From Solirubrobacteraceae bacterium (lineage in GTDB: Bacteria > Actinomycetota > Thermoleophilia > Solirubrobacterales > Solirubrobacteraceae): a DNA stretch of 62,036 bases. The DNA is taken from positions 1 to 62,036 of the forward strand of contig JANWLE010000095.1 of NCBI GenBank assembly GCA_025451035.1, written 5' to 3'. Under the pieces are notes generated by a model. The model did no database searches and was not told the origin of the DNA. It saw only the letters and a list, made by a program, of their open reading frames with translations. Numbering within the stretch: the stretch's first letter is position 1; every line of letters begins with the position of its first letter. Shown in pieces: positions 1 through 62,036 of this stretch. A program made the position numbers and the translations under genes.

Positions 1-383
1 ACCCAGTTAGCCGAGATCAGAAAACCAAGCACCTGCTGCTTGAGCGCGGTGTACTGCTGCTCGCACTGGGCCTTGAGCGTCGCCGCGGTCGGCTTGAGCT
101 GACCCTTGGCGGGCTTCGGCGCGGTCGCTTCTAGGTGTGCGATGCACTTGGTGTACGTGGGCGGGTCGGGCACGACCGACTTGGCAGCCTGGCCCGTGGG
201 GGTAGCGGCGGCGCTCGAGCCGGCGGCGACGGCCAGCCAGTGATTGAAAGTGCTGGTGGTGATCGGTTTGCCGTTGACGCTGACCACGGCGTTGCCAGGG
301 ACGCCCCCACCACACGCGCTGAGTGTCAGCGCGGCTAGCGCTGACACTCCGAGCAGCGCGAGATAACCCAATGGCTTGGACAA
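1..383 (-). CDS. Parvulin/SurA-type peptidyl-prolyl isomerase lipoprotein, N-terminal part
   Basis: Partial gene running off the left edge of the window. From a TTG at 383-381 it encodes a lipoprotein signal peptide with lipobox LSAC (Cys at residue 24) followed by GGG, then VNGKPITTSTFNHW, which resembles the N-terminal segment of SurA/PrsA-like foldases ('V-NG-PIT---F--W'). GGGGAG lies just upstream of the TTG, and no ATG is available in frame nearby. Exported parvulins catalyse prolyl isomerisation and assist folding outside the membrane. The catalytic parvulin domain would be beyond the window, so the PPIase assignment rests on the N-terminus and on the neighbouring FKBP lipoprotein. Confidence 0.7.
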   Translation of the reverse strand, partial: MSKPLGYLALLGVSALAALTLSACGGGVPGNAVVSVNGKPITTSTFNHWLAVAAGSSAAATPTGQAAKSVVPDPPTYTKCIAHLEATAPKPAKGQLKPTAATLKAQCEQQYTALKQQVLGFLISANW

Positions 384-468
384 CCGACTCCCCGTTTCCG
401 TTTCTACTGAAGATTGTTCAGAACGCAATTTGCTGATCACCTCGATGCTCTGGCCAGCGGAGCTGGCC

Positions 469-855
469 TCATTTTGCCGGGCTGTGCGAGCTCGCTCGCA
501 GCGCGGTCTGAATTTCTGCGCGGCACTTGACGAACACCGTCTCATAAGCGGGGCTGTTGCGGTCAGGACCCGCGAATTTGCGGGCGAGGGAACTCGCGCC
601 ACCGGGAGCAACCGTCTTTGGGTTCTTGGACTGACCGACTCCGTTTCGACGCATACACCTCAGGAACTTCGTGAGCGTTGCTTGCAAGGCGGATGCCGCT
701 CGCGTAGTGGCCGCCGTGGTCGTTGAGCTGACCGGAGCTGTTTTCGCTGAGCTTGTGCTCTGCGATGAGCTACCACGGGTGCTGGTTGCGAACGCGCACA
801 CCAGCGCTAGCGCCGAGCTCGCTCGCGTACCTACCAAATCAAAGCGTTGACCCAT
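469..855 (-). CDS. Small secreted protein of unknown function (CMRRNG motif)
   Basis: 128 residues from the ATG at 855, which is preceded by GGTGGAG at good distance; the frame stays open a little further upstream without such a site. The N-terminus looks like a weak signal peptide, followed by a Ser/Thr/Ala-rich linker (about residues 25-60) and a compact C-terminal part holding KFLRCMRRNGV and, about 40 residues later, VFVKCRAEIQTALR. Paired Cys in 'CMR-NGV ... KCR' is a pattern seen in many small exported actinobacterial proteins without known function. A disulphide between the two Cys is likely but inferred. It lies between two PPIase lipoproteins on the same strand. Confidence 0.65.
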   Translation of the reverse strand: MGQRFDLVGTRASSALALVCAFATSTRGSSSQSTSSAKTAPVSSTTTAATTRAASALQATLTKFLRCMRRNGVGQSKNPKTVAPGGASSLARKFAGPDRNSPAYETVFVKCRAEIQTALRASSHSPAK

Positions 856-967
856 ACATCTCCACCTGCCTAGAAAAACCAAGCAACTCACAACCGGCGT
901 GCCAGGCTAGAGGCGCAGAATAAAGCAAAGCTAACCGCCAGCAGGCGCTCGATTCCCCCGCACAGCG

Positions 968-1008
968 CGCAAGGTCGCCCATTCGGCGCGCGGGTGGGCG
1001 ACCTTGCG
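968..1008 (-). terminator. Long perfect hairpin after the FKBP gene
   Basis: A 14-bp perfect inverted repeat (arms 968-981 and 995-1008, arm CGCAAGGTCGCCCA) with a 13-nt loop starts 18 bases past the FKBP stop codon. There is no T-run after it on either strand, so it is a hairpin terminator or mRNA 3'-end stabiliser rather than a textbook intrinsic terminator. Confidence 0.55.
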
Positions 1009-1026
1009 TGAGCTGAGCCTAGTTCC

Positions 1027-1617
1027 TCAGGTGCCGAGCAGATCCACTATGAACACGAGCGGCGCATTCGGCGGGATGGTAGGTGGCGAGCCGGTCTTGC
1101 CGTATGCGAGTTCGGCGGGAATGATCAGCTCGCGTCTTCCGCCCACCTTCATGCCGGCCACGCCCTGGTCCCAGCCCTTGATGACCTGGCCCTTTCCGAG
1201 CGTGAAGGTAAATGGTTCGCTGCGCTTCCAAGAAGAGTCGAATTCCTTGCCGCCGCTGAACAGGACGCCGACATAGTTGACGGTGACGGACTGGCCAGCC
1301 CTGGCTTCGGGGCCCGTGCCCTTGATCAAGTCCTTGATCACGAGCTTGTTCGGCGCAGACCCGCTGGGCGGGGTCACCTTCGGCTTGCTCGCGAGCGGAC
1401 CGCTCGTGGGGGTCTTGGCGGTGGTGCTCGCCGGCTTGCTCGGCGTTTCCGGGGTGGTCTTTTCGCCCGCCACATGCGGCACCGAGTTCGTATCGGACTC
1501 GTTGCCCACCGTGATCGTGCTCGAGCCGCCCGAGCCACAGCCCGCCAGCAGCACGGCCGTGAGCGGCACGGCAAACCATCTCAGCTTCAAGACAGATCTA
1601 TACAACAGTTTCTCCAT
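1027..1617 (-). CDS. FKBP-type peptidyl-prolyl cis-trans isomerase lipoprotein
   Basis: 196 residues. The signal peptide ends in lipobox LLAGC (Cys 27), followed by a Pro/Thr/Ser-rich linker (about 30-85) and one FKBP domain (about 90-196) with recognisable family signatures: VTVNYVGVLFSGGKEFDSS, GQVIKGWDQGVAGMKVGG and a C-terminal P-NAPLVFIVDLL strand. FKBPs isomerise X-Pro bonds; the lipobox places this one on the outer face of the membrane. The start is the first ATG after an in-frame stop at 1621-1623; a later TTG is possible but would shorten the signal peptide. With the partial gene at the window edge it makes two exported PPIases of different folds within 1.6 kb. Confidence 0.92.
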   Translation of the reverse strand: MEKLLYRSVLKLRWFAVPLTAVLLAGCGSGGSSTITVGNESDTNSVPHVAGEKTTPETPSKPASTTAKTPTSGPLASKPKVTPPSGSAPNKLVIKDLIKGTGPEARAGQSVTVNYVGVLFSGGKEFDSSWKRSEPFTFTLGKGQVIKGWDQGVAGMKVGGRRELIIPAELAYGKTGSPPTIPPNAPLVFIVDLLGT

Positions 1618-1832
1618 TCCTCATACGACTCTCCTGACCCGTGGTTCGCGTGGATCCTAACGTCCGGCTATATCGGCGCAGTAGATCCTAATGTGCGCTC
1701 GCCGCCTTCCGGTTTGTGCCGTGCGCCAGCAAGCGAGTTGATCTCGCCCTGGGACCACCCGGCATGTGCATTAGCGACGCGCGTCACGGTGGATTACGAG
1801 GCTAGGAGCGCCCGCTAAAGCGAAGCTAACGA

Positions 1833-2540
1833 TCAGTGCGCCACAAGCGGGCGCCTTTGGCGGCTTTGGCGCACCCGCACGACGCCGAGGCACCTCACCT
1901 CAAAGCAGCCGCGCCTGATGGGCCGCGAGCCCGCGCGCGCGTTCGTGGCGACGGTTCCCGGCAGGGGCGGAAAGCCGTTGGGAGGCAGTCCCGTCCCGGC
2001 GGAGATGTCGTATCTGCAGGCCCCGGGCAGGTTCGCGTCGGTCAGCAACGGATACCTGAGATCAGTGGGCGCGTAGGAGGTCGAGTCGGCGTACCCCTCG
2101 AAGTGCCCGTACTCGTGAATCATCATCTGGCAGAACTGCGGATAGGCCTCGACCGTCGAGTCGTAGTTCGGCCAGGAGATGCGGCTGATGTTGACAACGC
2201 ATTCGGTGTATGTCGCCGGCGCCGCCGCGAAGTTGGTCGGGCCAAGGGGTGTTTGGAAGGTCACCCATGCCTCGACTTCCGTGCCGGGCAGCGCCGGCTG
2301 GGGCGTGTGTGTCTGCCACTGCACGCTGACCTGACCGTTACACGGCGAGTCGCCCCAGTAGGCCTTCGCGGCCTGCTCCGCCAGGCCAACCGGGTCCTGG
2401 CCCGCGGCGCTGGCGGCCCCTACGCACGCGACAGTGCCGAGCAGCACTGCCAGCACGAACGCGCCGAGGATCTCTGGTCCCACAGGGATGCATCCCGTCC
2501 TCACGCGCAGCATCACGCCGCTTTTGCGATCGGCCTCCAC
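1833..2540 (-). CDS. Secreted protein with HExxH zinc-metallopeptidase motif
   Basis: 235 residues from a GTG at 2540; an ATG at 2513 (residue 10) is an equally possible start and gives a cleaner signal peptide (hydrophobic stretch about residues 24-46, cleavage near ASAAG). The mature part has a few Cys and an HEYGH motif (residues 142-146, in MMIHEYGHFEGY), the zinc-binding and catalytic signature of gluzincin/metzincin-type peptidases. A third zinc ligand cannot be assigned by eye. The last 30 residues are Arg-rich and unlike the rest. Family membership beyond 'HExxH protein' is not recognised; substrate unknown. Confidence 0.65.
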   Translation of the reverse strand: MEADRKSGVMLRVRTGCIPVGPEILGAFVLAVLLGTVACVGAASAAGQDPVGLAEQAAKAYWGDSPCNGQVSVQWQTHTPQPALPGTEVEAWVTFQTPLGPTNFAAAPATYTECVVNISRISWPNYDSTVEAYPQFCQMMIHEYGHFEGYADSTSYAPTDLRYPLLTDANLPGACRYDISAGTGLPPNGFPPLPGTVATNARAGSRPIRRGCFEVRCLGVVRVRQSRQRRPLVAH

Positions 2541-3205
2541 TATTTCAGTCTGAAGCGCCCATCGGACGGTTCCAGACGCCCAGTTCGCGCTACAGGCTGC
2601 GGTCGCCTATGCGTACTGAGCGAAGACGGAATAGACGCTGGAGCGGTTGCGAACCTGTTCTGGCGTGCTGTCTAGACGGGCATGAAGCCGAGATGCTCGC
2701 CGGGTCGCAGAGCGGGGCACACCACGGCGCTAATTCCGACGGAGGGGTCGATCATGGCTACCGACGTTCAGCGCTCAACGCAGGCATTCCGTGGTCGTCG
2801 TGGTAGGCAAGCCGGCAAAGCTCGGGTATCGTGAAGGGACCGCTAGTTATCTACGCGGCCAACGCGATGAGCATGCTCTCTCTACGAGAACGCCGGCAAC
2901 ACATCCTCTAGGACCCCCGCGGGACCTCTCCCCGCCGCGCGTGAGCGAGCCCAACAGTTGCCGAGGACGCGACTAGGCTCTAGTTGGTGGGAGCCTTCGC
3001 CGAGAGCAGTTTCAAGGCCGCTACTGCCCTCGGATCGACCGGGCAAAGGCGAGGCGAAGCCATCCCTCGGGGGTAGCCGTACCGTAAGACACGACGACGA
3101 TGATCAATCCACTCGACATAGAGTCACCGGGCCCCAGAATGCACACGCGAGCACATGGCGCGCCAAAGTGCGCGCTTGCGATGACGATCACAGCTTCAAA
3201 ACACG
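2541..3205. other. Non-coding stretch of 665 bp upstream of the LeuRS paralogue
   Basis: No open frame here looks like a protein: the short ones have no domain, no ribosome-binding site and shadow-like composition. No tRNA, T-box (no AAGGGUGG-ACCGCGG-like element) or other known riboswitch was recognised. An imperfect GC-rich inverted repeat lies near 2910-2930 (AGGACCC...GGGACCT). The region separates two divergently transcribed genes and must contain promoters for both, but no convincing -35/-10 pair could be picked out. Confidence 0.5.
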
Positions 3206-5443
3206 ATGAGCGATAGCCAACACGAGCCCACCCGCGCCTACGACGCCCTTGCAATCGAGGGGCGCCGTCAGCGCGCCTGGGGAGCGCAGAGCACCTTTCG
3301 CACGCCGGACACGGCGGATGAGGGGCGCCCGCGGAAGTACATAAAGCCCTCGGCGCCGTTCACTTCCGGCAACATCCACATGGGTCACGTGCGCAGCTAT
3401 TCGATCGGCGACGCTTACGCCCGCTTCTGTCGCGCGCGGGGAGAGGATGTTCTGTTCGCGTTTGGCTTCGACTCCTTCGGCTTGCCCGCCGAGCTCGGCG
3501 CCATCGCCCAGAACGTCGCCCCCAGCGAGTGGGTCGCGCGCTGCGCAGAGCACATGACCGCCCAGCTTCAGCGGCTGGGATTTTCCTTCGACTGGGAGCG
3601 TTCGTTCATGAGCTCCGACGCGGTCATGTACCGCTGGTCGCAATGGCTGTTTTTGACGCTGCTGGAGAAGGGCCTCGTATACCGCGGGACCGGCAACGTG
3701 GACTGGTGCGATACCTGCCAAACGACGCTCGCCACGATCCAGGTCGAGAACGGCACCTGCTGGCGCTGCCACAACCCGGTGAGGCTGATCGAGCGTCCGC
3801 AGTGGTACCTGCGGTTGAGCGCGTATGTGCCGGAGAACGACGAGCGCCTGCGCGAGCTCGCGGACAGCGGGATCTGGGACGAGAACGCGCTGGCTTCCCA
3901 ACGCTTCGTGCTGGGGCGCGTTGACGGCGTCGAGCTCGACCTGCGGGCAGACGACGACGGTGAGCTGATTGTGTTCACTCCCCACATCGATGCGATCGCC
4001 GACGCGCGCTTCGTCGCGATCAGCCCCAAGCACCCGGATATCGAGCGCTGGAGCACCCGCGGCAGCGTCGGCGAGCGCTTGGAGGAACTACGCTCGGGCG
4101 GCCTCGAGCGCGCCGCACGCGACGCGGAGTCCCTGCCGGTGATCGAGACCGGTCACATGCTGCGCTCCCCTAGCGGCAGCGAGCCGCTGCCGCTGCTCAT
4201 TTCACCCGCGGTCGACGGGCGTTTCGGCCCGACCGCCGTGCTGGGGATCCCGGAGCGCGACAGCACCGACGCGGTGATAGCTCAGCGGCTGTTCGGCTGG
4301 GAGCGGCCGGCGCAGGTCGCGAGCCGCGAGCCCGTCCCCCAATCCGTGCCCGCCGGGGTGCGTGGGGCCGTGCGCTACAAGGCCAATGACTTCTCGGTCT
4401 CGCGCCAGCGCTCATGGGGGACGCCGATCCCGATCGTCTACTGCGAGCAGTGCGGGATCGTGCCGGTCCCGCACGAGCAGCTCCCGGTTGAGCTGCCGCT
4501 GCACATGCGACCCACCGGCACGGGCAACCCGCTGGCTGAACTCGAGGAGTTCGCCAACAGCAGTTGCCCTTCGTGCGGCGGGCCGGCGAGAAGGGAGACC
4601 GACACGCTCGACTGCCACTTCGACGCGCTGTGGCTGTGGGTTCCCGTGTGTGTGCCCCCGTCCGAGCGCGAGCGGACGCTGGATGAGATCTTCGCCCTGG
4701 ATGACCTGCGCGCGTGGCTGCCGTGCGAGCGGGTCGTGGCTGGCTCTGATAGCGGCAACTTCGTGTTCGACCAGCGGATCATCGCCAAGGCGCTGCGCGA
4801 CATCGGGCACCTGTCGTTCATGGACGACGGCGAGCCGTTCGCCGGCTGCCTGTTTCACGAGATGGTGATCCGCGACGGACGCAAGATGTCAAAGCACTTG
4901 GGCAACGTCGTCGACCCGGACGAGCTGGTCTCTAGCTATGGAGCCGACACGGTGAGGATGGCCTCGCTGTATGCAGCGCGGCCACAGAAGTCGCTGAACT
5001 GGTCAGACAGCGCAGTCACACACTGCCACAGGTTCCTCGGCAGCCTGTGGCGCTACTCGCAGGCGCGCCTGGCGATGACGGCCGATGAGTCCCTGGATGA
5101 CGACGGGGCGAGCACCGAGTTTCTGCGTGCCCGCCTGCAGAAGTGGTGCGCAACCGCGATCGAGAAGATCACCGAGGACGTCGAGCAGCTCGAGATGCAC
5201 AGCGCCGCGCGCAACCTCATCCGCCTGTTCGAGCGCATCAAGGGCTTCGAGTCACGCGTCCTGGCAAAGCGCGGAGCGCTCTGCAAAGAGGACCTGGGCG
5301 CGGTACTGGACGCGTTGCAGTTGATGGCCGCGATGCTCGCTCCGTTCGCCCCCCACATCGCGGAGGAGCTGTGGATCGCCTGCAGCGGCACGGAGCTCAC
5401 CGATCACATACCGTGGCCGACCACAGTGAAAGTTGCGGCATGA
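3206..5443 (+). CDS. Divergent leucyl-tRNA-synthetase paralogue (class I aaRS-like)
   Basis: 745 residues with LeuRS architecture: Rossmann fold with HMGH (58-61), DSFGLPAE, zinc pair CDTC/CWRC (168-188), an inserted CP1 editing domain, SRQRSWGTPIPI, ETDTLD, KMSKH (560-564) and an anticodon-binding helical domain ending PFAPHIAEELW. It differs from true LeuRS. The editing motif TTRPDT is TPHIDA (258-263), although Asp352 and Asp355 of the second editing motif remain. KMSKS is KMSKH. The leucine-pocket block 'GG-EHAVLHLLY' reads AGSDSGNFVFDQ. The protein stops directly after the helical domain, without the C-terminal tRNA-elbow-binding domain. Adenylate formation is plausible, but the amino acid and acceptor are unlikely to be Leu and tRNA-Leu. 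ATG 3206 is fixed by an in-frame stop at 3182. The gene is followed by thrC-like and membrane-protein genes. Confidence 0.85.
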   Translation: MSDSQHEPTRAYDALAIEGRRQRAWGAQSTFRTPDTADEGRPRKYIKPSAPFTSGNIHMGHVRSYSIGDAYARFCRARGEDVLFAFGFDSFGLPAELGAIAQNVAPSEWVARCAEHMTAQLQRLGFSFDWERSFMSSDAVMYRWSQWLFLTLLEKGLVYRGTGNVDWCDTCQTTLATIQVENGTCWRCHNPVRLIERPQWYLRLSAYVPENDERLRELADSGIWDENALASQRFVLGRVDGVELDLRADDDGELIVFTPHIDAIADARFVAISPKHPDIERWSTRGSVGERLEELRSGGLERAARDAESLPVIETGHMLRSPSGSEPLPLLISPAVDGRFGPTAVLGIPERDSTDAVIAQRLFGWERPAQVASREPVPQSVPAGVRGAVRYKANDFSVSRQRSWGTPIPIVYCEQCGIVPVPHEQLPVELPLHMRPTGTGNPLAELEEFANSSCPSCGGPARRETDTLDCHFDALWLWVPVCVPPSERERTLDEIFALDDLRAWLPCERVVAGSDSGNFVFDQRIIAKALRDIGHLSFMDDGEPFAGCLFHEMVIRDGRKMSKHLGNVVDPDELVSSYGADTVRMASLYAARPQKSLNWSDSAVTHCHRFLGSLWRYSQARLAMTADESLDDDGASTEFLRARLQKWCATAIEKITEDVEQLEMHSAARNLIRLFERIKGFESRVLAKRGALCKEDLGAVLDALQLMAAMLAPFAPHIAEELWIACSGTELTDHIPWPTTVKVAA

Positions 5444-5536
5444 CATCCGTTTGCTGGCGCAAAATAGCCACTGATCCGTTGGAATTCTGCTTGATCGCCA
5501 AGACACCGAAAGCCATCTCCGGAAGGGACGACGCGC

Positions 5537-6856
5537 ATGGGCAGCATCGCCGCAGCTAGCAGCGAGGGCAAGGCAAGGACACGCTCATGCGCGACTGAGC
5601 TGATCTGCCACCGCTGCGACAACCACTATCCGCTAGAGCAGCCGATCTTCTCCTGCCCAGACTGCGGCAAGGGGCTCGACATCGCCTATGACTACGAGCT
5701 CGCGGCGCGCCGCTTCCGGGAGATCCCGGGCTCTGAGCGGCCCGAGAACGTATGGCGTTTCGAGGAGCTCCTGCCGATCACAGACAGGCACGCGCAGGCC
5801 CGTACCGGCCAGTTCGCCGCGTACACGCCGCTCATCCACGCCGACCGTCTCGGCGCCGAGCTCGGCCTGTCTAACCTCTATATCAAGGACGACTCGACGT
5901 CCCGGCCCTCCCTGTCCTATAAGGACCGTGTCGTGGCGATGTCGATCGCGCGGCTGCTCGAGCTAGGCAAGCGGGAGGTCGGCTGCGTCTCCACCGGGAA
6001 TGTCGGCACCGCCGTCGCTGCGATGGCCGCGAAGGCCGGGGTCGCCGCCTACGTGTTCTACCCCGATCACCTGGAGGACATGAAGGCGCGCGCGTGTCGT
6101 GCGCTGGGCGCGAAGGTATGCCAGGTGCAGGGCAACTACGACCAGGCGAACAAGGCCTGCCGGCAGTTGGCGGAAACGACTGGTCTGGAGTTCGCGAACA
6201 TCACCTTGCGTCCCTTCTACGCCGAGGGCGCCAAGACCGCGGCGTTCGAGATCGTGGAGCAGCTTGGTTGGCGAAGCCCGGACCACATCGTCTCCCCCGC
6301 AGCCGGAGGGACGCTCTCCTCGCGCGTGCACAAGGGGCTCGTGGAGCTGCAGATGCTGGGAGCGGCGCAGACGGACGCGACGAAGATCCACATCGCTCAA
6401 CCGAGCGGCTGCAACCCGATCGCGAGCGCGATCCTCGCCGAGGAGGCTGAGATCCGGGCGGTGACGCCCGAGACGGCGGCGCACTCGCTTGCGATCGGCG
6501 CCCCCGGCGACGGCTACCTGGTGATCGACGCGGTCCTCAAACGCGGTGGCACCGGCGGCTTCGCGAGCGACCCCGAGATCTTCGCCGGGATCGACCTGCT
6601 CGCCGCGACCGAGGGGATCCTCACCGAGCCGGCGGGCGGGACGACGATCGCCGTGCTCGAGAAACTCGCAGCCCACGGCAAGCTTGCGCCCGACGATACG
6701 GTCGTGGCGATCATTACTGGCAACGGCCTGAAGACGCTCGACGAGCATCCGGCAAAGCCCTGGCCCGCGAAGATCGAGTGCGAGCTCGACACGATGCTCG
6801 CCGCGCTCGAAGCGTTCCGACACGCTGGTGAGACGCCGAGCCCAGAGTACGCCTAA
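5537..6856 (+). CDS. thrC: Threonine-synthase-like PLP-dependent enzyme
   Basis: 439 residues. An N-terminal zinc ribbon (C24, C27, C40, C43) precedes a fold-type II PLP domain with SLSYKDRVV (Schiff-base Lys129), STGNVGTAVAA (phosphate-binding loop region) and SPAAGGTLSS. The PT/SLS-KDRVV ... STGN form belongs to the zinc-ribbon ThrC-like branch. Threonine synthases convert O-phospho-L-homoserine to threonine by beta,gamma-replacement. GGAAGG lies about 11 bases before the ATG. It sits 93 bp after the LeuRS paralogue on the same strand and its end overlaps the start of the next gene, so the three look co-transcribed. It may be the cell's ThrC or a dedicated enzyme making an unusual amino acid for its neighbour; the sequence alone cannot decide. 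Confidence 0.82.
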   Translation: MGSIAAASSEGKARTRSCATELICHRCDNHYPLEQPIFSCPDCGKGLDIAYDYELAARRFREIPGSERPENVWRFEELLPITDRHAQARTGQFAAYTPLIHADRLGAELGLSNLYIKDDSTSRPSLSYKDRVVAMSIARLLELGKREVGCVSTGNVGTAVAAMAAKAGVAAYVFYPDHLEDMKARACRALGAKVCQVQGNYDQANKACRQLAETTGLEFANITLRPFYAEGAKTAAFEIVEQLGWRSPDHIVSPAAGGTLSSRVHKGLVELQMLGAAQTDATKIHIAQPSGCNPIASAILAEEAEIRAVTPETAAHSLAIGAPGDGYLVIDAVLKRGGTGGFASDPEIFAGIDLLAATEGILTEPAGGTTIAVLEKLAAHGKLAPDDTVVAIITGNGLKTLDEHPAKPWPAKIECELDTMLAALEAFRHAGETPSPEYA

Positions 6857-7976
6857 AGCAAGCGGCGCCGGCGCGTCCGGCGCCCGGTCGCTCGCTGACG
6901 CCCGCGAGCGACGGGCTACGCGCGAGCGCCAGCTACGCCCCTCGCGTCGCTCGCGGCGAGCGATGCTCCTGGTGGCGCTGATCCTGCTGGCGGGGGCGCT
7001 CGTCGTCTTCGTCGGCCGCACGCGCCTGCAGCGCACCGCCCACGCCCTGGTAACCGCCAGCCCGGGCTGGGTCGTGTTCGCGCTGGCGCTGATGGCGAGC
7101 TCGCTGCTCTTGCGAGCGGCGTCGTGGCGGGCGGCTTTGCGCGCGGCGCTACCGGAGGAAACGACCCGCTGGATGCCGGTCGCGCGAGCGACAATGATCG
7201 GCGTGATGGGCTCCGCGGTGTTCCCCGGCCGGGTTGGAGAGCCGACTCGCGTGATCGTCCTCGCCCGCCGCCTGGAGGGGCGCACCCGCAGCCTTCTACC
7301 CGTGGTCGCCGGGACGGTCTTCTCCCAGACCCTGATCAACCTGCTCGCCCTGGCGCTGCTGGCGACGGTCACGTTCACGAGGGTGCCGCTATTCGCGGGC
7401 CATAGTTCTGCGCTTGGGGCGGTTCTGGGAGTTCCGCTGATCATCGCCGCGATGGTGCTCGCGGGCCCGCGGATGATGCGGCTGGGTCAACGCTCTCCTA
7501 GCGGGCGCATCCGTGCCGCCTCCAGTGCGCTCTCGAGCCTGCTCGTGCTTGCGCGACGCGGGCTGTTCGTGTTCGCCAGGCCAAAGCATGGCGCGGCGGC
7601 GGTCGCGAGCCAGCTGTCGGCGTGGGCGCTGCAGTGGCTGTCCTGCTACGCGATCATGTTGGCGCTCGGCCTTCACCTGCACGATGGGCTGATCGCCGCC
7701 GCCGCGATCCTGCTCGCGGTCAACGTCAGCGCGGTGGTGCCCGTGACCCCTTCGAACGTCGGCGTCTTTCAGGCCGCTTGCCTGGTGGTGCTGGCCGCCT
7801 ACGGCGTTGGGGCGGGGACGGCACTGGCGTACGGCATCATCCTGCAGGCAGTCGAGGTGCTCACCGCCCTGGGCCTTGGCATACCGGCGCTGCTCGGCGA
7901 GGGCATGACCTGGCGTGACATTCGCCCCGGCGTGCGCGACGAGGGCCAGCTAGCGGCTGACGAGCGCGCGCAGTGA
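6828..7976 (+). CDS. LPG-synthase-type integral membrane protein (HpnL-like)
   Basis: 382 residues from a GTG inside the 3' end of the preceding gene; an ATG at residue 46 (MLLVALILLAG) is an alternative start that would remove a basic Arg-rich leader. About eight hydrophobic helices. The pattern VMGSAVFPGRVGEPTRVIVLARR ... VVPVTPSNVGVFQAAC ... GIILQAVEVLTALGLG is the signature of the lysylphosphatidylglycerol-synthase transmembrane family, which includes MprF flippase domains and the hopanoid-associated HpnL proteins. No soluble aminoacyl-transferase domain is attached. Its 3' end overlaps the 3' end of hpnH by 27 bp on the other strand. A role in moving lipids across the membrane is inferred from family and context. 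Confidence 0.8.
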   Translation: MRRRAQSTPKASGAGASGARSLADARERRATRERQLRPSRRSRRAMLLVALILLAGALVVFVGRTRLQRTAHALVTASPGWVVFALALMASSLLLRAASWRAALRAALPEETTRWMPVARATMIGVMGSAVFPGRVGEPTRVIVLARRLEGRTRSLLPVVAGTVFSQTLINLLALALLATVTFTRVPLFAGHSSALGAVLGVPLIIAAMVLAGPRMMRLGQRSPSGRIRAASSALSSLLVLARRGLFVFARPKHGAAAVASQLSAWALQWLSCYAIMLALGLHLHDGLIAAAAILLAVNVSAVVPVTPSNVGVFQAACLVVLAAYGVGAGTALAYGIILQAVEVLTALGLGIPALLGEGMTWRDIRPGVRDEGQLAADERAQ

Positions 7977-8954
7977 CTGGCGCAGCGAGCTCGCAGTCTT
8001 CAGCACCGCGGTCGGCTCATACCCGCAGGCGGCCATGCAGTTTTCGCAGCGCGGGTCTTTGCCGCGACCGTACTTGCTCCAGTCGGTCGTTTCGATGAGC
8101 TCCTTGTAGGTCTTGGCGTAGCCGTCCGACATCAGATAGCAGGGGCGCTGCCAGCCAAATAGCGAGTAGCTGGGTATCCCCCACGCCGTGCAGTCGAATT
8201 CAGCCTTGCCTTCCAGGAAGTCCAGGTACAGCGGGCTGTGGTTCAGGCGCCAGCGCTTGCGGTGCCCGTCGGCGAACGCCTCCCGGAACAGCTCGCGTGT
8301 CTGGCGCACGCCGAGAAAGTGCTCCTGGTCGGGAGCCTTCTCGTACGCGTAGGCGGGTGAGATCTCCATGTGGTCGACGCGCAGATCGTCGTTGAGGAAG
8401 TCGAGGACCTCGCGCACCGTCTTGGGTGAGTCCTGGGTGAAGAAGGTGGTGTTCGTGCTGACCCGGAATCCGCGCGCCTTGGCGGCCTTGATCGCGGCGA
8501 CCGCCTTGTCGAAGACGCCCTCGCGTTCGACCGATTGGTCGTGGCGCTCCCGCAATCCGTCCATGTGGATCGCCCAGGTGAAATAGGGGCTCGGCTTGAA
8601 GTTCTCGAGCTTGCGCTCGAGCAGAATCGCGTTCGTGCACAGATACACGAACCTCTTGCGCTTGATGAGTTCTGAGGCGATCAGGTGGATCTCGGGGTGC
8701 ACGAGCGGCTCGCCGCCGGCGATCGAGACCATCGGGGCACCCGACTCCTCGATCGCGCTCACCGCCTGCTCGACGGGCATGCGCTGGCGCAACACGTGCT
8801 CCGGGTGCTGGATCTTGCCGCAGCCGGCGCAGGCGAGGTTGCACTGGAACAGCGGCTCAAGCTCTACGAGCAGCGGAAACTTGTCTCTTTTCGCTAGGCG
8901 CTGGCGCAGCAGATACATGCCCATGCGCGCAGCTTGTCTAGTTGGGATCGACAT
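7950..8954 (-). CDS. hpnH: Adenosyl-hopene transferase HpnH (radical SAM)
   Basis: 334 residues from the ATG at 8954, which has CGAGG seven bases upstream; the frame is open further but without a site. The radical-SAM cluster motif C38-x3-C42-x2-C45 (CNLACAGC) follows LVELEPLFQ. The body matches HpnH: SIAGGEPLVHPEI, a YLCTNA strand, and a C-terminal Cys set (PRCENCMAACGYEP) for an accessory region. HpnH adds the 5'-deoxyadenosyl group of SAM to diploptene, giving adenosylhopane, the first step of side-chain extension to bacteriohopanepolyols. It is the last gene of the hopanoid operon, about 100 bp after hpnG. Confidence 0.95.
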   Translation of the reverse strand: MSIPTRQAARMGMYLLRQRLAKRDKFPLLVELEPLFQCNLACAGCGKIQHPEHVLRQRMPVEQAVSAIEESGAPMVSIAGGEPLVHPEIHLIASELIKRKRFVYLCTNAILLERKLENFKPSPYFTWAIHMDGLRERHDQSVEREGVFDKAVAAIKAAKARGFRVSTNTTFFTQDSPKTVREVLDFLNDDLRVDHMEISPAYAYEKAPDQEHFLGVRQTRELFREAFADGHRKRWRLNHSPLYLDFLEGKAEFDCTAWGIPSYSLFGWQRPCYLMSDGYAKTYKELIETTDWSKYGRGKDPRCENCMAACGYEPTAVLKTASSLRQSLRALVSR

Positions 8955-9056
8955 GCGGACCTCGTTTGCTCGCCACTTGTGAGGCGTCTGCCAGACGCCG
9001 TCGGCGCGTTCGGATAAAGCCCACGATAGCGGTCGTCTGGCCAACCGGCAGCGCGA

Positions 9057-9671
9057 TCATCCGGTCAGGGCCGCGATTCCCCGCTCGCGTGTGAGCGATT
9101 CCAGCTCGCGGGCGGCTCGACGCAGTGCGCCGGCCGCCCGCAGCCAGCTGCCGAGCACCAGATCAGGACGGCGCAGGTCGTGGCGGGGGGTGTCCGCGAC
9201 GACCCTCACCACGATGAACGGTCGCTCGCCGGCCGCCGGTGCCAACCAGGCAGACTCCATCTCTACCGCGTCAGCCCCGCCTTCGGCTAGCTTGGCTCGC
9301 CCCTCCCCGTGCACTATCCGCCGCGAGCACGCGATCGCGCCGGTCCGGGCACGCAACCCTCGCTGCAGGAATCCCTCGGTCAGCGTCGCCGCGGCCGCGC
9401 AGGAAACCTCGCTTCCCTGAAGCGCGTAGGCGTCGTCGATCGCCCACACCCTCTCGGCGACTATCACCTCGCCGGGCTCGTCGCCGTGCGCGAGCCCGCC
9501 GCACACGCCCATCACCACGATCGCCTGCGCCGGGTCGTGCTGGAGCCAGCGGGCCGCCTCGGTGCAGCGGGCGGCGCCCATGCCGACCCTGTGCACCCTG
9601 AGGCTTGGGGCTCCCCAGGAGATCATGGCCGCCTCCAGCCGCAGCGGCGCCAGGACGAGGATCTCGCTCAT
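9057..9671 (-). CDS. hpnG: Adenosylhopane nucleosidase/phosphorylase HpnG
   Basis: 204 residues of the nucleoside phosphorylase/MTAN superfamily: VVMGVCGGLA, VIVAERVWAID and the DAVEMESAWLA block, whose Glu-Met-Glu contacts the ribose in this fold. In hopanoid loci this protein removes adenine from adenosylhopane, giving (phospho)ribosylhopane for bacteriohopanetetrol synthesis. The start codon overlaps the hpnE stop (ATGA), so translation is coupled, and hpnH follows. A general purine nucleosidase role is possible from sequence alone; the operon supports HpnG. Confidence 0.88.
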   Translation of the reverse strand: MSEILVLAPLRLEAAMISWGAPSLRVHRVGMGAARCTEAARWLQHDPAQAIVVMGVCGGLAHGDEPGEVIVAERVWAIDDAYALQGSEVSCAAAATLTEGFLQRGLRARTGAIACSRRIVHGEGRAKLAEGGADAVEMESAWLAPAAGERPFIVVRVVADTPRHDLRRPDLVLGSWLRAAGALRRAARELESLTRERGIAALTG

Positions 9672-10984
9672 AGGAGAACCTGGGCTGCCGCGGCGTGGCC
9701 GCTCAGGACCGCGCCCTCCAATGTCGCGGGCCAGCCCGTATCGGTCCAGGAGCCGGCGAGCGCGATCGCCGCGAGCGATGTTGCGGGCCCGGGCCGCAGC
9801 GCCGCGGACCCCGGCGCGGCGCGGAAGGTCGCCGCGTGTTCGCGCGAGACGAAAAACCCCTCGAGCTTCGCCTCTCGGGCGCGGGGAAACAGCTCTGCCA
9901 TGGCGGGAAGGTAGCGCTCTCGCAGCCGGTCCGCGTCGGCGTGGGCGTCCTGAGTGGCGCCGGAGAGCGAGATCGCCAGGTACTGGCCGCTTGCGAGCCG
10001 AGCGGCGGCGGTGCGGTCAAAGACGTACTGGATGGGGGTGCCAACGCCCGCGGCGAATGGGAACTCGCACACCGGCCTGTCGTAGATCAGGTGCAGGTTG
10101 ACGATCGGGGAGTTGCCGAGGCCCGCCAGCGAGTCGAGCTCTCCAGCCAGAGCGTCTCCCAGCAGGCCCGCAGCCCGCTGGTGGGGCAGCGCGATGATCG
10201 CTGCCTCTGCGCTCAGCCCCTCCTGTTCGCCGCCGCGGAGCTCCACTCCCTCCGCTGTCTTTTGCAGGCTTTGCGCGCGCCATTTGAGCTTCACCTGCAC
10301 CCCCGCTCCGCGCAGAGCCTCGAGCGCCGGTTCGCCGATCACCTCGCTCAGGGGCCGCTCGTGAAAGCCGATGTCCCCCGCGTCACGCGCAGCGAACAGG
10401 GCGGTCTTGAACACGAACGCGCTGAGCGCAAGTGAGGCGTCTCGAGCCGGGAGGTTCAGCGTGGGTAGCGCGATCAAGTCCCACAGGGCCGCGAGGGCGT
10501 GCTCGCCCTGGCCGCGCTCGCCGAGCCACTGCCCGAACGTCTGTTCTTCAAGGCGGCCTTCGCCCGGCTCAAGGCGCCTCAACGCCTGCGCTGCCGCGAT
10601 CGCCGCCAGCCGCTCGCGCACACGCAAGTGCTTGTAGCGCAACAGCGTCCCGGCGAGGTGCAGAGGCGCGGGCAGAGCGGAGCGGCGCAGCCACACTGGG
10701 TCACAGTGGGGCTTGAGCACCGGGATCTCCAAGCGCTCCTGCAGCCTCACCCGCTGGGAGCTGCCTATGCGCTGCAGAAGAGCGCGGTAGGCGGTGCAGC
10801 AGCGCAGGAAGACGTGCTGGCCGTTGTCGAGCCACAGCCCATCGCGCTCAAAGGAGTAGGCGGCGCCGCCGAGGCGTGGCCGTACATCTACGAGCGTGAC
10901 GCTCATTCCGCCCGCGGCGCAATCGAGCGCGGCAGTGATCCCGGCGAGGCCCCCGCCGACCACGAGGACGCGCCGCTCGCTCAA
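9668..10984 (-). CDS. hpnE: Hydroxysqualene dehydroxylase HpnE (FAD-dependent)
   Basis: 438 residues from a TTG at 10984 that overlaps the hpnD stop as TTGA and has AGGGG just upstream; the open frame continues upstream only through hpnD. The N-terminus is a dinucleotide-binding fold, VLVVGGGLAGITAA with VTLVDVRPRLGGAAYS, typical of squalene-associated FAD-dependent desaturases/amine oxidases. A C-terminal FAD-contact segment IALAGSWTDTGWPATLEGAV is present. HpnE reduces hydroxysqualene, made by HpnC, to squalene. Position between hpnD and hpnG agrees. Confidence 0.93.
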   Translation of the reverse strand: MSERRVLVVGGGLAGITAALDCAAGGMSVTLVDVRPRLGGAAYSFERDGLWLDNGQHVFLRCCTAYRALLQRIGSSQRVRLQERLEIPVLKPHCDPVWLRRSALPAPLHLAGTLLRYKHLRVRERLAAIAAAQALRRLEPGEGRLEEQTFGQWLGERGQGEHALAALWDLIALPTLNLPARDASLALSAFVFKTALFAARDAGDIGFHERPLSEVIGEPALEALRGAGVQVKLKWRAQSLQKTAEGVELRGGEQEGLSAEAAIIALPHQRAAGLLGDALAGELDSLAGLGNSPIVNLHLIYDRPVCEFPFAAGVGTPIQYVFDRTAAARLASGQYLAISLSGATQDAHADADRLRERYLPAMAELFPRAREAKLEGFFVSREHAATFRAAPGSAALRPGPATSLAAIALAGSWTDTGWPATLEGAVLSGHAAAAQVLL

Positions 10985-11892
10985 GCCCCTACCCCAACGA
11001 GCGCCTTGCTGGCGAGCAGGAGCTTCTCGTGCGCGGGCAACGAAACCCGCTCGCGCAGGATGCGCGATGGGTCTTGGTCTATCTGCACCAGCAGCCGCTG
11101 GTAGATGCCGCTCATCGCCAGCACGCACGCGCGGCTGCGCCTGTCGAGCAGTTCCAGCAGCGGCTCGGAGCGGTCAAACCACGCTTTTGCGCGGCGCACC
11201 TGGAAGCGAATCAGCGCCTCGAGCTCCCGTCCGCCACCATCGCCGTCTCCTTCGGCGATCAACGCTGCGACCGTCGCCACCAGCGCGGTGGGGTCCTCCT
11301 CGCCGGCCAGTAGGCCGAAGCGGGTGAGTTCCTGGCGGGGGATGTAGACCCGGCCGATCTGCGCGTCCTCGCGCATGTCGCGCAGGATGTTCGTGAGCTG
11401 CATCGCGACGCCCAGGTCGTCCGCGAGCGGCCATGCCCGCTCGAGGTCGCTCGCGCCGAAGATCGCGACCGACAGGCGCCCGATCCCGCCGGCGACGCGC
11501 CGGCAGTAGAGGACGAGGTCCTCGAAGCGCTCGTACTGGCGCCCGTCGAGGTCCATGCGTACGCCTTCGATCAGCTCGCTGAGCGCGTCGGTTGGCAGCG
11601 GGAAGCGGATCATCGAGTCGGCGAGCGCCGCCATGACCGGGTCTTGCCCGGCGCTCTCGCCCGCCGGCAAGTGGGCGCGCTCGAGCGCCGCGGCGGCCGC
11701 GTCGAGCGTGGTGCGCTTCTCCTCGATGGAGAGTTCGCCGTCTGCGATGTCGTCGATCCGTCGGGCGAGCGCGTAGATGGCGCACATCGCGCGGCGCTTT
11801 TCGCCGGGCAGCAGACGGATGCCGTAGTAGAAGTTCGCGGCGGCGTCCCGGGTCACGCTTTCGCAGTGACGGTAGGCGTTTTGTGTGTTCAC
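10981..11892 (-). CDS. hpnD: Presqualene diphosphate synthase HpnD
   Basis: 303 residues, trans-isoprenyl diphosphate synthase head-to-head fold. First Asp-rich motif RRIDDIADG near residue 45 and second region LTNILRDMREDAQIGRVYIP bind Mg-diphosphate. HpnD condenses two farnesyl diphosphates to presqualene diphosphate. The GTG start overlaps the hpnC stop (GTGA) and has GGAGAG seven bases upstream. HpnC and HpnD are homologous; this one has the canonical DDxxD-like motif and so fits HpnD. Confidence 0.94.
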   Translation of the reverse strand: MNTQNAYRHCESVTRDAAANFYYGIRLLPGEKRRAMCAIYALARRIDDIADGELSIEEKRTTLDAAAAALERAHLPAGESAGQDPVMAALADSMIRFPLPTDALSELIEGVRMDLDGRQYERFEDLVLYCRRVAGGIGRLSVAIFGASDLERAWPLADDLGVAMQLTNILRDMREDAQIGRVYIPRQELTRFGLLAGEEDPTALVATVAALIAEGDGDGGGRELEALIRFQVRRAKAWFDRSEPLLELLDRRSRACVLAMSGIYQRLLVQIDQDPSRILRERVSLPAHEKLLLASKALVGVGA

Positions 11893-12761
11893 TTTGCTCT
11901 CTCCATGAGGGCCGCTAGCGTCGCCAGGGCGCGACGTGCGCGCCCCGCGCGTGGAGCGCGGGCGAGCACGTCGAACCGCGCCCGCTCGATGCTATCCAGC
12001 GCCGCGCGGCCACCGCCGAGGAAGGCGGCGACGGCGAGCCTGGAGCGGCCGTGCAGGGTACCCAGCAGAGCCGCGCCGCGGTCCAGCTCGAGTCGCGCGC
12101 GGGCGACCTCGAAGGCGAGCAGGGCGCGCACCGCCTCGCTCGCGTGCGGGGCGGCGAGGTCCCGCTCGCGGACGCAGAAACGCTCGAGGTCCTCGGCGGG
12201 TATGTAGATGCGCCCGGCGCGCATGTCTTCGGCGACGTCCTGCCAGTGCTCGGCGAGCTGCAGCGCCGTGCAGATCGAGTCCGATAGCTCGATCCGCAGG
12301 GGCGTGGCGAGACCGAAGACTCCGAGCACCAGCTCGCCGACGGGGTCGGCGGAGAGGTGACAGTAGCCGCGCAGCTGCTCGAACGTCTCATAGCGCTTGA
12401 CGCGCTGGTCTGCGCGGTTGGCCTCGATCAGCCGCTGGAAGGGCTCGACAGGCAGCCGGCACTCCTGCAGCGTACCGGCGAGCGCCACCAGCAGCGGGTT
12501 CTTCGCCCTCCCAGCGTATGCGGCCTCTAGCTCTTCTTCGAGCCAGTCGAGCGCGGCCAAGCGGTCGCCGGGGAAGCTGTCGCCAAGCTCGTCCACCAGG
12601 CGCGCGAAACCGTAGATCGCGAGCAGGTGCTCGCGCACGCGGCGCGGCAGCAGGCGGCTCGCGACAGGGAAGTTCTCGCCTGCGGCGCGCGCCATCACGG
12701 CGCTCGCGGCGATGAAAGGCGATGATGGCTCCACGCGCTCGGGCGGCGTGGCTCCCATCAC
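11889..12761 (-). CDS. hpnC: Hydroxysqualene synthase HpnC
   Basis: 290 residues of the squalene/phytoene synthase family. The first Asp-rich motif is FARLVDELGDSF and the second AEHWQDVAEDMRAGRIYIP. The short RLVDELGD form and the position before hpnD identify HpnC, which converts presqualene diphosphate to hydroxysqualene. The start is either GTG at 12761, giving a 4-bp overlap with shc, or ATG at 12758. The C-terminal 25 residues are Arg/Ala-rich and of low complexity. Confidence 0.93.
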   Translation of the reverse strand: MMGATPPERVEPSSPFIAASAVMARAAGENFPVASRLLPRRVREHLLAIYGFARLVDELGDSFPGDRLAALDWLEEELEAAYAGRAKNPLLVALAGTLQECRLPVEPFQRLIEANRADQRVKRYETFEQLRGYCHLSADPVGELVLGVFGLATPLRIELSDSICTALQLAEHWQDVAEDMRAGRIYIPAEDLERFCVRERDLAAPHASEAVRALLAFEVARARLELDRGAALLGTLHGRSRLAVAAFLGGGRAALDSIERARFDVLARAPRAGRARRALATLAALMERAK

Positions 12762-14650
12762 CCCCTCTGGTCCTCGAGGCAGCGGCCGAGCGCCATGATT
12801 GGGAACGTAAGCCGATACAGGTGGTAGTTGATGTAGTAGTCACAGGGGAAGCCGGTGCCGGTGTATTGCGGCTCATCCCACGTGCCGTCGGGGCGCTGGT
12901 TAGCGATGAGCCACCGCAAGGCGCCCTCCAGCGCGCTCGAGCGCTCGCCCGCGGCGTGCAGCGCCAGCAGCGCCCATGCCGTCTGCGACGCGGTGCTCGG
13001 CCCGAGCCCGATCCACGCCGGGTCGTCGTAAGAGCGCGGGTCCTCCCCCCAGCCGCCGTCGTCGTTCTGGTGGTCTGTGAGCCAGCGTACCGCGCGGCGC
13101 ACGGCGGGGTGGGACGGCTCGACGCCGGCCGCGATCAGCGCGGGGATAGCCGCGCCCGTCCCGTAGACGTGGTTGACGCCCCAGCGACCGAACCAGGAGC
13201 CTCCCGGCTCCTGCTCGGCCAGCAGCCAGCGGACAGCAGCCTTGGTGGTGTCACTGTCAGCCAGCCCGAGCGCGGCGAGCATCTCGATCGCGTGCGCAGT
13301 CACGTCGGCGCTCGGCTCGTCGATCACCTCACCGAAGTCGAGGAACGGCAGTTGGCGCACGAGGCTGCGGGTGTTCTCGGCGTCAAATGCGCCCCATCCC
13401 CCGCCGCGGCTCTGCATCCCCTCCACCCAGCGGGCGGCGCGGTCTATCGCGCCGCGCACGAGCTCCTGCTCAGGGAGCTCGGTGCGCGCCAGCGCGAGCA
13501 CGACCTCGGCGGTGTCGTCGACATCGGGGTAGTTGTCGTTGGCGAACTCGAACGCCCAGCCGCCCGGCTCCAGACGCGGACGGGCGACGGCCCAGTCGCC
13601 GCGGACCCTCACCTCCTCCTTCAGCAGCCAGCGAGCGCCGCGCATGATCGCGTCGTGGTCAGCGGGCAAACCGGCGTCCGTGAGCGCTATCAGCGACAGC
13701 GCGGTGTCCCACACGGGCGACTGGCACGCCTCGAGCCGCCGTTCGCGCTGGCCGTCGTCGATCATGAAACCGTCGATGCCAGCGATCCCGTTTCGCATCA
13801 CGGGGTGATCCAGCGTGTACCCCCGCAGCGACAGCGCTATCAGCGAGTAAACCCACGGCGGCTGGATCCCGCCCCACGAACCGTCGGCCTCCTGGCGGCG
13901 CACTATCCAACGCTCGGCGCGTGCCAGCGCCAGCCGCCGCAGCGGACTGATCGGCCGGCGCTCATAGGCCTTGACGACGCCATCCAGACGCGCAAGCCAG
14001 CGGGCGCTGCGTGTGCGCGGCTCACGTCGCTGATATGGCTCGGGCCCGTGCAGCTCGTGCAGGTCGAACCCCAGCGGCCGGACCGGGCGGTAGGCCGTGA
14101 CGACCGCGAGCGCGACAATCGTCTGGCGTGCCCAGCACGCGAAGTCATACACGTTGAGTGGCACCCAGCTGGGCAGCAGCACGATCTCGGCCGGTAGCGC
14201 CGGCACCCGCTCCCACGGCCAAAGGCCGAACAAAGCCATCCACAGGTGGGTGAACACGCGCGCCTGCTCGACCCCGCCTTCGTCTCGGATGAACTCGGCC
14301 GCGGCGCGCATATGCGGCTGCTGCGGGTCATCGCCGGCCAGCTTCAGCGCCCAGTAGGCCTCGGCCGTGGTAGATAGATCGCCAGGACCGTCATGGAAGT
14401 TCGCCCATGTCCCGTCCGCGCGCTGCTGGGAGCGGATGTGCGCCGCCGATCGCTGCGTCTGGTCGGCGCGACGGATCCCGAGGAACTGGCGCAGAAGCAT
14501 GTCCTCAGCGTCCATCGTGACATTCGTCTGAAGCTCGCCCTTCCACCAGCCATCCGCGTGCTGCAGGGAGAGCAGGTGCCCGCACGCAAGCTCGAGCGCA
14601 ACCGCCGCTTGACTTTTGACCTCAGTGATCGGCGATGACATCACAGACAC
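12758..14650 (-). CDS. shc: Squalene-hopene cyclase
   Basis: 630 residues, the usual length for bacterial SHC. The catalytic motif DVDDTA is near residues 375-380, and several QW repeats (QxxDGSW..., such as RQEADGSWGG, QNDDGGWGEDPRSY, NQRPDGTWDEPQYTGTGFP) are visible. It cyclises squalene to hopene/hopanol at the membrane. The start is GTG 14650 or ATG 14641; no strong ribosome-binding site precedes either. As first gene of the hopanoid operon it is 65 bp downstream of the glycosyltransferase gene, so it has its own promoter in that short gap or is read through. Confidence 0.97.
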   Translation of the reverse strand: MSVMSSPITEVKSQAAVALELACGHLLSLQHADGWWKGELQTNVTMDAEDMLLRQFLGIRRADQTQRSAAHIRSQQRADGTWANFHDGPGDLSTTAEAYWALKLAGDDPQQPHMRAAAEFIRDEGGVEQARVFTHLWMALFGLWPWERVPALPAEIVLLPSWVPLNVYDFACWARQTIVALAVVTAYRPVRPLGFDLHELHGPEPYQRREPRTRSARWLARLDGVVKAYERRPISPLRRLALARAERWIVRRQEADGSWGGIQPPWVYSLIALSLRGYTLDHPVMRNGIAGIDGFMIDDGQRERRLEACQSPVWDTALSLIALTDAGLPADHDAIMRGARWLLKEEVRVRGDWAVARPRLEPGGWAFEFANDNYPDVDDTAEVVLALARTELPEQELVRGAIDRAARWVEGMQSRGGGWGAFDAENTRSLVRQLPFLDFGEVIDEPSADVTAHAIEMLAALGLADSDTTKAAVRWLLAEQEPGGSWFGRWGVNHVYGTGAAIPALIAAGVEPSHPAVRRAVRWLTDHQNDDGGWGEDPRSYDDPAWIGLGPSTASQTAWALLALHAAGERSSALEGALRWLIANQRPDGTWDEPQYTGTGFPCDYYINYHLYRLTFPIMALGRCLEDQRG

Positions 14651-14715
14651 GCTAAATCTTTTTGACCGCCGGGAGCATCCAGGTTGATGCCTCGCGTCTC
14701 CCCCTCCGCGGCAGC

Positions 14716-16209
14716 CTAACCGCTGGTGGCGGTCAGGACCTCCGGGTGGGCGAGTGTTATGGCATGCGAACGCAACACGCTCTCGCGCACCATCCTTGGG
14801 ACGGTGGAGGTGAAGCGGTAGACGATCAACCCGTTGATGTCCAGTCGTCCCGTTAGCCGGAAGCCGGGCGTGGGCGGTCGTTCGGGCGTGGCTCGCAGCG
14901 GCGCGTAACCCACCTCGTCTATTCGCGTGACGGTGACCGTCGAGCCGGCCGGCAGGCGACGCACGCCCGTCAGGTAGTACTCGAGTGGAGCCGATCCCAG
15001 CTCCACTGTCGTTATCGCCTGGCTGGGGGTTGCGGGCGCAAGCGCGCGCGCCAGCGAACGCCAGTTTCCGCGTTGCAGGCGCGGGCTGAGCTCAGTGTCG
15101 ATCGTGATCGTGGTGAACGCCGCGGCAGCCAGCAGCCCCAGCGCGACTCCCGTGCGACCGGCGCGACGCGAGACGGTCACGACGGCGATCAGCACCGTGA
15201 GCGGCACCATCGCCGCGACCAGGTTGCGCGGCGCGAGATAGTCCACGCCGAACGGCACGAGCAGGATCGGCAGCCCCATCCCGCAGACGGCGATCCCCAG
15301 CAGAATCATTACGCCGCGCTCCTCGCGGGGCTCGAGCACGCGCCAGAGCCCGTAGCCGACGCCGGCGATGATCGGCAGCGCGACGAGCAACTCGATCGTG
15401 TGCCCGAGCGACGCGCCGTAGTAGCCGGTCAGGTAGTACTGGGGGATCGCCTGCAGGCGGTCAGACAGCGCCCAGCGACCGATCCACTGCGTGCCGTGCC
15501 CCGCCTGGGAGAGGACGAGCGGTATCAGCGCCACGCCGACGGCGGTGATCGCCGCGACCGCGACGGCGCGCGCGGCCAGACGCTCGCGGCGGCGCAAAAG
15601 CCACAGGCACATCGGCGCGAGCATGAACACCGCGAAGTAGTGGCTCGTCAGCGCGAGCGCGCCGCTGAGGGCGAACGCCGCGAGCCTTCCCGCTGTCTGG
15701 CGTGCCTGCAGGCGGATGAAGCAAAGCAGCGCCAGCGACGCGAACAGCACGTAGAGCTCATACGCGCGCGCCTCCTGGGAGTACCACACCATCAGCGGGT
15801 TCACCGCGATCAGCGCGGCGGCCAGCAGCGCCGCGCGCTCGCCCGCTAGCTCGCGTCCCAGCGCCCCCACAACGGGGACGCAAAGGACCCCGGCGAGCGC
15901 CGAGAGCGAACGCAACGCGACCGCGCCCGTACCGAACACACGGGTTATCGCCCACTCGAGCAGATACCACAGCGGCGGGCTGTTTTCGGTGTGGGAGACC
16001 GCCCTCATCGTCACCGCTAGGCTGCCGTGGAGAGTGTGTACCGGGGTGAACGCCTCGTCGTACCAGAGGCTCTGCAAGTCGAGCGTCGAAAAGCGCACGA
16101 GCGCTGCGACGAGCGTGATCACAAGCAGCGGCCAGGACCAGGCGAGCCACTCGCCGCTGGCGCTCCTGCGGCTCAGCGCGTAGCGCTCGGTGACGGTCGA
16201 GGGGCCCAC
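14716..16209 (-). CDS. Polytopic glycosyltransferase, GT39/ArnT-like
   Basis: 497 residues with about 10-11 hydrophobic helices. The first extracytoplasmic loop carries LWYDEAFT, the acidic motif of GT-C polyprenol-phosphate-sugar glycosyltransferases (PMT/ArnT class), and later SQEARAYELYVLFA and a TSHYFA stretch typical of bacterial GT39-like proteins. The enzyme would move a sugar from a polyprenyl-phosphate donor to an extracytoplasmic acceptor. The GTG start has AGGGA upstream. It follows the 173-residue membrane protein by 9 bp and the MptB-like gene before it, so these three form an operon directly upstream of the hopanoid genes. The acceptor is unknown. Confidence 0.82.
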   Translation of the reverse strand: MGPSTVTERYALSRRSASGEWLAWSWPLLVITLVAALVRFSTLDLQSLWYDEAFTPVHTLHGSLAVTMRAVSHTENSPPLWYLLEWAITRVFGTGAVALRSLSALAGVLCVPVVGALGRELAGERAALLAAALIAVNPLMVWYSQEARAYELYVLFASLALLCFIRLQARQTAGRLAAFALSGALALTSHYFAVFMLAPMCLWLLRRRERLAARAVAVAAITAVGVALIPLVLSQAGHGTQWIGRWALSDRLQAIPQYYLTGYYGASLGHTIELLVALPIIAGVGYGLWRVLEPREERGVMILLGIAVCGMGLPILLVPFGVDYLAPRNLVAAMVPLTVLIAVVTVSRRAGRTGVALGLLAAAAFTTITIDTELSPRLQRGNWRSLARALAPATPSQAITTVELGSAPLEYYLTGVRRLPAGSTVTVTRIDEVGYAPLRATPERPPTPGFRLTGRLDINGLIVYRFTSTVPRMVRESVLRSHAITLAHPEVLTATSG

Positions 16210-16218
16210 CGGCCGTCC

Positions 16219-16740
16219 CTATTCTCCTTCGTAGGAGAGCGACTTGGGCTTGGCGGTGACCCCCGTCGGGCCGCAGAAGCCCCCGCTGGCCGCCGCGCCG
16301 AAGCAGCCGTAGCGGTTGCGCGGCAGATCCTGTGCGCGGGGAGGCAGGTAGTAGCCGCCGTGGGTGCTGCGCAGACCGTGCACCACGGGGCCCGTCATCA
16401 CCAGGCAGATCTGCACGTGCTCGCCGGGCGGGCCCGGCCTGGTGTTACCGCATACGATCTCGCGCGTGGAGTAGCCCTTGAGGTCCTGCTCGACCGAGAG
16501 GTTGCGGTAGTCGTGCCCGGTGATGGTTCGCCACGTGTGGAGGTCGGCGATCAGCCGGTGGTTGGTGTCGATTTTGCGCACCGTGTCGTTGATCGTCGCG
16601 ACCAGCAGAAACAGCCCGATCAGCACGAGGATCGTCGTCTCTGCCCGCCTCAGATCCCCCCGACCGGGGCGCTCTGAGGCAAGCGGGGCCAGCCAGGCGG
16701 GCCAGCGCGGCGAAGCGTCGGTAACGGCAGGCCGGCTCAT
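16219..16740 (-). CDS. Small membrane-anchored protein with four Cys, unknown function
   Basis: 173 residues from an ATG whose ATGA overlaps the stop of the upstream mannosyltransferase. One transmembrane helix (about 36-51, TILVLIGLFLLVATIN) follows a basic N-terminus, so the C-terminal 120 residues should be outside. They hold Cys 97, 112, 146 and 156 and are Gly/Pro-rich near the end (GCFGAAASGGFCGPTG). No domain was recognised. Its position tightly between two polyprenol-dependent glycosyltransferases suggests an accessory or acceptor role in the same envelope glycosylation step, by context only. Confidence 0.75.
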   Translation of the reverse strand: MSRPAVTDASPRWPAWLAPLASERPGRGDLRRAETTILVLIGLFLLVATINDTVRKIDTNHRLIADLHTWRTITGHDYRNLSVEQDLKGYSTREIVCGNTRPGPPGEHVQICLVMTGPVVHGLRSTHGGYYLPPRAQDLPRNRYGCFGAAASGGFCGPTGVTAKPKSLSYEGE

Positions 16741-18092
16741 GAGACGGGCGCGAACAGCGGCGAGGTCTGGTGGATCACGAACAGTGCCTGCACCGCGAAG
16801 GTCGCGATCAGCAGCCGCCGGTCGCGGCTGACGACCGCGAGCGGCAGCGGCCAGAGGATGTACCAGGCGAGCAGCCACGTGCTGGTCACGGATATCGCGA
16901 GCAGCGCCCAGCCGGACGCCGCGACCCAGTCGTAGCCGCGCCAGGTGCGCCACAGCATGTGCACCGCGACCAGGACGAGGCCGGCCTTGAGCATAACGTG
17001 GTCGACGGGGAAGACACCCGGCTTGCCGAACAGGTGGGCTATCTCGGTGGGGAAGCTGTCGGTCGAGACGAGCGCCGCGTCGCGGTTGAGCGCGGCGACG
17101 AGGTCCACGCCGTGCACGCCGAAGGCGAGATAGCCCGCCAGCGCGCACAGCGCCGCCGCGCCGAGCGCCCCGCCGACCGTCCCCAGTGTGCGGCGGCTCG
17201 CGAGCATGAACGGCCACAGCACGCCGACCGTCGCCTTGATGAACGCCCCGGCGATGATCGCCGAGGCGGCGCTCGCGTCGCGCTCCTGCAGCGCGAAGGT
17301 GACGCCAACCATCATGAACAACAGCATGATCAGGTCGTTGTGGGCGCCGCCGAGCGCATAGGTCACATACAGCGGGTTGGCGCCCACGGCGAACAGGGCG
17401 AACCTCGGGTCGAGCGCCCGTTTCGCCGCGCAGCGCCACGTCAGCCACAGCGTGCCCGCACTCGCGGCGAGCGCCAGCAGCTTCATCCCCCACAGCGCGC
17501 CGGCCAGCCCAAGCAGCCCGAGCGGGTAGGTGATCAGCGTGTAGATCGGTCCGTAGGCGGTGGGCACGCGAACCCAGTCGCTGCCGACGTACTTGTACAC
17601 GGGGTCCGAGTGGATCGTGAACGGCCCGTGCAGATAGGGGTTGAGCCCGTGGCTTGCGCCCATGCGCGCATACGCGATGTAGCTGAAGACGTCGGTGGAG
17701 AAGAGGATCGGGCCGGCGAACACGATCATGTTCAACGCCGCCACGAGCACGATCGCCAGCCGCCGCGGGACGCTGCCGATAAGTGACAAGAACAGCGCGT
17801 AGGCGGCGATGTCTGCGAGCAGAGCGATCAGAAAGACCCGGAACCCGAGACGCTCGCCGACGCCGGACAGCCAGCCGGCGATCTGTGGCGACTTCGGTAT
17901 CAGCGGCGAGTGGCCGACGGCGCCGTCGATCACGATCTCGAGCGTCGCGGCGAGCAGCACGATGGTCGCAAGGACGAGAGCGCCCGTCACGCGCCGGGAG
18001 CGCACGCCCGTGACGCGCGCGAGGCTGACCGTGGCGCCCTGCGCGGCTGCTCCCTCCAGCGCCAGCGGAGGTGGGTTGCTTATCTGGTTCAT
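16737..18092 (-). CDS. MptA/MptB-like polyprenol-phosphate-mannose mannosyltransferase
   Basis: 451 residues, about 11-12 hydrophobic helices. The block STDVFSYIAYARMGASHGLN followed by NPY is characteristic of the actinobacterial alpha-1,6-mannosyltransferase MptA/MptB group (GT-C, GT87-like), as are the YGPIYTLI, GANPLYV and GGAHNDLIM segments. Known members extend lipomannan or related glycolipids from polyprenyl-phosphomannose. The acceptor here is not known. It is first in a three-gene operon with the Cys membrane protein and GT39 gene. Confidence 0.82.
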   Translation of the reverse strand: MNQISNPPPLALEGAAAQGATVSLARVTGVRSRRVTGALVLATIVLLAATLEIVIDGAVGHSPLIPKSPQIAGWLSGVGERLGFRVFLIALLADIAAYALFLSLIGSVPRRLAIVLVAALNMIVFAGPILFSTDVFSYIAYARMGASHGLNPYLHGPFTIHSDPVYKYVGSDWVRVPTAYGPIYTLITYPLGLLGLAGALWGMKLLALAASAGTLWLTWRCAAKRALDPRFALFAVGANPLYVTYALGGAHNDLIMLLFMMVGVTFALQERDASAASAIIAGAFIKATVGVLWPFMLASRRTLGTVGGALGAAALCALAGYLAFGVHGVDLVAALNRDAALVSTDSFPTEIAHLFGKPGVFPVDHVMLKAGLVLVAVHMLWRTWRGYDWVAASGWALLAISVTSTWLLAWYILWPLPLAVVSRDRRLLIATFAVQALFVIHQTSPLFAPVS

Positions 18093-18179
18093 CGCCTGTC
18101 TGCCGCGGGAAGCCTAGAGGACTGCAAGGGTCCGCACCGCCGGCTCGGCCGCGGCCTCCCGGGGTCTGCGGGTTTGCCC

Positions 18180-18536
18180 CTAGCCTGCGGGGCGATCCTC
18201 GAAGCGAAGCACATCGATCGCGCCCGTCACCTCAAACACGCGCTGCACCGACGGCTCGCCTGGCCTCAGCACGAACTCGTACCCCTGCTCCTGGGCGCGC
18301 GCGTTGGCCTGCAGCAGCAGGCGCAGCCCCGTTGAGTCGATGAACGCGAGGCGACCGAGGTCAACGACGAGGCGTCGCGGGTCGGGGATCACATCCGCCG
18401 CCTGGCGAAGCCACCTATCCATCTCGGGGGCTCCATCGAGATCGAGCTCGCCCTCGAGCACGAGCACGGCAGTGTCGTCCTCGACCACGCAAGAGACCGA
18501 GAGGTTCCCCACCGGCGGATCTCCTCCACTCATCAT
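18180..18536 (-). CDS. STAS-domain anti-sigma factor antagonist
   Basis: 118 residues, single STAS domain. Signature VVDLGRLAFIDSTGLRLLL with the phosphorylatable Ser68 in the FIDSTG loop. Proteins of the SpoIIAA/RsbV type bind an anti-sigma kinase when unphosphorylated and so release its sigma factor. No RsbW-like kinase or matching sigma gene lies next to it; neighbours are mannosyltransferase and aldehyde dehydrogenase genes, so its partner is elsewhere. Confidence 0.88.
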   Translation of the reverse strand: MMSGGDPPVGNLSVSCVVEDDTAVLVLEGELDLDGAPEMDRWLRQAADVIPDPRRLVVDLGRLAFIDSTGLRLLLQANARAQEQGYEFVLRPGEPSVQRVFEVTGAIDVLRFEDRPAG

Positions 18537-18558
18537 TTGACTCTAATGCACACAGCGC

Positions 18559-20061
18559 CTAGAGCGCCGTCCACACCGTCTTGGTCTCCAGATAGGCGTC
18601 CAGGCCGTCGTGGCCGTGCTCGCGGCCGACGCCGGAGGCCTTCACGCCACCGAACGGCGCCGCAGGGTCGCTCGCCGACCAGGTGTTGATGTATACCGAG
18701 CCGGCGCGCAGCAGCGCCGCGAGACGGTGGGCGTTTGAGACATCCCGCGTCCACACGCCGGCCGCCAGACCGTAGGCCCCCGCGTTGGCTCGCTGCGCGA
18801 CCTCCTCGACCGAGTCGTATGACTGGGCCACGAGCACGGGGCCGAAGATCTCCTCGCGCACGATCTTGGCGTCGTCGTCGGTGGTCGCGAACAGCGTCGG
18901 CTCGGTGAAATAGCCGCCCTTGCCGAGATCGCTCGAGCCGCCCGCGACGAGCTCTGCTTCGGCGCGTCCCGCGTCAATGTAGCCGCGCACCCGCTCGTGC
19001 TGCTCGGCGGAGATGAGCGGGCCGACGAAGGTCTGTGGGTCAAGGCCGGGGCCGGGGATCGTGGCGCGCGCCTGCTCAGCGAGCGCGCCCACCACCTCGT
19101 CGTACTGGTCTTTGTGCACGAACAGCCTTGACGCGGCGTTGCACGACTGGCCCGAGTTGAAGTAGATGCCGGTGAAGGACCCCTGCACCGCTCGCTTGAT
19201 GTCGGCATCCGGCAGGATGATGTTGGGTGACTTGCCGCCGAGCTCGAGCGTGACGCGCTTGAGCGCGCGGCCCGCCTTGGCGCCGATCTCGCGGCCCACC
19301 GCCGTCGACCCGGTGAACGAGATCTTGTCGACGTCGGGGTGCTCCACGAGCGCCGCGCCGGTCTCACCGTCGCCCGTGAGCACGTTCAGGACGCCCTCGG
19401 GGATCCCCGCCTCGAGCGCGAGCTGACCGAGCCGCAGGGCGCTCATCGGGGTCTGCTCGGCGGGCTTCAACACGATCGTGGCGCCAGCGGCGAGGGCGGG
19501 CGCGACCTTCCAGACGGCCATCAGCAGCGGGAAGTTCCAGGGGATGATCTGCGCGCAGACGCCGATCGGCTCCTTGCGCGTGTAACAGTGCATGTTGGCG
19601 GCGGCGACCGGGATCGTGTGGCCCTCGATCTTTGTCGGCCAGCCGGCGAAATAGTGCAGGTGCGCGACAGCCCCCGCCAGATCCACGTGACGCGCGAACT
19701 TGACGGGCTTGCCGTTGTCGAGCGACTCGATCTCGGCCAGTTCCTGGGCGTGGCTGTCGAGCAGCTCCGCCAGCGCAGCGATCCGCCGGCCCCGGTCGAG
19801 CGGCGACATCGAGCGCCACGGCGAACCCTCGGCGAAAGCGGTGCGTGCCGCCGCGACGGCCGCGTCGACATCCTCGCTGGAGGCGTGCGGCACGCGTGCG
19901 ATCACCCGTCCGGTGGCGGGGTCGAGGCTCTCGAACTCGCGGTGATCGGCCGCGGCGCGCGCTTCGCCACCGATCAAAAGCCCGTGGCTTGAGGAGAGGA
20001 AGTCCCGTGCCGGCTGCCCGAGCGCGTCGGGCAGGTGGGTCGTTGCGCTGCTGGATGTCAT
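18559..20061 (-). CDS. NAD(P)-dependent aldehyde dehydrogenase
   Basis: 500 residues from ATG 20061, preceded by AAGGAG; the open frame upstream lacks such a site. Classic ALDH motifs: PWNFPLLMAVWK, VLKPAEQTP, FTGSTAVG, the general-base Glu in TLELGGKSPN, the nucleophile Cys307 in NSGQSCNA, and EEIFGPVL. It oxidises an aldehyde to the acid; the sequence resembles broad-range aldehyde and betaine-aldehyde/phenylacetaldehyde-type enzymes, so the substrate is open. An alcohol dehydrogenase gene lies 61 bp upstream on the same strand, which suggests an alcohol-aldehyde-acid pair. Confidence 0.93.
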   Translation of the reverse strand: MTSSSATTHLPDALGQPARDFLSSSHGLLIGGEARAAADHREFESLDPATGRVIARVPHASSEDVDAAVAAARTAFAEGSPWRSMSPLDRGRRIAALAELLDSHAQELAEIESLDNGKPVKFARHVDLAGAVAHLHYFAGWPTKIEGHTIPVAAANMHCYTRKEPIGVCAQIIPWNFPLLMAVWKVAPALAAGATIVLKPAEQTPMSALRLGQLALEAGIPEGVLNVLTGDGETGAALVEHPDVDKISFTGSTAVGREIGAKAGRALKRVTLELGGKSPNIILPDADIKRAVQGSFTGIYFNSGQSCNAASRLFVHKDQYDEVVGALAEQARATIPGPGLDPQTFVGPLISAEQHERVRGYIDAGRAEAELVAGGSSDLGKGGYFTEPTLFATTDDDAKIVREEIFGPVLVAQSYDSVEEVAQRANAGAYGLAAGVWTRDVSNAHRLAALLRAGSVYINTWSASDPAAPFGGVKASGVGREHGHDGLDAYLETKTVWTAL

Positions 20062-20122
20062 GGAAGCTCCTTGCCTTGCGCTTGGACGGGAGCGGGGGCG
20101 AACCTTGGACCTCGCACCCAAA

Positions 20123-21157
20123 TCATGGCGCAAGCACGATCTTCAGCGCCTCGCGCCTGTCATACAGCTCATACGCCTGCGCCGCCTCGTTCAGGGACAT
20201 GTGGTGCGTCACGAGCGGGCTGGGGTCGAGCACTCCAGCACTCATCAGGGCAAGCACCCGATCGACATGGGCGATCACGTTCGCCAGTCCGGCGCGGATC
20301 GTCAGCCCCTTCAGCCACGCCAAGCCAAGCGGCACCTCTCCCCGGCCTGCGTAGGCGCCGATACCTGAGACGGTACCGGCGTCACGCGCGAGACTGACCG
20401 CGAGCTCGAGCGGTCCAGGATCCCCGACCGCGTCGACGACGACGTCGACACCGAGGCCCTCGGTGGCCTCGCGCACTACGCGCTTGGGCTCTTCCTCAGT
20501 CAGGTGGACCGGCGTGGCGCCGAAGCTGCGCGCGAGCTCAAGGCGCTGGGGCACCGTGTCGATCGCGAATACGCGCGCGGCGCCGGCAGCGCGCGCCGCC
20601 TGCACCGCGCACAGGCCGACCGGGCCGAGGCCGAGCACCGCGACGTCGTCCCCTGCGCGCGTCCCGGCGTGCACGACCGCGTGGTAGCCGGTGCCCATCA
20701 CGTCGCCGGCGAAGAGCGCGACGTCCGCCGACATGCCCTCGGGTACGCGGCGCAACGTGAGGTTCGCGCGCGGGACGAGCAGCTGCTCCGCCTGTGCGCC
20801 CTGCAGGTCCCCGAGTTTGCTGCCGTGACCGAACGTGCGTCCCCGCCGACAGCGGTGGTAGTCGCCGCGCACGCACGCCACGCACGTGGCGCAGGCGGTG
20901 TGAAAGCAGCCGAGCACCCTGTCGCCAACGCCGACGCGCTCTACCCCAGTTCCGGCGGCGAGGACCGTGCCGACGAACTCGTGGCCGATCGTGAAGCCCT
21001 GCTCGACCGGTACGCGACCGTGGTAGATGTGCAGGTCAGAGCCGCAGATGCCGCTCGCCTCGACGCGCACGATGACGTCGTCGGGGGCGCTCAGCTGTGG
21101 CTCGGGGCGCTCTTCGACGGCGACTGACCCCGGTGCCTGGAAGGTGACTGCTCGCAT
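20123..21157 (-). CDS. Zinc-dependent medium-chain alcohol dehydrogenase
   Basis: 344 residues. Catalytic zinc ligands Cys38 (GICGSD) and His59-Glu60 (GHEF); structural zinc set Cys89, 92, 95, 103; NAD(P)-binding VLGLGPVGLCAVQAARAAG. This matches the glutathione-independent formaldehyde/threonine/sorbitol dehydrogenase branch of the MDR family; the substrate is not resolved. The gene starts divergently from the SDR gene with 43 bp between start codons, and likely forms an operon with the downstream aldehyde dehydrogenase. Confidence 0.92.
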   Translation of the reverse strand: MRAVTFQAPGSVAVEERPEPQLSAPDDVIVRVEASGICGSDLHIYHGRVPVEQGFTIGHEFVGTVLAAGTGVERVGVGDRVLGCFHTACATCVACVRGDYHRCRRGRTFGHGSKLGDLQGAQAEQLLVPRANLTLRRVPEGMSADVALFAGDVMGTGYHAVVHAGTRAGDDVAVLGLGPVGLCAVQAARAAGAARVFAIDTVPQRLELARSFGATPVHLTEEEPKRVVREATEGLGVDVVVDAVGDPGPLELAVSLARDAGTVSGIGAYAGRGEVPLGLAWLKGLTIRAGLANVIAHVDRVLALMSAGVLDPSPLVTHHMSLNEAAQAYELYDRREALKIVLAP

Positions 21158-21200
21158 TCACGGCACCCTAAAGGACCGGCAGCGCATATGCTGCGCTGCG

Positions 21201-22067
21201 GTGTCAGCGCGCTTGCAGGCAGTGCTCATAACGGGATGCTCGTCGGGTATCGGTGAGGCGAGCGCACGCCGCCTGGCCGAGCGTGGCTTCACGGTCTACG
21301 CCAGTGCGCGCAACCCAGCCGCGATCGAGCACCTGCGCGCGTTTGGCTGTGAGACGCTGGCGCTCGACGTGACCGACGAGGACTCGATGGCTGCGGCCGT
21401 CAAGACAGTGGAGGAGGCCCACGGGGCGGTCGGGGCGCTCGTCAACAACGCCGGCTACAGCCAGAGCGGGGCGATCGAGACGGTCCCGCTCGCCGAGGTG
21501 CGCCGCCAGTTCGAGACGAACGTGTTCGGCGTGATCAGGATGTGCCAGCTGGTTCTCCCCGGGATGCGCGCCCAGGGCTTCGGCAGGGTCATCAACGTCT
21601 CGTCTATGGGCGCCAACTTCACGTTCCCCGGCGGCGGGCTCTACCACGCCACCAAGTACGCCCTGGAGGCGATCTCCGACGCGTTGCGCTTCGAGGTGCA
21701 GGGTTTCGGCGTCGATGTCGTCGTCGTGCAGCCGGGGCTGATCCACTCCCGGTTCGGCCAGGCCGCCAGCGCCAGCGTCGAGGAGCTCGGCCAGCGCTCG
21801 GCGAGCGGCGATGACCCGTACGCGCACTTCAACGCGACGGTTGCCCGACGAACCCGCGAGGTGTATGAGAACCCGCTACTGGCGAAGCTCGGTGGGCCGC
21901 CGCAGGCCGTGGCACGCAAGATCGAACGGGCGATAAGCGCGCGGCGACCGCGGACGCGCTACCGGGTGACGCTCTCGGCGCCGCTGCTGATAGCCCAGCG
22001 CAAGCTCACCAGCGACCGCATGTGGGACCGCGTGATGCGCAGCCAGTTCCCGCAGCCGCGCTCGTAG
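21201..22067 (+). CDS. Short-chain dehydrogenase/reductase
   Basis: 288 residues from GTG 21201, chosen because the dinucleotide-binding motif TGCSSGIG then lies at residues 11-18, and because earlier starts would overlap the divergent alcohol dehydrogenase gene. NNAG motif (LVNNAGYSQSG), Ser in INVSSMG, and catalytic Tyr148-x3-Lys152 (YHATK). The long C-terminal part (PRTRYRVTLSAPLLIA) is typical of 'classical' SDRs acting on retinol-, steroid- or fatty-acyl-type substrates. Actual substrate unknown. Confidence 0.9.
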   Translation: MSARLQAVLITGCSSGIGEASARRLAERGFTVYASARNPAAIEHLRAFGCETLALDVTDEDSMAAAVKTVEEAHGAVGALVNNAGYSQSGAIETVPLAEVRRQFETNVFGVIRMCQLVLPGMRAQGFGRVINVSSMGANFTFPGGGLYHATKYALEAISDALRFEVQGFGVDVVVVQPGLIHSRFGQAASASVEELGQRSASGDDPYAHFNATVARRTREVYENPLLAKLGGPPQAVARKIERAISARRPRTRYRVTLSAPLLIAQRKLTSDRMWDRVMRSQFPQPRS

Positions 22068-22072
22068 CGAGC

Positions 22073-23158
22073 TCACAGCGGGGCCGTCGTTTCGCGCAGC
22101 GCGTCCAGCATCTGAGTGTGCAAATCACCGTCTTGGGCGAAGCCGACGGCGGGGATCGTCTCGCAGGTCACAAGGCCATGCTCGCCTGTCAGCTCATCGA
22201 CGATGTCGAACGAGCGCTCGATCCCCTCGGGAGTGTCGAGGATGATCGTGACGACGGGCACATGGCGGCGTGTTTGCAGCAGGCGGTCGCCGTGCGGCGC
22301 GTGATCGCCGTGGTAGCCCCACACTCCCCGCACACAGCTCGCTCCCGCGGCGTCCGCTTCACGCAGGCGCCTGACGAGCTGCAGATTGACCGGCTGCCCT
22401 TCGTGGGTGGCGGCCTGCGAGGTGTAGACCATCAGCTTTTGCCACAGCGCGAGCGCATGGCGCGCCGTGGTGGGCGGTGGTTGCGGGCGCGCCAGCAGAC
22501 GACCGTCGCGCTTGCAGATCTGCACCCGCTCAAGCGTCATCAGCGGCTCGGGGATGAGCGCCGCGAGCGGCCCGATCACGCTGTTTATGCTCGCCGCCTC
22601 GCCGACGGCTATGACCGTCACGGGCACCCTGTGGTTGGGGGCGAGCAGCCGGGCGCGGTGGCGCTGCCCCGCCGCGGTCCCGTCGACGCCCAACAGCACA
22701 GTCGCGCCCGCCACGCCGTGCTCATACAGCAGGTCGGTCACCGCGAGGTGCGCGCGCTCGCCGCCTGCGCGCTGGCGGCGAGCGAGGTAGATCGTGAGCT
22801 TGAACTGTCCGGACGACGGAACGGGTGGGCCCTCATCACGGCGCGTCGTGTACAGCCGCACGCGCTCGAGGGTGACCATGGCCCGGCCCTTCATGCGCAG
22901 GACCGGCTCGAGCACCGCTTCTATGCGCTCGCTGCGGTCCACCGCAGTAGCTACCAGCGGAAGGTCTTCGGAGAGCGTGAGCAGGCGGTCGGTGTGCAAG
23001 TGGTGCAGGCGCCCGAACCCTTCGCTGCCGCGTATGAGCACGCTCGTGTGCAGCCGCCGCTCGCCGAAGAGACCGAGCAGCTCGTCTGCGAGTAGCCGCT
23101 TGCCGAAGCGCTCGCGCTCAGCGAAGTACGCTGTCAGCTTCAGGCCGTCTTCGCTCAC
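22073..23158 (-). CDS. Triple DUF190-domain protein linked to CrcB
   Basis: 361 residues from GTG 23158, which overlaps the crcB stop as GTGA. Three successive copies of a ~100-residue DUF190 unit are visible: about 5-104 (LKLTAYFAERERFGKRLLAD), 118-217 (FKLTIYLARRQRAGGERAHL) and 239-338 (QKLMVYTSQAATHEGQPVNL); the first two end in a similar M-TLERV strand, the third in LVTCETIPAV. DUF190 is a small PII-like fold often encoded with CrcB fluoride channels; single- or double-domain forms are usual. Operon position after two crcB genes under a fluoride riboswitch points to a role in fluoride tolerance or its sensing, but the biochemical function is not established. Confidence 0.85.
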   Translation of the reverse strand: MSEDGLKLTAYFAERERFGKRLLADELLGLFGERRLHTSVLIRGSEGFGRLHHLHTDRLLTLSEDLPLVATAVDRSERIEAVLEPVLRMKGRAMVTLERVRLYTTRRDEGPPVPSSGQFKLTIYLARRQRAGGERAHLAVTDLLYEHGVAGATVLLGVDGTAAGQRHRARLLAPNHRVPVTVIAVGEAASINSVIGPLAALIPEPLMTLERVQICKRDGRLLARPQPPPTTARHALALWQKLMVYTSQAATHEGQPVNLQLVRRLREADAAGASCVRGVWGYHGDHAPHGDRLLQTRRHVPVVTIILDTPEGIERSFDIVDELTGEHGLVTCETIPAVGFAQDGDLHTQMLDALRETTAPL

Positions 23159-23520
23159 GCGAGCGCTCCCAGGGCGTGACCGGCGGCCACGGCCACGAGG
23201 CCGATGATGACGCTCGCCAGCAGGTTGACGAGCGCCCAACGCAGCTCGGCGTCCTCGGTCAGCCGCTGCGACTCGAGCATCCAGGTGGAGAAGGTCGTGT
23301 AGGCGCCGAGCGTCGCTGTGCCGGCGAGCAGCAGCGTGTCGGTGCTCGCGGCGAGCCCCACGAGCAGCCCCAGCGCGAGCGCGCCGCTGATGTTGATCGC
23401 GAAGGTCCCGAGCGGCAGGCTACCGGTGCTGGTCGAGTTCACCAGGGCGTCGAGGAGAAACCGCGTGAGGGCACCGAGGCCGCCCAGCAGCCCCGCTGCG
23501 AGCCACATCCAGCCGCTCAT
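23155..23520 (-). CDS. crcB: Fluoride channel subunit CrcB/Fluc (second copy)
   Basis: 121 residues, four hydrophobic helices. Fluc signatures INISGALALG (helix 2 Asn) and LGAYTTFSTWMLES (Phe-box region and TM3 break with Thr/Ser cluster). The start ATGA overlaps the stop of the first crcB, and its own stop overlaps the DUF190 gene. Two adjacent, non-identical crcB genes usually encode a heterodimeric antiparallel Fluc channel that lets fluoride leave the cell. Confidence 0.94.
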   Translation of the reverse strand: MSGWMWLAAGLLGGLGALTRFLLDALVNSTSTGSLPLGTFAINISGALALGLLVGLAASTDTLLLAGTATLGAYTTFSTWMLESQRLTEDAELRWALVNLLASVIIGLVAVAAGHALGALA

Positions 23521-24065
23521 AGCAGCACCCGGGTGCGCCTGACGGTCGCGGTCGCGAGCCACACCGCGAAGTAGCCCGCGGTGACGCTCGCGGTCGCGTA
23601 GCCGAGCGCGAGCTCGTAGCGTTTGCTTTCGATCATCCGCAGCAGCTCGAGCTGCATCGTGGAGAACGTGGTGTAGGCGCCGCAGAAGCCCGTTCCGAGC
23701 GCCGGCCGGCGGTAGGTGGAGGGCGGCAGGCGCTCTTGCAAACGCGTGACGAAGTAGCCAAGCGCGAACGAGCCGCTGAGATTGACCGAGAATGTCACCC
23801 ACGGCCACTGTGATGGGGAGCTCGCGAAATGCCTCGAGAGCCACAGGCGCGACAGCGCGCCGGCGGCGCCGCCGAAGAAGATCGCGCCGAGCTCGCGCCA
23901 GTCTGGTTTTGGCTTGGCGCCGGCGCGGCCCGCCAACGCTGTCCTCGCCCGCGAGCGGCCGCGGCGGACGGCTGCGTGCGATCCCGCCAAGGGCGCGTTC
24001 TCGCCGCGCGTGCGCTGCGCTTGGGTTCCCGTGCCGCCCGAGTTCTCAGTCACCGTCGCCTGCAT
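23517..24065 (-). CDS. crcB: Fluoride channel subunit CrcB/Fluc (first copy, extended N-terminus)
   Basis: About 182 residues. The channel domain is residues ~60-182 (FFGGAAGALSRLWLSR, VNLSGSFALGYF, GFCGAYTTFSTMQLE); the first ~55 residues are a polar, Arg/Ala-rich extension not found in ordinary CrcB. Start choice: an upstream in-frame ATG at 24101 lies inside the fluoride aptamer's 3' P1 strand, so it is rejected. ATG 24065 directly abuts GGAAGG, and GTG 24053, twelve bases after it, is a good alternative. Together with the next gene it should form a heterodimeric channel. Confidence 0.88.
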   Translation of the reverse strand: MQATVTENSGGTGTQAQRTRGENAPLAGSHAAVRRGRSRARTALAGRAGAKPKPDWRELGAIFFGGAAGALSRLWLSRHFASSPSQWPWVTFSVNLSGSFALGYFVTRLQERLPPSTYRRPALGTGFCGAYTTFSTMQLELLRMIESKRYELALGYATASVTAGYFAVWLATATVRRTRVLL

Positions 24066-24096
24066 CCTTCCGCTTGAAGGTAAGTTCGCGAAAGGA
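24063..24096 (-). promoter_or_regulatory. Expression platform: Shine-Dalgarno sequester of the fluoride riboswitch
   Basis: The P1 3' strand with following bases, TCCTTTCGC (24096-24088), can pair over nine bases (one G-U) with GCGGAAGGA (24073-24065), which holds the crcB Shine-Dalgarno sequence. A smaller hairpin CCTTC/GAAGG (24080-24076, 24070-24066) can also mask it. Fluoride-stabilised P1 would use up the first strand and free the site. The mechanism is inferred from complementarity. Confidence 0.55.
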
Positions 24097-24134
24097 GTCA
24101 TCAGCCCTTGTGGTGGCGGGAGGTTCGCGAAAGG
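24084..24134. repeat. 12-bp direct repeat inside the fluoride riboswitch
   Basis: GTTCGCGAAAGG occurs exactly twice, at 24084-24095 and 24123-24134. One copy lies in the aptamer's internal junction and the other spans the anti-Shine-Dalgarno strand. Confidence 0.8.
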
Positions 24135-24177
24135 CCCGCTTCACGGCGGGCTCGCCTCAGGACTCCATCTGAGCGCG
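24091..24177 (-). promoter_or_regulatory. Fluoride (crcB-motif) riboswitch aptamer
   Basis: On the minus strand, the stem CTCA (24173-24170)/TGAG (24159-24156) encloses GATGGAGTCC. GGAGTC (24166-24161) is complementary to GACTCC (24099-24094) in GGGCTGATGACTCCT, which matches the conserved fluoride-riboswitch 3' element GGCTGATGRCTCCTA. CCC...GGG pairing just before it fits P3. A GCCCGC/GCGGGC hairpin (24134-24151 region) is an insertion between P2 and the AACC segment. It directly precedes the two crcB genes, which is the standard regulon. Confidence 0.88.
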
Positions 24178-24213
24178 CCACCGTAGCGCATGCGCTCGCC
24201 GTTCGGCAAGCAG

Positions 24214-25125
24214 CTAAGCGGCGTACGCGAGCGCCGGCTCGGCGACCGGGCGCCCGATCTGAAAGCCCTGGGCGTAGTCGACGCCGAGCTCGCGCAGCAG
24301 CGAGACCGTCCGCTGATCTTTGACGAACTCCGCGATCGTCTGCTTGCCCATTCCGCGGGCGACCCCCACGAGCGCTTCGACGACGAGCTGGTCGGCGGTC
24401 GAGCTGGTCAGCTTGCGAATGAACTCGCCGTCGATCTTCAGGTAGTCGAACGGCAAGTGCTTGAGATAGTGGAAGGAGCCGAAGCCGGCGCCGAAGTCAT
24501 CCAACGCGACCCTCGCGCCCAGCGCGCGCACGCCGGCGCAGAAGTCCCTGGCGCAAGCCATGTCGGAGATAGCCGCAGTCTCGGTCACCTCTACGATCAG
24601 CCGATCGGCGTCCACGCGGTGGCGCACGAGCTCACCTTCGATGTGGGCGAGCATCCCGGGGTCGGTGACAGAAAGCGCCGAGAGGTTCACCGCCACCCGC
24701 AGCTCATCGGCGCCTGAGCATGGGAGCGCCCGGGGCGCCAGCAGCGGCCTTGGGCGTATCTTGCCGATCCGGGCGAGCGCCTGGGAGACGACCAGCCGGT
24801 CTATCTCTCCTACGAGGGAGTAGCGCTCCGCCGCCGGCAGGAAGCGGGCGGGCGCCACGAGCGAGCCGTCCGGCTCGTCGGCCAGACGCACGAGCGCCTC
24901 GTGGTGGGTGATCTCGCCGCTCTGAAGCGAGACGATTGGCTGGTAGTGGAGGGTGAAGCGCTCTTCGCGGATCGCTCGACGCAGGCGCGATAGCCACGGC
25001 CTGCGCTCGAGGCCGGCGACCGAGCAGATCTGGGTCAGCCCCCCCGCGTCGTAGCGGCGCGCGGGCGCGACATTCAGCGGCTCAAACACGAAGTGGGGCG
25101 TGACGGCACAGGTTGCGCTTGTCAT
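24214..25125 (-). CDS. EAL-domain cyclic-di-GMP phosphodiesterase
   Basis: 303 residues from ATG 25125. After ~65 residues without a recognised domain comes a complete EAL domain: HHEALVRL (EAL motif), VNLSAL, VEVTET, LDDFGAGFGSFHYLK, YLKIDGEFIR, AEFVKD and QGFQIGRP. All metal-binding and catalytic residues expected for an active phosphodiesterase (Glu of EAL, Asn, Glu, DD pair, Lys, Glu, Gln) are in place. No GGDEF partner domain. It should degrade c-di-GMP in the cytoplasm. No ribosome-binding site is evident at the chosen start. Confidence 0.9.
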   Translation of the reverse strand: MTSATCAVTPHFVFEPLNVAPARRYDAGGLTQICSVAGLERRPWLSRLRRAIREERFTLHYQPIVSLQSGEITHHEALVRLADEPDGSLVAPARFLPAAERYSLVGEIDRLVVSQALARIGKIRPRPLLAPRALPCSGADELRVAVNLSALSVTDPGMLAHIEGELVRHRVDADRLIVEVTETAAISDMACARDFCAGVRALGARVALDDFGAGFGSFHYLKHLPFDYLKIDGEFIRKLTSSTADQLVVEALVGVARGMGKQTIAEFVKDQRTVSLLRELGVDYAQGFQIGRPVAEPALAYAA

Positions 25126-25222
25126 CGAGGGAGATCTTCGGCGCTGAACGAAAGTGACCTGCAAAAGCGCAGCTATGTGGAGGTTTGCGAGGCCGAAACG
25201 ACGCAAAACCACGCAAAACCGC

Positions 25223-26578
25223 TCATCTGCGGGAGTAGGGGCGCCGCGCGCGGTCCGAGACGATGAGCAGCAACGCCAACAGAACGAAGTTCATCACCAC
25301 CGACGAGCCGCCGTAGGCGACCAGCGGCAGCGTCACCCCGGTGAGCGGTATCACGCGTGTGACGCCGCCGACGATCACGAACACCTGCATCGCCACAACG
25401 AAGGAGAGTCCGCTCGCCAGCAGCTTGGAGAACGAGTCACGCGCGAGCGCCGCCGCCTTGAGACCTCGCGCGATGAACAAAAGGTAGGTCAGCAGCAGCC
25501 CGATCGCGCCCGCCAGGCCGAGCTCGTTGACGATGACCGCGTAGATGAAGTCGCTTTCCGGCACCGGCAGGATCGGCGCGCTGGAGTGCGGCAGCCGCAG
25601 CAGTGACTGGTCAAAACCGGTGCCGAGGATGCCGCCGTCCGCCTGCGCGAAAAGTGATTGCGCGAGCTGGTAGCTGCCGCCTGGTTCGTTATAGAGCTTT
25701 GCGTTGAACGGGTGTTCCCAGGAGAGCACGCGGGAGTGCACACGCCCCACGTGGTTGGCGAGAAACCATGCTCCCAGCGCGAACAGGACGAGCCCGATCA
25801 GCGGAAACGAGAAGCGTCCCGTGGCGACGTAGAGCAAGGCCAGGAACGCGCCGTAGAACATGAGCGAGGTCCCGAGCTCGTGCGTGAGTATCAGCGTCCC
25901 CATCGCCGCGCCCCAAATGACGAGCATCGGCCCGAACTGCTTCATTGGAGGTATCGTCAGCCCGAGCACGCGCCGGCCGGCTGTCACCAGGATCTGGCGG
26001 TTGTCGCGCAGGTAGGAGGCGAGGAAGACGACGATCGCGATCTTCGCGAACTCCGCCGGCTGGAACGAGACGCTGCCGAAATGAATGTTCAGGTATGAGC
26101 CGTTGACCTGCCCGCCGATGCCGGGCAGGCGCGGCAGGATCGTCATGCCTATCCCGACCGCCGCGATCGTATAGCGGTAGCGCTCGAGCAGCCCGAGGCC
26201 GCGGCGGCGAATGGTGATGATTGTCGCGGCGAACAGGATCACGCCGAGCACCATCCACTGCGCCTGCTGGCGGGCGAGCGTCGGTTCGATGCGGTAGACC
26301 ATCACGATGCCGACGCTCGCGAGCACCGCGGCGAGCGGAAACAGGTAGGGGTCTGCGTCCGGGAGTGCGACGCGGATGACGACGTGCGCCGCGAGGCACA
26401 GGCCGAGGAAGATCGCGCCGTAGGTCAACGACACGCTCGAGGCGTGACTGAGTGTGAGGTTCGTCGAGGCGCCCACGCTCTCGCGCCCCGACTGGATGAA
26501 GATGGCGGTGAAGCCGGCGGTGACCAGAAGCGCCGCTGGTATCAGCCCGAACAGCTCGCGGTTGCGAGGACTCAGCAT
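25223..26578 (-). CDS. FtsW/RodA/SpoVE-family peptidoglycan polymerase
   Basis: 451 residues, about 12 helices. The SEDS-family signatures are present: IHFGSVSFQPAEFAKIA, THELGTSLMF, a large extracytoplasmic loop with NEPGGSYQLAQSLFAQADGG and TGFDQS, ESDFIYAVIVNELGL, and the C-terminal PLTGVTLPLVAYGGSSV. SEDS proteins polymerise lipid II glycan strands with a class B PBP. In many actinobacteria a rodA copy lies with pbpA and pknB; here no PBP or kinase is adjacent, so division or elongation role cannot be assigned. It diverges from the LCP gene. Confidence 0.93.
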   Translation of the reverse strand: MLSPRNRELFGLIPAALLVTAGFTAIFIQSGRESVGASTNLTLSHASSVSLTYGAIFLGLCLAAHVVIRVALPDADPYLFPLAAVLASVGIVMVYRIEPTLARQQAQWMVLGVILFAATIITIRRRGLGLLERYRYTIAAVGIGMTILPRLPGIGGQVNGSYLNIHFGSVSFQPAEFAKIAIVVFLASYLRDNRQILVTAGRRVLGLTIPPMKQFGPMLVIWGAAMGTLILTHELGTSLMFYGAFLALLYVATGRFSFPLIGLVLFALGAWFLANHVGRVHSRVLSWEHPFNAKLYNEPGGSYQLAQSLFAQADGGILGTGFDQSLLRLPHSSAPILPVPESDFIYAVIVNELGLAGAIGLLLTYLLFIARGLKAAALARDSFSKLLASGLSFVVAMQVFVIVGGVTRVIPLTGVTLPLVAYGGSSVVMNFVLLALLLIVSDRARRPYSRR

Positions 26579-26724
26579 CGGCGCTCGAGGCTACCTTGCG
26601 CGGCGGCGTGCTGGGATGGCTGGGAGCTACCTGCGGGCCTGGCCGGCACGGGCACTATCCTACTCAGCCGAGGCGCCTTCCCCGCGCTGTCGTCGCCACC
26701 GGGGCAACGCGTGCTCGCATCCCG

Positions 26725-28281
26725 ATGAGCTTTGATCCCATGCCCGAGGACCGTCCCCCCGCACCCTGGAAGGGGATGTTCAAGCGTTTCGCGCTGGCGG
26801 CGGTGCTGCTGATCGTTGTCAGCGCCGGGACCACCGCGACGGTCGCGCTGAACAAGGTCTCGAGCATCGCCAGCGAGGTTTTCCCGAAGGTCAACCAGAT
26901 CAGCGCACCCAAGAGCGTGGTCACCCCCGTCTACTCGGGTGAACCGCAGACGTTTCTGATCCTCGGCTCAGACCGTCGGCCCAAGTCCAAGGACATCGAA
27001 GACCGCTCCAACCCGCCGCACAGCGACACGATGCTGCTGGTGCGCTTTGACCCCGAACAGGAACAGACGTCTGTGCTGTCGATCCCGCGCGACTTGATGG
27101 TCAACATCAGGACCTCGACCGGCCAGTACTACCCGGCGGAGAAGATCAACGCCGCATACACGATCGGTAACCACATCGGCGGGGTCAGGGGCGGCATGCT
27201 GCTCGCCGCCGAAACGATCGAGCACGAAGTCTTCCCCGGCCTGAAACTCAACGGCATCGTCGATTTGAGCTTCCAGGGCTTCATTCGCGTGGTCGACACG
27301 CTCGGTTGCGCGTACGTGAACGTCGACCACCACTACTACAACCAGAATATCGGGACCCCCGAAACCGACTACTCGAGCATCAACCTGCAGCCCGGCTACC
27401 AGAAGCTGTGCTACGAAAATGCGCTCGATTACGTGCGCTACCGCCACACCGACTCCGACTTCGTGCGGGTCGCGCGCCAACAGGACTTCCTGCGGGACCT
27501 GCGCCAGCAGATTTCGCCGGGGAACGTGGTCGGTCAGATCGACACCGTCGCCAAGGCGGTCGGCCACGCCGTCGCGAGCACCTTTCACGGCTCCGCCTCG
27601 GAGCTGATCGAGCTGGCGAAGCTCGTCGCCTTCTCGCAGGGCAAGCTGATGCGCCAAGTCAAATTCAAGACCGCGAACGTCGACTTCCGCCAGAACGGCG
27701 TGACATATGTCACGAGCACCCCGGAACTCGCGCAGGAAACGCTCAAGGAATTCCTGTACGGCCGGCCGAGGCTGCACGTGGCTGGAGCGTCCGCCGCGCA
27801 GCACCCGGGCCACCGCTCACATCACCTCAGCGCCCCCACCCCGGCCGCGCTCGGCCTCACCGCCACAACCTCAGCCGGCCGCGCCGAAGCTGCCGGCGAA
27901 GCGGTGCGCCTGCCCCTGCCGGTGCTTTACCCGGGCCTTCAAACAGTCCAGGCGGTGCAACGGCAGGCGCGCGCCTACACGCTCGCCGACCAGGCAGGGC
28001 ACAGCCACCACGCCTATGTGACGGTGTGGCAGCAGAACGGCCTCGGCGGCTACTACGACCTGGAGGGCACCGACTGGCTGAACCCGCCGGTGATCGCGCA
28101 CCCCGACCAGACGCTCAAACTGGGCGGGCGCTCCTACCTGATCTTCTCCGACGGCGGCCACATCCACATGGTCGCCTGGCGCGAGCAGAAAGCCCTCTAC
28201 TGGCTGACCAACACACTGCTCGAGGATCTCTCCAACGCCCAGATGCTCGCGATCGCGCGGTCAGCCGTGCCGCTTCGCTGA
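26725..28281 (+). CDS. LytR-CpsA-Psr (LCP) family cell-wall glycopolymer ligase
   Basis: 518 residues from ATG 26725 (MSFDPMPEDR). An N-terminal cytoplasmic tail and one transmembrane helix (about 23-42) precede an extracytoplasmic LCP domain: FLILGSDRR, HSDTMLLVRFDP, TSVLSIPRDLMVNI, KINAAYTIG, and the Arg-containing CYENALDYVRYRHTDSDFVR with RQQDFLR. LCP enzymes transfer polyprenyl-pyrophosphate-linked glycopolymers to peptidoglycan. The C-terminal ~140 residues are extra, His/Ala-rich, then a globular tail (YVTVWQQNGLGGYYDLEG) without a recognised name. Confidence 0.92.
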   Translation: MSFDPMPEDRPPAPWKGMFKRFALAAVLLIVVSAGTTATVALNKVSSIASEVFPKVNQISAPKSVVTPVYSGEPQTFLILGSDRRPKSKDIEDRSNPPHSDTMLLVRFDPEQEQTSVLSIPRDLMVNIRTSTGQYYPAEKINAAYTIGNHIGGVRGGMLLAAETIEHEVFPGLKLNGIVDLSFQGFIRVVDTLGCAYVNVDHHYYNQNIGTPETDYSSINLQPGYQKLCYENALDYVRYRHTDSDFVRVARQQDFLRDLRQQISPGNVVGQIDTVAKAVGHAVASTFHGSASELIELAKLVAFSQGKLMRQVKFKTANVDFRQNGVTYVTSTPELAQETLKEFLYGRPRLHVAGASAAQHPGHRSHHLSAPTPAALGLTATTSAGRAEAAGEAVRLPLPVLYPGLQTVQAVQRQARAYTLADQAGHSHHAYVTVWQQNGLGGYYDLEGTDWLNPPVIAHPDQTLKLGGRSYLIFSDGGHIHMVAWREQKALYWLTNTLLEDLSNAQMLAIARSAVPLR

Positions 28282-28296
28282 GATCCCGACCGCCAT

Positions 28297-28767
28297 CTAG
28301 CGCCATGCGCTCAGCCGCTGACGGTCGAGCTCCACGTTAACCAGCGCGTCGGCCTGCGCGTTAGAGGCGCGGGGGACCGTGCGTATCGACCACCGCTTGA
28401 ACGCCTGAAGCGCGTCCAGCGCCTGGCCGTGGAGCCTGCGCATCGCCTCGTGGCGGACAGCGTAGGCGCCCGTCAGCTGCTTGGCGATGAGCTCCGCGTC
28501 GTTGATCAGCTCGATCTCGCTGGCGCCGAGGGCGACGGCGCGCTCGACCCCCAGCAGCACCGCCTCGTACTCCGCCACGTTGTTGGTCACCGAGCCCAGA
28601 AAGCGCGAGCTCTCCTCGAGAGTCTCCCCATCCGGGGAGCTGAGCACGCAGGCCGCGGCGGCCGGGCCGGGATTGCCGCGAGCGCCGCCGTCGACGTGCA
28701 CGATCAGCCTCGTGGAGCCCGCCGCAGCATGATCGGCAGGCTTTCCGCGCGTAGCCGGCGCGGTCAC
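28297..28767 (-). CDS. RNase H type 1-like protein
   Basis: 156 residues. RNase HI fold with HVDGGARGNPGPAA (first Asp), NNVAEYEAVLLGVE (Glu), ELINDAELIAKQL (second Asp) and NAQADALVN (last Asp), so all four carboxylates of the DEDD set are kept. It resembles the ribonuclease H domain of mycobacterial Rv2228c-type proteins but without the attached phosphatase domain. It should cleave RNA in RNA-DNA hybrids. The GTG start overlaps the stop of the upstream 75-residue protein as GTGA. Confidence 0.9.
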   Translation of the reverse strand: MTAPATRGKPADHAAAGSTRLIVHVDGGARGNPGPAAAACVLSSPDGETLEESSRFLGSVTNNVAEYEAVLLGVERAVALGASEIELINDAELIAKQLTGAYAVRHEAMRRLHGQALDALQAFKRWSIRTVPRASNAQADALVNVELDRQRLSAWR

Positions 28768-28991
28768 TCTGACGGGTCGGCTAGGGTCGAGAACTCACCC
28801 GGCACCCGAGGACGCCGCCGGTCGCGAACCTCACGCCGCTGCAGCTGCGAGTCCGACGGCGCGCCCCGCCCGCGGCGGTCCGCTTTGCGGCGCTCGACGA
28901 TCACCGTCACGTTCTCCTCGTCACGGTAGTGGTCGACCAGCTTGTCGTAGAGCTCTGGAGCGAGCGCCTCGGGCACCACGCAGTAGATCAT
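28764..28991 (-). CDS. Small Arg-rich protein, unknown function
   Basis: 75 residues from ATG 28991 with GGCGAG just upstream. The N-terminal half MIYCVVPEALAPELYDKL ... ENVTVIVERRK looks like a compact alpha/beta unit; the second half is a run of RR-x-DRR-type basic motifs (RRKADRRG, RREVRDRRR). The frame is open further upstream but with coding-unlike Ser/Arg composition. Position in a row of RNase H, Zn-ribbon and EF-G-like genes hints at a nucleic-acid-related role, by context only. Confidence 0.7.
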   Translation of the reverse strand: MIYCVVPEALAPELYDKLVDHYRDEENVTVIVERRKADRRGRGAPSDSQLQRREVRDRRRPRVPGEFSTLADPSE

Positions 28992-29049
28992 CTCGCCGCG
29001 AATGCTATCCGTTGCTCGGGGAAATGAGAAGGCCGCAAACGCGCTCGCG

Positions 29050-29823
29050 CTAGAGGAGCTGGATCTCACCGCGCTCGTCGGCGGCGGCGTTCTGGGCGCG
29101 GTCTTCCGGCGGCAGTTCGTCAAGCTCCATTCCCTGCTCGCGCAGGACCACGCCGGCTGCCTCCTCGGCGAGATCGACTTCGTAGCGGTACCAGCAGAGG
29201 TCCCACGCGACGACGATCCAGACGCGGCTCGAGGATTCCTCAAGCGCGCGTACCGTGATCGCTGCGGGCCCCAGCGAGCGCGCCACCCCCGACAGCCGCC
29301 GCGGCTGCTCGGAGACGTTGAAGACTTCCACCGCGCGGGCGGCCTTCAAGTCGGTGTTGCTCGGCGTGGGCTGAGCGGCACTATCGGCCTCCACGGCCAG
29401 CGGCTGCTCATCGGGCTGCTCGTAGTGGTGATCGTCGAAGGACTCTTCGAAGAACGCCGGCGATTTCGGCGCGGCGAGCGTCCCACCAGCGAGAAAGCCG
29501 TAGGGCTCAGCCTGGCTCGAGGAGCCCGCCTGGCCGGCGCGTACCGGCCGCGCGTGGGCTCCAGAGACAGGCTCGCGCAGCTGACGCAACCGGTCGAGCA
29601 GCGTCCGCCCACGCTTGCCCGGCAGCCTTGCGGAATCAACGGGATGGTCGTCTGACTCCCTCAGCCACCCCTCGTATGCAGCGCGCGGAGCGCACAGCTC
29701 GCACACCGTGCGTCGCTGGCCGCCCGCGAGAAACACCTCCGGGCGCTCACCACGCAACAGCCTGCGACCGCATATCTCACACGCGACATCGGGCTGGGAA
29801 GTCACTATCGATCGTGTCCCCAT
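29050..29823 (-). CDS. Zinc-ribbon protein of unknown function
   Basis: 257 residues from ATG 29823 with AGGG upstream. An N-terminal four-Cys zinc site (C15, C18, C41, C44; CEIC and CELC) is followed by a long low-complexity middle and a C-terminal part (about 180-250) with VEVFNVSEQPRRLSGVARSLG and VWDLCWYRYEVDL-like strands (VAWDLCWYRYEVDLAEEA). No family was recognised. It starts 61 bp after the EF-G-like stop codon on the same strand. Confidence 0.72.
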   Translation of the reverse strand: MGTRSIVTSQPDVACEICGRRLLRGERPEVFLAGGQRRTVCELCAPRAAYEGWLRESDDHPVDSARLPGKRGRTLLDRLRQLREPVSGAHARPVRAGQAGSSSQAEPYGFLAGGTLAAPKSPAFFEESFDDHHYEQPDEQPLAVEADSAAQPTPSNTDLKAARAVEVFNVSEQPRRLSGVARSLGPAAITVRALEESSSRVWIVVAWDLCWYRYEVDLAEEAAGVVLREQGMELDELPPEDRAQNAAADERGEIQLL

Positions 29824-29884
29824 CGCCCTGCAAGGGTAGCCGCCGCGCGCCCGCGGCGCTTTTTGGAGGCGCAACGAGCCGGAC

Positions 29885-31963
29885 TTAGACGGCCACCGCC
29901 TCCTGCGCGCCGGTCTGTTGGATGATCTTCTGAGCCAGGTGCGAGGGGATCTCCTCGTAGCGGAGGAACTCGAGCGTGTAGTCCCCCTGCCCCGCGGTGA
30001 TCGAGCGCAGGTCCGGCGCGTAGGTGAGCATCTCCGCCATCGGCACCTCGGCCTTTATCTCCGTCAGGCCGCCCACGGGCTCCATTCCCTGCGGGCGCCC
30101 GCGGCGGCTGTTCAAATCGCCGATCACATCCCCCACGCTGTCGTCTGGGACGGTGAGCGTGACCAGCATCACGGGCTCCAGCAGCATCGGGTCGGCTTCC
30201 TCCAGCGCCTGCTTCATGGCGGCCACCCCCGCGAGCTTGAACGCGATCTCGGAGGAGTCCACCGTGTGGTAGGAGCCGTCGAACAGCCGTACCCGCACCC
30301 CGCCGACCGGGTAGCCAGCGAGCACCCCGTGGTTCATCGCCTCCCGCACCCCCTTCTCGACTGCTGGTATGAACGAGCTGGGGATAACACCGCCCTTGAT
30401 TTCGTTGATGAACTCGAAGCCTCCGGCGCGCGCTGGATCAATCAGCGGTTCGATCGCGATGTGGCAGTCGCCGAACTGTCCCCGCCCGCCGGACTGCTTC
30501 TTGTGTCGCCCGTGCGCCTTCGCCGAGCCGCGGATCGTCTCCTGATAAGGGACCCGTGGTGGCTTCAACGTCACCTCTACCCCGAAGCGCTCTCGCAGCC
30601 GTTCGACGATCACTTCCACATGGACCTGGGAGAGCCCGGCGACGATCTGCTCGCCCGTCTGCGGGTCGCGGTGCAGGTCGATCACGGGATCCTCCTCCTG
30701 CAGGCGCCGCAGCGAGCTGAACACCTTCTCCTCGTCGCCGCGGCTCTTCGGCTCGACGGCGAACGCCATCACCGCCGCCGGCAAATCGAGGCTCGGCATC
30801 GATATCGGCTCATCAGAAGAGGCCAGCCAGTCGCCGGCGTGGGTCTCCTTGAGCTTCGCGACGGCGCCGATGTCGCCCGCCCCGTACTCCTGGACATGCT
30901 GGGTCTCCTTGCCCGCGAACACGAGCAGCTGGCCGATCCTCTCCTTGACGTGGGCCCGCGTGTTGAACGCGTGGCTGTCGTGCCCGATCACACCCTGGTA
31001 GACGCGGAACAGGTTGATCCGCCCCGCGAACGGGTCGGCGCGCGTCTTAAACACGTACGCGAACAGCTCGTCGTCATCGGAAGGCTCGAGCACCCTCTCG
31101 CCGATCGAGACTGCGCCGTGCTTCACCGGGGAGGGCAGGTCCTCGACGATCGCGTCGAGGATCCTCGCGGTGCCGAGATTAGCGGTCGCGACACCGCACA
31201 CGACCGGGAACATGCGGCCGTGGTTGGTGCCGTCCTTCAGCGCGTCGACTATCTCCTGGTGGGAGATCTCCTCGCCCTCCAGATAGCGCTCCATCAACGT
31301 GTCTGAGACCTCAGCCACCTCGTCCATCAGCTTCTCGCGGTACTCCTGCGCCACGACGGAGTACTCCTGCGGTATCGGGATCTCGGTGAGGGCTCCGCGC
31401 GCCGGTGACTCCTGGCGGAAGGCACGCATGTCGATCAGGTCGATGATCCCCGAGACCTCTTGCTCTGAACCGATCGGTATCTCGGTCGCGACGACGTGCG
31501 GCCCGAAGGCGCTCTTCAGGGATTGCAGCGTGCGGAAGAAGTCGGCGCGCTCGCGGTCGAGCATGTTCACGAACAGCAGGCGGGCAATGTCCAGTTCGGC
31601 CGCCCGCGCCCACAGCCGCCTGGTGGATACCTCCACCCCCGTCACGCCGTTGACGACGATGATCGCGGACTCGCACACGCGCATCGCGCCGAGTGCGTCC
31701 GCGACGAAGCTCGGCTCACCCGGCGTGTCGAGCAGGTTGATCTTGCGCTCACGCCACAAAAACGAGCTCAGCGTCGTGGAGATCGACATTCCCCGCACCT
31801 GCTCCTCCGGGTCGGAGTCAGAGACGGTGCTGCCGTCGCTCGTCGACCCGAGCCGCGTCGTCAGGCCCGCCTCATACAGCAGCGCCTCGTGCAAGGAGGT
31901 CTTCCCGGCCCCTCGATGGCCGACCAGAGCAACGTTGCGTATACGGTCCGCTGCTGGACGCAC
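29885..31963 (-). CDS. EF-G-like translational GTPase paralogue (FusA2/EF-G2 type)
   Basis: 692 residues from GTG 31963, preceded by AAGGAG; this start leaves the hairpin at 31982-32009 in the leader. EF-G domain order is complete, but the G domain is altered: P-loop GHRGAGKT (15-22), RGMSI for RGITI, DTPGE (79-83) where catalytic His is normally in DTPGH, and NMLD (133-136) for NKMD. Domains IV-V are well kept (GGRGQFGDCHIAIEP, YHTVDSSEIAFKLAG, RRGRPQGMEP, MLTYAPDLRSITAGQGDYT). It belongs to the non-canonical EF-G2 class; some characterised mycobacterial members lack GTPase activity. Ribosome-related role likely, normal translocation unlikely. Confidence 0.9.
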   Translation of the reverse strand: MRPAADRIRNVALVGHRGAGKTSLHEALLYEAGLTTRLGSTSDGSTVSDSDPEEQVRGMSISTTLSSFLWRERKINLLDTPGEPSFVADALGAMRVCESAIIVVNGVTGVEVSTRRLWARAAELDIARLLFVNMLDRERADFFRTLQSLKSAFGPHVVATEIPIGSEQEVSGIIDLIDMRAFRQESPARGALTEIPIPQEYSVVAQEYREKLMDEVAEVSDTLMERYLEGEEISHQEIVDALKDGTNHGRMFPVVCGVATANLGTARILDAIVEDLPSPVKHGAVSIGERVLEPSDDDELFAYVFKTRADPFAGRINLFRVYQGVIGHDSHAFNTRAHVKERIGQLLVFAGKETQHVQEYGAGDIGAVAKLKETHAGDWLASSDEPISMPSLDLPAAVMAFAVEPKSRGDEEKVFSSLRRLQEEDPVIDLHRDPQTGEQIVAGLSQVHVEVIVERLRERFGVEVTLKPPRVPYQETIRGSAKAHGRHKKQSGGRGQFGDCHIAIEPLIDPARAGGFEFINEIKGGVIPSSFIPAVEKGVREAMNHGVLAGYPVGGVRVRLFDGSYHTVDSSEIAFKLAGVAAMKQALEEADPMLLEPVMLVTLTVPDDSVGDVIGDLNSRRGRPQGMEPVGGLTEIKAEVPMAEMLTYAPDLRSITAGQGDYTLEFLRYEEIPSHLAQKIIQQTGAQEAVAV

Positions 31964-31981
31964 GAGAATCTCCTTCCTATG

Positions 31982-32009
31982 GGTTGCTGGCACCATAGCG
32001 CCAGCAACC
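31982..32009 (-). terminator. Perfect hairpin between the sigma-factor and EF-G-like genes
   Basis: Arms 31982-31991 and 32000-32009 (GGTTGCTGGC/GCCAGCAACC, 10 bp) with an 8-nt loop, placed 15 bases after the sigma-factor stop and 18 bases before the EF-G-like start. No T-run follows on the minus strand, so termination, attenuation or RNA processing are all possible. Confidence 0.55.
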
Positions 32010-32024
32010 TGAGAGCGCCAGAGA

Positions 32025-32849
32025 TCAGTCGAAGGAATCGCTCTGCATGCGCGAGCGCAGGCGCAGGACGGCCTTGGTGTGCAGCTGCGAGACACGTGAC
32101 TCGGTCACGCCGAGCACCTCGCCGATCTCGCGCAGGGTCAGGTTCTCGTAGTAGTAGAGCGCGATCACGAGCTTCTCCCGCTCGGGGATGCGAGCGATCG
32201 CGTCCGCTATACGGTCCTTGACGTCGCCCATATCGAGCGCCTGCGCCGGGTCTGGTGCCCCTGGGTCCTCGAGCGTGTCGAGCAGCGAGATCTGGTCGCC
32301 GCTTGAGTCCGAGGAGCTCCACATCTCGTCGAGCGCGACCAGCGATGAGTGCGAGATCGCAATCAGCGAGTCCCGGAGTTCATCCGGGGTGATGCCGAGC
32401 TCGCCCGCGACCTCATCGTCGGTGGGGGCGCGCTGCAGGCGGTGCTCGAGCTTCGCGTTGGCGCGTTCGATTTCGCGGGCGCGCGCACGCACGCTGCGGG
32501 GCACCCAGTCCAGCGAGCGCAGCTCGTCGATGATCGAGCCCTTGATGCGGGTTATGGCGTAGGTCTCGAACTTGATCTCGCGGGACAGGTCGAACCGCTC
32601 GATAGCGGAGATCAGGCCGCCGAGGCCGTAGGAGATCAGATCCGCCTCGTCGACGTGCGGCGGCAGGCTCGAGGCCATCCTGCCGGCGACGTACTTGACC
32701 AGGGGCGAGAAGGCGACGACCAGCCGCTCGCGCGCGCGCGCGTCGCCGTCCGACTTGTAGCGGCGCCACAGGTCTCGCAACTCGATCGCTTTGACGTTCG
32801 TCTCCAGGGTCCTCTCCCGCCGATCAAGCCCGAGGGTGACTGCGCGCAT
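32025..32849 (-). CDS. whiG: FliA/WhiG-family RNA polymerase sigma factor
   Basis: 274 residues. Region 2 with LVVAFSPLVKYVAGRM, EADLISYGLGGLISAIERFD and FETYAITRIKGSIIDELR; WVPRSVR; region 3 with DDEVAGELGIT; region 4 with LREIGEVLGVTESRVSQLHT. The WVPRSVR-type 2-3 linker and overall length match the sigma-28 group, WhiG in sporulating actinobacteria and FliA in motile ones. The gene begins 26 bp inside the 3' end of xer, with AGGAGAAG upstream of its ATG. No flagellar genes are in the window, so which of the two regulons it serves is open. Confidence 0.92.
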   Translation of the reverse strand: MRAVTLGLDRRERTLETNVKAIELRDLWRRYKSDGDARARERLVVAFSPLVKYVAGRMASSLPPHVDEADLISYGLGGLISAIERFDLSREIKFETYAITRIKGSIIDELRSLDWVPRSVRARAREIERANAKLEHRLQRAPTDDEVAGELGITPDELRDSLIAISHSSLVALDEMWSSSDSSGDQISLLDTLEDPGAPDPAQALDMGDVKDRIADAIARIPEREKLVIALYYYENLTLREIGEVLGVTESRVSQLHTKAVLRLRSRMQSDSFD

Positions 32850-33750
32850 ACGCGCTTCTTCTCCTGGCGGACTCTACCCGAGTGTAGAGCTGGGTAGTTG
32901 AGATGCTGGAGTGCCCGAGGAGTTCCTGGATCGCGCGCAGGTCGGCGCCGCCGTTGAGCAGGTGCGTGGCGAAGCTGTGTCGCAGCGCGTGCGGCGAGCA
33001 TTTGCCTTGCACGGCGGCCCGCCTGGCCCAGATCGATAGCCGCCGACGCACGTCGCTGGTGGAAAGCGCCCTCCCGGACTTGCTCAAAAACAGGGCGTGC
33101 TCGGGGTCGGCTCCGCACAGGTGCGGGCGCCCCCGCTCCAAGTAGGCGCGCACCGCCGCGAGCGCGATCTCGCCGATCGGCACGAACCGTGTCTTTGAGC
33201 CCTTTCCCTCGACGCGCAGCTGCTCGGCGTCGTGTTCCACGTCCTCGACAGTGATCGAAACGAGCTCCTCGGCGCGCAGCCCGCACGCGTAGGCGAGCTC
33301 GAACAGCGCGCGGTCGCGTAGCTGCAGCGGCCCGGTGGCGGGGATCGACTCCAGCAGGGAGCTCATCTCGCTCGCGTTCAATACGCGCGGCAGGTGCGTG
33401 GCGCGGCGGGGGCTGCTAACGAGGTCAGCGGGGTTCTGCGATACGCGGCCGTGTTCGCGCTGACTGCCGAAGAACGCTCGCAGCGCCGCGAGCTTGCGCG
33501 CGGTGGAGGCGGGCGCAAGCTCGCGCTCGGACAGCGAGGCGATGTAGCGGCGGATCGCGCGCGGTGAGACATCTCCGGGCGCGAGCTGCGCTGCGCCCGC
33601 CCAGACGGCGAACTGCTCGAGGTCTGTGCGGTAGGCGCGACGGGTCTTCTCAGCGCACCCGCGTGTGTGCAAATCGGCCTCGAGCAGCGCAAGCGCGGCG
33701 TCCCAGTCGCCATCAAGCGCCGCCTCACCCTCGCCCACACGGGTTCTCAT
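32824..33750 (-). CDS. xerD: XerC/D-type site-specific tyrosine recombinase
   Basis: 308 residues. A SAM-like N-terminal core-binding domain precedes a catalytic domain with all active-site residues: Arg in ACGLRAEEL, Lys in GKGSKTR, His-x2-Arg in HALRHSFATHLL, His in LLGHSSI and Tyr in STTQLYT. Length is normal for XerC/D, which resolve chromosome dimers at dif. A single xer gene here cannot be assigned to C or D with certainty. Its 3' end overlaps the sigma-factor gene, so the two are translationally coupled. Confidence 0.9.
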   Translation of the reverse strand: MRTRVGEGEAALDGDWDAALALLEADLHTRGCAEKTRRAYRTDLEQFAVWAGAAQLAPGDVSPRAIRRYIASLSERELAPASTARKLAALRAFFGSQREHGRVSQNPADLVSSPRRATHLPRVLNASEMSSLLESIPATGPLQLRDRALFELAYACGLRAEELVSITVEDVEHDAEQLRVEGKGSKTRFVPIGEIALAAVRAYLERGRPHLCGADPEHALFLSKSGRALSTSDVRRRLSIWARRAAVQGKCSPHALRHSFATHLLNGGADLRAIQELLGHSSISTTQLYTRVESARRRSAYARSHPRA

Positions 33751-33809
33751 CGTGCTCTAGTTCGCCGCGGCGCGCCCTGAGACCTGCCCAGGATCGGCCC
33801 TGGGGCCAT

Positions 33810-34385
33810 CTACACCCGCGTATAGCTTCGCTCGCCTCGCAAAACGGGCTCGAGCAGCGCCTCGAGCTGCGGCCAGCTCTCCGCGCAGATGATCTCCTCT
33901 TCCTCGCAAAGCTCGCGATTCCAGGGGTGGATGAGGGTCGCCGGCGTTATGCCGAGCTCGATGGCGCCGAGCAGGTTGCCCGGGCTATCGTCGATCAGCA
34001 CGTCGATGTCGAGCTCCGCGCACCGCGAGATCTTGTCGAACGAGCAGTGCAGATCGTCGTAGGGGAGCCCGATCCGCTCCAGCCAGCCGGCCGTCGCGGC
34101 CCGGCAGGAGGACTCGCGATGGCTCGTGATGTGCACGAAATTGTCCTGCTCGTGCCACCGCCACACAGCCTCGACAGCCCCCGGGTAGGGAGTGCCGGCG
34201 AGGATCTTCTCGTCGCTGTGCGTCTCCGCGATACACAGCGCGAGCTGGTCTGCTCGCAGGCGGGTTATGCCCCACGTGAGCTGCTCCTCGTAGGGCAACT
34301 CGATGCCGAAGCGCTGGCGCGAGACCTCGGACAGGATGTTCCAGTAGTGGTGAAGCGTGGAGTCGATGTCGATCGCGATACGCAT
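33810..34385 (-). CDS. HAD-superfamily hydrolase, 5'-nucleotidase-like
   Basis: 191 residues from ATG 34385, which places MRIAIDIDSTLHHYW, the DxDxT phosphatase motif, right at the N-terminus as usual. Motif II Ser/Thr in VHITSHRESS and motif III-IV acidic pair in DVLIDDSPGNLLGA complete the HAD set. The family includes deoxyribonucleotide 5'-phosphatases of the NT5C type. No ribosome-binding site; the start is 25 bp from the divergent hydrolase start. Confidence 0.85.
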   Translation of the reverse strand: MRIAIDIDSTLHHYWNILSEVSRQRFGIELPYEEQLTWGITRLRADQLALCIAETHSDEKILAGTPYPGAVEAVWRWHEQDNFVHITSHRESSCRAATAGWLERIGLPYDDLHCSFDKISRCAELDIDVLIDDSPGNLLGAIELGITPATLIHPWNRELCEEEEIICAESWPQLEALLEPVLRGERSYTRV

Positions 34386-34410
34386 GGCGTCGGCTAGATT
34401 AACTGTTCTG

Positions 34411-35319
34411 GTGGCGGATCGTTCAGCAACCATCGCGGATGGCCAGGCGACCTACGGGGCCGCCGGGCGCTCCGCCTGGCTAGATATCGATTGGCGCGCC
34501 CACCAACGGTGGGTCATCCTAGACGGTCGGCCGGTTAACGTCATCGAGCTCGGCGAGGGACCGCCGGTGGTGTTCGTGCACGGGCTGTCGGGCGCGTGGC
34601 AGAACTGGCTCGAGCAGCTGCCGCAGGTGGCCTGCTCACACCGTGTGATCGCGATGGACCTGCCGGGCTTCGGCTATTCGCCGCTACCGGCGCAGAAGAT
34701 CTCGATCTCCGGCTATACGCGCATGCTCGATCAGCTCTTCGACGCGCTGGCGATCGATTCGGCCGCGGTGGTGGGCAACTCGATGGGCGGCTTCATCTCG
34801 GCGGAGCTAGCGATCAACTTCCCCGAACGGGTGAAGCGGCTGGTGCTCGTCTCCCCAGCCGGGATAAGCACCGAGGGCCGTAACGTACGGTTGGAGACGC
34901 TGCGTCGAGTCGAGCGCGTGACGGCGGCATTCGCCGCGTGGTTTGCGTCGAAGTCGGACATCGTCGCCTGCAGGGCGCGGCTGCGCAGGCTGACCCTCTC
35001 GGTGGTGGCGGCGGACCCTGCGCGGCTGCCCGCCGCACTAGCCGCCGAGTACCTGCGTGGCTCTGGCAAGCCTGGTTTCCTAGACGCCCTGGAGGCGCTG
35101 GTCTCCTACCCGTTGCGTGCGCGCCTACCGGAGATCGCCGCACCGACGCTGGTGGTGTGGGGCGATAGGGACTTCCTGGTCCCCGTGCGCGACGCGGACG
35201 TGTTCACCGAACTGATCCCGAACTCGCGCAAGGTCGTCTTCAAAGACACGGGGCACATTGCGATGTCCGAGCGGCCCGCCGCGTTCAACGCGCTGCTGGA
35301 AGAGTTCCTCAGCGAGTGA
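34411..35319 (+). CDS. Alpha/beta-hydrolase
   Basis: 302 residues from GTG 34411; ATG 34384 would add nine residues but overlap the start of the divergent HAD gene. Alpha/beta-hydrolase features: oxyanion region [14 protein letters not shown], nucleophile elbow GNSMGG (Ser), acid Asp in [10 protein letters not shown] and His in DTGHIAMSE. Ester, lactone or C-C bond hydrolase; substrate not predictable. Ends 11 bp inside the 3' end of convergent ilvD. Confidence 0.88.
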
Positions 35320-36997
35320 TCGCGCCCTGGGCGGCCGAGCCGACGAGCTTCGCGTACTTCTGGATCGCGACATCCACGTGCTCGTCGGCGCGTGGCGCCG
35401 GCGCGTACTCGTTCAGGCGCGCGGCTATCTGCTCGTCTGTCAGCGCCACGTCGATCCGCCTGGCGTCCACGTCGATGGTGATCTCGTCTCCGTCTCGCAG
35501 CGCCCCGATCGGGCCGCCACGTACCGCCTCGGGCGCGATATGCGCGGCCATGAAGCCGTGTGTTGCGCCCGAGAAGCGCCCGTCGGTGATCAATGCGACG
35601 GACTCGCCGAGGCCCTCGCCGACGATCGCGGCGGTGACCGCGAGCATCTCGCGCATCCCGGGCCCACCGGCCGGGCCCTCGCCGCGGATCACGATCACTT
35701 GCCCGGCGCCGATCGTCTTCTCGCGAACCGCGGCCATCGCTGCCTCCTCGCCGTCGAAGACGCGGGCGGGCCCGGCGTGATGGCGGCGCTCGTGCCCGGC
35801 GAGCTTCACCACGCAGCCGTCGGGCGCGATGTTGCCGCGCAGAATGGCGAACCCGCCGGTCGGCTTCAGCGCCTCAGAGAGCGGCCGCACAACCATCTGC
35901 CCGGGCGTCTCGCTGGCTTCGGCGGCGTGAGCGCCGATGCTTCTGCCGGTGACGGTCTGGGCTTCCGGGTCGAGCATGCCAGCCTCGAGCAGGCGCGCGA
36001 GCACGAGCGGCACTCCACCGGCCTCATACAGGTCGGTGGCCGCGTACTTTCCGCCGGGCTGCAAATCGCACAGCAGCGGCGTGCGCTCGGAGATCGCGTC
36101 GAACTCATCGATCGAAAGCGCCACGCCCATTTCGTTGGCCACGGCGAGCAGGTGCAGCACGGCGTTTGTCGAGCCGCCGCTCATCGCCACGGCCGCGATC
36201 GCGTTGCCGAGCGCCTCACGCGTGATGATGTCGCTCGGCCGCTGGCCGCGGGCGAGCACGTCCATCACCAGTTCGCCGGCTTTGACCGCGACCTCGAGCT
36301 TGCGGCCATCCTCGGCGGGAACCATCGATGAGCCGGCTGGCGAGATGCCGAGCGCCTCGAAGGCCATCGCCATCGTGTTTGCCGTGAACTGTCCGCCGCA
36401 GGCGCCGGCACCGGGAGACGCCGCGTCCTCGAGTTCGTGCAGCTCGGCCTCGGTGATCTTGCCGGCCGTGAATTCGCCGACGGCCTCGAAGACCTGCTGG
36501 ATCGTGACCTCACGGCCGTTGAAGCAGCCGGGGCGGATCGAGCCGCCGTAGAGCATCAGCGACGGTATGTTCAGCCGGGCGAGAGCCATCACGGTGCCGG
36601 GGATCGTCTTGTCGCAGCCGGAGATCGTCACGAGCGCGTCGAAGGCGTGAGCGGAGGCGACGAGCTCGATCGAGTCGGCGATCAGCTCGCGCGAGACGAG
36701 CGACGCGCGCATGCCCGACGTGCCCATCGTTATCCCGTCGGAGATCGCGATCGTGTTGAGCTCCATCGGCGTGCCGCCCGCGGTACGGATGCCCTCCTTG
36801 ACCTTTGCGGCTAGCACCCTGTTGTTGAAGTTGCAGGGCATCGTCTCGATCCAGGAGTGCGCGACGCCGACGATCGGCTTGGACAGATCCTCGGCGCTAT
36901 AGCCGATCCCGTGCAGGTATGCGCGCGCGGCGGCTCGCTCCGGCCCCTCGGTTAGGGCGCGACTGCGGTGCTTTGGGTCGAGCGGGGAGGTGCTCAC
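35309..36997 (-). CDS. ilvD: Dihydroxy-acid dehydratase
   Basis: 562 residues. The three Fe-S cluster cysteines are in [19 protein letters not shown] and [14 protein letters not shown], with further signatures [13 protein letters not shown] and [11 protein letters not shown]. It dehydrates 2,3-dihydroxy-isovalerate and -methylvalerate in branched-chain amino acid synthesis. The GTG start overlaps the stop of the upstream 196-residue protein as GTGA. Other ilv genes are not in the window. Confidence 0.97.
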
Positions 36998-37584
36998 GCG
37001 GCGTGAACGTTATCTAGATGGCGCTGGTGGGCACCTTGTCGTTCGCGTTCGTGGCGGGCGAGGCGCCTGAGATCGCGCCTGACGAGTTGCGGATCCAGCT
37101 GGCGGCCCGGCAGATGCATGTTCGCCTCGGCTATCAGGGCCTTCTCGTCGCCGCTCAGCGCCATCCACTTCGCCAGCACGTCGTCGGCGTCAGGCAGCCT
37201 GCTGCCATGCGGGCTCGAGTGGTCTTCGAAGGTCACGCAATACTCGTTCAGGAGCGTTCCGCTCCCGGGCAGGTAGGCGACGATCGGCTTGTGCGGATAG
37301 ATCAGGTAGGCGTACGACGGCTCTCCTGCACCATCGCGTCCCCCCCACACCCGCACAAAGCCAAGGTCGCGGTATACCTCCCAGTCTTCCTCGCTCAGGC
37401 AGGAGCGCAGCAGCGCCCGTGCGCGCCGCTCGGCACGACGCTCCCGGCCGGGGTCATAGTCGACTGGGCGGACCCGCCGCGCGCGACGGCGGTGGCGCGC
37501 GAGTCGTTCACGCGCCACCGGCAGGTACAGCACTGCCAGCAGCGCCACGAGCACGAGCAGGGTGGCGTTCAGCGCCAGGAGCAA
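36994..37584 (-). CDS. Membrane-anchored protein of unknown function
   Basis: 196 residues from TTG 37584 with AGAGG seven bases upstream. One N-terminal transmembrane helix (about 2-22), an Arg-rich stretch (23-60), then a globular part with [20 protein letters not shown] and [21 protein letters not shown]. No family recognised. Ends in an Arg/His-rich tail and is translationally coupled to ilvD, probably only by gene packing. Confidence 0.75.
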
Positions 37585-37593
37585 CGCCGGCCT

Positions 37594-37842
37594 CTAGCTG
37601 GCCCCGCCCGCGGCGCGCGGAAAGAAGATCACGCGCTCGGCGTCACGCGGAACCTCGTCGAAGCTCTTGACGAGCTCGGCCTGGCGGCGTCCACTGGTTT
37701 CGGTTGGCACCGCCGCCCACATTCCCGCCTCGAGCTCGGCGCGGAACGCCTTCAGGAGCAGGCGCTCCTGCTCGGGCACGTCCACGTCGCCCTCCGCGAG
37801 CAGCACCTCGCCGTATCCGGGCTTCATGCGCAGCAACCTCAT
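37594..37842 (-). CDS. Conserved-looking small protein, unknown function
   Basis: 82 residues from ATG 37842 with GGTGAG upstream. MRLLRMKPGYGEVLLAEGD ... EQERLLLKAFRAELEAGMWA ... RVIFFPRAAGG reads like a compact folded protein without signal peptide or helices in the membrane. Starts 4 bp after the thiD stop and so belongs to the thiD-ilvD gene row. Function unknown. Confidence 0.75.
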   Translation of the reverse strand: MRLLRMKPGYGEVLLAEGDVDVPEQERLLLKAFRAELEAGMWAAVPTETSGRRQAELVKSFDEVPRDAERVIFFPRAAGGAS

Positions 37843-37845
37843 CGC

Positions 37846-38703
37846 TCACCGATTATGGCAAACGGCATCCTCGCCGAGCGGGTGCGTGAGCCGCTGGCGA
37901 GCGAGGCCGAAGATGTCGACCGGCCCCGGCCCCTCCCCTACGTCACGCAGCCCCTGCGCTACGGCCCTGCCCGCCAGTGCACGAGCGACCCGGGCGGCCT
38001 CGAGCGGCGTGCGCCCGAGCGCGAGCTGCGCCGCCAGGACAGAGGAGTGCGTGCAGCCGGAGCCGTGCGCCGCGCCATCGGGGTGACGCTCTGCGGCTAT
38101 CTCCACGACCTGGCGCTCACCGGCGGCGATGAACAGGTCTACCGCCTCGGGGCGGTGTCCTCCGGTCAGCACGACTGCCCCCGAGCCGAGCGCGAGCACG
38201 TCGTGGATGAGCGAGTGCGCCGCGGGCTGCGCCTCTGCCTCCCTGCCGGCGAGCACCAGCGCCTCCGGCAGGTTCGGCGTGAGCACGCTCGCGCGCGGCA
38301 CGATCTCGCTTATCAGAGCATGTTGCGCGTCCCGCTCGAGCAGGCGTGAGCCCGACTCGGCGACCATCACCGGATCCACCACCACCGGGGTTCCCGCGGG
38401 CAGCTCATCGAGGGCTTGCGCGACCGCATGGGTCACCTCCGCGGTGCCGAGCATCCCGACCTTGACGGCGTCGATGTGGATATCGCTCGCCACTGCGCGC
38501 ACTTGCGCCAGCACGACGTCGGGCGCGACGGACTGGATCGCGCTGACGCCGAGCGTGTTCTGAGCTGTAATCGCGGTGATCGCGCACATCCCGTGCACGC
38601 CGCAGTAGGCGAAGGCCTTCAGGTCGGCCTGGATACCGGCCCCGCCACCGGAGTCAGAGCCGGCGATGGTCAGCACACGCGGGGTATGTACAGAGCTCGT
38701 CAC
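37846..38703 (-). CDS. thiD: Hydroxymethylpyrimidine(phosphate) kinase
   Basis: 285 residues from GTG 38703. Ribokinase-fold thiD motifs: VLTIAGSDSGGGAGIQADLKAF near the N-terminus (first 20 residues), VVVDPVMVAESGSRLL, LTPNLPEA and the anion hole GAAHGSGCTHSSVLAA with catalytic Cys/Asp region. It phosphorylates HMP and HMP-phosphate in thiamine synthesis. The N-terminal start is tight against an inverted repeat (38705-38725). No TPP riboswitch is present in the 66-bp upstream gap. Confidence 0.94.
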   Translation of the reverse strand: MTSSVHTPRVLTIAGSDSGGGAGIQADLKAFAYCGVHGMCAITAITAQNTLGVSAIQSVAPDVVLAQVRAVASDIHIDAVKVGMLGTAEVTHAVAQALDELPAGTPVVVDPVMVAESGSRLLERDAQHALISEIVPRASVLTPNLPEALVLAGREAEAQPAAHSLIHDVLALGSGAVVLTGGHRPEAVDLFIAAGERQVVEIAAERHPDGAAHGSGCTHSSVLAAQLALGRTPLEAARVARALAGRAVAQGLRDVGEGPGPVDIFGLARQRLTHPLGEDAVCHNR

Positions 38704-38704
38704 A

Positions 38705-38725
38705 GTGCCAGAACAGTATTGGCAC
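38705..38725. promoter_or_regulatory. Inverted repeat at the thiD start, possible operator
   Basis: GTGCCA (38705-38710) and TGGCAC (38720-38725), a perfect 6-bp inverted repeat with a 9-bp spacer, begins one base upstream of the thiD GTG in the divergent thiD/yraN gap. It could be a repressor site or an mRNA hairpin over the start. Confidence 0.35.
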
Positions 38726-38769
38726 AAACAGCTCTCTTGCGGTGTAAGTGGCGTTGTAGCTTGGCTTTC

Positions 38770-39411
38770 ATGCCCACCGGCAACCCGCGAGCGCTTCAGC
38801 ACATCTACCGCTGGAGCCTCACGCGCCTCGAGGAACGGGGAGCCCCGAGGCCTGGTACGGACGGCCGCGGCGAGGGCGCTACCGTTGCGTGCGCCGCTGA
38901 CCGCGCCGTCACAGCCGCCGGAGAGGGACAGGGGCACGTCGATCCTCGCCGCCCGCTTGGTCGGCGCGGCGAGGATCTGGCGCTCGTCCATTTGCGGGCG
39001 CTCGGCTTTGAGCCACTTGCCCGCAACGACCATCGGCGCTTCGGCGAGCTCGACCTCGTCGTCTTCGACGGGCACACACTGGTGTTCGTCGAGGTCAAGG
39101 CCCAGCGTGCGAGCGCCCGTTCGGCCGGACGCGAACGGCGCTCCGCGCCGCATATCGGCCCTGGTTTGGCCGCCTATGTGCGGGACGGCTCGGGTGCGTC
39201 GCAGACGAGCGCGGCGCAAACCCTTGGCTGGCCTCGCATCCAGCAGTACAAGCGCCACCGTCGCGCCATCCGGTCTTGGTTGACAGAGCACGCCGCAATC
39301 ACGGGCAGGGCGCGAGCGATGCGCCTCGACGTGGTGAAGGTGCTGGTGGGCGAGGACGACGAGCTGGTGCGCTTGGATCACTTGCAGGGCGCATGGGAGG
39401 GCGCCTGGTGA
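38770..39411 (+). CDS. YraN/UPF0102-family nuclease-fold protein with N-terminal extension
   Basis: 213 residues from ATG 38770. The UPF0102 domain starts near residue 63 (PLGRRGEDLALVHLRALGFE) and holds the PD-(D/E)xK-type residues Glu-Leu-Asp in FGELDLVVFDG and Glu-Val-Lys in LVFVEVKAQ, later RIQQYKRHR. YraN proteins are usually ~115-130 residues; here ~60 basic residues precede the domain and a ~25-residue insertion (SAGRERRSAPHIGPGLAAY) interrupts it. No internal ATG/GTG/TTG in frame would remove the extension. Likely a DNA-binding or nuclease role; function unproven. Seven bp from convergent rnhB. Confidence 0.8.
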   Translation: MPTGNPRALQHIYRWSLTRLEERGAPRPGTDGRGEGATVACAADRAVTAAGEGQGHVDPRRPLGRRGEDLALVHLRALGFEPLARNDHRRFGELDLVVFDGHTLVFVEVKAQRASARSAGRERRSAPHIGPGLAAYVRDGSGASQTSAAQTLGWPRIQQYKRHRRAIRSWLTEHAAITGRARAMRLDVVKVLVGEDDELVRLDHLQGAWEGAW

Positions 39412-39418
39412 GGTTCCG

Positions 39419-40156
39419 CTAGAGCGCCAGCTGTTGGTAGGCCAGCGACTGGAAGGACATCCTGTGCAACGGCGAGACGCCCTGGCGGGCGATCGCCTCG
39501 CGGTGCTCGGGCGTGGAGTAACCGACGTGTTCGGCGAAACTCCAGCCGGGGTGCAGCTCCTCGGCACGCTGCATGTAGCGGTCACGCGTTACCTTCGCGA
39601 CGATCGACGCCGCAGCGATCGCGGCGCTCGTGGCATCGCCGTTGACGATCGCCCGCTGGTCACGCTCGAACGCGGGCACAGAGAAGCCATCCACTAGGCA
39701 CAGCACCTCACCGCCCACATCGCTGCTGACTCGCCGCAACGCGTCGCGCAACGCCGCGAGGTTGGTGTTGTGCAGGCCACGGGAGTCGATGCCGCGCACA
39801 CAGCGGGAGACGACGGTGACGCGCTTGCAGGCGCGCAGCACTCGCGGATACAGCTCCTCGCGCGCCTTGACGGTGTGCTGCTTGGAATCGTTCAGGCCGC
39901 TGAGCAGCCGTAGCTCCCGGGTAGTGATCTCCTCGTAGTCGAACAGGACCGCCGCGGCCACGAGCGGTCCGGCCAGACAGCCCCGGCCAGCCTCGTCAGC
40001 GCCCGCGAGGTAACGCACGCCGAGCGCGCGGTCGAATGCGAACAGGCGCGAGCCGTTGGAGCGTCGTCGTGCCCGGCGGCGCGTCCTGGAGGTGCCTGTG
40101 CGCTTCGGGCTAGAGGAAGCCGATTCGGTCTGGGGGCCAGTAGGTGATGAAGGCAT
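39419..40156 (-). CDS. rnhB: Ribonuclease HII
   Basis: 245 residues from ATG 40156, which lies inside the 3' end of lepB; no start codon exists between the lepB stop and the domain. After a basic, Ser/Arg-rich leader of ~45 residues comes LAGADEAGRGCLAGPLVAAA (Asp-Glu-x-GRG; first catalytic pair), LNDSKQ, VDGF and SAAIAAASIVAKVTRDRYM. RNase HII nicks RNA in RNA-DNA hybrids and at single ribonucleotides. Last gene of the rpsP-to-rnhB operon. Confidence 0.94.
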   Translation of the reverse strand: MPSSPTGPQTESASSSPKRTGTSRTRRRARRRSNGSRLFAFDRALGVRYLAGADEAGRGCLAGPLVAAAVLFDYEEITTRELRLLSGLNDSKQHTVKAREELYPRVLRACKRVTVVSRCVRGIDSRGLHNTNLAALRDALRRVSSDVGGEVLCLVDGFSVPAFERDQRAIVNGDATSAAIAAASIVAKVTRDRYMQRAEELHPGWSFAEHVGYSTPEHREAIARQGVSPLHRMSFQSLAYQQLAL

Positions 40157-40739
40157 CGCCGATGATCCAGGCGGTCGGGACTGGTCCCCAGAATCTGCTG
40201 TCGTCAGATTCGCCACGATTGTCGCCCATCATGAACCAGTGTCCGGGCGGAATCTTAATCGGCTTGGGAAAGTCGCACTCCGGGTCCGAGCCGCAGGCCC
40301 GGATATAGGGATCCTTCTCGCGCACGCCGTTACGGTAGACGTGGCCTTTCTTGACGTAGATCACGTCGCCGGGACCGGCCACTATCCGCTTTATGAAGTT
40401 CACGCTGGTGTCCTCCCGCGGGATCGGCTGCGAGCACGCGGCGCCACCTGACCTCACTTCGTGTGGATGGGGGCCGCATAGCTGTTCTTCGGGTTCGGTG
40501 GGGGGATGAAAAACCGTGACCTGCCCCACGTGCGGCCCGCTCAAACTGTTGCCGATGCGGTCCACGAGCACGTGCTGGCCGACCTCCAGCGTGGGTTCCA
40601 TCGAACCACTGGGGATCGTGTATGGCTTCACGATGAACGCCTGGATCGCGAACGCGAGGCCAACGACGACGAGTAGCAGGCCGATGAGCTCGGCGATCGA
40701 GCCAGCGGCTGACTTAGCGCTCCGTGAGCGCGGCGTCAC
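40110..40739 (-). CDS. lepB: Signal peptidase I
   Basis: 209 residues. One N-terminal transmembrane helix (about 15-37), catalytic Ser in PSGSMEPTL, general-base Lys in [14 protein letters not shown], and box [15 protein letters not shown]. It cleaves signal peptides of exported proteins at the membrane surface. The GTG start overlaps the rplS stop (GTGA), a common order rplS-lepB-rnhB in actinobacteria. A ~25-residue loop with Cys ([20 protein letters not shown]) lies between the Ser and Lys boxes. Confidence 0.96.
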
Positions 40740-41380
40740 GCGGGTTGGTCAGAGGACTGCTCGCCGGCCTCACTGGACGCCTCGACGGGCTCCTCCTCGG
40801 CGGCGTCTGCCGCCAGGGGCTCGCCCTCACTCTCGGCGTCCTCCGACGGTGCCTGCTCCGCGTCCGCCTCGGCGGCGGGCTCCTCGGCGGCTGGGGCCTC
40901 GGCAGCGGGCTCCTCGGTCGGCGCCTGCTCGGTGACGGTGTCCTCAGCTACGGCGTCGGGCTGCTCGGGCTGTGGCTCAGCGCTCATTTCCTCTGGCGCG
41001 TGCAGCAGGCCGGGCTCGACGACTTCCTCGGGGCCGGCGTAGCGACGCTCGCGTACGCGGGCGCGCTTGCCGACACGTTCACGCAGGTAGTAGAGCTTGG
41101 CCCGCCTGACGTCACCGCGGGCGGCTAGCTCGATCCGCTCGATCTTCGGCGAGTGCAGCGGGAACATTCGCTCGACACCGACGCCGAATGACTGCTTGCG
41201 CACGGTGAACGTCTCGCGCGCCCCATGGCCCTGGCGCTTGATCACGACCCCCTCGAAGACCTGGATGCGCCGGCGCGTACCCTCGATCACCTGGAAGTGG
41301 ACCTTGACACGGTCGCCGGCGGCGAACGCCGGTACACGGCGCAGTTGTGCGCGCTCTATGGATTCGATGACGGTGCTCAT
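40736..41380 (-). CDS. rplS: Ribosomal protein bL19 with long acidic C-terminal tail
   Basis: 214 residues against the usual ~115. Residues 1-113 are a normal L19 ([61 protein letters not shown]). The remaining ~100 residues are low-complexity and acidic, rich in Glu, Ala, Pro and Gln, with no Lys and no Arg after the core. It binds the 30S-50S interface region. The tail does not come from a frameshift, since the core reads directly into it and the stop overlaps lepB. Confidence 0.96.
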
Positions 41381-41457
41381 GAGAAGAAGGTTCTAGGCAA
41401 AAATAACGCGCGGCGGGATCACCCACGGCCGGCGCGAGCAGCAATGGTAGCGAACGC

Positions 41458-42135
41458 TCAGCCGGACTGCCCTCGCTCCCTGCTGCGCTCCCGCCGCCAG
41501 TGGCGGATCCGCTCGTGATGGCCGGACAGCAAGACGTCGGGAACCCGCCAGCCGCGGTACTCTGCGGGGCGCGTGTAGTGGGGGTACTCGGGGTCGCCGC
41601 CGAGGGCGGCGCTGAAGGACTCCTCGACCGCGGACTCGGGCGCCCCCAGCGCCCCCGGCAGCTTGCGCAACACCGCGTCGCAGACAACCATCGCGGGCAG
41701 CTCGCCGCCAGCCAGCACGTAGCGGCCGATCGATAGCGTGTCGCTGCAGAAGTGCTGGATGATGCGCTCGTCAAAACCCTCGTAGCGGCCGCAGAGCAGC
41801 GTGATCTCTGGCTCCTGCACAAGCTCTTCGACATAGCGCTCGTCGAACATCCGCCCGCCGGGAACGAGCGCGATCACGCGTCTTTGGCGTGCACGCTCGA
41901 CCGGGTCGACGCCGTAGTGCCCGTGCAGGGCGGCGTCCATCACATCGACCCGCAAGACCATTCCAGCGCCTCCGCCGAACGGAGTGTCGTCCACCTGGCC
42001 GCCGCTCAGGGACGTGTAGTCGCGCATGTTCACGCACTGCAACCGGGCGCCGCTCGCGAGCGCACCGGCTACATGCCGCTGCGTGCCAAACCACTCAAAC
42101 CACTCGGGGAACAGGGTGAAGATGTCGATCTTCAC
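41458..42135 (-). CDS. trmD: tRNA (guanine-N1)-methyltransferase
   Basis: 225 residues of the SPOUT class: KIDIFTLFPEWF, DYTSLSGGQVDDTPFGGGAG, VALVPGGRMFDERYVEEL, LLCGRYEGFDERI and the knot region SIGRYVLAGGELPAMV. It makes m1G37 in tRNAs, preventing +1 frameshifts. Start ATGA overlaps the rimM stop. A 77-bp gap separates it from rplS. Confidence 0.96.
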   Translation of the reverse strand: MKIDIFTLFPEWFEWFGTQRHVAGALASGARLQCVNMRDYTSLSGGQVDDTPFGGGAGMVLRVDVMDAALHGHYGVDPVERARQRRVIALVPGGRMFDERYVEELVQEPEITLLCGRYEGFDERIIQHFCSDTLSIGRYVLAGGELPAMVVCDAVLRKLPGALGAPESAVEESFSAALGGDPEYPHYTRPAEYRGWRVPDVLLSGHHERIRHWRRERSRERGQSG

Positions 42136-42632
42136 GGCTCACCCAGAAAGCCGAGGTCGACGTCGATCCGCTGGCCGCGGACATCTACCTCAAGGATCGC
42201 GTCTTTGACCATCGGTATCAGCATCTGCCCTCCCTCGTTCGTCTCGATCTGTAGAGCCTCGCATGAAGGCAGCACGAGCAGCCCGCTGACACCCCCCAGC
42301 GGGCGTCCGTCGCCGTAGACGGCGCAGCCCACCAGTTCGTGCGCCCAGAACTCTCCGTCGCCGAGCGTCGGCAGCTGCTCGAGCGCGACGAGCAGCGCCT
42401 GGCCGCGCAGCGCCTGGGCGTCCTCGCGGCTGCTCACCCCCTCCAGGCGCACGATCGGCCGCTCGTCCGTGCCGGCGTAGCGTTCGACCTTCAGCGCGCG
42501 TCCGGCGAGCGTCAGCGTCTGCGACGCGCGCAGCAGGCGCGCGTCCGGCCGGGTCACGTGAAAGCTCCCATCCAGGCCGTGGGCGCGGCCGACACGGCCC
42601 GCCTCGACCATTTCCTCGTGCGCCTTGCTCAT
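42132..42632 (-). CDS. rimM: 16S rRNA processing protein RimM
   Basis: 166 residues: AGRVGRAHGLDGSFHV at the N-terminus (RimM signature), then a PRC-barrel with EFWAHELVGCAVYGDGRPLG and MLIPMVKDAILEVD. It acts in 30S head maturation with uS19. Lies between khpA and trmD in the expected order. Confidence 0.95.
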   Translation of the reverse strand: MSKAHEEMVEAGRVGRAHGLDGSFHVTRPDARLLRASQTLTLAGRALKVERYAGTDERPIVRLEGVSSREDAQALRGQALLVALEQLPTLGDGEFWAHELVGCAVYGDGRPLGGVSGLLVLPSCEALQIETNEGGQMLIPMVKDAILEVDVRGQRIDVDLGFLGEP

Positions 42633-42664
42633 AGCTGGCTGGCCGTCCGCCTGCGCGGATGGCG

Positions 42665-42931
42665 CTAGTCGACGAGGTCGATGAACACGCGCCGGTGATC
42701 TCGCGCTGCGGCGGCTTTGACGACTATGCGCAGCGCCTGGACAGTGCGCCCGCGGCGGCCGATGATCATCCCGTAGTCTTGCTCTGCGACCGCCAGCTCG
42801 AGCAGGATCGAACCGTCGTCCTGATCGAACTGCTCGACCGAGACCTCGTCGGGCTCGTCAACCACGCCGCGTACCAGGTACTCCAGTAGCTCCCTGATCG
42901 CCATGTCCGGGGCGGACTCTGGTGCGCTCAT
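42665..42931 (-). CDS. khpA: KH-domain RNA-binding protein KhpA
   Basis: 88 residues, single KH domain with GxxG-type loop GMIIGRRGRTVQALR. KhpA proteins bind small and structured RNAs and affect division and cell size in Gram-positives. Sits between rpsP and rimM as in most actinobacteria. Confidence 0.92.
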   Translation of the reverse strand: MSAPESAPDMAIRELLEYLVRGVVDEPDEVSVEQFDQDDGSILLELAVAEQDYGMIIGRRGRTVQALRIVVKAAAARDHRRVFIDLVD

Positions 42932-42962
42932 CGGCGAAGTGCGCTCACCCAGCGCCGTAGCA

Positions 42963-43217
42963 CTAAGGGCGCCCGGACTCGATCCCCTGGATGCGCAACA
43001 GCTTGCGCACCGTCTCGGTCGGCTGCGCGCCGCGAGCCAGCCAGCTGCGCGCCCGCTCCTCGTCGATCACGATCGTCGAGGGATCTGTCTGCGCGTTGTA
43101 GTGGCCGATCGTCTCGATTACGCGGCCGTCGCGGGGGGAGCGTTGATCGGCGACGACAACCCGCCACCTGGGATCCTTCTTGGCGCCCACCCTTGTGAGC
43201 CTGAGTCTTACAGCCAC
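42963..43217 (-). CDS. rpsP: Ribosomal protein bS16
   Basis: 84 residues from GTG 43217, with GAGAGGA upstream. [33 protein letters not shown] and the C-terminal [14 protein letters not shown] are bS16 signatures. First gene of the ribosomal/translation operon after the likely promoter at 43266-43294. Confidence 0.97.
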
Positions 43218-43265
43218 GTTGTCCTCTCTGGATGCTTGAAGCCAGCGAAATCGATTTTGCGTTGG

Positions 43266-43294
43266 ATAGCAGCTTAGACGGTGCGCCCGCTCAA
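43266..43294 (-). promoter_or_regulatory. Possible sigma-70-type promoter for rpsP operon
   Basis: On the minus strand TTGAGC (43294-43289) and TGCTAT (43271-43266) are 17 bases apart, and the -10 lies 48 bases upstream of the rpsP start in the ffh-rpsP gap. Pattern-based only. Confidence 0.4.
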
Positions 43295-43310
43295 GGCCGC
43301 CACGCCGTGC

Positions 43311-44645
<1,335 letters not shown>

Positions 44646-44657
44646 TGTCCCTTCAGC

Positions 44658-45314
44658 TCATTCTCGCAGGGCCGAGCGGCGCCGGATCAGCGTGACGCCG
44701 TCGCGCACGGTGAGCATCACGCAACCGACGCGCTCGTCGTGAGCAAGCATGTCGTTGAACTCGGCGAGCGCGCGCGTGTCGGCGCTGGGGTCGCGCTCGT
44801 CTAGCACCCGCCCGCTCCACAGCGTGTTGTCGACCGCGATCAGCCCTTGCGGGGAGAGCTTGTTGAGCACCGCCTCGTAATAGGCGCGGTAGGAGACCTT
44901 ATCGGCGTCGATAAAGACAAAATCGAATGGTCCCGGGAGCGTCTGGATCGTCTCGAGCGCCGGGCCCACGCGCAGGTCGACCATGTGCGCATACGGACTC
45001 GTCGCGATATGGCGGCGAGCGAACTCGGCGTACTCGTCAGAGCGCTCGCAGGTGATGATGCGGCCGTCGTCGGGCAGACCGGCGGCCATCGCCAGCGCCG
45101 AGTAGCCGGCGTAGGTACCGATCTCCAGCACGAGCTTCGCTCGAGTTGACCACACGAGCAGCTCGAGCAGCCGTCCCACGACCGGCCCGCTCAGCATCCC
45201 GGGCGAGCTGAGGCTCTCCTTCGCCTCCTGCTGCAGGGCCGCCATCGCCGCGCTTTCGGGACTGCTGTGATCGAGCGCGTAGCGCTCGATCAGCTCCGGT
45301 ACGAGCTGGCGCAC
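44658..45314 (-). CDS. Class I SAM-dependent O-methyltransferase
   Basis: 218 residues of the catechol/caffeoyl-CoA O-methyltransferase family: motif I LVLEIGTYAGYSALAMA, IITCERSDEYAEFARR, FDFVFIDADKVSYRAYYE and IAVDNTLWSGRV. Metal-dependent methylation of a catechol-like acceptor is the family reaction; substrate unknown. GTG start 45314 lies one base past the SPFH stop. Confidence 0.92.
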   Translation of the reverse strand: MRQLVPELIERYALDHSSPESAAMAALQQEAKESLSSPGMLSGPVVGRLLELLVWSTRAKLVLEIGTYAGYSALAMAAGLPDDGRIITCERSDEYAEFARRHIATSPYAHMVDLRVGPALETIQTLPGPFDFVFIDADKVSYRAYYEAVLNKLSPQGLIAVDNTLWSGRVLDERDPSADTRALAEFNDMLAHDERVGCVMLTVRDGVTLIRRRSALRE

Positions 45315-45315
45315 G

Positions 45316-46239
45316 CTAACGCTCAGGATCCTGCTGCGCGCCGGGTGCCCTGGGCGGCGGCGGCGCGGGCTCAGAGCGGCCTTTGAGCGCCTCGCCGATG
45401 CCGCCGAACGCCTGCGCGAACTCGGACGGCACGACGAACACCTTGTTCGCGTCGCCTTCGGCGAGCTGAGGGAGCATCTGCAGGTATTCGTAGCTGAGCA
45501 GCTCTCGCGTCGGTTTGCCCTCGTGGATCGCGCTGAAAACGGTGTCGATGGCCTTTGCTTCGCCCTCGGCGCGCAGCACCGCCGCCTGCTTGTCGCCTTC
45601 GGCCTTCAGCACCGCGGCCTGCTTGGCTCCCTCCGCTGTGAGGATCTGAGCCTGCTTCTCGCCTTCGGCGGTGAGGATCGCGGCGCGGCGGTCGCGCTCG
45701 GCACGCATCTGCTTCTCCATCGCCGTGCGGATGTCCTGCGGCGGGTCCACCGACTTGATCTCAACGCGATTGATCCTGATTCCCCACTTGCCGGTCGCCT
45801 CGTCCAGCACGGTGCGCAGCTCCGTGTTGACATTCTCGCGTGCCGTGAGGGTCTTCTCGAGCGTGAGGCCACCGATCACGTTGCGCAGCGTGGTGACGGT
45901 CAGCTGCTCGATCGCCTGCAGCGGATTGGCGACCTCGTAGGTGGCCGAGCGTGGTTCGGTGATCGTGAAGTAGAGGACAGTCTCGATCGCGACGACGACG
46001 TTGTCTTCGGTGATGACCGACTGGGGGGCAAAGTTGACGACCTGCTCGCGCAGGTCGACCAGGGGACGGACGCGTTCGATGAACGGCGTGACGATCACCA
46101 GCCCGGGCTCGAGCGTGCGGTGGTAACGGCCGAGCCGCTCGACAACCCCGGCCCGCGCCTGGGGGATGATGCGGATCGTGCGCGCGGCGAGCACCAGCGC
46201 GAACACCACGATCACCGCGATGACGATGAGTGCAGCCAT
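45316..46239 (-). CDS. SPFH/stomatin-type membrane protein
   Basis: 307 residues. N-terminal transmembrane helix (2-20), SPFH core (IIPQARAGVVERLGRYHRTL, TPFIERVRPLVDLREQVV, DNVVVAIETVLYFTI) and a C-terminal helix with tandem ~9-residue repeats of the form (I/V)LxAEGxKQA, four to five copies (about 190-235), ending in a Pro-rich tail. Forms large ring assemblies with a partner protease NfeD-type protein, which is encoded just upstream. AAAGGA precedes the ATG. Confidence 0.93.
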   Translation of the reverse strand: MAALIVIAVIVVFALVLAARTIRIIPQARAGVVERLGRYHRTLEPGLVIVTPFIERVRPLVDLREQVVNFAPQSVITEDNVVVAIETVLYFTITEPRSATYEVANPLQAIEQLTVTTLRNVIGGLTLEKTLTARENVNTELRTVLDEATGKWGIRINRVEIKSVDPPQDIRTAMEKQMRAERDRRAAILTAEGEKQAQILTAEGAKQAAVLKAEGDKQAAVLRAEGEAKAIDTVFSAIHEGKPTRELLSYEYLQMLPQLAEGDANKVFVVPSEFAQAFGGIGEALKGRSEPAPPPPRAPGAQQDPER

Positions 46240-46267
46240 GGGACGGTTCCTTTCTCGGGTCCTTGGG

Positions 46268-46699
46268 TCAGTGCATCACGAGCGCTGTCGCGCCGCGAAT
46301 CTCAACTACCTGGACGGTCTCGCCGACGTCGATCACCTCGTTCTCGTCGTAGCTGCGGGCGGTCCACACCTCACCGTCGATCTTCACGCAGCCGACGCCC
46401 TCGCGGTTGGCGATCCGCTCGAGCACGATCGCTTCACGGCCGACGAGCGCGGCTGCGCCGGTGCGGATGCGCGGCGGTAGACGGCGGTGCCTGCGCGCGA
46501 CGGGCCGCAGCGTCGCGAACACTAGCCCGCTGGCGCCCAGGAACGCCACGAACGACAGTGTCGCGCCCGCGCCGGCGAGGCCGACGATCGCCGCCAGCAG
46601 CGCGCCGAGCGCGAACGGGGCTAGATAGAAGCCGCCTTGGTGCATCTCCCCCACACCAAGGACGCAGGCGGCCACCAACCAGATGATCCAGGCGTCCAT
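46268..46699 (-). CDS. NfeD-family membrane protein (short form)
   Basis: 143 residues: three or so hydrophobic helices (3-20, 30-70) and a C-terminal OB-fold (TGAAALVGREAIVLERIANR, GCVKIDGEVWTARSYDEN). The protease domain of long NfeD proteins is absent, as normal for the short class paired with SPFH proteins. Likely co-transcribed with the SPFH gene 28 bp downstream. Confidence 0.92.
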   Translation of the reverse strand: MDAWIIWLVAACVLGVGEMHQGGFYLAPFALGALLAAIVGLAGAGATLSFVAFLGASGLVFATLRPVARRHRRLPPRIRTGAAALVGREAIVLERIANREGVGCVKIDGEVWTARSYDENEVIDVGETVQVVEIRGATALVMH

Positions 46700-46731
46700 A
46701 GCAGCGATTATGGCTGATCGGAACCCTCGCG

Positions 46732-47730
46732 TCAGCTGGAGCTGATCATCGCGCGCGCAAACTGCTCCGCATCGAACGGCCGCAGATCGTCGAGCGACTC
46801 GCCGACCCCGATCAGCTTCACCGGGATCCCCGTCTCGCGCGTGACCGCGAGCGCTACGCCACCGCGGGCGCTGCCGTCGAGCTTGGTCAGCACGATGCCC
46901 GTGACCTCGACGGCCTGAGCGAACAGCTGCGCCTGACGCAGACCGTTCTGACCGGTGCTCGCGTCGAGCGTCAGCAGCGTCTCGTGCGGCGCTCCCTCGA
47001 GCTGGCGCGAGATGACACGGCGCACCTTGATGAGCTCGTCCATCAGCTCTTCGCGGGTGTGTAGGCGCCCGGCGGTGTCGATGATCACCACGTCAGCCTG
47101 TTCGCGTCTTGCCTGGGCGAGCGCCTCGAACGCGACCGCCCCCGGGTCTGAGCCCTCCGGGCCGGTCACGATCTGCACCTGCGCACGCTGTGCCCAGCCC
47201 TGCAGCTGCTCGGTGGCCGCGGCCCTGAACGTGTCGGCGGCGCCGAGCAGCACGCGCAAGCCCAGTTCGCTGCGCAGGTGCCAGGCGAGCTTGCCGATCG
47301 TTGTCGTCTTGCCGGTGCCGTTGACGCCGACCATCAGGATCACGGTCGGCTTGGGGCGCAAGTCGATGCGCCCGTCGGCGGCGCGCGCTTCTTGCGCCAG
47401 CAGCTCGATCAGCCGCTGGGTGATCGCCTCCGGACCCTGCAGGCGGCCTTCGCTCGCCTCCATCTCGAGCGTCTGCACGACGGCGGCAGTGGTGCTCGCG
47501 CCGACGTCGGCCATGATCAGCGCCTCCTCCAGGCGCTCCCAGGTGTGCTCGTCGAGCGCGGCGAACAGCGTCGCGGTGATCTCACCGGAGAGCGCTTGGC
47601 GGGTCTTGGCGAGGCTTTCGCGCAGCCTCCCGAAGAAGCCGCGGCGCGCACTCGCGGGCCCCTCGGCCGCGGGCTCTGACGAGCCGTCGCTCGCTCCAGT
47701 GATGAACAGCTCGCTCCAGTCTTGCGCCAC
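46732..47730 (-). CDS. ftsY: Signal recognition particle receptor FtsY
   Basis: 332 residues. Short acidic N-terminal region, N domain (ETLAKTRQALSG-like RESLAKTRQALSG), G domain with GVNGTGKTTTIGKLA, DTFRAAATEQLQGWA, DTAGRLHTREELMDEL and TKLDGSARGG. GTPase receptor for Ffh at the membrane. GTG start 47730. Follows smc as usual. Confidence 0.96.
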   Translation of the reverse strand: MAQDWSELFITGASDGSSEPAAEGPASARRGFFGRLRESLAKTRQALSGEITATLFAALDEHTWERLEEALIMADVGASTTAAVVQTLEMEASEGRLQGPEAITQRLIELLAQEARAADGRIDLRPKPTVILMVGVNGTGKTTTIGKLAWHLRSELGLRVLLGAADTFRAAATEQLQGWAQRAQVQIVTGPEGSDPGAVAFEALAQARREQADVVIIDTAGRLHTREELMDELIKVRRVISRQLEGAPHETLLTLDASTGQNGLRQAQLFAQAVEVTGIVLTKLDGSARGGVALAVTRETGIPVKLIGVGESLDDLRPFDAEQFARAMISSS

Positions 47731-47769
47731 GCGGCGCGCGAGGATATCAGCGCGGCGCGCTCTACCCGT

Positions 47770-50700
47770 CTAGAGCGCTGCGATCTGCGGCGCGGCGGGC
47801 TGCTCGGCATCCTGCTCTGAGCCTTGCGTCTGCTCTTGCGGCAGCCGCCGAGAGATGACCTTGGAGACCCCGTCGCCGCCCATGGAGACGCCGTAGAGCC
47901 AGTCGGCCGCCTCCATCGTGCGCTTCTGGTGGGTAATGACGATGAACTGGGCGCGGTCGCTGTAGCGGCGCAGCAGCGTCAGGAAGCGGTCGAGGTTCAG
48001 GTCGTCGAGCGCGGCCTCGACCTCGTCCAGGATGTAGAAGGGGCAGGGGCGGGCGAGGAACACCGAGAACAGGAACGCCAGCGCGGTCATCGACTTCTCT
48101 CCACCCGAGAGCAGCGACAGTCGCTTGGTCGCCTTGCCGGCCGGTGTCACCTCGATCTCCACGCCGAGCAGCTCCTCGCCGGACAGCTCGCCGAGATCCT
48201 CCTCCTCTTGGTCGGCTTGCTCCTCGGGGTCCCCGCCGAGCGGCTGCCCGCCGAGCACGGGACGCGGCGCGGTGCCTTCGCTGACCAGCCGCAGCCGCCC
48301 CGAGCCGCCGGGGAATACGTCGCCCACCAGTTCCTGGAAGTTGCGTGCGGCCGCCTGAAACGTTTCTTCGAATGTCTCGTGGATCTGGCGGTCGGTGTCG
48401 CGGATCACCGTGCGAAGCTCACGCAGCGCGCTCTCGAGGTCCGTACGGCGCGCCTCGAGCTCCTCGACGTGCGCGAGCGCCTCGGCGTACTCCTCTTGCG
48501 CGAGCGGGTTGACGGGGCCGAGCTGCTCGCGGCGGCGCTGGAGGCGCTCAAGCCTCGCCTGCAGGGCCTGCAGCTGCTCCTCGTCGAGCGCTTGCGGTGG
48601 TTGCGGCGGCTGGGAGCTCTGCAGTCGCTCGAGCACCGCCTCCAGCTCGAGGCGCGCCTCCTCGGCCTGGTCGCGCAGGCGCTGTGCCGAGACCTCTGCC
48701 TGCGTGACGAGCTCCCCCTCGGCGCGTAGCTGGCCTTGGATCTCGGCCTCCTGGGCGGCGTGGGCGCGCAGGACGGCGGCCACGCCCTCCCCGTCCTCCC
48801 GGTCACGCGAGAGCTCCCGCTCAAGTGCGTGCAGGCTCTCGTTGACAGCTGCGGCGGCCTGCTCCAGCACGCTGGCGAGGCGCTCCGCGCGCGGTAGGAG
48901 CTCGGTGTCGGTGGTGTGTTGCGCCCGCAGTCGCGCGAGGCGGCGCAGCCGTTCTTGGTGTTCCTGGGCGTGCCGCTCGGCTTGGCGGCGCTCGGCCTGC
49001 AGTTCGCCTTCCAGCTCGGCTCGCCGCACCGCCACGGGGCCTTGCTGTGGCATGCTGCGGCGCTGCTCGATCAGCCAATCGGAGCGTCTCAGTGCCTCCT
49101 TGGCCTGCGTCGCCAGGCGTTCGGTGTCGCGCAGCGCGCGGTCTGCCTCGGTGCGCGCGAGAGCGGCCGCCGTCACCTCCGCCAGCGCGCGCTCGGCCAG
49201 CTCGCGCGCCTGCTGCTCGGCCTGCGCAGCCGCCTCGCTGGCGGCGATGAGACGCTCGCGCTCGTTGCGCTGAGCGAGCACCCGCTCGGAGCCGCCCTCG
49301 GCCATCTGGCGGACTTCGCCACTGCGAGCGAACCACGCCCGCCCGCCGCGCGTTACCGCGATCCCCCGGAAGTCCGGTGGCAGGTCCTGTAGGCGCTCGA
49401 CCACCCATGTGTCGCCGAGCAGGCGCCCGGCGAGCTCGAGTACGCCCGGCGCGCCGCTGATCAGCTCGAGCAGCGGCTGCGCGCCGGCTGCCGGCGGGTC
49501 CTTCGCGACCGGTGTGCCCCCAGCCCGCTCGGGATCGCCGGGCCCTGAGAGCAGCGCGACCGCGCCGTCCGCGCCGGCCCCGTCGAGCAACTCTTGGGCT
49601 GCCTGGATGTCGGCGACGATCGCTCCGTCGAGGCGGCTTCCCAGCGCGGCGGCGAGCGCCAGCTCGTACCCGGGCTGGATCGCCAGAGCCTCGCTCAGCA
49701 GGCTCGGCGCGTCGCTTCTGTGTGAGGTCGATACGCGCTGGGAGTGGCTGCGCAGGAACTGGTTGACGGCGGCGAGCTCCGACCCGACGCTCGCGGCATG
49801 GCGGCGCGCGCTCTCGACGTCCAGCTCGGCTTGCGCGAGGAACTCGCGGGCGAGCTCGGCGCGCTCGTCCGCCTCGCGGCGCTGCGCCTCGACGTCCGCG
49901 AGGCGCTGCGCCAGCAGCTCCGCCTCGCTCTGGGCTTGCTCGCGCTCGGCGAGGAGCTCGGCGATCTCGCGCTCGAGCTCCTGCTCGCGGTGGAGCTCTA
50001 GCTGCGCCAGCTCAGCCTCGAGCGCACTGATCCGCTCCCCGTCGCCGTGCTGCTCGGAGGCGTCGGATGTGCGGGCGACCAGCTCGTTGAGCGTGTGCAG
50101 CTCGATCTCCGCACGCGCGATGCGCTGGGTGACGGTGGTGACGGTGCTAAGCGTTTGTTCGCGGCGCATCTGCACGCGTTCGTGCGAGGAGCGGGCGGCG
50201 AACACGCGGCGGGTCAGCTCCTCGCGTTGCGCTGAGCGCTCGGCCAGTTCGCGCTCGGTCGCGCCGCGACGGTCGATCACCTCCTGCAGTGCCGCCTCGA
50301 CCCGCTGGCGGCGCTCGCGCGCCTGCTGCACGCCGCTCTCGGCGGCCGCGAGCTGCTCGCTCTTGCCGCGCACCTCGTCGACGGCGAGCTCGAGCCGGAC
50401 CTCCAGCATCTGGCGCTCCAGACGCTCGTGCAGCTCGGCGGCCTCGGCCTGCCGCTTTAGTGGCCGCAGTCGTGTGCGCGCCTCGCGCTCGACGTCGAGT
50501 GCCCGGTCGAGGTTCTCCTGGGTGCGCTCGAGCTTCAGTTGAGCGCGGCGGCGGCGCTTGCGGTGCTTGCCGAGGCCGGCCGCCTCCTCGATCAGCAGGC
50601 GCCGGTCGCGTGGCTTTGAGGTCACGATCGCCTCCACCCGCCCCTGCGATATGACCGAGTGGGTCTCCTTACCCAGGCCGGTGTCCGAGAGCACCTCGAT

Positions 50701-51072
50701 CACGTCCGTGAGGCGGCAGCGGGCACCGTTGAGCCGGTACTCCCCCTCGCCCGAGCGGTCAAGGCGCCTGAGGATAGAGATCTCGCTCAGCGGCACCTCC
50801 ACGGTGCAGTCGGAGTTGTCGAGCACGATCTCGACTTCGGCGGAGTTGCGCGCCTTCGCGCCGCGTCCACCGCCGAAGATCACGTCCTGCATGGAGGAGC
50901 CGCGGATCGCGAGCGGGGACTGCTCGCCCATCGCCCACAGAACGGCGTCTGTGACATTGGACTTGCCTGACCCGTTGGGGCCGACGATGACGCTGACGCC
51001 GAGGCCGAAGTCGAGCCGGGTGCGCTCGGGAAAGGACTTAAAGCCCTTCATCGTCAGTGACTTCAGATGCAT
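47770..51072 (-). CDS. smc: Chromosome segregation protein SMC
   Basis: 1100 residues from ATG 51072 (MHLKSLTMKGFKSF), preceded by GGTGAA; the frame is open upstream through rnc but the SMC N-terminus fixes the start. Walker A GPNGSGKSN (31-39), two long coiled coils rich in Glu/Ala/Arg, a hinge near the middle (PGYELALAAALGSRLDGAIV ... GGRAWFARSGE), signature LSGGEKSMTALAFLFSVF and Walker B YILDEVEAALDDLN. Slightly shorter than the usual ~1190. Loads onto DNA with ScpA/ScpB. Confidence 0.97.
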   Translation of the reverse strand: MHLKSLTMKGFKSFPERTRLDFGLGVSVIVGPNGSGKSNVTDAVLWAMGEQSPLAIRGSSMQDVIFGGGRGAKARNSAEVEIVLDNSDCTVEVPLSEISILRRLDRSGEGEYRLNGARCRLTDVIEVLSDTGLGKETHSVISQGRVEAIVTSKPRDRRLLIEEAAGLGKHRKRRRRAQLKLERTQENLDRALDVEREARTRLRPLKRQAEAAELHERLERQMLEVRLELAVDEVRGKSEQLAAAESGVQQARERRQRVEAALQEVIDRRGATERELAERSAQREELTRRVFAARSSHERVQMRREQTLSTVTTVTQRIARAEIELHTLNELVARTSDASEQHGDGERISALEAELAQLELHREQELEREIAELLAEREQAQSEAELLAQRLADVEAQRREADERAELAREFLAQAELDVESARRHAASVGSELAAVNQFLRSHSQRVSTSHRSDAPSLLSEALAIQPGYELALAAALGSRLDGAIVADIQAAQELLDGAGADGAVALLSGPGDPERAGGTPVAKDPPAAGAQPLLELISGAPGVLELAGRLLGDTWVVERLQDLPPDFRGIAVTRGGRAWFARSGEVRQMAEGGSERVLAQRNERERLIAASEAAAQAEQQARELAERALAEVTAAALARTEADRALRDTERLATQAKEALRRSDWLIEQRRSMPQQGPVAVRRAELEGELQAERRQAERHAQEHQERLRRLARLRAQHTTDTELLPRAERLASVLEQAAAAVNESLHALERELSRDREDGEGVAAVLRAHAAQEAEIQGQLRAEGELVTQAEVSAQRLRDQAEEARLELEAVLERLQSSQPPQPPQALDEEQLQALQARLERLQRRREQLGPVNPLAQEEYAEALAHVEELEARRTDLESALRELRTVIRDTDRQIHETFEETFQAAARNFQELVGDVFPGGSGRLRLVSEGTAPRPVLGGQPLGGDPEEQADQEEEDLGELSGEELLGVEIEVTPAGKATKRLSLLSGGEKSMTALAFLFSVFLARPCPFYILDEVEAALDDLNLDRFLTLLRRYSDRAQFIVITHQKRTMEAADWLYGVSMGGDGVSKVISRRLPQEQTQGSEQDAEQPAAPQIAAL

Positions 51073-51085
51073 GCTTTCACCGTCG

Positions 51086-51763
51086 TCAATCCTTCTCCGG
51101 CAGACGCTCGATCGCTTCGCGCGCCGCCTCTTGCTCGGCGTACTTCTTGGTGTTGCCTGTGCCGGTGCCGAGCGTTTCGCCGTCCACCGTCGCCGCGACC
51201 TCGAATGTGCGGCGGTGCGGCGGCCCTTGTGCCTCGACCAGCTTGTATTTGACCTTAGCGCCGCGCTGCGCGAGCTTCTCCTGCAGGGCCGACTTGAAGT
51301 CCACGGGGTTCTCGAGCGCATGTTCTATCTCGAGCGTGAAGGCCTCCACCACCGCCTCGGCGGTCCGCTCGTAGCCGGCGTGCAGATAGCAGGCGCCGAT
51401 CACCGCCTCGAGAACGGATGCGAGCACGCGGTCGGTTTTCAGTTGCTTGAGCACCTGACCGCCCTTCTTGTCGGGCGCGGCGGCGTTCAGGCGCTCACCC
51501 AGCTCGAGGCGTTCGGCTACGGCGCGGCAGGAGCGCCCCGAGACGGTTTGTGCGCGAATCTTCGTCAGGCGCCCGGCGCCGAACTGCTCCGCCTCCAGCT
51601 GCGGGTAGAGGTGGGCCGTGACGGCCAGCGCGAGCACGCTGTCGCCGAGGAACGCCAGGCGCAGGTATGACTCGCTGCGGCGCTCGGTCCACGAGGTATG
51701 GGCGAAGACTTGGCGGGAGAGTTCCTCGGGCAGCTCTTCCAGCAGCTCGTTGAGCAGCGTCAT
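51086..51763 (-). CDS. rnc: RNase III-fold protein with degenerate active site plus dsRNA-binding domain
   Basis: 225 residues, length and operon position (acpP-rnc-smc-ftsY) of RNase III. The dsRBD (about 153-222; GTGTGNTKKYAEQEAAREAI) is intact. In the catalytic domain the signature ERLEFLGD reads YLRLAFLGD: positions equivalent to E. coli Glu38, Glu41, Glu65 and Asp114 are Leu34, Ala37, Ala63 and Ser116. Only Asp41 (Asp45) and Glu119 (Glu117) remain, so two of the four metal-ligand positions (Glu41 and Asp114 equivalents) are lost. The codons were read directly (CTG CGC CTG GCG TTC; GCA TCC GTT CTC GAG) and the frame is open on both sides, so this is not a frameshift. It should still bind dsRNA; normal two-metal cleavage is doubtful. 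Confidence 0.85.
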   Translation of the reverse strand: MTLLNELLEELPEELSRQVFAHTSWTERRSESYLRLAFLGDSVLALAVTAHLYPQLEAEQFGAGRLTKIRAQTVSGRSCRAVAERLELGERLNAAAPDKKGGQVLKQLKTDRVLASVLEAVIGACYLHAGYERTAEAVVEAFTLEIEHALENPVDFKSALQEKLAQRGAKVKYKLVEAQGPPHRRTFEVAATVDGETLGTGTGNTKKYAEQEAAREAIERLPEKD

Positions 51764-51769
51764 CGGCCG

Positions 51770-52018
51770 CTAGCGCCCTTCTGAGTGCGCGAGCACGTAG
51801 TCGACCGCCTCGCCTACGGTGAGGATCTCGGCCGCCTTCTCGTCGGGGATCTGGATGCCGTAGGTGTCCTCGAGCTCCTGCACGAGCGTATAGAGGTCCA
51901 GCGAGTCGGCCTCGAGGTCCTCCTTGAAGCGCGTCTGCTCGCGGATCTGGCCAGGGTCGAGATCGAGCTCGTCCGCGAGGTGAGCCTGGATCAGGGCGAA
52001 TACCTGTTCGCGGGTCAT
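51770..52018 (-). CDS. acpP: Acyl carrier protein
   Basis: 82 residues; phosphopantetheine Ser in EADSLDLYTLVQELED. Acidic four-helix ACP for fatty acid synthesis. DSLD keeps the DSL core. Directly precedes rnc and follows plsX, the normal arrangement. Confidence 0.95.
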   Translation of the reverse strand: MTREQVFALIQAHLADELDLDPGQIREQTRFKEDLEADSLDLYTLVQELEDTYGIQIPDEKAAEILTVGEAVDYVLAHSEGR

Positions 52019-52037
52019 GTCGTTGGTTTCTGGCCTC

Positions 52038-53117
52038 TCATGAGATTGGCGGCAGGCTAGCGTCCTGCGCGGACAAGGCCCGGGTTCTCAGCGCCCCGGC
52101 TGCGCTCAGAGCGGCATGGGTCCGCGCCGTGAGGTCTTCCGTTGCGCCGCGCCTGGCGCGCAGGATCGCCTGCGCGAACCCGTGACGGGTGAAACGCCCG
52201 TGCGGCACGACCGCCAGCGCGCGCAGTCCCAAGAGGTAGGCCCCGCCCTGTCCCTCGGGGTCGATGCTGTGCGCGAACGACCTCAACGCGGGCCGCAGCA
52301 GCAGCCCGCCGAGCTGTGACCTGGGTGAGGAGAGCGCGGCTTCGCGGATCGCGCGCAGCATCGTCTGCGAGACGCCCTCGATCAGCTTCAACGCGATGTT
52401 GCCGGTCAGCCCGTCTGTGACGACGACGTCGGCGACGCCGCTGAGCAGGGCGTCGCCCTCGATGTTGCCGACGAACGAGAACGCGTCGCTGACGCCGGCG
52501 CGCTGCGCCAGCTCCGCGTGGGTTTCTATGACGAGCTTGCTGCCGCGGGCGTCCTCCTCGCCGTTGGAGAGCACCCCGACGCGCGGGGTCTGTACGCCCA
52601 GCACGGCCTCGGCGAGCGCGGCGCCCATGAACGCGAACTGCACGAGGTGCTCGCGACGGGCTTCGGCGTTCGCGCCGACGTCCAGCAGTGTCACGGGGTT
52701 GCCCGGGACGGGCAGCGGGATCGCGAGCGCCGGCCGGTAGATCCCGCTCGCCCGCTTGACGTTGAACAGCCCGGCGGCAAGTGCGGCGCCGGTGCCGCCG
52801 GCGCACACCAGCGCACGCGCCTGACCGCCAGCCAGCGCCCGCGCGCATTGGACGATCGACGCCTGCGGAGTCGACCGCGCGGCTCGCGCGGGATCGGCGC
52901 TCTTGGCTATCGATACCGGCGCGTCGACGATCTGCAGGCCCTCGCTGGCCTGGCCGAGCTCAGAGGCGGGGCCATAGAGGATGACGTGCGCCCCCTGCCC
53001 CACCGCGAGCCTCGCACCGGCCGCGACCTCGGCGGGACCGAGGTCCGCGCCGTTGCAGTCAACAGCAACCACGACGGGGTCCGCGCGGCCATCGCCTACA
53101 AGCGAGCTAGCGCTCAC
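52038..53117 (-). CDS. plsX: Phosphate acyltransferase PlsX
   Basis: 359 residues: VVVAVDCNGADLGPAE, CARALAGGQARALVCAGGTG, LLDVGANAEARREHLVQFA, GVLSNGEEDARGS, GNIEGDALLSGVADVVVTDG and TGNIALKLIEG. PlsX makes acyl-phosphate from acyl-ACP for phospholipid synthesis. First-motif variation (AVDCNGADLGP for MDAMGGD) is notable but the rest is typical. GTG start. Confidence 0.92.
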   Translation of the reverse strand: MSASSLVGDGRADPVVVAVDCNGADLGPAEVAAGARLAVGQGAHVILYGPASELGQASEGLQIVDAPVSIAKSADPARAARSTPQASIVQCARALAGGQARALVCAGGTGAALAAGLFNVKRASGIYRPALAIPLPVPGNPVTLLDVGANAEARREHLVQFAFMGAALAEAVLGVQTPRVGVLSNGEEDARGSKLVIETHAELAQRAGVSDAFSFVGNIEGDALLSGVADVVVTDGLTGNIALKLIEGVSQTMLRAIREAALSSPRSQLGGLLLRPALRSFAHSIDPEGQGGAYLLGLRALAVVPHGRFTRHGFAQAILRARRGATEDLTARTHAALSAAGALRTRALSAQDASLPPIS

Positions 53118-53122
53118 GAACC

Positions 53123-53326
53123 CTAGGCGTGATCGTGATCGTGCGGCTCAGGCGCGGCGGTCATGATCTCGCGGCCGGAGTACGTGCCGCACACCTGACA
53201 GACACGGTGCGGGCGGCGTGGCGAGTGGCAGCGCGGGCACGCGTTGATCGCGGGCGCGGAGATCTTGTGCTGGGAGCGGCGGTTGGTGGTGCGGCTGTGG
53301 GATTGCTTTTTCTTGGGGACGGCCAT
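53123..53326 (-). CDS. rpmF: Ribosomal protein bL32, zinc form
   Basis: 67 residues. AVPKKKQSHSRTTNRRSQHK N-terminus, zinc site C30, C33, C43, C46 (CPRC, CQVC), and an extra His/Asp tail HDHDHA after the normal end (GREI). The four-Cys form depends on zinc. Between DUF177 and plsX genes, as in most bacteria. Confidence 0.95.
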   Translation of the reverse strand: MAVPKKKQSHSRTTNRRSQHKISAPAINACPRCHSPRRPHRVCQVCGTYSGREIMTAAPEPHDHDHA

Positions 53327-53384
53327 GGGCGAGACAGGCTAGCGCACTGGCGCGCTGCACGGCGAGATCCTCCGCACGGCGTGG

Positions 53385-53900
53385 CTAGAGTTCGAGCTCG
53401 GAGAGCTTGGCCCAGCGCGAATCGCCCTGGCGCTCGTGGTGGTGCCCGGGCCCGGTCTCGTTGAGGTCCGCGGCGCACTGCGGACACAGCCCGGCGCACT
53501 CAGGCCGGCAGAGCACCGTGGTGGGGATCGACAGCACCAGCGCCTCGCGCGCCCACGCCGCGAGGTCCAGCACTTCCTCGGTGATGTAGGGGCTCTCGAG
53601 CTCCTCCCCGCCGCCGGCGCGGTCGACCTCGCGCGCATCCACGGCCATGCTCGGCGCGGCGTCTTTGAGGCACCGCATGCACGGCCCGGCCAACTGCGCC
53701 TCGAAGCGCAAGTGAAGCGCATAGCCGTGGCCGACCATGCGCGAGACCTCGAGGGCCACCTCGAACGGGTTGTGGGCGAGCTCGTACGTCACTCCCGCGA
53801 GCTGGATCGCCTCGATCCGCACGGCTAGGTCAAATCTCCGGCCCTCACCGGAGGCTAGCCGGAGCGCCGCAAGATCGAGGTCGGTGGTGTAAGCGGGCAT
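53385..53900 (-). CDS. DUF177/YceD-family protein
   Basis: 171 residues. The C-terminal half has PCMRCLKDA and CRPECAGLCPQCAADLNE, the Cys-rich and LCP-x-CG-DLN signature of DUF177. Members are encoded before rpmF and are linked to 23S rRNA accumulation. Divergent from the MFS gene with a 75-bp gap holding promoters for both. Confidence 0.92.
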   Translation of the reverse strand: MPAYTTDLDLAALRLASGEGRRFDLAVRIEAIQLAGVTYELAHNPFEVALEVSRMVGHGYALHLRFEAQLAGPCMRCLKDAAPSMAVDAREVDRAGGGEELESPYITEEVLDLAAWAREALVLSIPTTVLCRPECAGLCPQCAADLNETGPGHHHERQGDSRWAKLSELEL

Positions 53901-53975
53901 TTGTTGCTCAGGCTAGCGCCACGGCGGCGGCTTCGTAAGCGGCGAGCGCCCGGCGGGCTCTGCTTGACTTGACAG

Positions 53976-55289
53976 ATGCTCAAGGCGCACACAGGAGCCG
54001 TCGCGCGGGCCCTCGCGCGCGTGACGGTGGACATCGCCCCGTTGCGCGGCTCACGCGACCTGAGGCTGTTGGCGCTGGGGAACTTCGTGACCGGCCTCGG
54101 CACGCAGGCGGCCCTGCTCGCGCTCCCCTACCAGCTGTATGTGCAGACCCGCTCACCCGTCTTGACGGGCCTGCTCGGCGCGGTCGAGCTCGGCCCGCTG
54201 GTCGCGATGTCCCTGTTCGGGGGGGCGCTCGCGGACCGCATGGACCGTCGGCGTTTGCTGCTCGCGGACCAGTTTGCGCTGGTCGTGATCTCCGCGGCGC
54301 TGGCCGCCGGCGCGATCGCGGGGCACCCGCCCCTGCTCGCGCTGTATGCGCTGGGCGCGCTGCTGGCCGGCTTCGGCGCGGTGCAGAACGTCGCTCGCTC
54401 GGCGATCATCCCTAACCTCGTCGAGTCGGCACAGCTGCCGGGCGCGCTAGCGTTTAGCTTCGGGCTCTACCAGCTAACGATGGTCGTCGGCCCAGGGCTC
54501 GGCGGGGTGCTGATCGCCACCTGGGGCCTGCCGACCGTTTACATCGTCGACGCCGCGAGCTGCCTGGCGATGGCCGCGGCGGCCGGCGCGATCGCGCCGC
54601 AGCCGCCGCACCGGGTGGCGGGAGCACATGAGGCGATCGGCCGCGCGATCCTGCAAGGGCTCCGGTTCGTGCGGTCCAAGAACGCGCTGCTCGGCTCGTT
54701 CGGCATCGATCTGGCCGCGATGACGTTCGGCATGCCGAGGGCGCTCTTCCCGGCGCTCTCGCTGACCGTCTACCACGCCGGGGCGGCCGGCACCGGCGCG
54801 CTTTTGGCCGCGGTCTCCGCCGGCGCAACGGTCGCGGCGCTGAGCACCGGCTGGCTGTCGCACACCCGTCGGCTGGGTCGCGTCGTGATCTGCGCGGTGG
54901 CGGTGTGGGGCGTCGCGATCGCGCTTGCGGGCGCCGCCGGCTCGCTGTGGGCGGCGATGGCGCTGCTCGCGCTGGCGGGCGCCGCCGACAGCGTTAGCGC
55001 GGTGTGCCGCTCCACGATCAACCAGCTCTTGACACCCGACGCGATGCGCGGCCGGATGTCATCGGTCTACTCGCTGGTGGTGACCAGCGGCCCGCGTCTG
55101 GGTGACATCGAGTCGGGCACTGTCGCGTCGCTCGTAAGCCCGCGCTTCTCCGTCGTCTCGGGCGGCGTGGCGTGCGTGTTGAGCGTCGCTTTGTTCGTGC
55201 GCGCGTTCCCCGCCCTGGCGAGGTTCGACAGCAGCCTCCCGCAGGCGCCCAGGCCGGGCTCGGGCGGAGAGCCCGCGCTCGCGGCCTAG
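53976..55289 (+). CDS. MFS transporter (multidrug efflux type)
   Basis: 437 residues, 12 hydrophobic helices. MFS motif A between TM2 and TM3 reads GGALADRMDRRRLLLADQ; YRSTINQLLTPDAMRGRMSSV-like segment (CRSTINQLLTPDAMRGRMSS) is common in enterobactin-exporter/EntS-like MFS proteins. Substrate unknown. Start ATG 53976; no clear ribosome-binding site. Its end overlaps the convergent acyl-CoA synthetase stop by 4 bp. Confidence 0.9.
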   Translation: MLKAHTGAVARALARVTVDIAPLRGSRDLRLLALGNFVTGLGTQAALLALPYQLYVQTRSPVLTGLLGAVELGPLVAMSLFGGALADRMDRRRLLLADQFALVVISAALAAGAIAGHPPLLALYALGALLAGFGAVQNVARSAIIPNLVESAQLPGALAFSFGLYQLTMVVGPGLGGVLIATWGLPTVYIVDAASCLAMAAAAGAIAPQPPHRVAGAHEAIGRAILQGLRFVRSKNALLGSFGIDLAAMTFGMPRALFPALSLTVYHAGAAGTGALLAAVSAGATVAALSTGWLSHTRRLGRVVICAVAVWGVAIALAGAAGSLWAAMALLALAGAADSVSAVCRSTINQLLTPDAMRGRMSSVYSLVVTSGPRLGDIESGTVASLVSPRFSVVSGGVACVLSVALFVRAFPALARFDSSLPQAPRPGSGGEPALAA

Positions 55290-56947
55290 GCCCCGCTTTG
55301 GGGCTTCAGCTCGCGCTTTAGCACCTTGCCGGTCGCGTTGCGCGGCAGCTCCGCCAGAAAGACGACTTCGCGGGGAACCTTGTAGCGGGCTAGGTTGTCC
55401 TTGACGTATGTCTTGACGTCGTCCTCGGTGAGCTGTTTGCCGTTACGCGGCACGACGAACGCCTTCAGTCGCTGGCCGAACTCGACGTCTTCGACGCCGA
55501 TCACCGCGGCCTCCTCGATGTCGGCGTGGTCAGCGAGTAGGTCCTCGACCTCACGCGGGAAGACGTTCTCCCCGCCGGAGATGATCATCTCGTCGTCGCG
55601 GCCTTCCACGAACAGCCTGCCCTGTACGTCCAAGCGCCCGACGTCGCCGGTCGATAGCAGCCCGTCGATGATCTCCTTGCCGCCGCCGCCGGTGTAGCCC
55701 TCGAAGGCCATCTCGTTGCCGGCGAATATCCGCCCCACCTGGCCCCGCGGAACCTCCTCGCCGTGCTCGTCATACAGCCGCACGACGGTGCCACGCGGAG
55801 CGCGCCCGGCGGTGCCGGGCGCGGAGCGCAGGTCCTCGGGCGTGGCGATCGTGACCTGCCCGACCTCGGTCGAACCGTAGAAGTTGTAGAGGTTCTCGCC
55901 GAAGCGGTTCATCCAGTTGAGCGCCAGCTCGCCCGGCAGCGCCGAGCCGGACAGCGAGGTGATCCGCAGCGAGGACAGGTCGTACCGGGCAAGGGTCTCA
56001 TCGGGCAGCGCGAGGATCCGCTGGATCATCACGGGCACTGCCGCGAGCACCTGGGCGCGGTGCTCCTGGACCGCCCTGAGCGTGTCCTCGGGGTCAAAGC
56101 GCCGGCGCAGCACCATCGTGGAGGACGTCGGCAGGCCGAGAGCGGCGAAGTGCAAAAGTCCCCAGGAGTGAAACAACGGTGCGGCAATCATCATCGTTTC
56201 GCGGCGCCGGTAGGGGATCTTGTCGATCAGCGCGGCCAGCGTGAACAGGCCGTCTGGGTTGGAGCGCTGCGCGCCCTTCGGCGCCCCGGTGGTGCCGGAT
56301 GTGAGGATCACGAAGCGCGGCTTCTCCGGGGGCGGGGTCAGGTCGTCCTCGCTGCCGCGCGCGATCAGGTCCTCGAGCGTCGGCTCGCTCGGGGTCGCCT
56401 CGTCGCTCCAGCCGATGATGCGCGTCAGGTGCTCGTCGACCCCTTCCAGCAGGCCGGTGAACTCTTCGTCATAGACGAGGACCTTCGGGCCCTCGCGGCG
56501 GGTCACCTCGGCGAGCTGCGGGCCGGCGAACGCGGTATTCAGATACAGCGCGCTGGCGCCAAGCTTGGCGGTCGCGAGCGTCGTCTCGAGGAAGCCACGG
56601 TGGTTGCGGCACATGATCCCCACCCCATCGCCGTGGCCGATCCCCATCTCGGCGAGCGCGTGGGCAAGCGCGTTGGAGCGGCGGTGCAGCTGCTCAAACG
56701 TGAGCGACCCGCGCTCGTCGATCAACGCTATCTCCCGCGGGAAGCGGATCGCTGCCGTGGCGGCGCCGGTCGCCGGCGAGGCGCCCCAGCGCATAAGCGT
56801 GACGCCGGCCTTGATCGTCTTGTCGGGTCGTGCCGGGGCGAGGATCCCCGCCTCCCTGAGCACTTTGATCTCGAAGGCTCTGTCGGATAGCGCCCCCCGC
56901 AGCGAGACGCCTGCGTCCTTGAGCCTGTCGCGCACGGGCGTGTTCAC
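55286..56947 (-). CDS. Acyl-CoA synthetase (ANL superfamily)
   Basis: 553 residues from GTG 56947 with AGGG upstream. ANL motifs: VILTSGTTGAPKGA (P-loop-like), NFYGSTEVG, LLSTGDVGRLD, EGRDDEMIISGGENVFP and catalytic Lys in PRNATGKVLKREL. Activates a carboxylic acid as acyl-AMP and transfers it to CoA; N-terminal ~60 residues are extra. Resembles long- or medium-chain fatty acyl-CoA ligases. Followed on the same strand by nothing and preceded by the macro-domain gene with 10 bp between. Confidence 0.92.
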   Translation of the reverse strand: MNTPVRDRLKDAGVSLRGALSDRAFEIKVLREAGILAPARPDKTIKAGVTLMRWGASPATGAATAAIRFPREIALIDERGSLTFEQLHRRSNALAHALAEMGIGHGDGVGIMCRNHRGFLETTLATAKLGASALYLNTAFAGPQLAEVTRREGPKVLVYDEEFTGLLEGVDEHLTRIIGWSDEATPSEPTLEDLIARGSEDDLTPPPEKPRFVILTSGTTGAPKGAQRSNPDGLFTLAALIDKIPYRRRETMMIAAPLFHSWGLLHFAALGLPTSSTMVLRRRFDPEDTLRAVQEHRAQVLAAVPVMIQRILALPDETLARYDLSSLRITSLSGSALPGELALNWMNRFGENLYNFYGSTEVGQVTIATPEDLRSAPGTAGRAPRGTVVRLYDEHGEEVPRGQVGRIFAGNEMAFEGYTGGGGKEIIDGLLSTGDVGRLDVQGRLFVEGRDDEMIISGGENVFPREVEDLLADHADIEEAAVIGVEDVEFGQRLKAFVVPRNGKQLTEDDVKTYVKDNLARYKVPREVVFLAELPRNATGKVLKRELKPQSGA

Positions 56948-56957
56948 GCGGCGCACC

Positions 56958-57488
56958 CTACCCAAATATCCGTAGCGAGCGCTCCGCGGCAAGCGCCCGC
57001 TCGAACGCCGAGCGCGCCATCTGGCCCTTGACGCAGAACACGACCCGTTCCAGCGTGCTACCCGCCCGCAGGTGCCGCTCGAGCTCCTGCATCTCGATCT
57101 CGGCGGCGCACTGCAGCGGAAAGCCGCCGACGCCTGTGCCGAACGCGACCAACGCGAGCGAGCGCACGCCGTGACTCTCCGCGCAACGCAGGGTGGAGCG
57201 GGCGGCGGCGCGGATGACCTCAGCCGAGGTCGGGCCGCCGGGCTCCATCGTGGCGGCGTGAATCACAAAACGGCACGGCAGCGCGCCCGCAAGCGTGAGC
57301 ACCGCCTCGCCGAGCGCGATCGGCGCTAGGGCGTTGCTTTCCGTTTGGATCTGCTGGCCGCCGCGACGTACGATCGCGCGGGCTACGCCGCCGCCGTGCG
57401 CCAGACGGGTGTTCGCGGCGTTGGCGATCGCGTCAAGCGCGAGCGTTGTGATGTCAGTGTCGAGAACCTCGATTGAGGTCGAGGTCAT
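56958..57488 (-). CDS. Macro-domain protein (ADP-ribose binding)
   Basis: 176 residues, one macro domain: DAIANAANTRLAHGGGVARA (Asn-Ala-Ala-Asn and Gly-rich ADP-ribose loop) and VAFGTGVGGFPLQCAA (second loop). Such proteins bind or hydrolyse ADP-ribose, O-acetyl-ADP-ribose or ADP-ribosylated targets. No ADP-ribosyltransferase is adjacent; the downstream neighbour is the acyl-CoA synthetase. NAD-linked acyl metabolism is one possible link but is inference. Confidence 0.9.
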   Translation of the reverse strand: MTSTSIEVLDTDITTLALDAIANAANTRLAHGGGVARAIVRRGGQQIQTESNALAPIALGEAVLTLAGALPCRFVIHAATMEPGGPTSAEVIRAAARSTLRCAESHGVRSLALVAFGTGVGGFPLQCAAEIEMQELERHLRAGSTLERVVFCVKGQMARSAFERALAAERSLRIFG

Positions 57489-57506
57489 CTCGCTCGCTTG
57501 CAGTGG

Positions 57507-57971
57507 CTAGCCAACCTCGGCGGGCTCGTCCTTGCCCTGCAGCCGCTCGCGTCCGCGTTGCACGGCGGCGATGAACTTCGAGAGGTTCACCTCAAGCGTG
57601 TTGAGTATCTCATCGGCGTAATCCTCGGCACCGAGCCGGATCTCCCGCTCGCGGGCGCGGGCGTCCTCGATGATGTCCTCGGCGGCGCGCTCGGCCTGCT
57701 TGGTCACTTCCTCTTCGCCGACCATGCGCTCCTGACGCTCACGCGCCTCCTTGACGATCCGCTCCGCCTCACGCTTGGCCTCGGCGAGCATCTCCTGGCG
57801 CTCCTTGACGATCCAGCGAGCCTGCTTGATCTCCTCTGGGATCGTGGCGCGCATCTGGTCGAGGATGTCGTAGATCTCCTCCTTGTCGACCCTCACCTGG
57901 TCGGTCAGGGGCACCTGCTTGGCGTTGTGCACCAAGTCGTCGAGCTTGTCGATCAGCACCAGAACGTCCAT
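57507..57971 (-). CDS. sepIVA: SepIVA/DivIVA-like coiled-coil protein
   Basis: 154 residues, almost entirely helical. DVLVLIDKLDDLVHNAKQVP, then DILDQMRATIPEEIKQARWI, then a long coiled coil rich in Glu/Arg (about 65-115), ending in LEVNLSKFIAAVQRGRERL. This matches the DivIVA-domain septal protein SepIVA of actinobacteria, encoded next to coaD. It acts at the septum and pole. GGAGG upstream of the ATG. Synteny with coaD supports the call. Confidence 0.85.
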   Translation of the reverse strand: MDVLVLIDKLDDLVHNAKQVPLTDQVRVDKEEIYDILDQMRATIPEEIKQARWIVKERQEMLAEAKREAERIVKEARERQERMVGEEEVTKQAERAAEDIIEDARAREREIRLGAEDYADEILNTLEVNLSKFIAAVQRGRERLQGKDEPAEVG

Positions 57972-58044
57972 CAGCGACTACCTCCGCGCACCGAGGGCGG
58001 CGTGATCTGCCGGTTGTCGTGTCCCATCTCGCACATGGAGTTCG

Positions 58045-58542
58045 TCAGCGTTTGCACTCTTCCTGCAAGCGGCGCGCCACCTCGCTGGTTACAAGATCGT
58101 CGATACGCCCGCCGAATGTCGCCAGTTCCTTGACGCCGCTGGAAGACAGGAAACTGTACAGCGGGCTGGCCATCAGATACAGCGACTCGATGTCCGGTGC
58201 CTGCAGCCGGTTGAGCTGGTTCATCTCGAGCTCGTACTCGAAGTCCGAGATCGCTCGCAGCCCCTTGACTATCACCTTCGCCCCCACCGTGCGAGCGAAG
58301 TCGACGATCAGCGTGTTGAACGGCTCGGCGCGCACATTCTGAAGGCCAGCCGTGGCGTGCTCGATGAAGCGCAGACGCTCCTCGATACCGAACAGCGCGT
58401 GCGCCTTGCGCGCCGAGCTGTTGACGACGGCGACCACGACCTCATCGTAGAGCGCCGCGGCGCGGCTGATCACGTCGAGGTGGCCGTTGGTGATCGGGTC
58501 GTAGGAGCCCGGGCAGACGGCGATTCGCTTTTGGGTGCTCAT
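58045..58542 (-). CDS. coaD: Phosphopantetheine adenylyltransferase
   Basis: 165 residues. Nucleotidyltransferase motif PGSYDPITNGHLDVI, KGLRAISDFEYELEMNQLNR and SFLSSSGVKELATFGG. Makes dephospho-CoA from phosphopantetheine and ATP, the penultimate CoA step. ATG overlaps the rsmD stop. Confidence 0.96.
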   Translation of the reverse strand: MSTQKRIAVCPGSYDPITNGHLDVISRAAALYDEVVVAVVNSSARKAHALFGIEERLRFIEHATAGLQNVRAEPFNTLIVDFARTVGAKVIVKGLRAISDFEYELEMNQLNRLQAPDIESLYLMASPLYSFLSSSGVKELATFGGRIDDLVTSEVARRLQEECKR

Positions 58543-59081
58543 TGGTTGCGGTGGATCCTGATCAGGGTATCGCCGTAGCGGCGTTCGCGTTCAAGTTCTA
58601 GGGGGAGCGTCAGCGCTGAACGACGGTCGCTCTCGCTGACTACCCGTGCCGCGGGCTTCAATAGCGGCGGCAGGGCTTGCGGGAGCCTAAGCGACCAGGC
58701 GCGCGCGTGTCGGTATGGCGGGTCGATGAACACGAGATCGTACGTTTCGGCGTGCTCTTGTGCGCTGCGCAGCGCCGCCAGGGCGTCGCCGCCGCGTACC
58801 TCGGCTTCGCTGGAGGTGAGTCCTAGCGCGGCGAGATTGTCCTTCAGCACGGCGAGAACCGCAGGGTCCCGCTCGGCGAATACGACGCGCGCGGCGCCGC
58901 GGGAGAGGGCCTCTATGCCGAGTGCGCCGGTGCCGGCGAATAGGTCAAGGACCTGCGTGCCAGTGATATCGCCGAGCATCGAGAACAACGCCTCACGCAC
59001 CCGCTCTGAGGTGGGCCGTGTGACGCGGCCGGCTGGCGCGCGCAGGCGCCGCCCGCCGAATCTGCCGGCGATCACCCGCAT
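58539..59081 (-). CDS. rsmD: 16S rRNA (guanine966-N2)-methyltransferase RsmD
   Basis: 180 residues. Starts MRVIAGRFGGRRLRAP, with RPTSERVREALFSML, motif I VLDLFAGTGALGIEALSRGA and catalytic motif IV VFIDPPY. Modifies 16S rRNA in the small subunit. In the recG-rsmD-coaD order normal for actinobacteria. Confidence 0.95.
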   Translation of the reverse strand: MRVIAGRFGGRRLRAPAGRVTRPTSERVREALFSMLGDITGTQVLDLFAGTGALGIEALSRGAARVVFAERDPAVLAVLKDNLAALGLTSSEAEVRGGDALAALRSAQEHAETYDLVFIDPPYRHARAWSLRLPQALPPLLKPAARVVSESDRRSALTLPLELERERRYGDTLIRIHRNQ

Positions 59082-59139
59082 CGGTGGCGGGCAGCCGACG
59101 AGCGGGCGGTGAGGGCGCGCGTTCGGGTGTCGCTCGCAG

Positions 59140-61362
59140 TCACGCCCTTATCGGCTCGTGCGCGCTATCCGCGAACGCCTCTTTCAGCGCCCCGGACAGC
59201 AGCGCGTGCTCGGGGTGCGCGAGCTCAGGGTCGAGCTCGACGATCGCTTGCGCGCTTGCGCGGGCCTGCTCGAGCAGCTCCGCGTCGGCTGGCAGCGAGG
59301 CGACCTTGAACTGGCCGAGGCCGGACTGGCGGGTGCCGATCAGATCGCCTTCCTTGCGCAGGGCGAGGTCGATCTCGGCGAGACGAAAGCCGTCGGAGTG
59401 GCGGGCCAGCGCGCGCAGACGGCTCGAGGAGATAGGGCCCATCAGCAGGCACAGGGAGGGATGCTCGCCGCGCCCGATGCGGCCGCGCAGCTGATGCAGC
59501 TGGGAGATGCCGAAGCGCTCCGCGTTCTCGACGAGCATCATGGTGGCGTTCGGGACATCGATCCCGACCTCGATCACGGTGGTCGCGACCAGTACGTCGG
59601 CTCTGCCCTCGGCGAACTCGGCCATCGCCCGCTGCTTCTCTTGCGAGCGCATCTGCCCATGCAGCAGCACGACCCGGTAGCCCTCGAGCTCGCCGCCGGC
59701 GAGACGCTCGAACTCCTCGGTGGCGGCGCGGATGTCGCTCGCCGCGAGCTCCGAGTTTGGGGCCTGCGCCTCGCCTGACTCCACCAGCGGGCACACGACG
59801 TACGCCTGACGGCCCTTGTCGAGCTCCTCGCGCAGGCGCACGTAGGCACGTTCGCGTCGCTCTTGGCCGTCGACGATGCGGGTGGTGATCTGCTGGCGCC
59901 CGCGCGGCAGCTCCCGCAGGGTGCTCACGTCCAGATCGCCATAGCTCGCCAGCGCCAGCGTGCGCGGGATCGGCGTTGCGGTCATGTGCAGGACGTGCGG
60001 CGAGCGCCGCGAAGCGGTGTGTGGCCCGGAGCCCTTGTCGTCGAGCGCGGCGCGCTGGCGTACCCCGAAGCGGTGCTGCTCGTCGACGACGACGACGGCA
60101 AGCGAACGGAAGCACACCTCCGGCTCGATCAGCGCGTGGGTGCCGACGATCAGCGACAGCTCGCCACTGGAGAGCTTGCCCAGCGTGTCCTTGCGCCGTC
60201 TGGCCGGGGTGGAGCCGGTCAGCAGCGCACAGGCGAGGCGCTCGTGGCCGATCAGCTTCTGCAGCGTCGCGAAATGCTGCTCTGACAGCGTCTCGGTGGG
60301 CGCCATCAGCGCAGCCTGGTGGCCATGCTCGACGGCGCGCAGCATCGCGTACAGCGCGACCACGGTCTTGCCGCTGCCGACCTCCCCCATCAGCAGGCGC
60401 TGCATCGCGCGCGCCTGCGCGAGGTCGGCGTCGATCGCCTCGATCGCGGTGCGCTGGTCGTCTGTCAACTCGAACGGCAGGCTCTGCTCGAGCCAGCGCT
60501 CACACAGCGATGGTTCGTCGCGCAGCGGATGGGCGTTCGTCGCCACCCGGTGGCGACGGCGCTCCAGGAATGCCAGCTGGCACAGCAGCAGCTCCTCGAA
60601 GGCGAGGCGCCGCCGGCCCTGCTCGAGGTCCTGCGCGTCGCGGGGAAAGTGCATCGCCGCCAGCGCCCCCGCCCTGCAAGGCAGGCGATGGCTGGCGCGC
60701 ACGAGCGCAGGCAGCGTCTCGGGTACCTCGCCGAGCGCCGGCCTGGCACCTTGCACGAGCGTCAGTATCTGCGTCGAAGTGACGCCCTCCGTGGCTGGGT
60801 AATGGGCGACGACGCAGCCATCCTGGTCCTCCTCGGCTCCGGCGACATTCGCTCCGGGGGCGTGGTGGGAGACGCTGAACCGACCGCCGTTACCGGCCTT
60901 GCCGTGGAGGATCAGGCGGGTCCCGGGTGTGTAGCGGTCAACCAGCCACGGCTGATTGAAGAAGGTGGCGCGCATCGAGCCGCTCTCGTCGCGTACCGTC
61001 GCTTCCACAAGCGGGCGCATCCCGCGCTTGCGCACCGCGCGCGCGCTGATCGAGACGACCTCTACGGCGACGGTCGCCTGCTCCCCTATTCGCAGCGCCG
61101 CGACCGTACGGGCCGCCCTGCGGTCGCGCGGGAGGTGCTCGAGCAGATCTCCGACGGTCCGCAGCCCGAGCGTCGCCATCGCCTCTGAGACCTTGCCGCG
61201 GCGCAAGCTGAGCGGCTGCGCCAGGCGCGAAGGCCGCGGCCAGCGAACAGCCGCCTGGAGCATCTCGGGGAACTCGAGCGCCCGCGTCTGGGCGAACGCC
61301 CTCGGGCCCGCCAGCTCCATGCTCGGGTCAGACTCGAGGGTGAGGGTCGCGGCTCGGGGCAT
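59140..61362 (-). CDS. recG: ATP-dependent DNA helicase RecG
   Basis: 740 residues. An N-terminal wedge/OB region precedes the helicase core: motif I MGEVGSGKTVVALYAML, motif Ia MAPTETLSEQH, motif II DEQHRFGVRQR, motif III MTATPIPRTLAL, and motifs IV-VI with TTVIEVGIDVPNATMM and LRGRIGRGEHPSLC. RecG remodels stalled forks. An earlier-start uncertainty remains: an ATG 14 codons in could also be used. Gap to the DAK gene is 33 bp. Confidence 0.95.
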   Translation of the reverse strand: MPRAATLTLESDPSMELAGPRAFAQTRALEFPEMLQAAVRWPRPSRLAQPLSLRRGKVSEAMATLGLRTVGDLLEHLPRDRRAARTVAALRIGEQATVAVEVVSISARAVRKRGMRPLVEATVRDESGSMRATFFNQPWLVDRYTPGTRLILHGKAGNGGRFSVSHHAPGANVAGAEEDQDGCVVAHYPATEGVTSTQILTLVQGARPALGEVPETLPALVRASHRLPCRAGALAAMHFPRDAQDLEQGRRRLAFEELLLCQLAFLERRRHRVATNAHPLRDEPSLCERWLEQSLPFELTDDQRTAIEAIDADLAQARAMQRLLMGEVGSGKTVVALYAMLRAVEHGHQAALMAPTETLSEQHFATLQKLIGHERLACALLTGSTPARRRKDTLGKLSSGELSLIVGTHALIEPEVCFRSLAVVVVDEQHRFGVRQRAALDDKGSGPHTASRRSPHVLHMTATPIPRTLALASYGDLDVSTLRELPRGRQQITTRIVDGQERRERAYVRLREELDKGRQAYVVCPLVESGEAQAPNSELAASDIRAATEEFERLAGGELEGYRVVLLHGQMRSQEKQRAMAEFAEGRADVLVATTVIEVGIDVPNATMMLVENAERFGISQLHQLRGRIGRGEHPSLCLLMGPISSSRLRALARHSDGFRLAEIDLALRKEGDLIGTRQSGLGQFKVASLPADAELLEQARASAQAIVELDPELAHPEHALLSGALKEAFADSAHEPIRA

Positions 61363-61395
61363 GGCGAGCCATCATGATGACCGCGGGCGCGGTCG

Positions 61396-62036
61396 TCACT
61401 CGGCGACGAGCAGCCACCAGTAGGCGTGCTGGCCGCCGTGGCGCAGCTCGAGCTCGACTTCGAGCTGCCCGTCGAGGAGATCCTCGATCTCGTGCAGGGC
61501 GAGCGGGGCGTCCGCGCCGCCGAGCACGCTGACCAGCTCCGCGCCGTGGGCGAGCTTCCTCAGCACGCCGGTGAGGGTTTCTGTGTGCTCGCCCCAGCAG
61601 ATGACCTTCTCCCCGACGAAGCCGACTGCCTCACCGCGCTGGAAGCGTCCCTGCGGATCATCACGGGCGGCCTCGGCGACCGCGCCGGTGCGCAGCCGCG
61701 ACGCGGCGGCCAGCACCGCCTGCGCGTTCTGCTCGACGCTCACCTCGCCCGACAGCGCGACGGCCGCCGCGAGGCCCGCCTGCTGGCTTGTTATCGGCAG
61801 GACCCGCACCTCCTTGTCGGAGAGCTCGGCGGCGCGCTCGGCCGCCATCACGACATTAGGGCTGCCCGGCAGCACCAGCACCTCCTCGGCTGGCACCTCG
61901 TGGAGGCCGGCCAACAGCTCGTAGGTGGAGGGGTTCAGCGTCGGCCCGCCGTCAACCGTGTAGGCGCCGAGCTCGGAGAACAGCTGCGCGAAGCCGTCGC
62001 CGCTGACGACGGCGAGCAGGCCGCAGCGCATTCTCG
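61396..62036 (-). CDS. DAK/FakA (YloV-type) protein, C-terminal part
   Basis: Partial; continues beyond the right edge. The 213 residues seen match the C-terminal region of the FakA/YloV family: LLAVVSGDGFAQLFSELGA, VEGGPTLNPST-like VDGGPTLNPSTYELL, EVLVLPGSPNVVMAAERAA, VRVLPITSQQAGLAA and GEKVICWGEHTET. FakA with a FakB carrier phosphorylates fatty acids; YloV-type actinobacterial members sit between rpmB and recG. The kinase (DhaL) domain lies outside the window, so activity cannot be judged. Confidence 0.88.
   Translation of the reverse strand, partial: RMRCGLLAVVSGDGFAQLFSELGAYTVDGGPTLNPSTYELLAGLHEVPAEEVLVLPGSPNVVMAAERAAELSDKEVRVLPITSQQAGLAAAVALSGEVSVEQNAQAVLAAASRLRTGAVAEAARDDPQGRFQRGEAVGFVGEKVICWGEHTETLTGVLRKLAHGAELVSVLGGADAPLALHEIEDLLDGQLEVELELRHGGQHAYWWLLVAE

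What the first reader, a model, noticed from the sequence alone, without database searches (positions are those of the whole stretch)
51086..51763. RNase III that has lost most of its catalytic residues but kept its dsRNA-binding domain
Seen: the ERLEFLGD box is YLRLAFLGD, and the positions matching E. coli Glu38, Glu41, Glu65 and Asp114 are Leu, Ala, Ala and Ser; Asp45 and Glu117 equivalents remain. The frame is intact, the dsRBD is typical, and the gene sits in the conserved acpP-rnc-smc operon. Known: Glu41, Asp45, Asp114 and Glu117 hold the Mg ions for cleavage. Inference: the housekeeping rnc locus of this organism encodes a non-cleaving dsRNA-binding protein, or one with different chemistry. 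If this is the only rnc, rRNA processing must be done another way.
Basis: partly seen in the sequence, partly recalled or inferred. Interest (0 to 1): 0.75.

Follow-up and report, generated by a model that had tools for sequence, protein, structure and literature searches.

The report
RNase III with a pared-down active site
A group of bacteria (the order Solirubrobacterales) carries, as its apparent only RNase III, a version missing several textbook active-site residues but keeping the two that matter most, so it is probably a working RNA-cutting enzyme with a simpler metal site rather than a dead one.

Summary
The only RNase III found in this Solirubrobacterales genome has Leu, Ala, Ala and Ser at E. 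coli positions 38, 41, 65 and 114, and keeps Asp45 and Glu117. It is not sequencing error: in 137 aligned rows of the order, Ala41, Asp45 and Glu117 are each in 136 of 136 with a letter, and Glu65 survives in 3 of 135. The 94 rows aligned from the rest of the class and phylum all keep Glu41. The Glu41 loss maps to one change at the base of the order. I do not support "non-cleaving". The retained pair are the most critical residues in E. coli mutants; Asp114 does not touch Mg; and Mini-III enzymes, which cut dsRNA, naturally have Ala41/Thr114 with Asp45/Glu117. The nuclease domain is as constrained as the dsRBD, 16S and 23S flanking helices persist with compensatory changes, and 114 of 120 genomes of the order show one RNase III-domain gene. 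Best reading: an active RNase III with a Mini-III-like two-carboxylate metal site and a valley resembling the engineered "bacterial Dicer" (E38A/E65A/Q165A). Activity is inferred, not shown. New variant of a known kind.

The parts
51086..51763 (-). rnc: full-length RNase III (nuclease domain + dsRBD), 225 aa
   Evidence: ORF; Pfam; TIGR02191 154.7 bits, under its 166.25 cut-off
51341..51727 (-). RNase III nuclease domain (residues 13-141)
   Evidence: PF14622
51641..51667 (-). signature box YLRLAFLGD (residues 33-41): Leu at E38, Ala at E41, Asp45 kept
51575..51577 (-). Ala63, the E. coli Glu65 position
51407..51433 (-). DRVLASVLE (residues 111-119): Ser at D114, Glu117 kept; the GExxSGGRxKxSILAD run usual in the phylum is not recognisable before it
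51101..51295 (-). dsRNA-binding domain (residues 157-221); Ala165 where E. coli has Gln165
   Evidence: PF00035; alignment
51770..52018 (-). acpP, directly upstream of rnc
   Evidence: name from the sequence and operon position (recalled family knowledge)
52038..53117 (-). plsX-like gene upstream of acpP
   Evidence: name recalled
47770..51072 (-). smc, directly downstream of rnc (start MHLKSLTMKGFKSF)
   Evidence: name recalled
46732..47730 (-). ftsY-like gene downstream of smc
   Evidence: name recalled

Best explanation
The gene encodes the organism's housekeeping RNase III, and the protein most likely still cuts dsRNA. The metal centre is reduced to the Asp45/Glu117 pair: Glu117 bridges two Mg ions and Asp45 holds MgB, while water or RNA phosphate replaces the lost Glu41 ligand of MgA. 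Ser or Glu stands in at the outer-sphere position 114. This is the residue set natural to Mini-III RNases, here in a full-length RNase III with a dsRBD. Loss of the negative charges at 38 (in part of the order) and 65, with Ala at 165, makes the RNA valley like that of the engineered E. coli 'bacterial Dicer' E38A/E65A/Q165A. That predicts tighter dsRNA binding and looser site choice, and the tighter binding may offset weaker metal binding. Shown: the residue pattern, its fixation in the aligned rows of the order, a single mapped change for Glu41, one gene in nearly all genomes searched, undiminished constraint, retained rRNA flanking helices. Inferred: cleavage, metal geometry, relaxed specificity, and that the helices are its substrates.
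For: Asp45 and Glu117 are each in 136 of 136 order rows with a letter, alongside Ala41 in 136 of 136. E. coli mutants (PMC8708148 Table 1, passages): E41A, D114A and E38A keep weak activity in vitro in excess Mg, whereas E117K/A/Q are inactive and D45A is low in vitro and inactive in vivo. MgA is held by E41+E117, MgB by D45+E117, and D114 binds none directly (PMC9291653, passages). All 7 Mini-III sequences aligned have Ala41, Thr114, Asp45 and Glu117; Mini-IIIs cleave dsRNA and E106Q (the Glu117 position) abolishes this in B. subtilis (PMC5141509, passages). Mean nuclease/dsRBD identity ratio is 1.01 in the order, 1.01 in the rest of the class, 0.99 in the phylum. PF00636: one match in 114 of 120 order genomes, two in 2, none in 4. 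Flanking helices of 19-37 bp with few mismatches in 14 of 14 16S and 14 of 14 23S loci read, 12 of each from the order. Within the order, double-sided changes in 5 of 27 columns (16S, 12 loci) and 5 of 21 (23S, 11 loci).
Against: I found no biochemistry for this clade (no paper in the held library). Table 1 gives E65A and E38V as inactive in vivo and E41A, E65A and D114A as low in RNA binding in E. coli, and no combination found here is listed. In E. coli, E41 is a direct MgA ligand. Helices flanking rRNA could be kept for folding, or cut by another nuclease; they were picked for complementarity, and one of 14 16S helices did not beat the best of 200 shuffles. No 23S rRNA was found in the window's own assembly, so its own helices were not seen. 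NCBI's equivalog model scores the protein under its cut-off. No compensating acidic residue was identified: an acid at window residue 111 goes with Ser114 in 95 of 103 rows and with Glu114 in 22 of 31, only a weak trade-off at most.
Confidence: 0.76

Rival explanations
1. The protein is a non-cleaving dsRNA-binding protein, kept for RNA binding or ribosome assembly like the mitoribosomal RNase III relatives, and rRNA helices are opened by other nucleases.
For: Four of the usual acidic residues are absent in the window. Mitoribosomal large-subunit chains are among the Foldseek hits. E65A and E38V are inactive in vivo in E. coli.
Against: The two most critical residues are invariant in the aligned rows of the order. 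The nuclease domain is as conserved as the dsRBD. The same pattern occurs in Mini-IIIs, which cut dsRNA. One RNase III-domain gene in 114 of 120 order genomes.
Confidence: 0.12
2. A stronger form of the best explanation: the enzyme is active but has shifted metal use (for example Mn rather than Mg, or a single-metal mechanism) or needs a partner such as a ribosomal protein, as B. subtilis Mini-III needs L3 in vivo.
For: Glu41 is a direct MgA ligand. E41A and D114A E. coli enzymes are weak and need excess Mg. Mini-III activity on pre-23S depends on L3 (PMC8708148, passages).
Against: No direct evidence. The full dsRBD is kept, which Mini-III lacks.
Confidence: 0.3
3. The nuclease domain is a transferred or duplicated Mini-III that replaced the old domain.
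For: Same residues at 41, 45 and 117 and Ser for Thr at 114; Leu38 also in 5 of 7 Mini-IIIs aligned.
Against: The rnc tree puts the order inside its class as one clade (support 96 starred; class 100 starred) with the four altered columns left out (whole-protein tree, Mini-III not included). acpP and smc both flank rnc in 121 of 135 loci read. The best solved relatives by sequence are full-length RNases III and no Mini-III is listed at E up to 0.001.
Confidence: 0.03
4. Assembly or sequencing error in the window.
For: The window is from a draft assembly of 122 contigs.
Against: Ala41 is in 136 of 136 order rows with a letter, including single-contig genomes.
Confidence: 0.005

Closest known systems
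Canonical bacterial RNase III (rnc; E. coli, A. aeolicus, T. maritima)
   Same: Descent, operon, domain order (nuclease + dsRBD), Asp45 and Glu117; best fold matches 1o0w, 7r97, 2nug.
   Different: No Glu41, Glu65 or Asp114 (and no Glu38 here); the GExxSGGRxKxSILAD run is rewritten.
Mini-III RNase (MrnC; B. subtilis 4oun, 6tnn)
   Same: Ala41, no Glu at the aligned position 65, Thr/Ser114, with Asp45 and Glu117 as the remaining acidic pair.
   Different: Mini-III has no dsRBD, and the three annotated records seen have it between cysS and rlmB; the window gene is an rnc by descent.
EcEEQ, engineered E. coli 'bacterial Dicer' (E38A/E65A/Q165A; 7R97)
   Same: Position 38 not Glu, 65 Ala, 165 Ala in the window (L/A/A); 16 of 137 order rows are exactly A/A/A (definition).
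   Different: EcEEQ keeps Glu41 and Asp114. Ala165 is also common outside the order (41 of 47 class rows, 24 of 47 phylum rows).
Mitoribosomal protein mL44 and other catalytically dead RNase III relatives
   Same: RNase III fold; mitoribosomal large-subunit chains appear among fold hits (identity as mL44 recalled).
   Different: Dead members lack the Asp45/Glu117 pair (recalled, not tested); here both are invariant.

Membership tests
Bacterial RNase III (rnc, class 1) | Nuclease domain followed by dsRBD in one chain | tested here: met
   PF14622/PF00636 and PF00035 over cut-off
Bacterial RNase III (rnc, class 1) | Orthology: gene tree and acpP-rnc-smc context | tested here: met
   Order nests in its class; both neighbours seen by motif in 121 of 135 loci
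Bacterial RNase III (rnc, class 1) | NCBI equivalog TIGR02191 over cut-off | tested here: not met
   154.7 bits against 166.25
Bacterial RNase III (rnc, class 1) | Four-carboxylate cluster E41, D45, D114, E117 | tested here: not met
   A, D, S, E in the window
Bacterial RNase III (rnc, class 1) | Divalent-metal-dependent dsRNA cleavage | not testable with these tools
   needs purified protein
Mini-III RNase | Active-site set Ala41, Asp45, Thr/Ser114, Glu117 | tested here: met
   7 of 7 Mini-III sequences compared have A/D/T/E; the window has A/D/S/E
Mini-III RNase | No dsRBD | tested here: not met
   dsRBD present, 64.7 bits
Catalytically dead RNase III relatives | Loss of the Asp45/Glu117 pair | tested here: not met
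   both in 136 of 136 rows with a letter; that dead members lack the pair is recalled

The most novel reading that the evidence does not exclude
An entire bacterial order runs its sole, housekeeping RNase III on a two-carboxylate (Asp45/Glu117) metal centre fixed by one ancestral Glu41 loss, reached convergently with Mini-III, together with a naturally 'Dicer-like' neutralised RNA valley. This would show that the four-carboxylate centre in the textbooks is dispensable in vivo.
Probability: 0.6. Interest if true: 0.6.

Novelty: new variant of a known kind. Interest (0 to 1): 0.5.

Why it matters
RNase III is a model for two-metal RNA cleavage and a relative of Dicer and Drosha. An order that replaced Glu41 once and kept it lost gives a natural test of which ligands are needed, and of whether Mini-III's simpler centre can work in a full-length enzyme. 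It also warns that 'missing catalytic residue' calls are unsafe here: the retained pair may be what counts.

Tried and rejected
Rejected: sequencing error (relatives share the residues). Not found: a second RNase III or Mini-III in the genome or in most genomes of the order (PF00636 does catch Mini-III, 96.5 bits). Not borne out: a compensating acid at window residue 111. Rejected: an early idea, in my notes, that the third EcEEQ change was Q153P; the paper says Q165A, and the Pro153 tally is not used. Rejected: a first impression that Gln74 is shared with Mini-III; the alignment places the Mini-III Gln elsewhere.

Uninformative: duplex energies of long rRNA flanks against dinucleotide shuffles (output partly cut; for 16S mostly no better than shuffles because GC-rich flanks pair freely over long stretches; of the 23S loci several beat all shuffles and several did not). 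The ungapped helix scan replaced it: best helix above the maximum of 200 mononucleotide shuffles in 13 of 14 16S loci (L264 the exception, 40.5 against 44.5) and 14 of 14 23S loci. Its cross-genus control was often as high or higher, because the arms themselves are conserved, so it does not test specificity. The helices were picked for complementarity, so the share of paired cells is biased upward. One search's double-sided counts (7 and 8 columns) include relatives outside the order; one search recounts the order alone (5 and 5). One search's acpP pattern was mistyped and found none; one search replaces it.

Rows left out: 21 duplicate loci; L053, L146, L154, L155 before the tree, which used 94 of 232 rows (43 order, 28 class, 22 phylum, E. 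coli); 18 duplicate loci. Four order rows (L042, L049, L050, L053) were put in family f1 by me from their record titles and similarity, not by a tool.

Full report
What is there. The ORF at 51086-51763 on the minus strand is intact (225 aa) and carries a ribonuclease III domain and a dsRBD over Pfam cut-offs. It misses NCBI's RNase III equivalog cut-off (154.7 against 166.25 bits). It sits in plsX-acpP-rnc-smc-ftsY (gene names from recalled family knowledge).

Is it a clade feature? I aligned 230 unique loci with the window and E. coli (21 duplicates removed). Rows were chosen across families and genera; not all matches were fetched. In the 137 rows of the window's order (families f1-f4, window included, some partial or frame-broken), Ala41, Asp45 and Glu117 are each in 136 of 136 with a letter; Glu65 survives in 3 of 135 (Ala 105, Ile 13, Pro 11, Ser 3); position 114 is Ser in 103, Glu in 31, Thr in 1, Asp in 1, gap in 1; Glu38 is kept in 76 of 136. 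In 47 rows from the other families of the class, Glu41 and Glu65 are in 47 of 47, while 114 is Ala 30, Asn 10, Asp 6, Gly 1. In 47 rows from the rest of the phylum Glu41 is in 47 of 47, Glu65 in 46, Asp114 in 42 and Asn114 in 5. So change at 114 is seen through most of the class, and loss of Glu41 and Glu65 marks the order. The class rows also lack the GExxSGGRxKxSILAD run usual in the phylum. Named hits place f1 in Solirubrobacterales: Svornostia abyssi J379 (L046, same protein as L157 of f1) has T/A/D/A/S/E.

History. A 94-row tree built without columns 38, 41, 65 and 114 makes the order one clade (96 starred) inside the class (100 starred). The Glu41 to Ala change needs one step; 38, 65 and 114 need 10, 8 and 9 (quick method; long branches warned for L234, L214 and E. 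coli). By short motifs, acpP and smc both flank rnc in 121 of 135 order loci; four more show acpP and end at the contig edge, nine show smc without acpP seen, one has smc and an edge; one further locus (L154) had no rnc motif. This is an rnc by descent.

Only RNase III? In the window's genome PF14622 and PF00636 each match once (assembly 94% complete). PF00636 recognises Mini-III (96.5 bits). Over 120 order genomes of at least 90% completeness, 116 match: 114 once, two twice (G287, two pieces of the protein; G238, a second, different copy at a contig end), and four not at all. I saw no match that looks like a Mini-III beside an rnc.

What the losses mean. In the E. coli post-cleavage structure Glu41 and Glu117 hold MgA, Asp45 and Glu117 hold MgB, and Asp114 binds no Mg directly; Glu38 and Glu65 lie at the ends of the RNA valley (PMC9291653, passages). 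In E. coli, E38A, E41A, E65A and D114A are weakly active in vitro in excess Mg, E117K/A/Q are inactive, D45A is low in vitro and inactive in vivo. Against my reading, E65A and E38V are inactive in vivo, E41A, E65A and D114A are low in RNA binding, and no combination is listed (PMC8708148 Table 1, passages). All 7 Mini-III sequences I aligned have Ala41, Thr114, Asp45 and Glu117; Mini-IIIs cut dsRNA, and E106Q, the Glu117 position, inactivates the B. subtilis enzyme (PMC5141509, passages). The window's active-site set is thus Mini-III-like. EcEEQ (E38A/E65A/Q165A) was engineered to bind dsRNA more stably and to cut without its sequence preference. The window has L/A/A there; 57 of 137 order rows differ from E/E/Q at all three sites and 16 are A/A/A, although Ala165 is common elsewhere too.

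Is it alive? Mean identity of the nuclease domain relative to the dsRBD is 1.01 in the order, 1.01 in the rest of the class and 0.99 in the phylum, so there is no sign of a relaxed nuclease domain. In 20 genomes chosen for contiguity, 16S was found in 14 and 23S in 17. I read 14 16S and 14 23S loci (12 of each from the order; left out were G120's over-long 23S match and the partial matches of G046 and G029). Each has a flanking helix of 19-37 bp with few mismatches (13 of 14 and 14 of 14 above the best of 200 shuffles). Within the order, columns with changes on both sides number 5 of 27 (16S, 12 loci) and 5 of 21 (23S, 11 loci). The helices are shared with relatives that keep Glu41. I infer that they are still RNase III substrates; I did not show it. 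The window's own assembly yielded no 23S.

Structure. The AlphaFold2 model (21 sequences, mean pLDDT 85.4, pTM 0.70) best matches full-length RNases III (1o0w E 3.9e-11; 7r97; 2nug). Whole-chain TM-scores are only about 0.5 with large rmsd, which I take to mean that the two domains are placed differently.

Literature. Searches for Thermoleophilia with 'RNase III' and for Solirubrobacter with 'ribonuclease III' found no paper in the held library. A broader search found 19 papers, of which 15 were listed; none of those titles is on this point. PMC8708148, PMC9291653, PMC5141509 and PMC4357697 were seen as passages only.

Verdict. Observation confirmed; 'non-cleaving' not supported; 'different chemistry' plausible in the sense of a pared-down, Mini-III-like metal site. 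Activity remains to be measured.

Noticed in passing
class-wide, (e.g. L054-L083): In 47 class rows outside the order, position 114 is Ala or Asn in 40 while Glu41 stays, and the GExxSGGRxKxSILAD run is rewritten, so RNase III of this class departs from the textbook more widely.
   Followed up: partly
L127-L153 and others, mainly family f3 and part of f4: A sub-group of the order has Glu at position 114 (31 of 137 rows) with Ala41, often after Pro (RPLPEITEA).
   Followed up: partly
L145, L148, L151, L153 (genus g24 of family f1, genomes about 1.7-1.8 Mb): A small-genome genus with an unusually divergent RNase III (42-45% identity to the window, against 56-74% for the other full-length f1 matches listed).
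   Followed up: no
16S and 23S flanks: Both flanking helices share a core TTGAAAAC or close to it, with a G-G mismatch in 12 of 14 (16S) and 10 of 13 (23S) loci counted, perhaps a conserved internal mismatch near a cut site.
   Followed up: no
L146 (G005:C75:14611-15177): rnc matches in two adjacent pieces inside a 1306-aa open frame, lacking query residues 127-153; it looks like an in-frame deletion or assembly join in a relative of the same genus.
   Followed up: no
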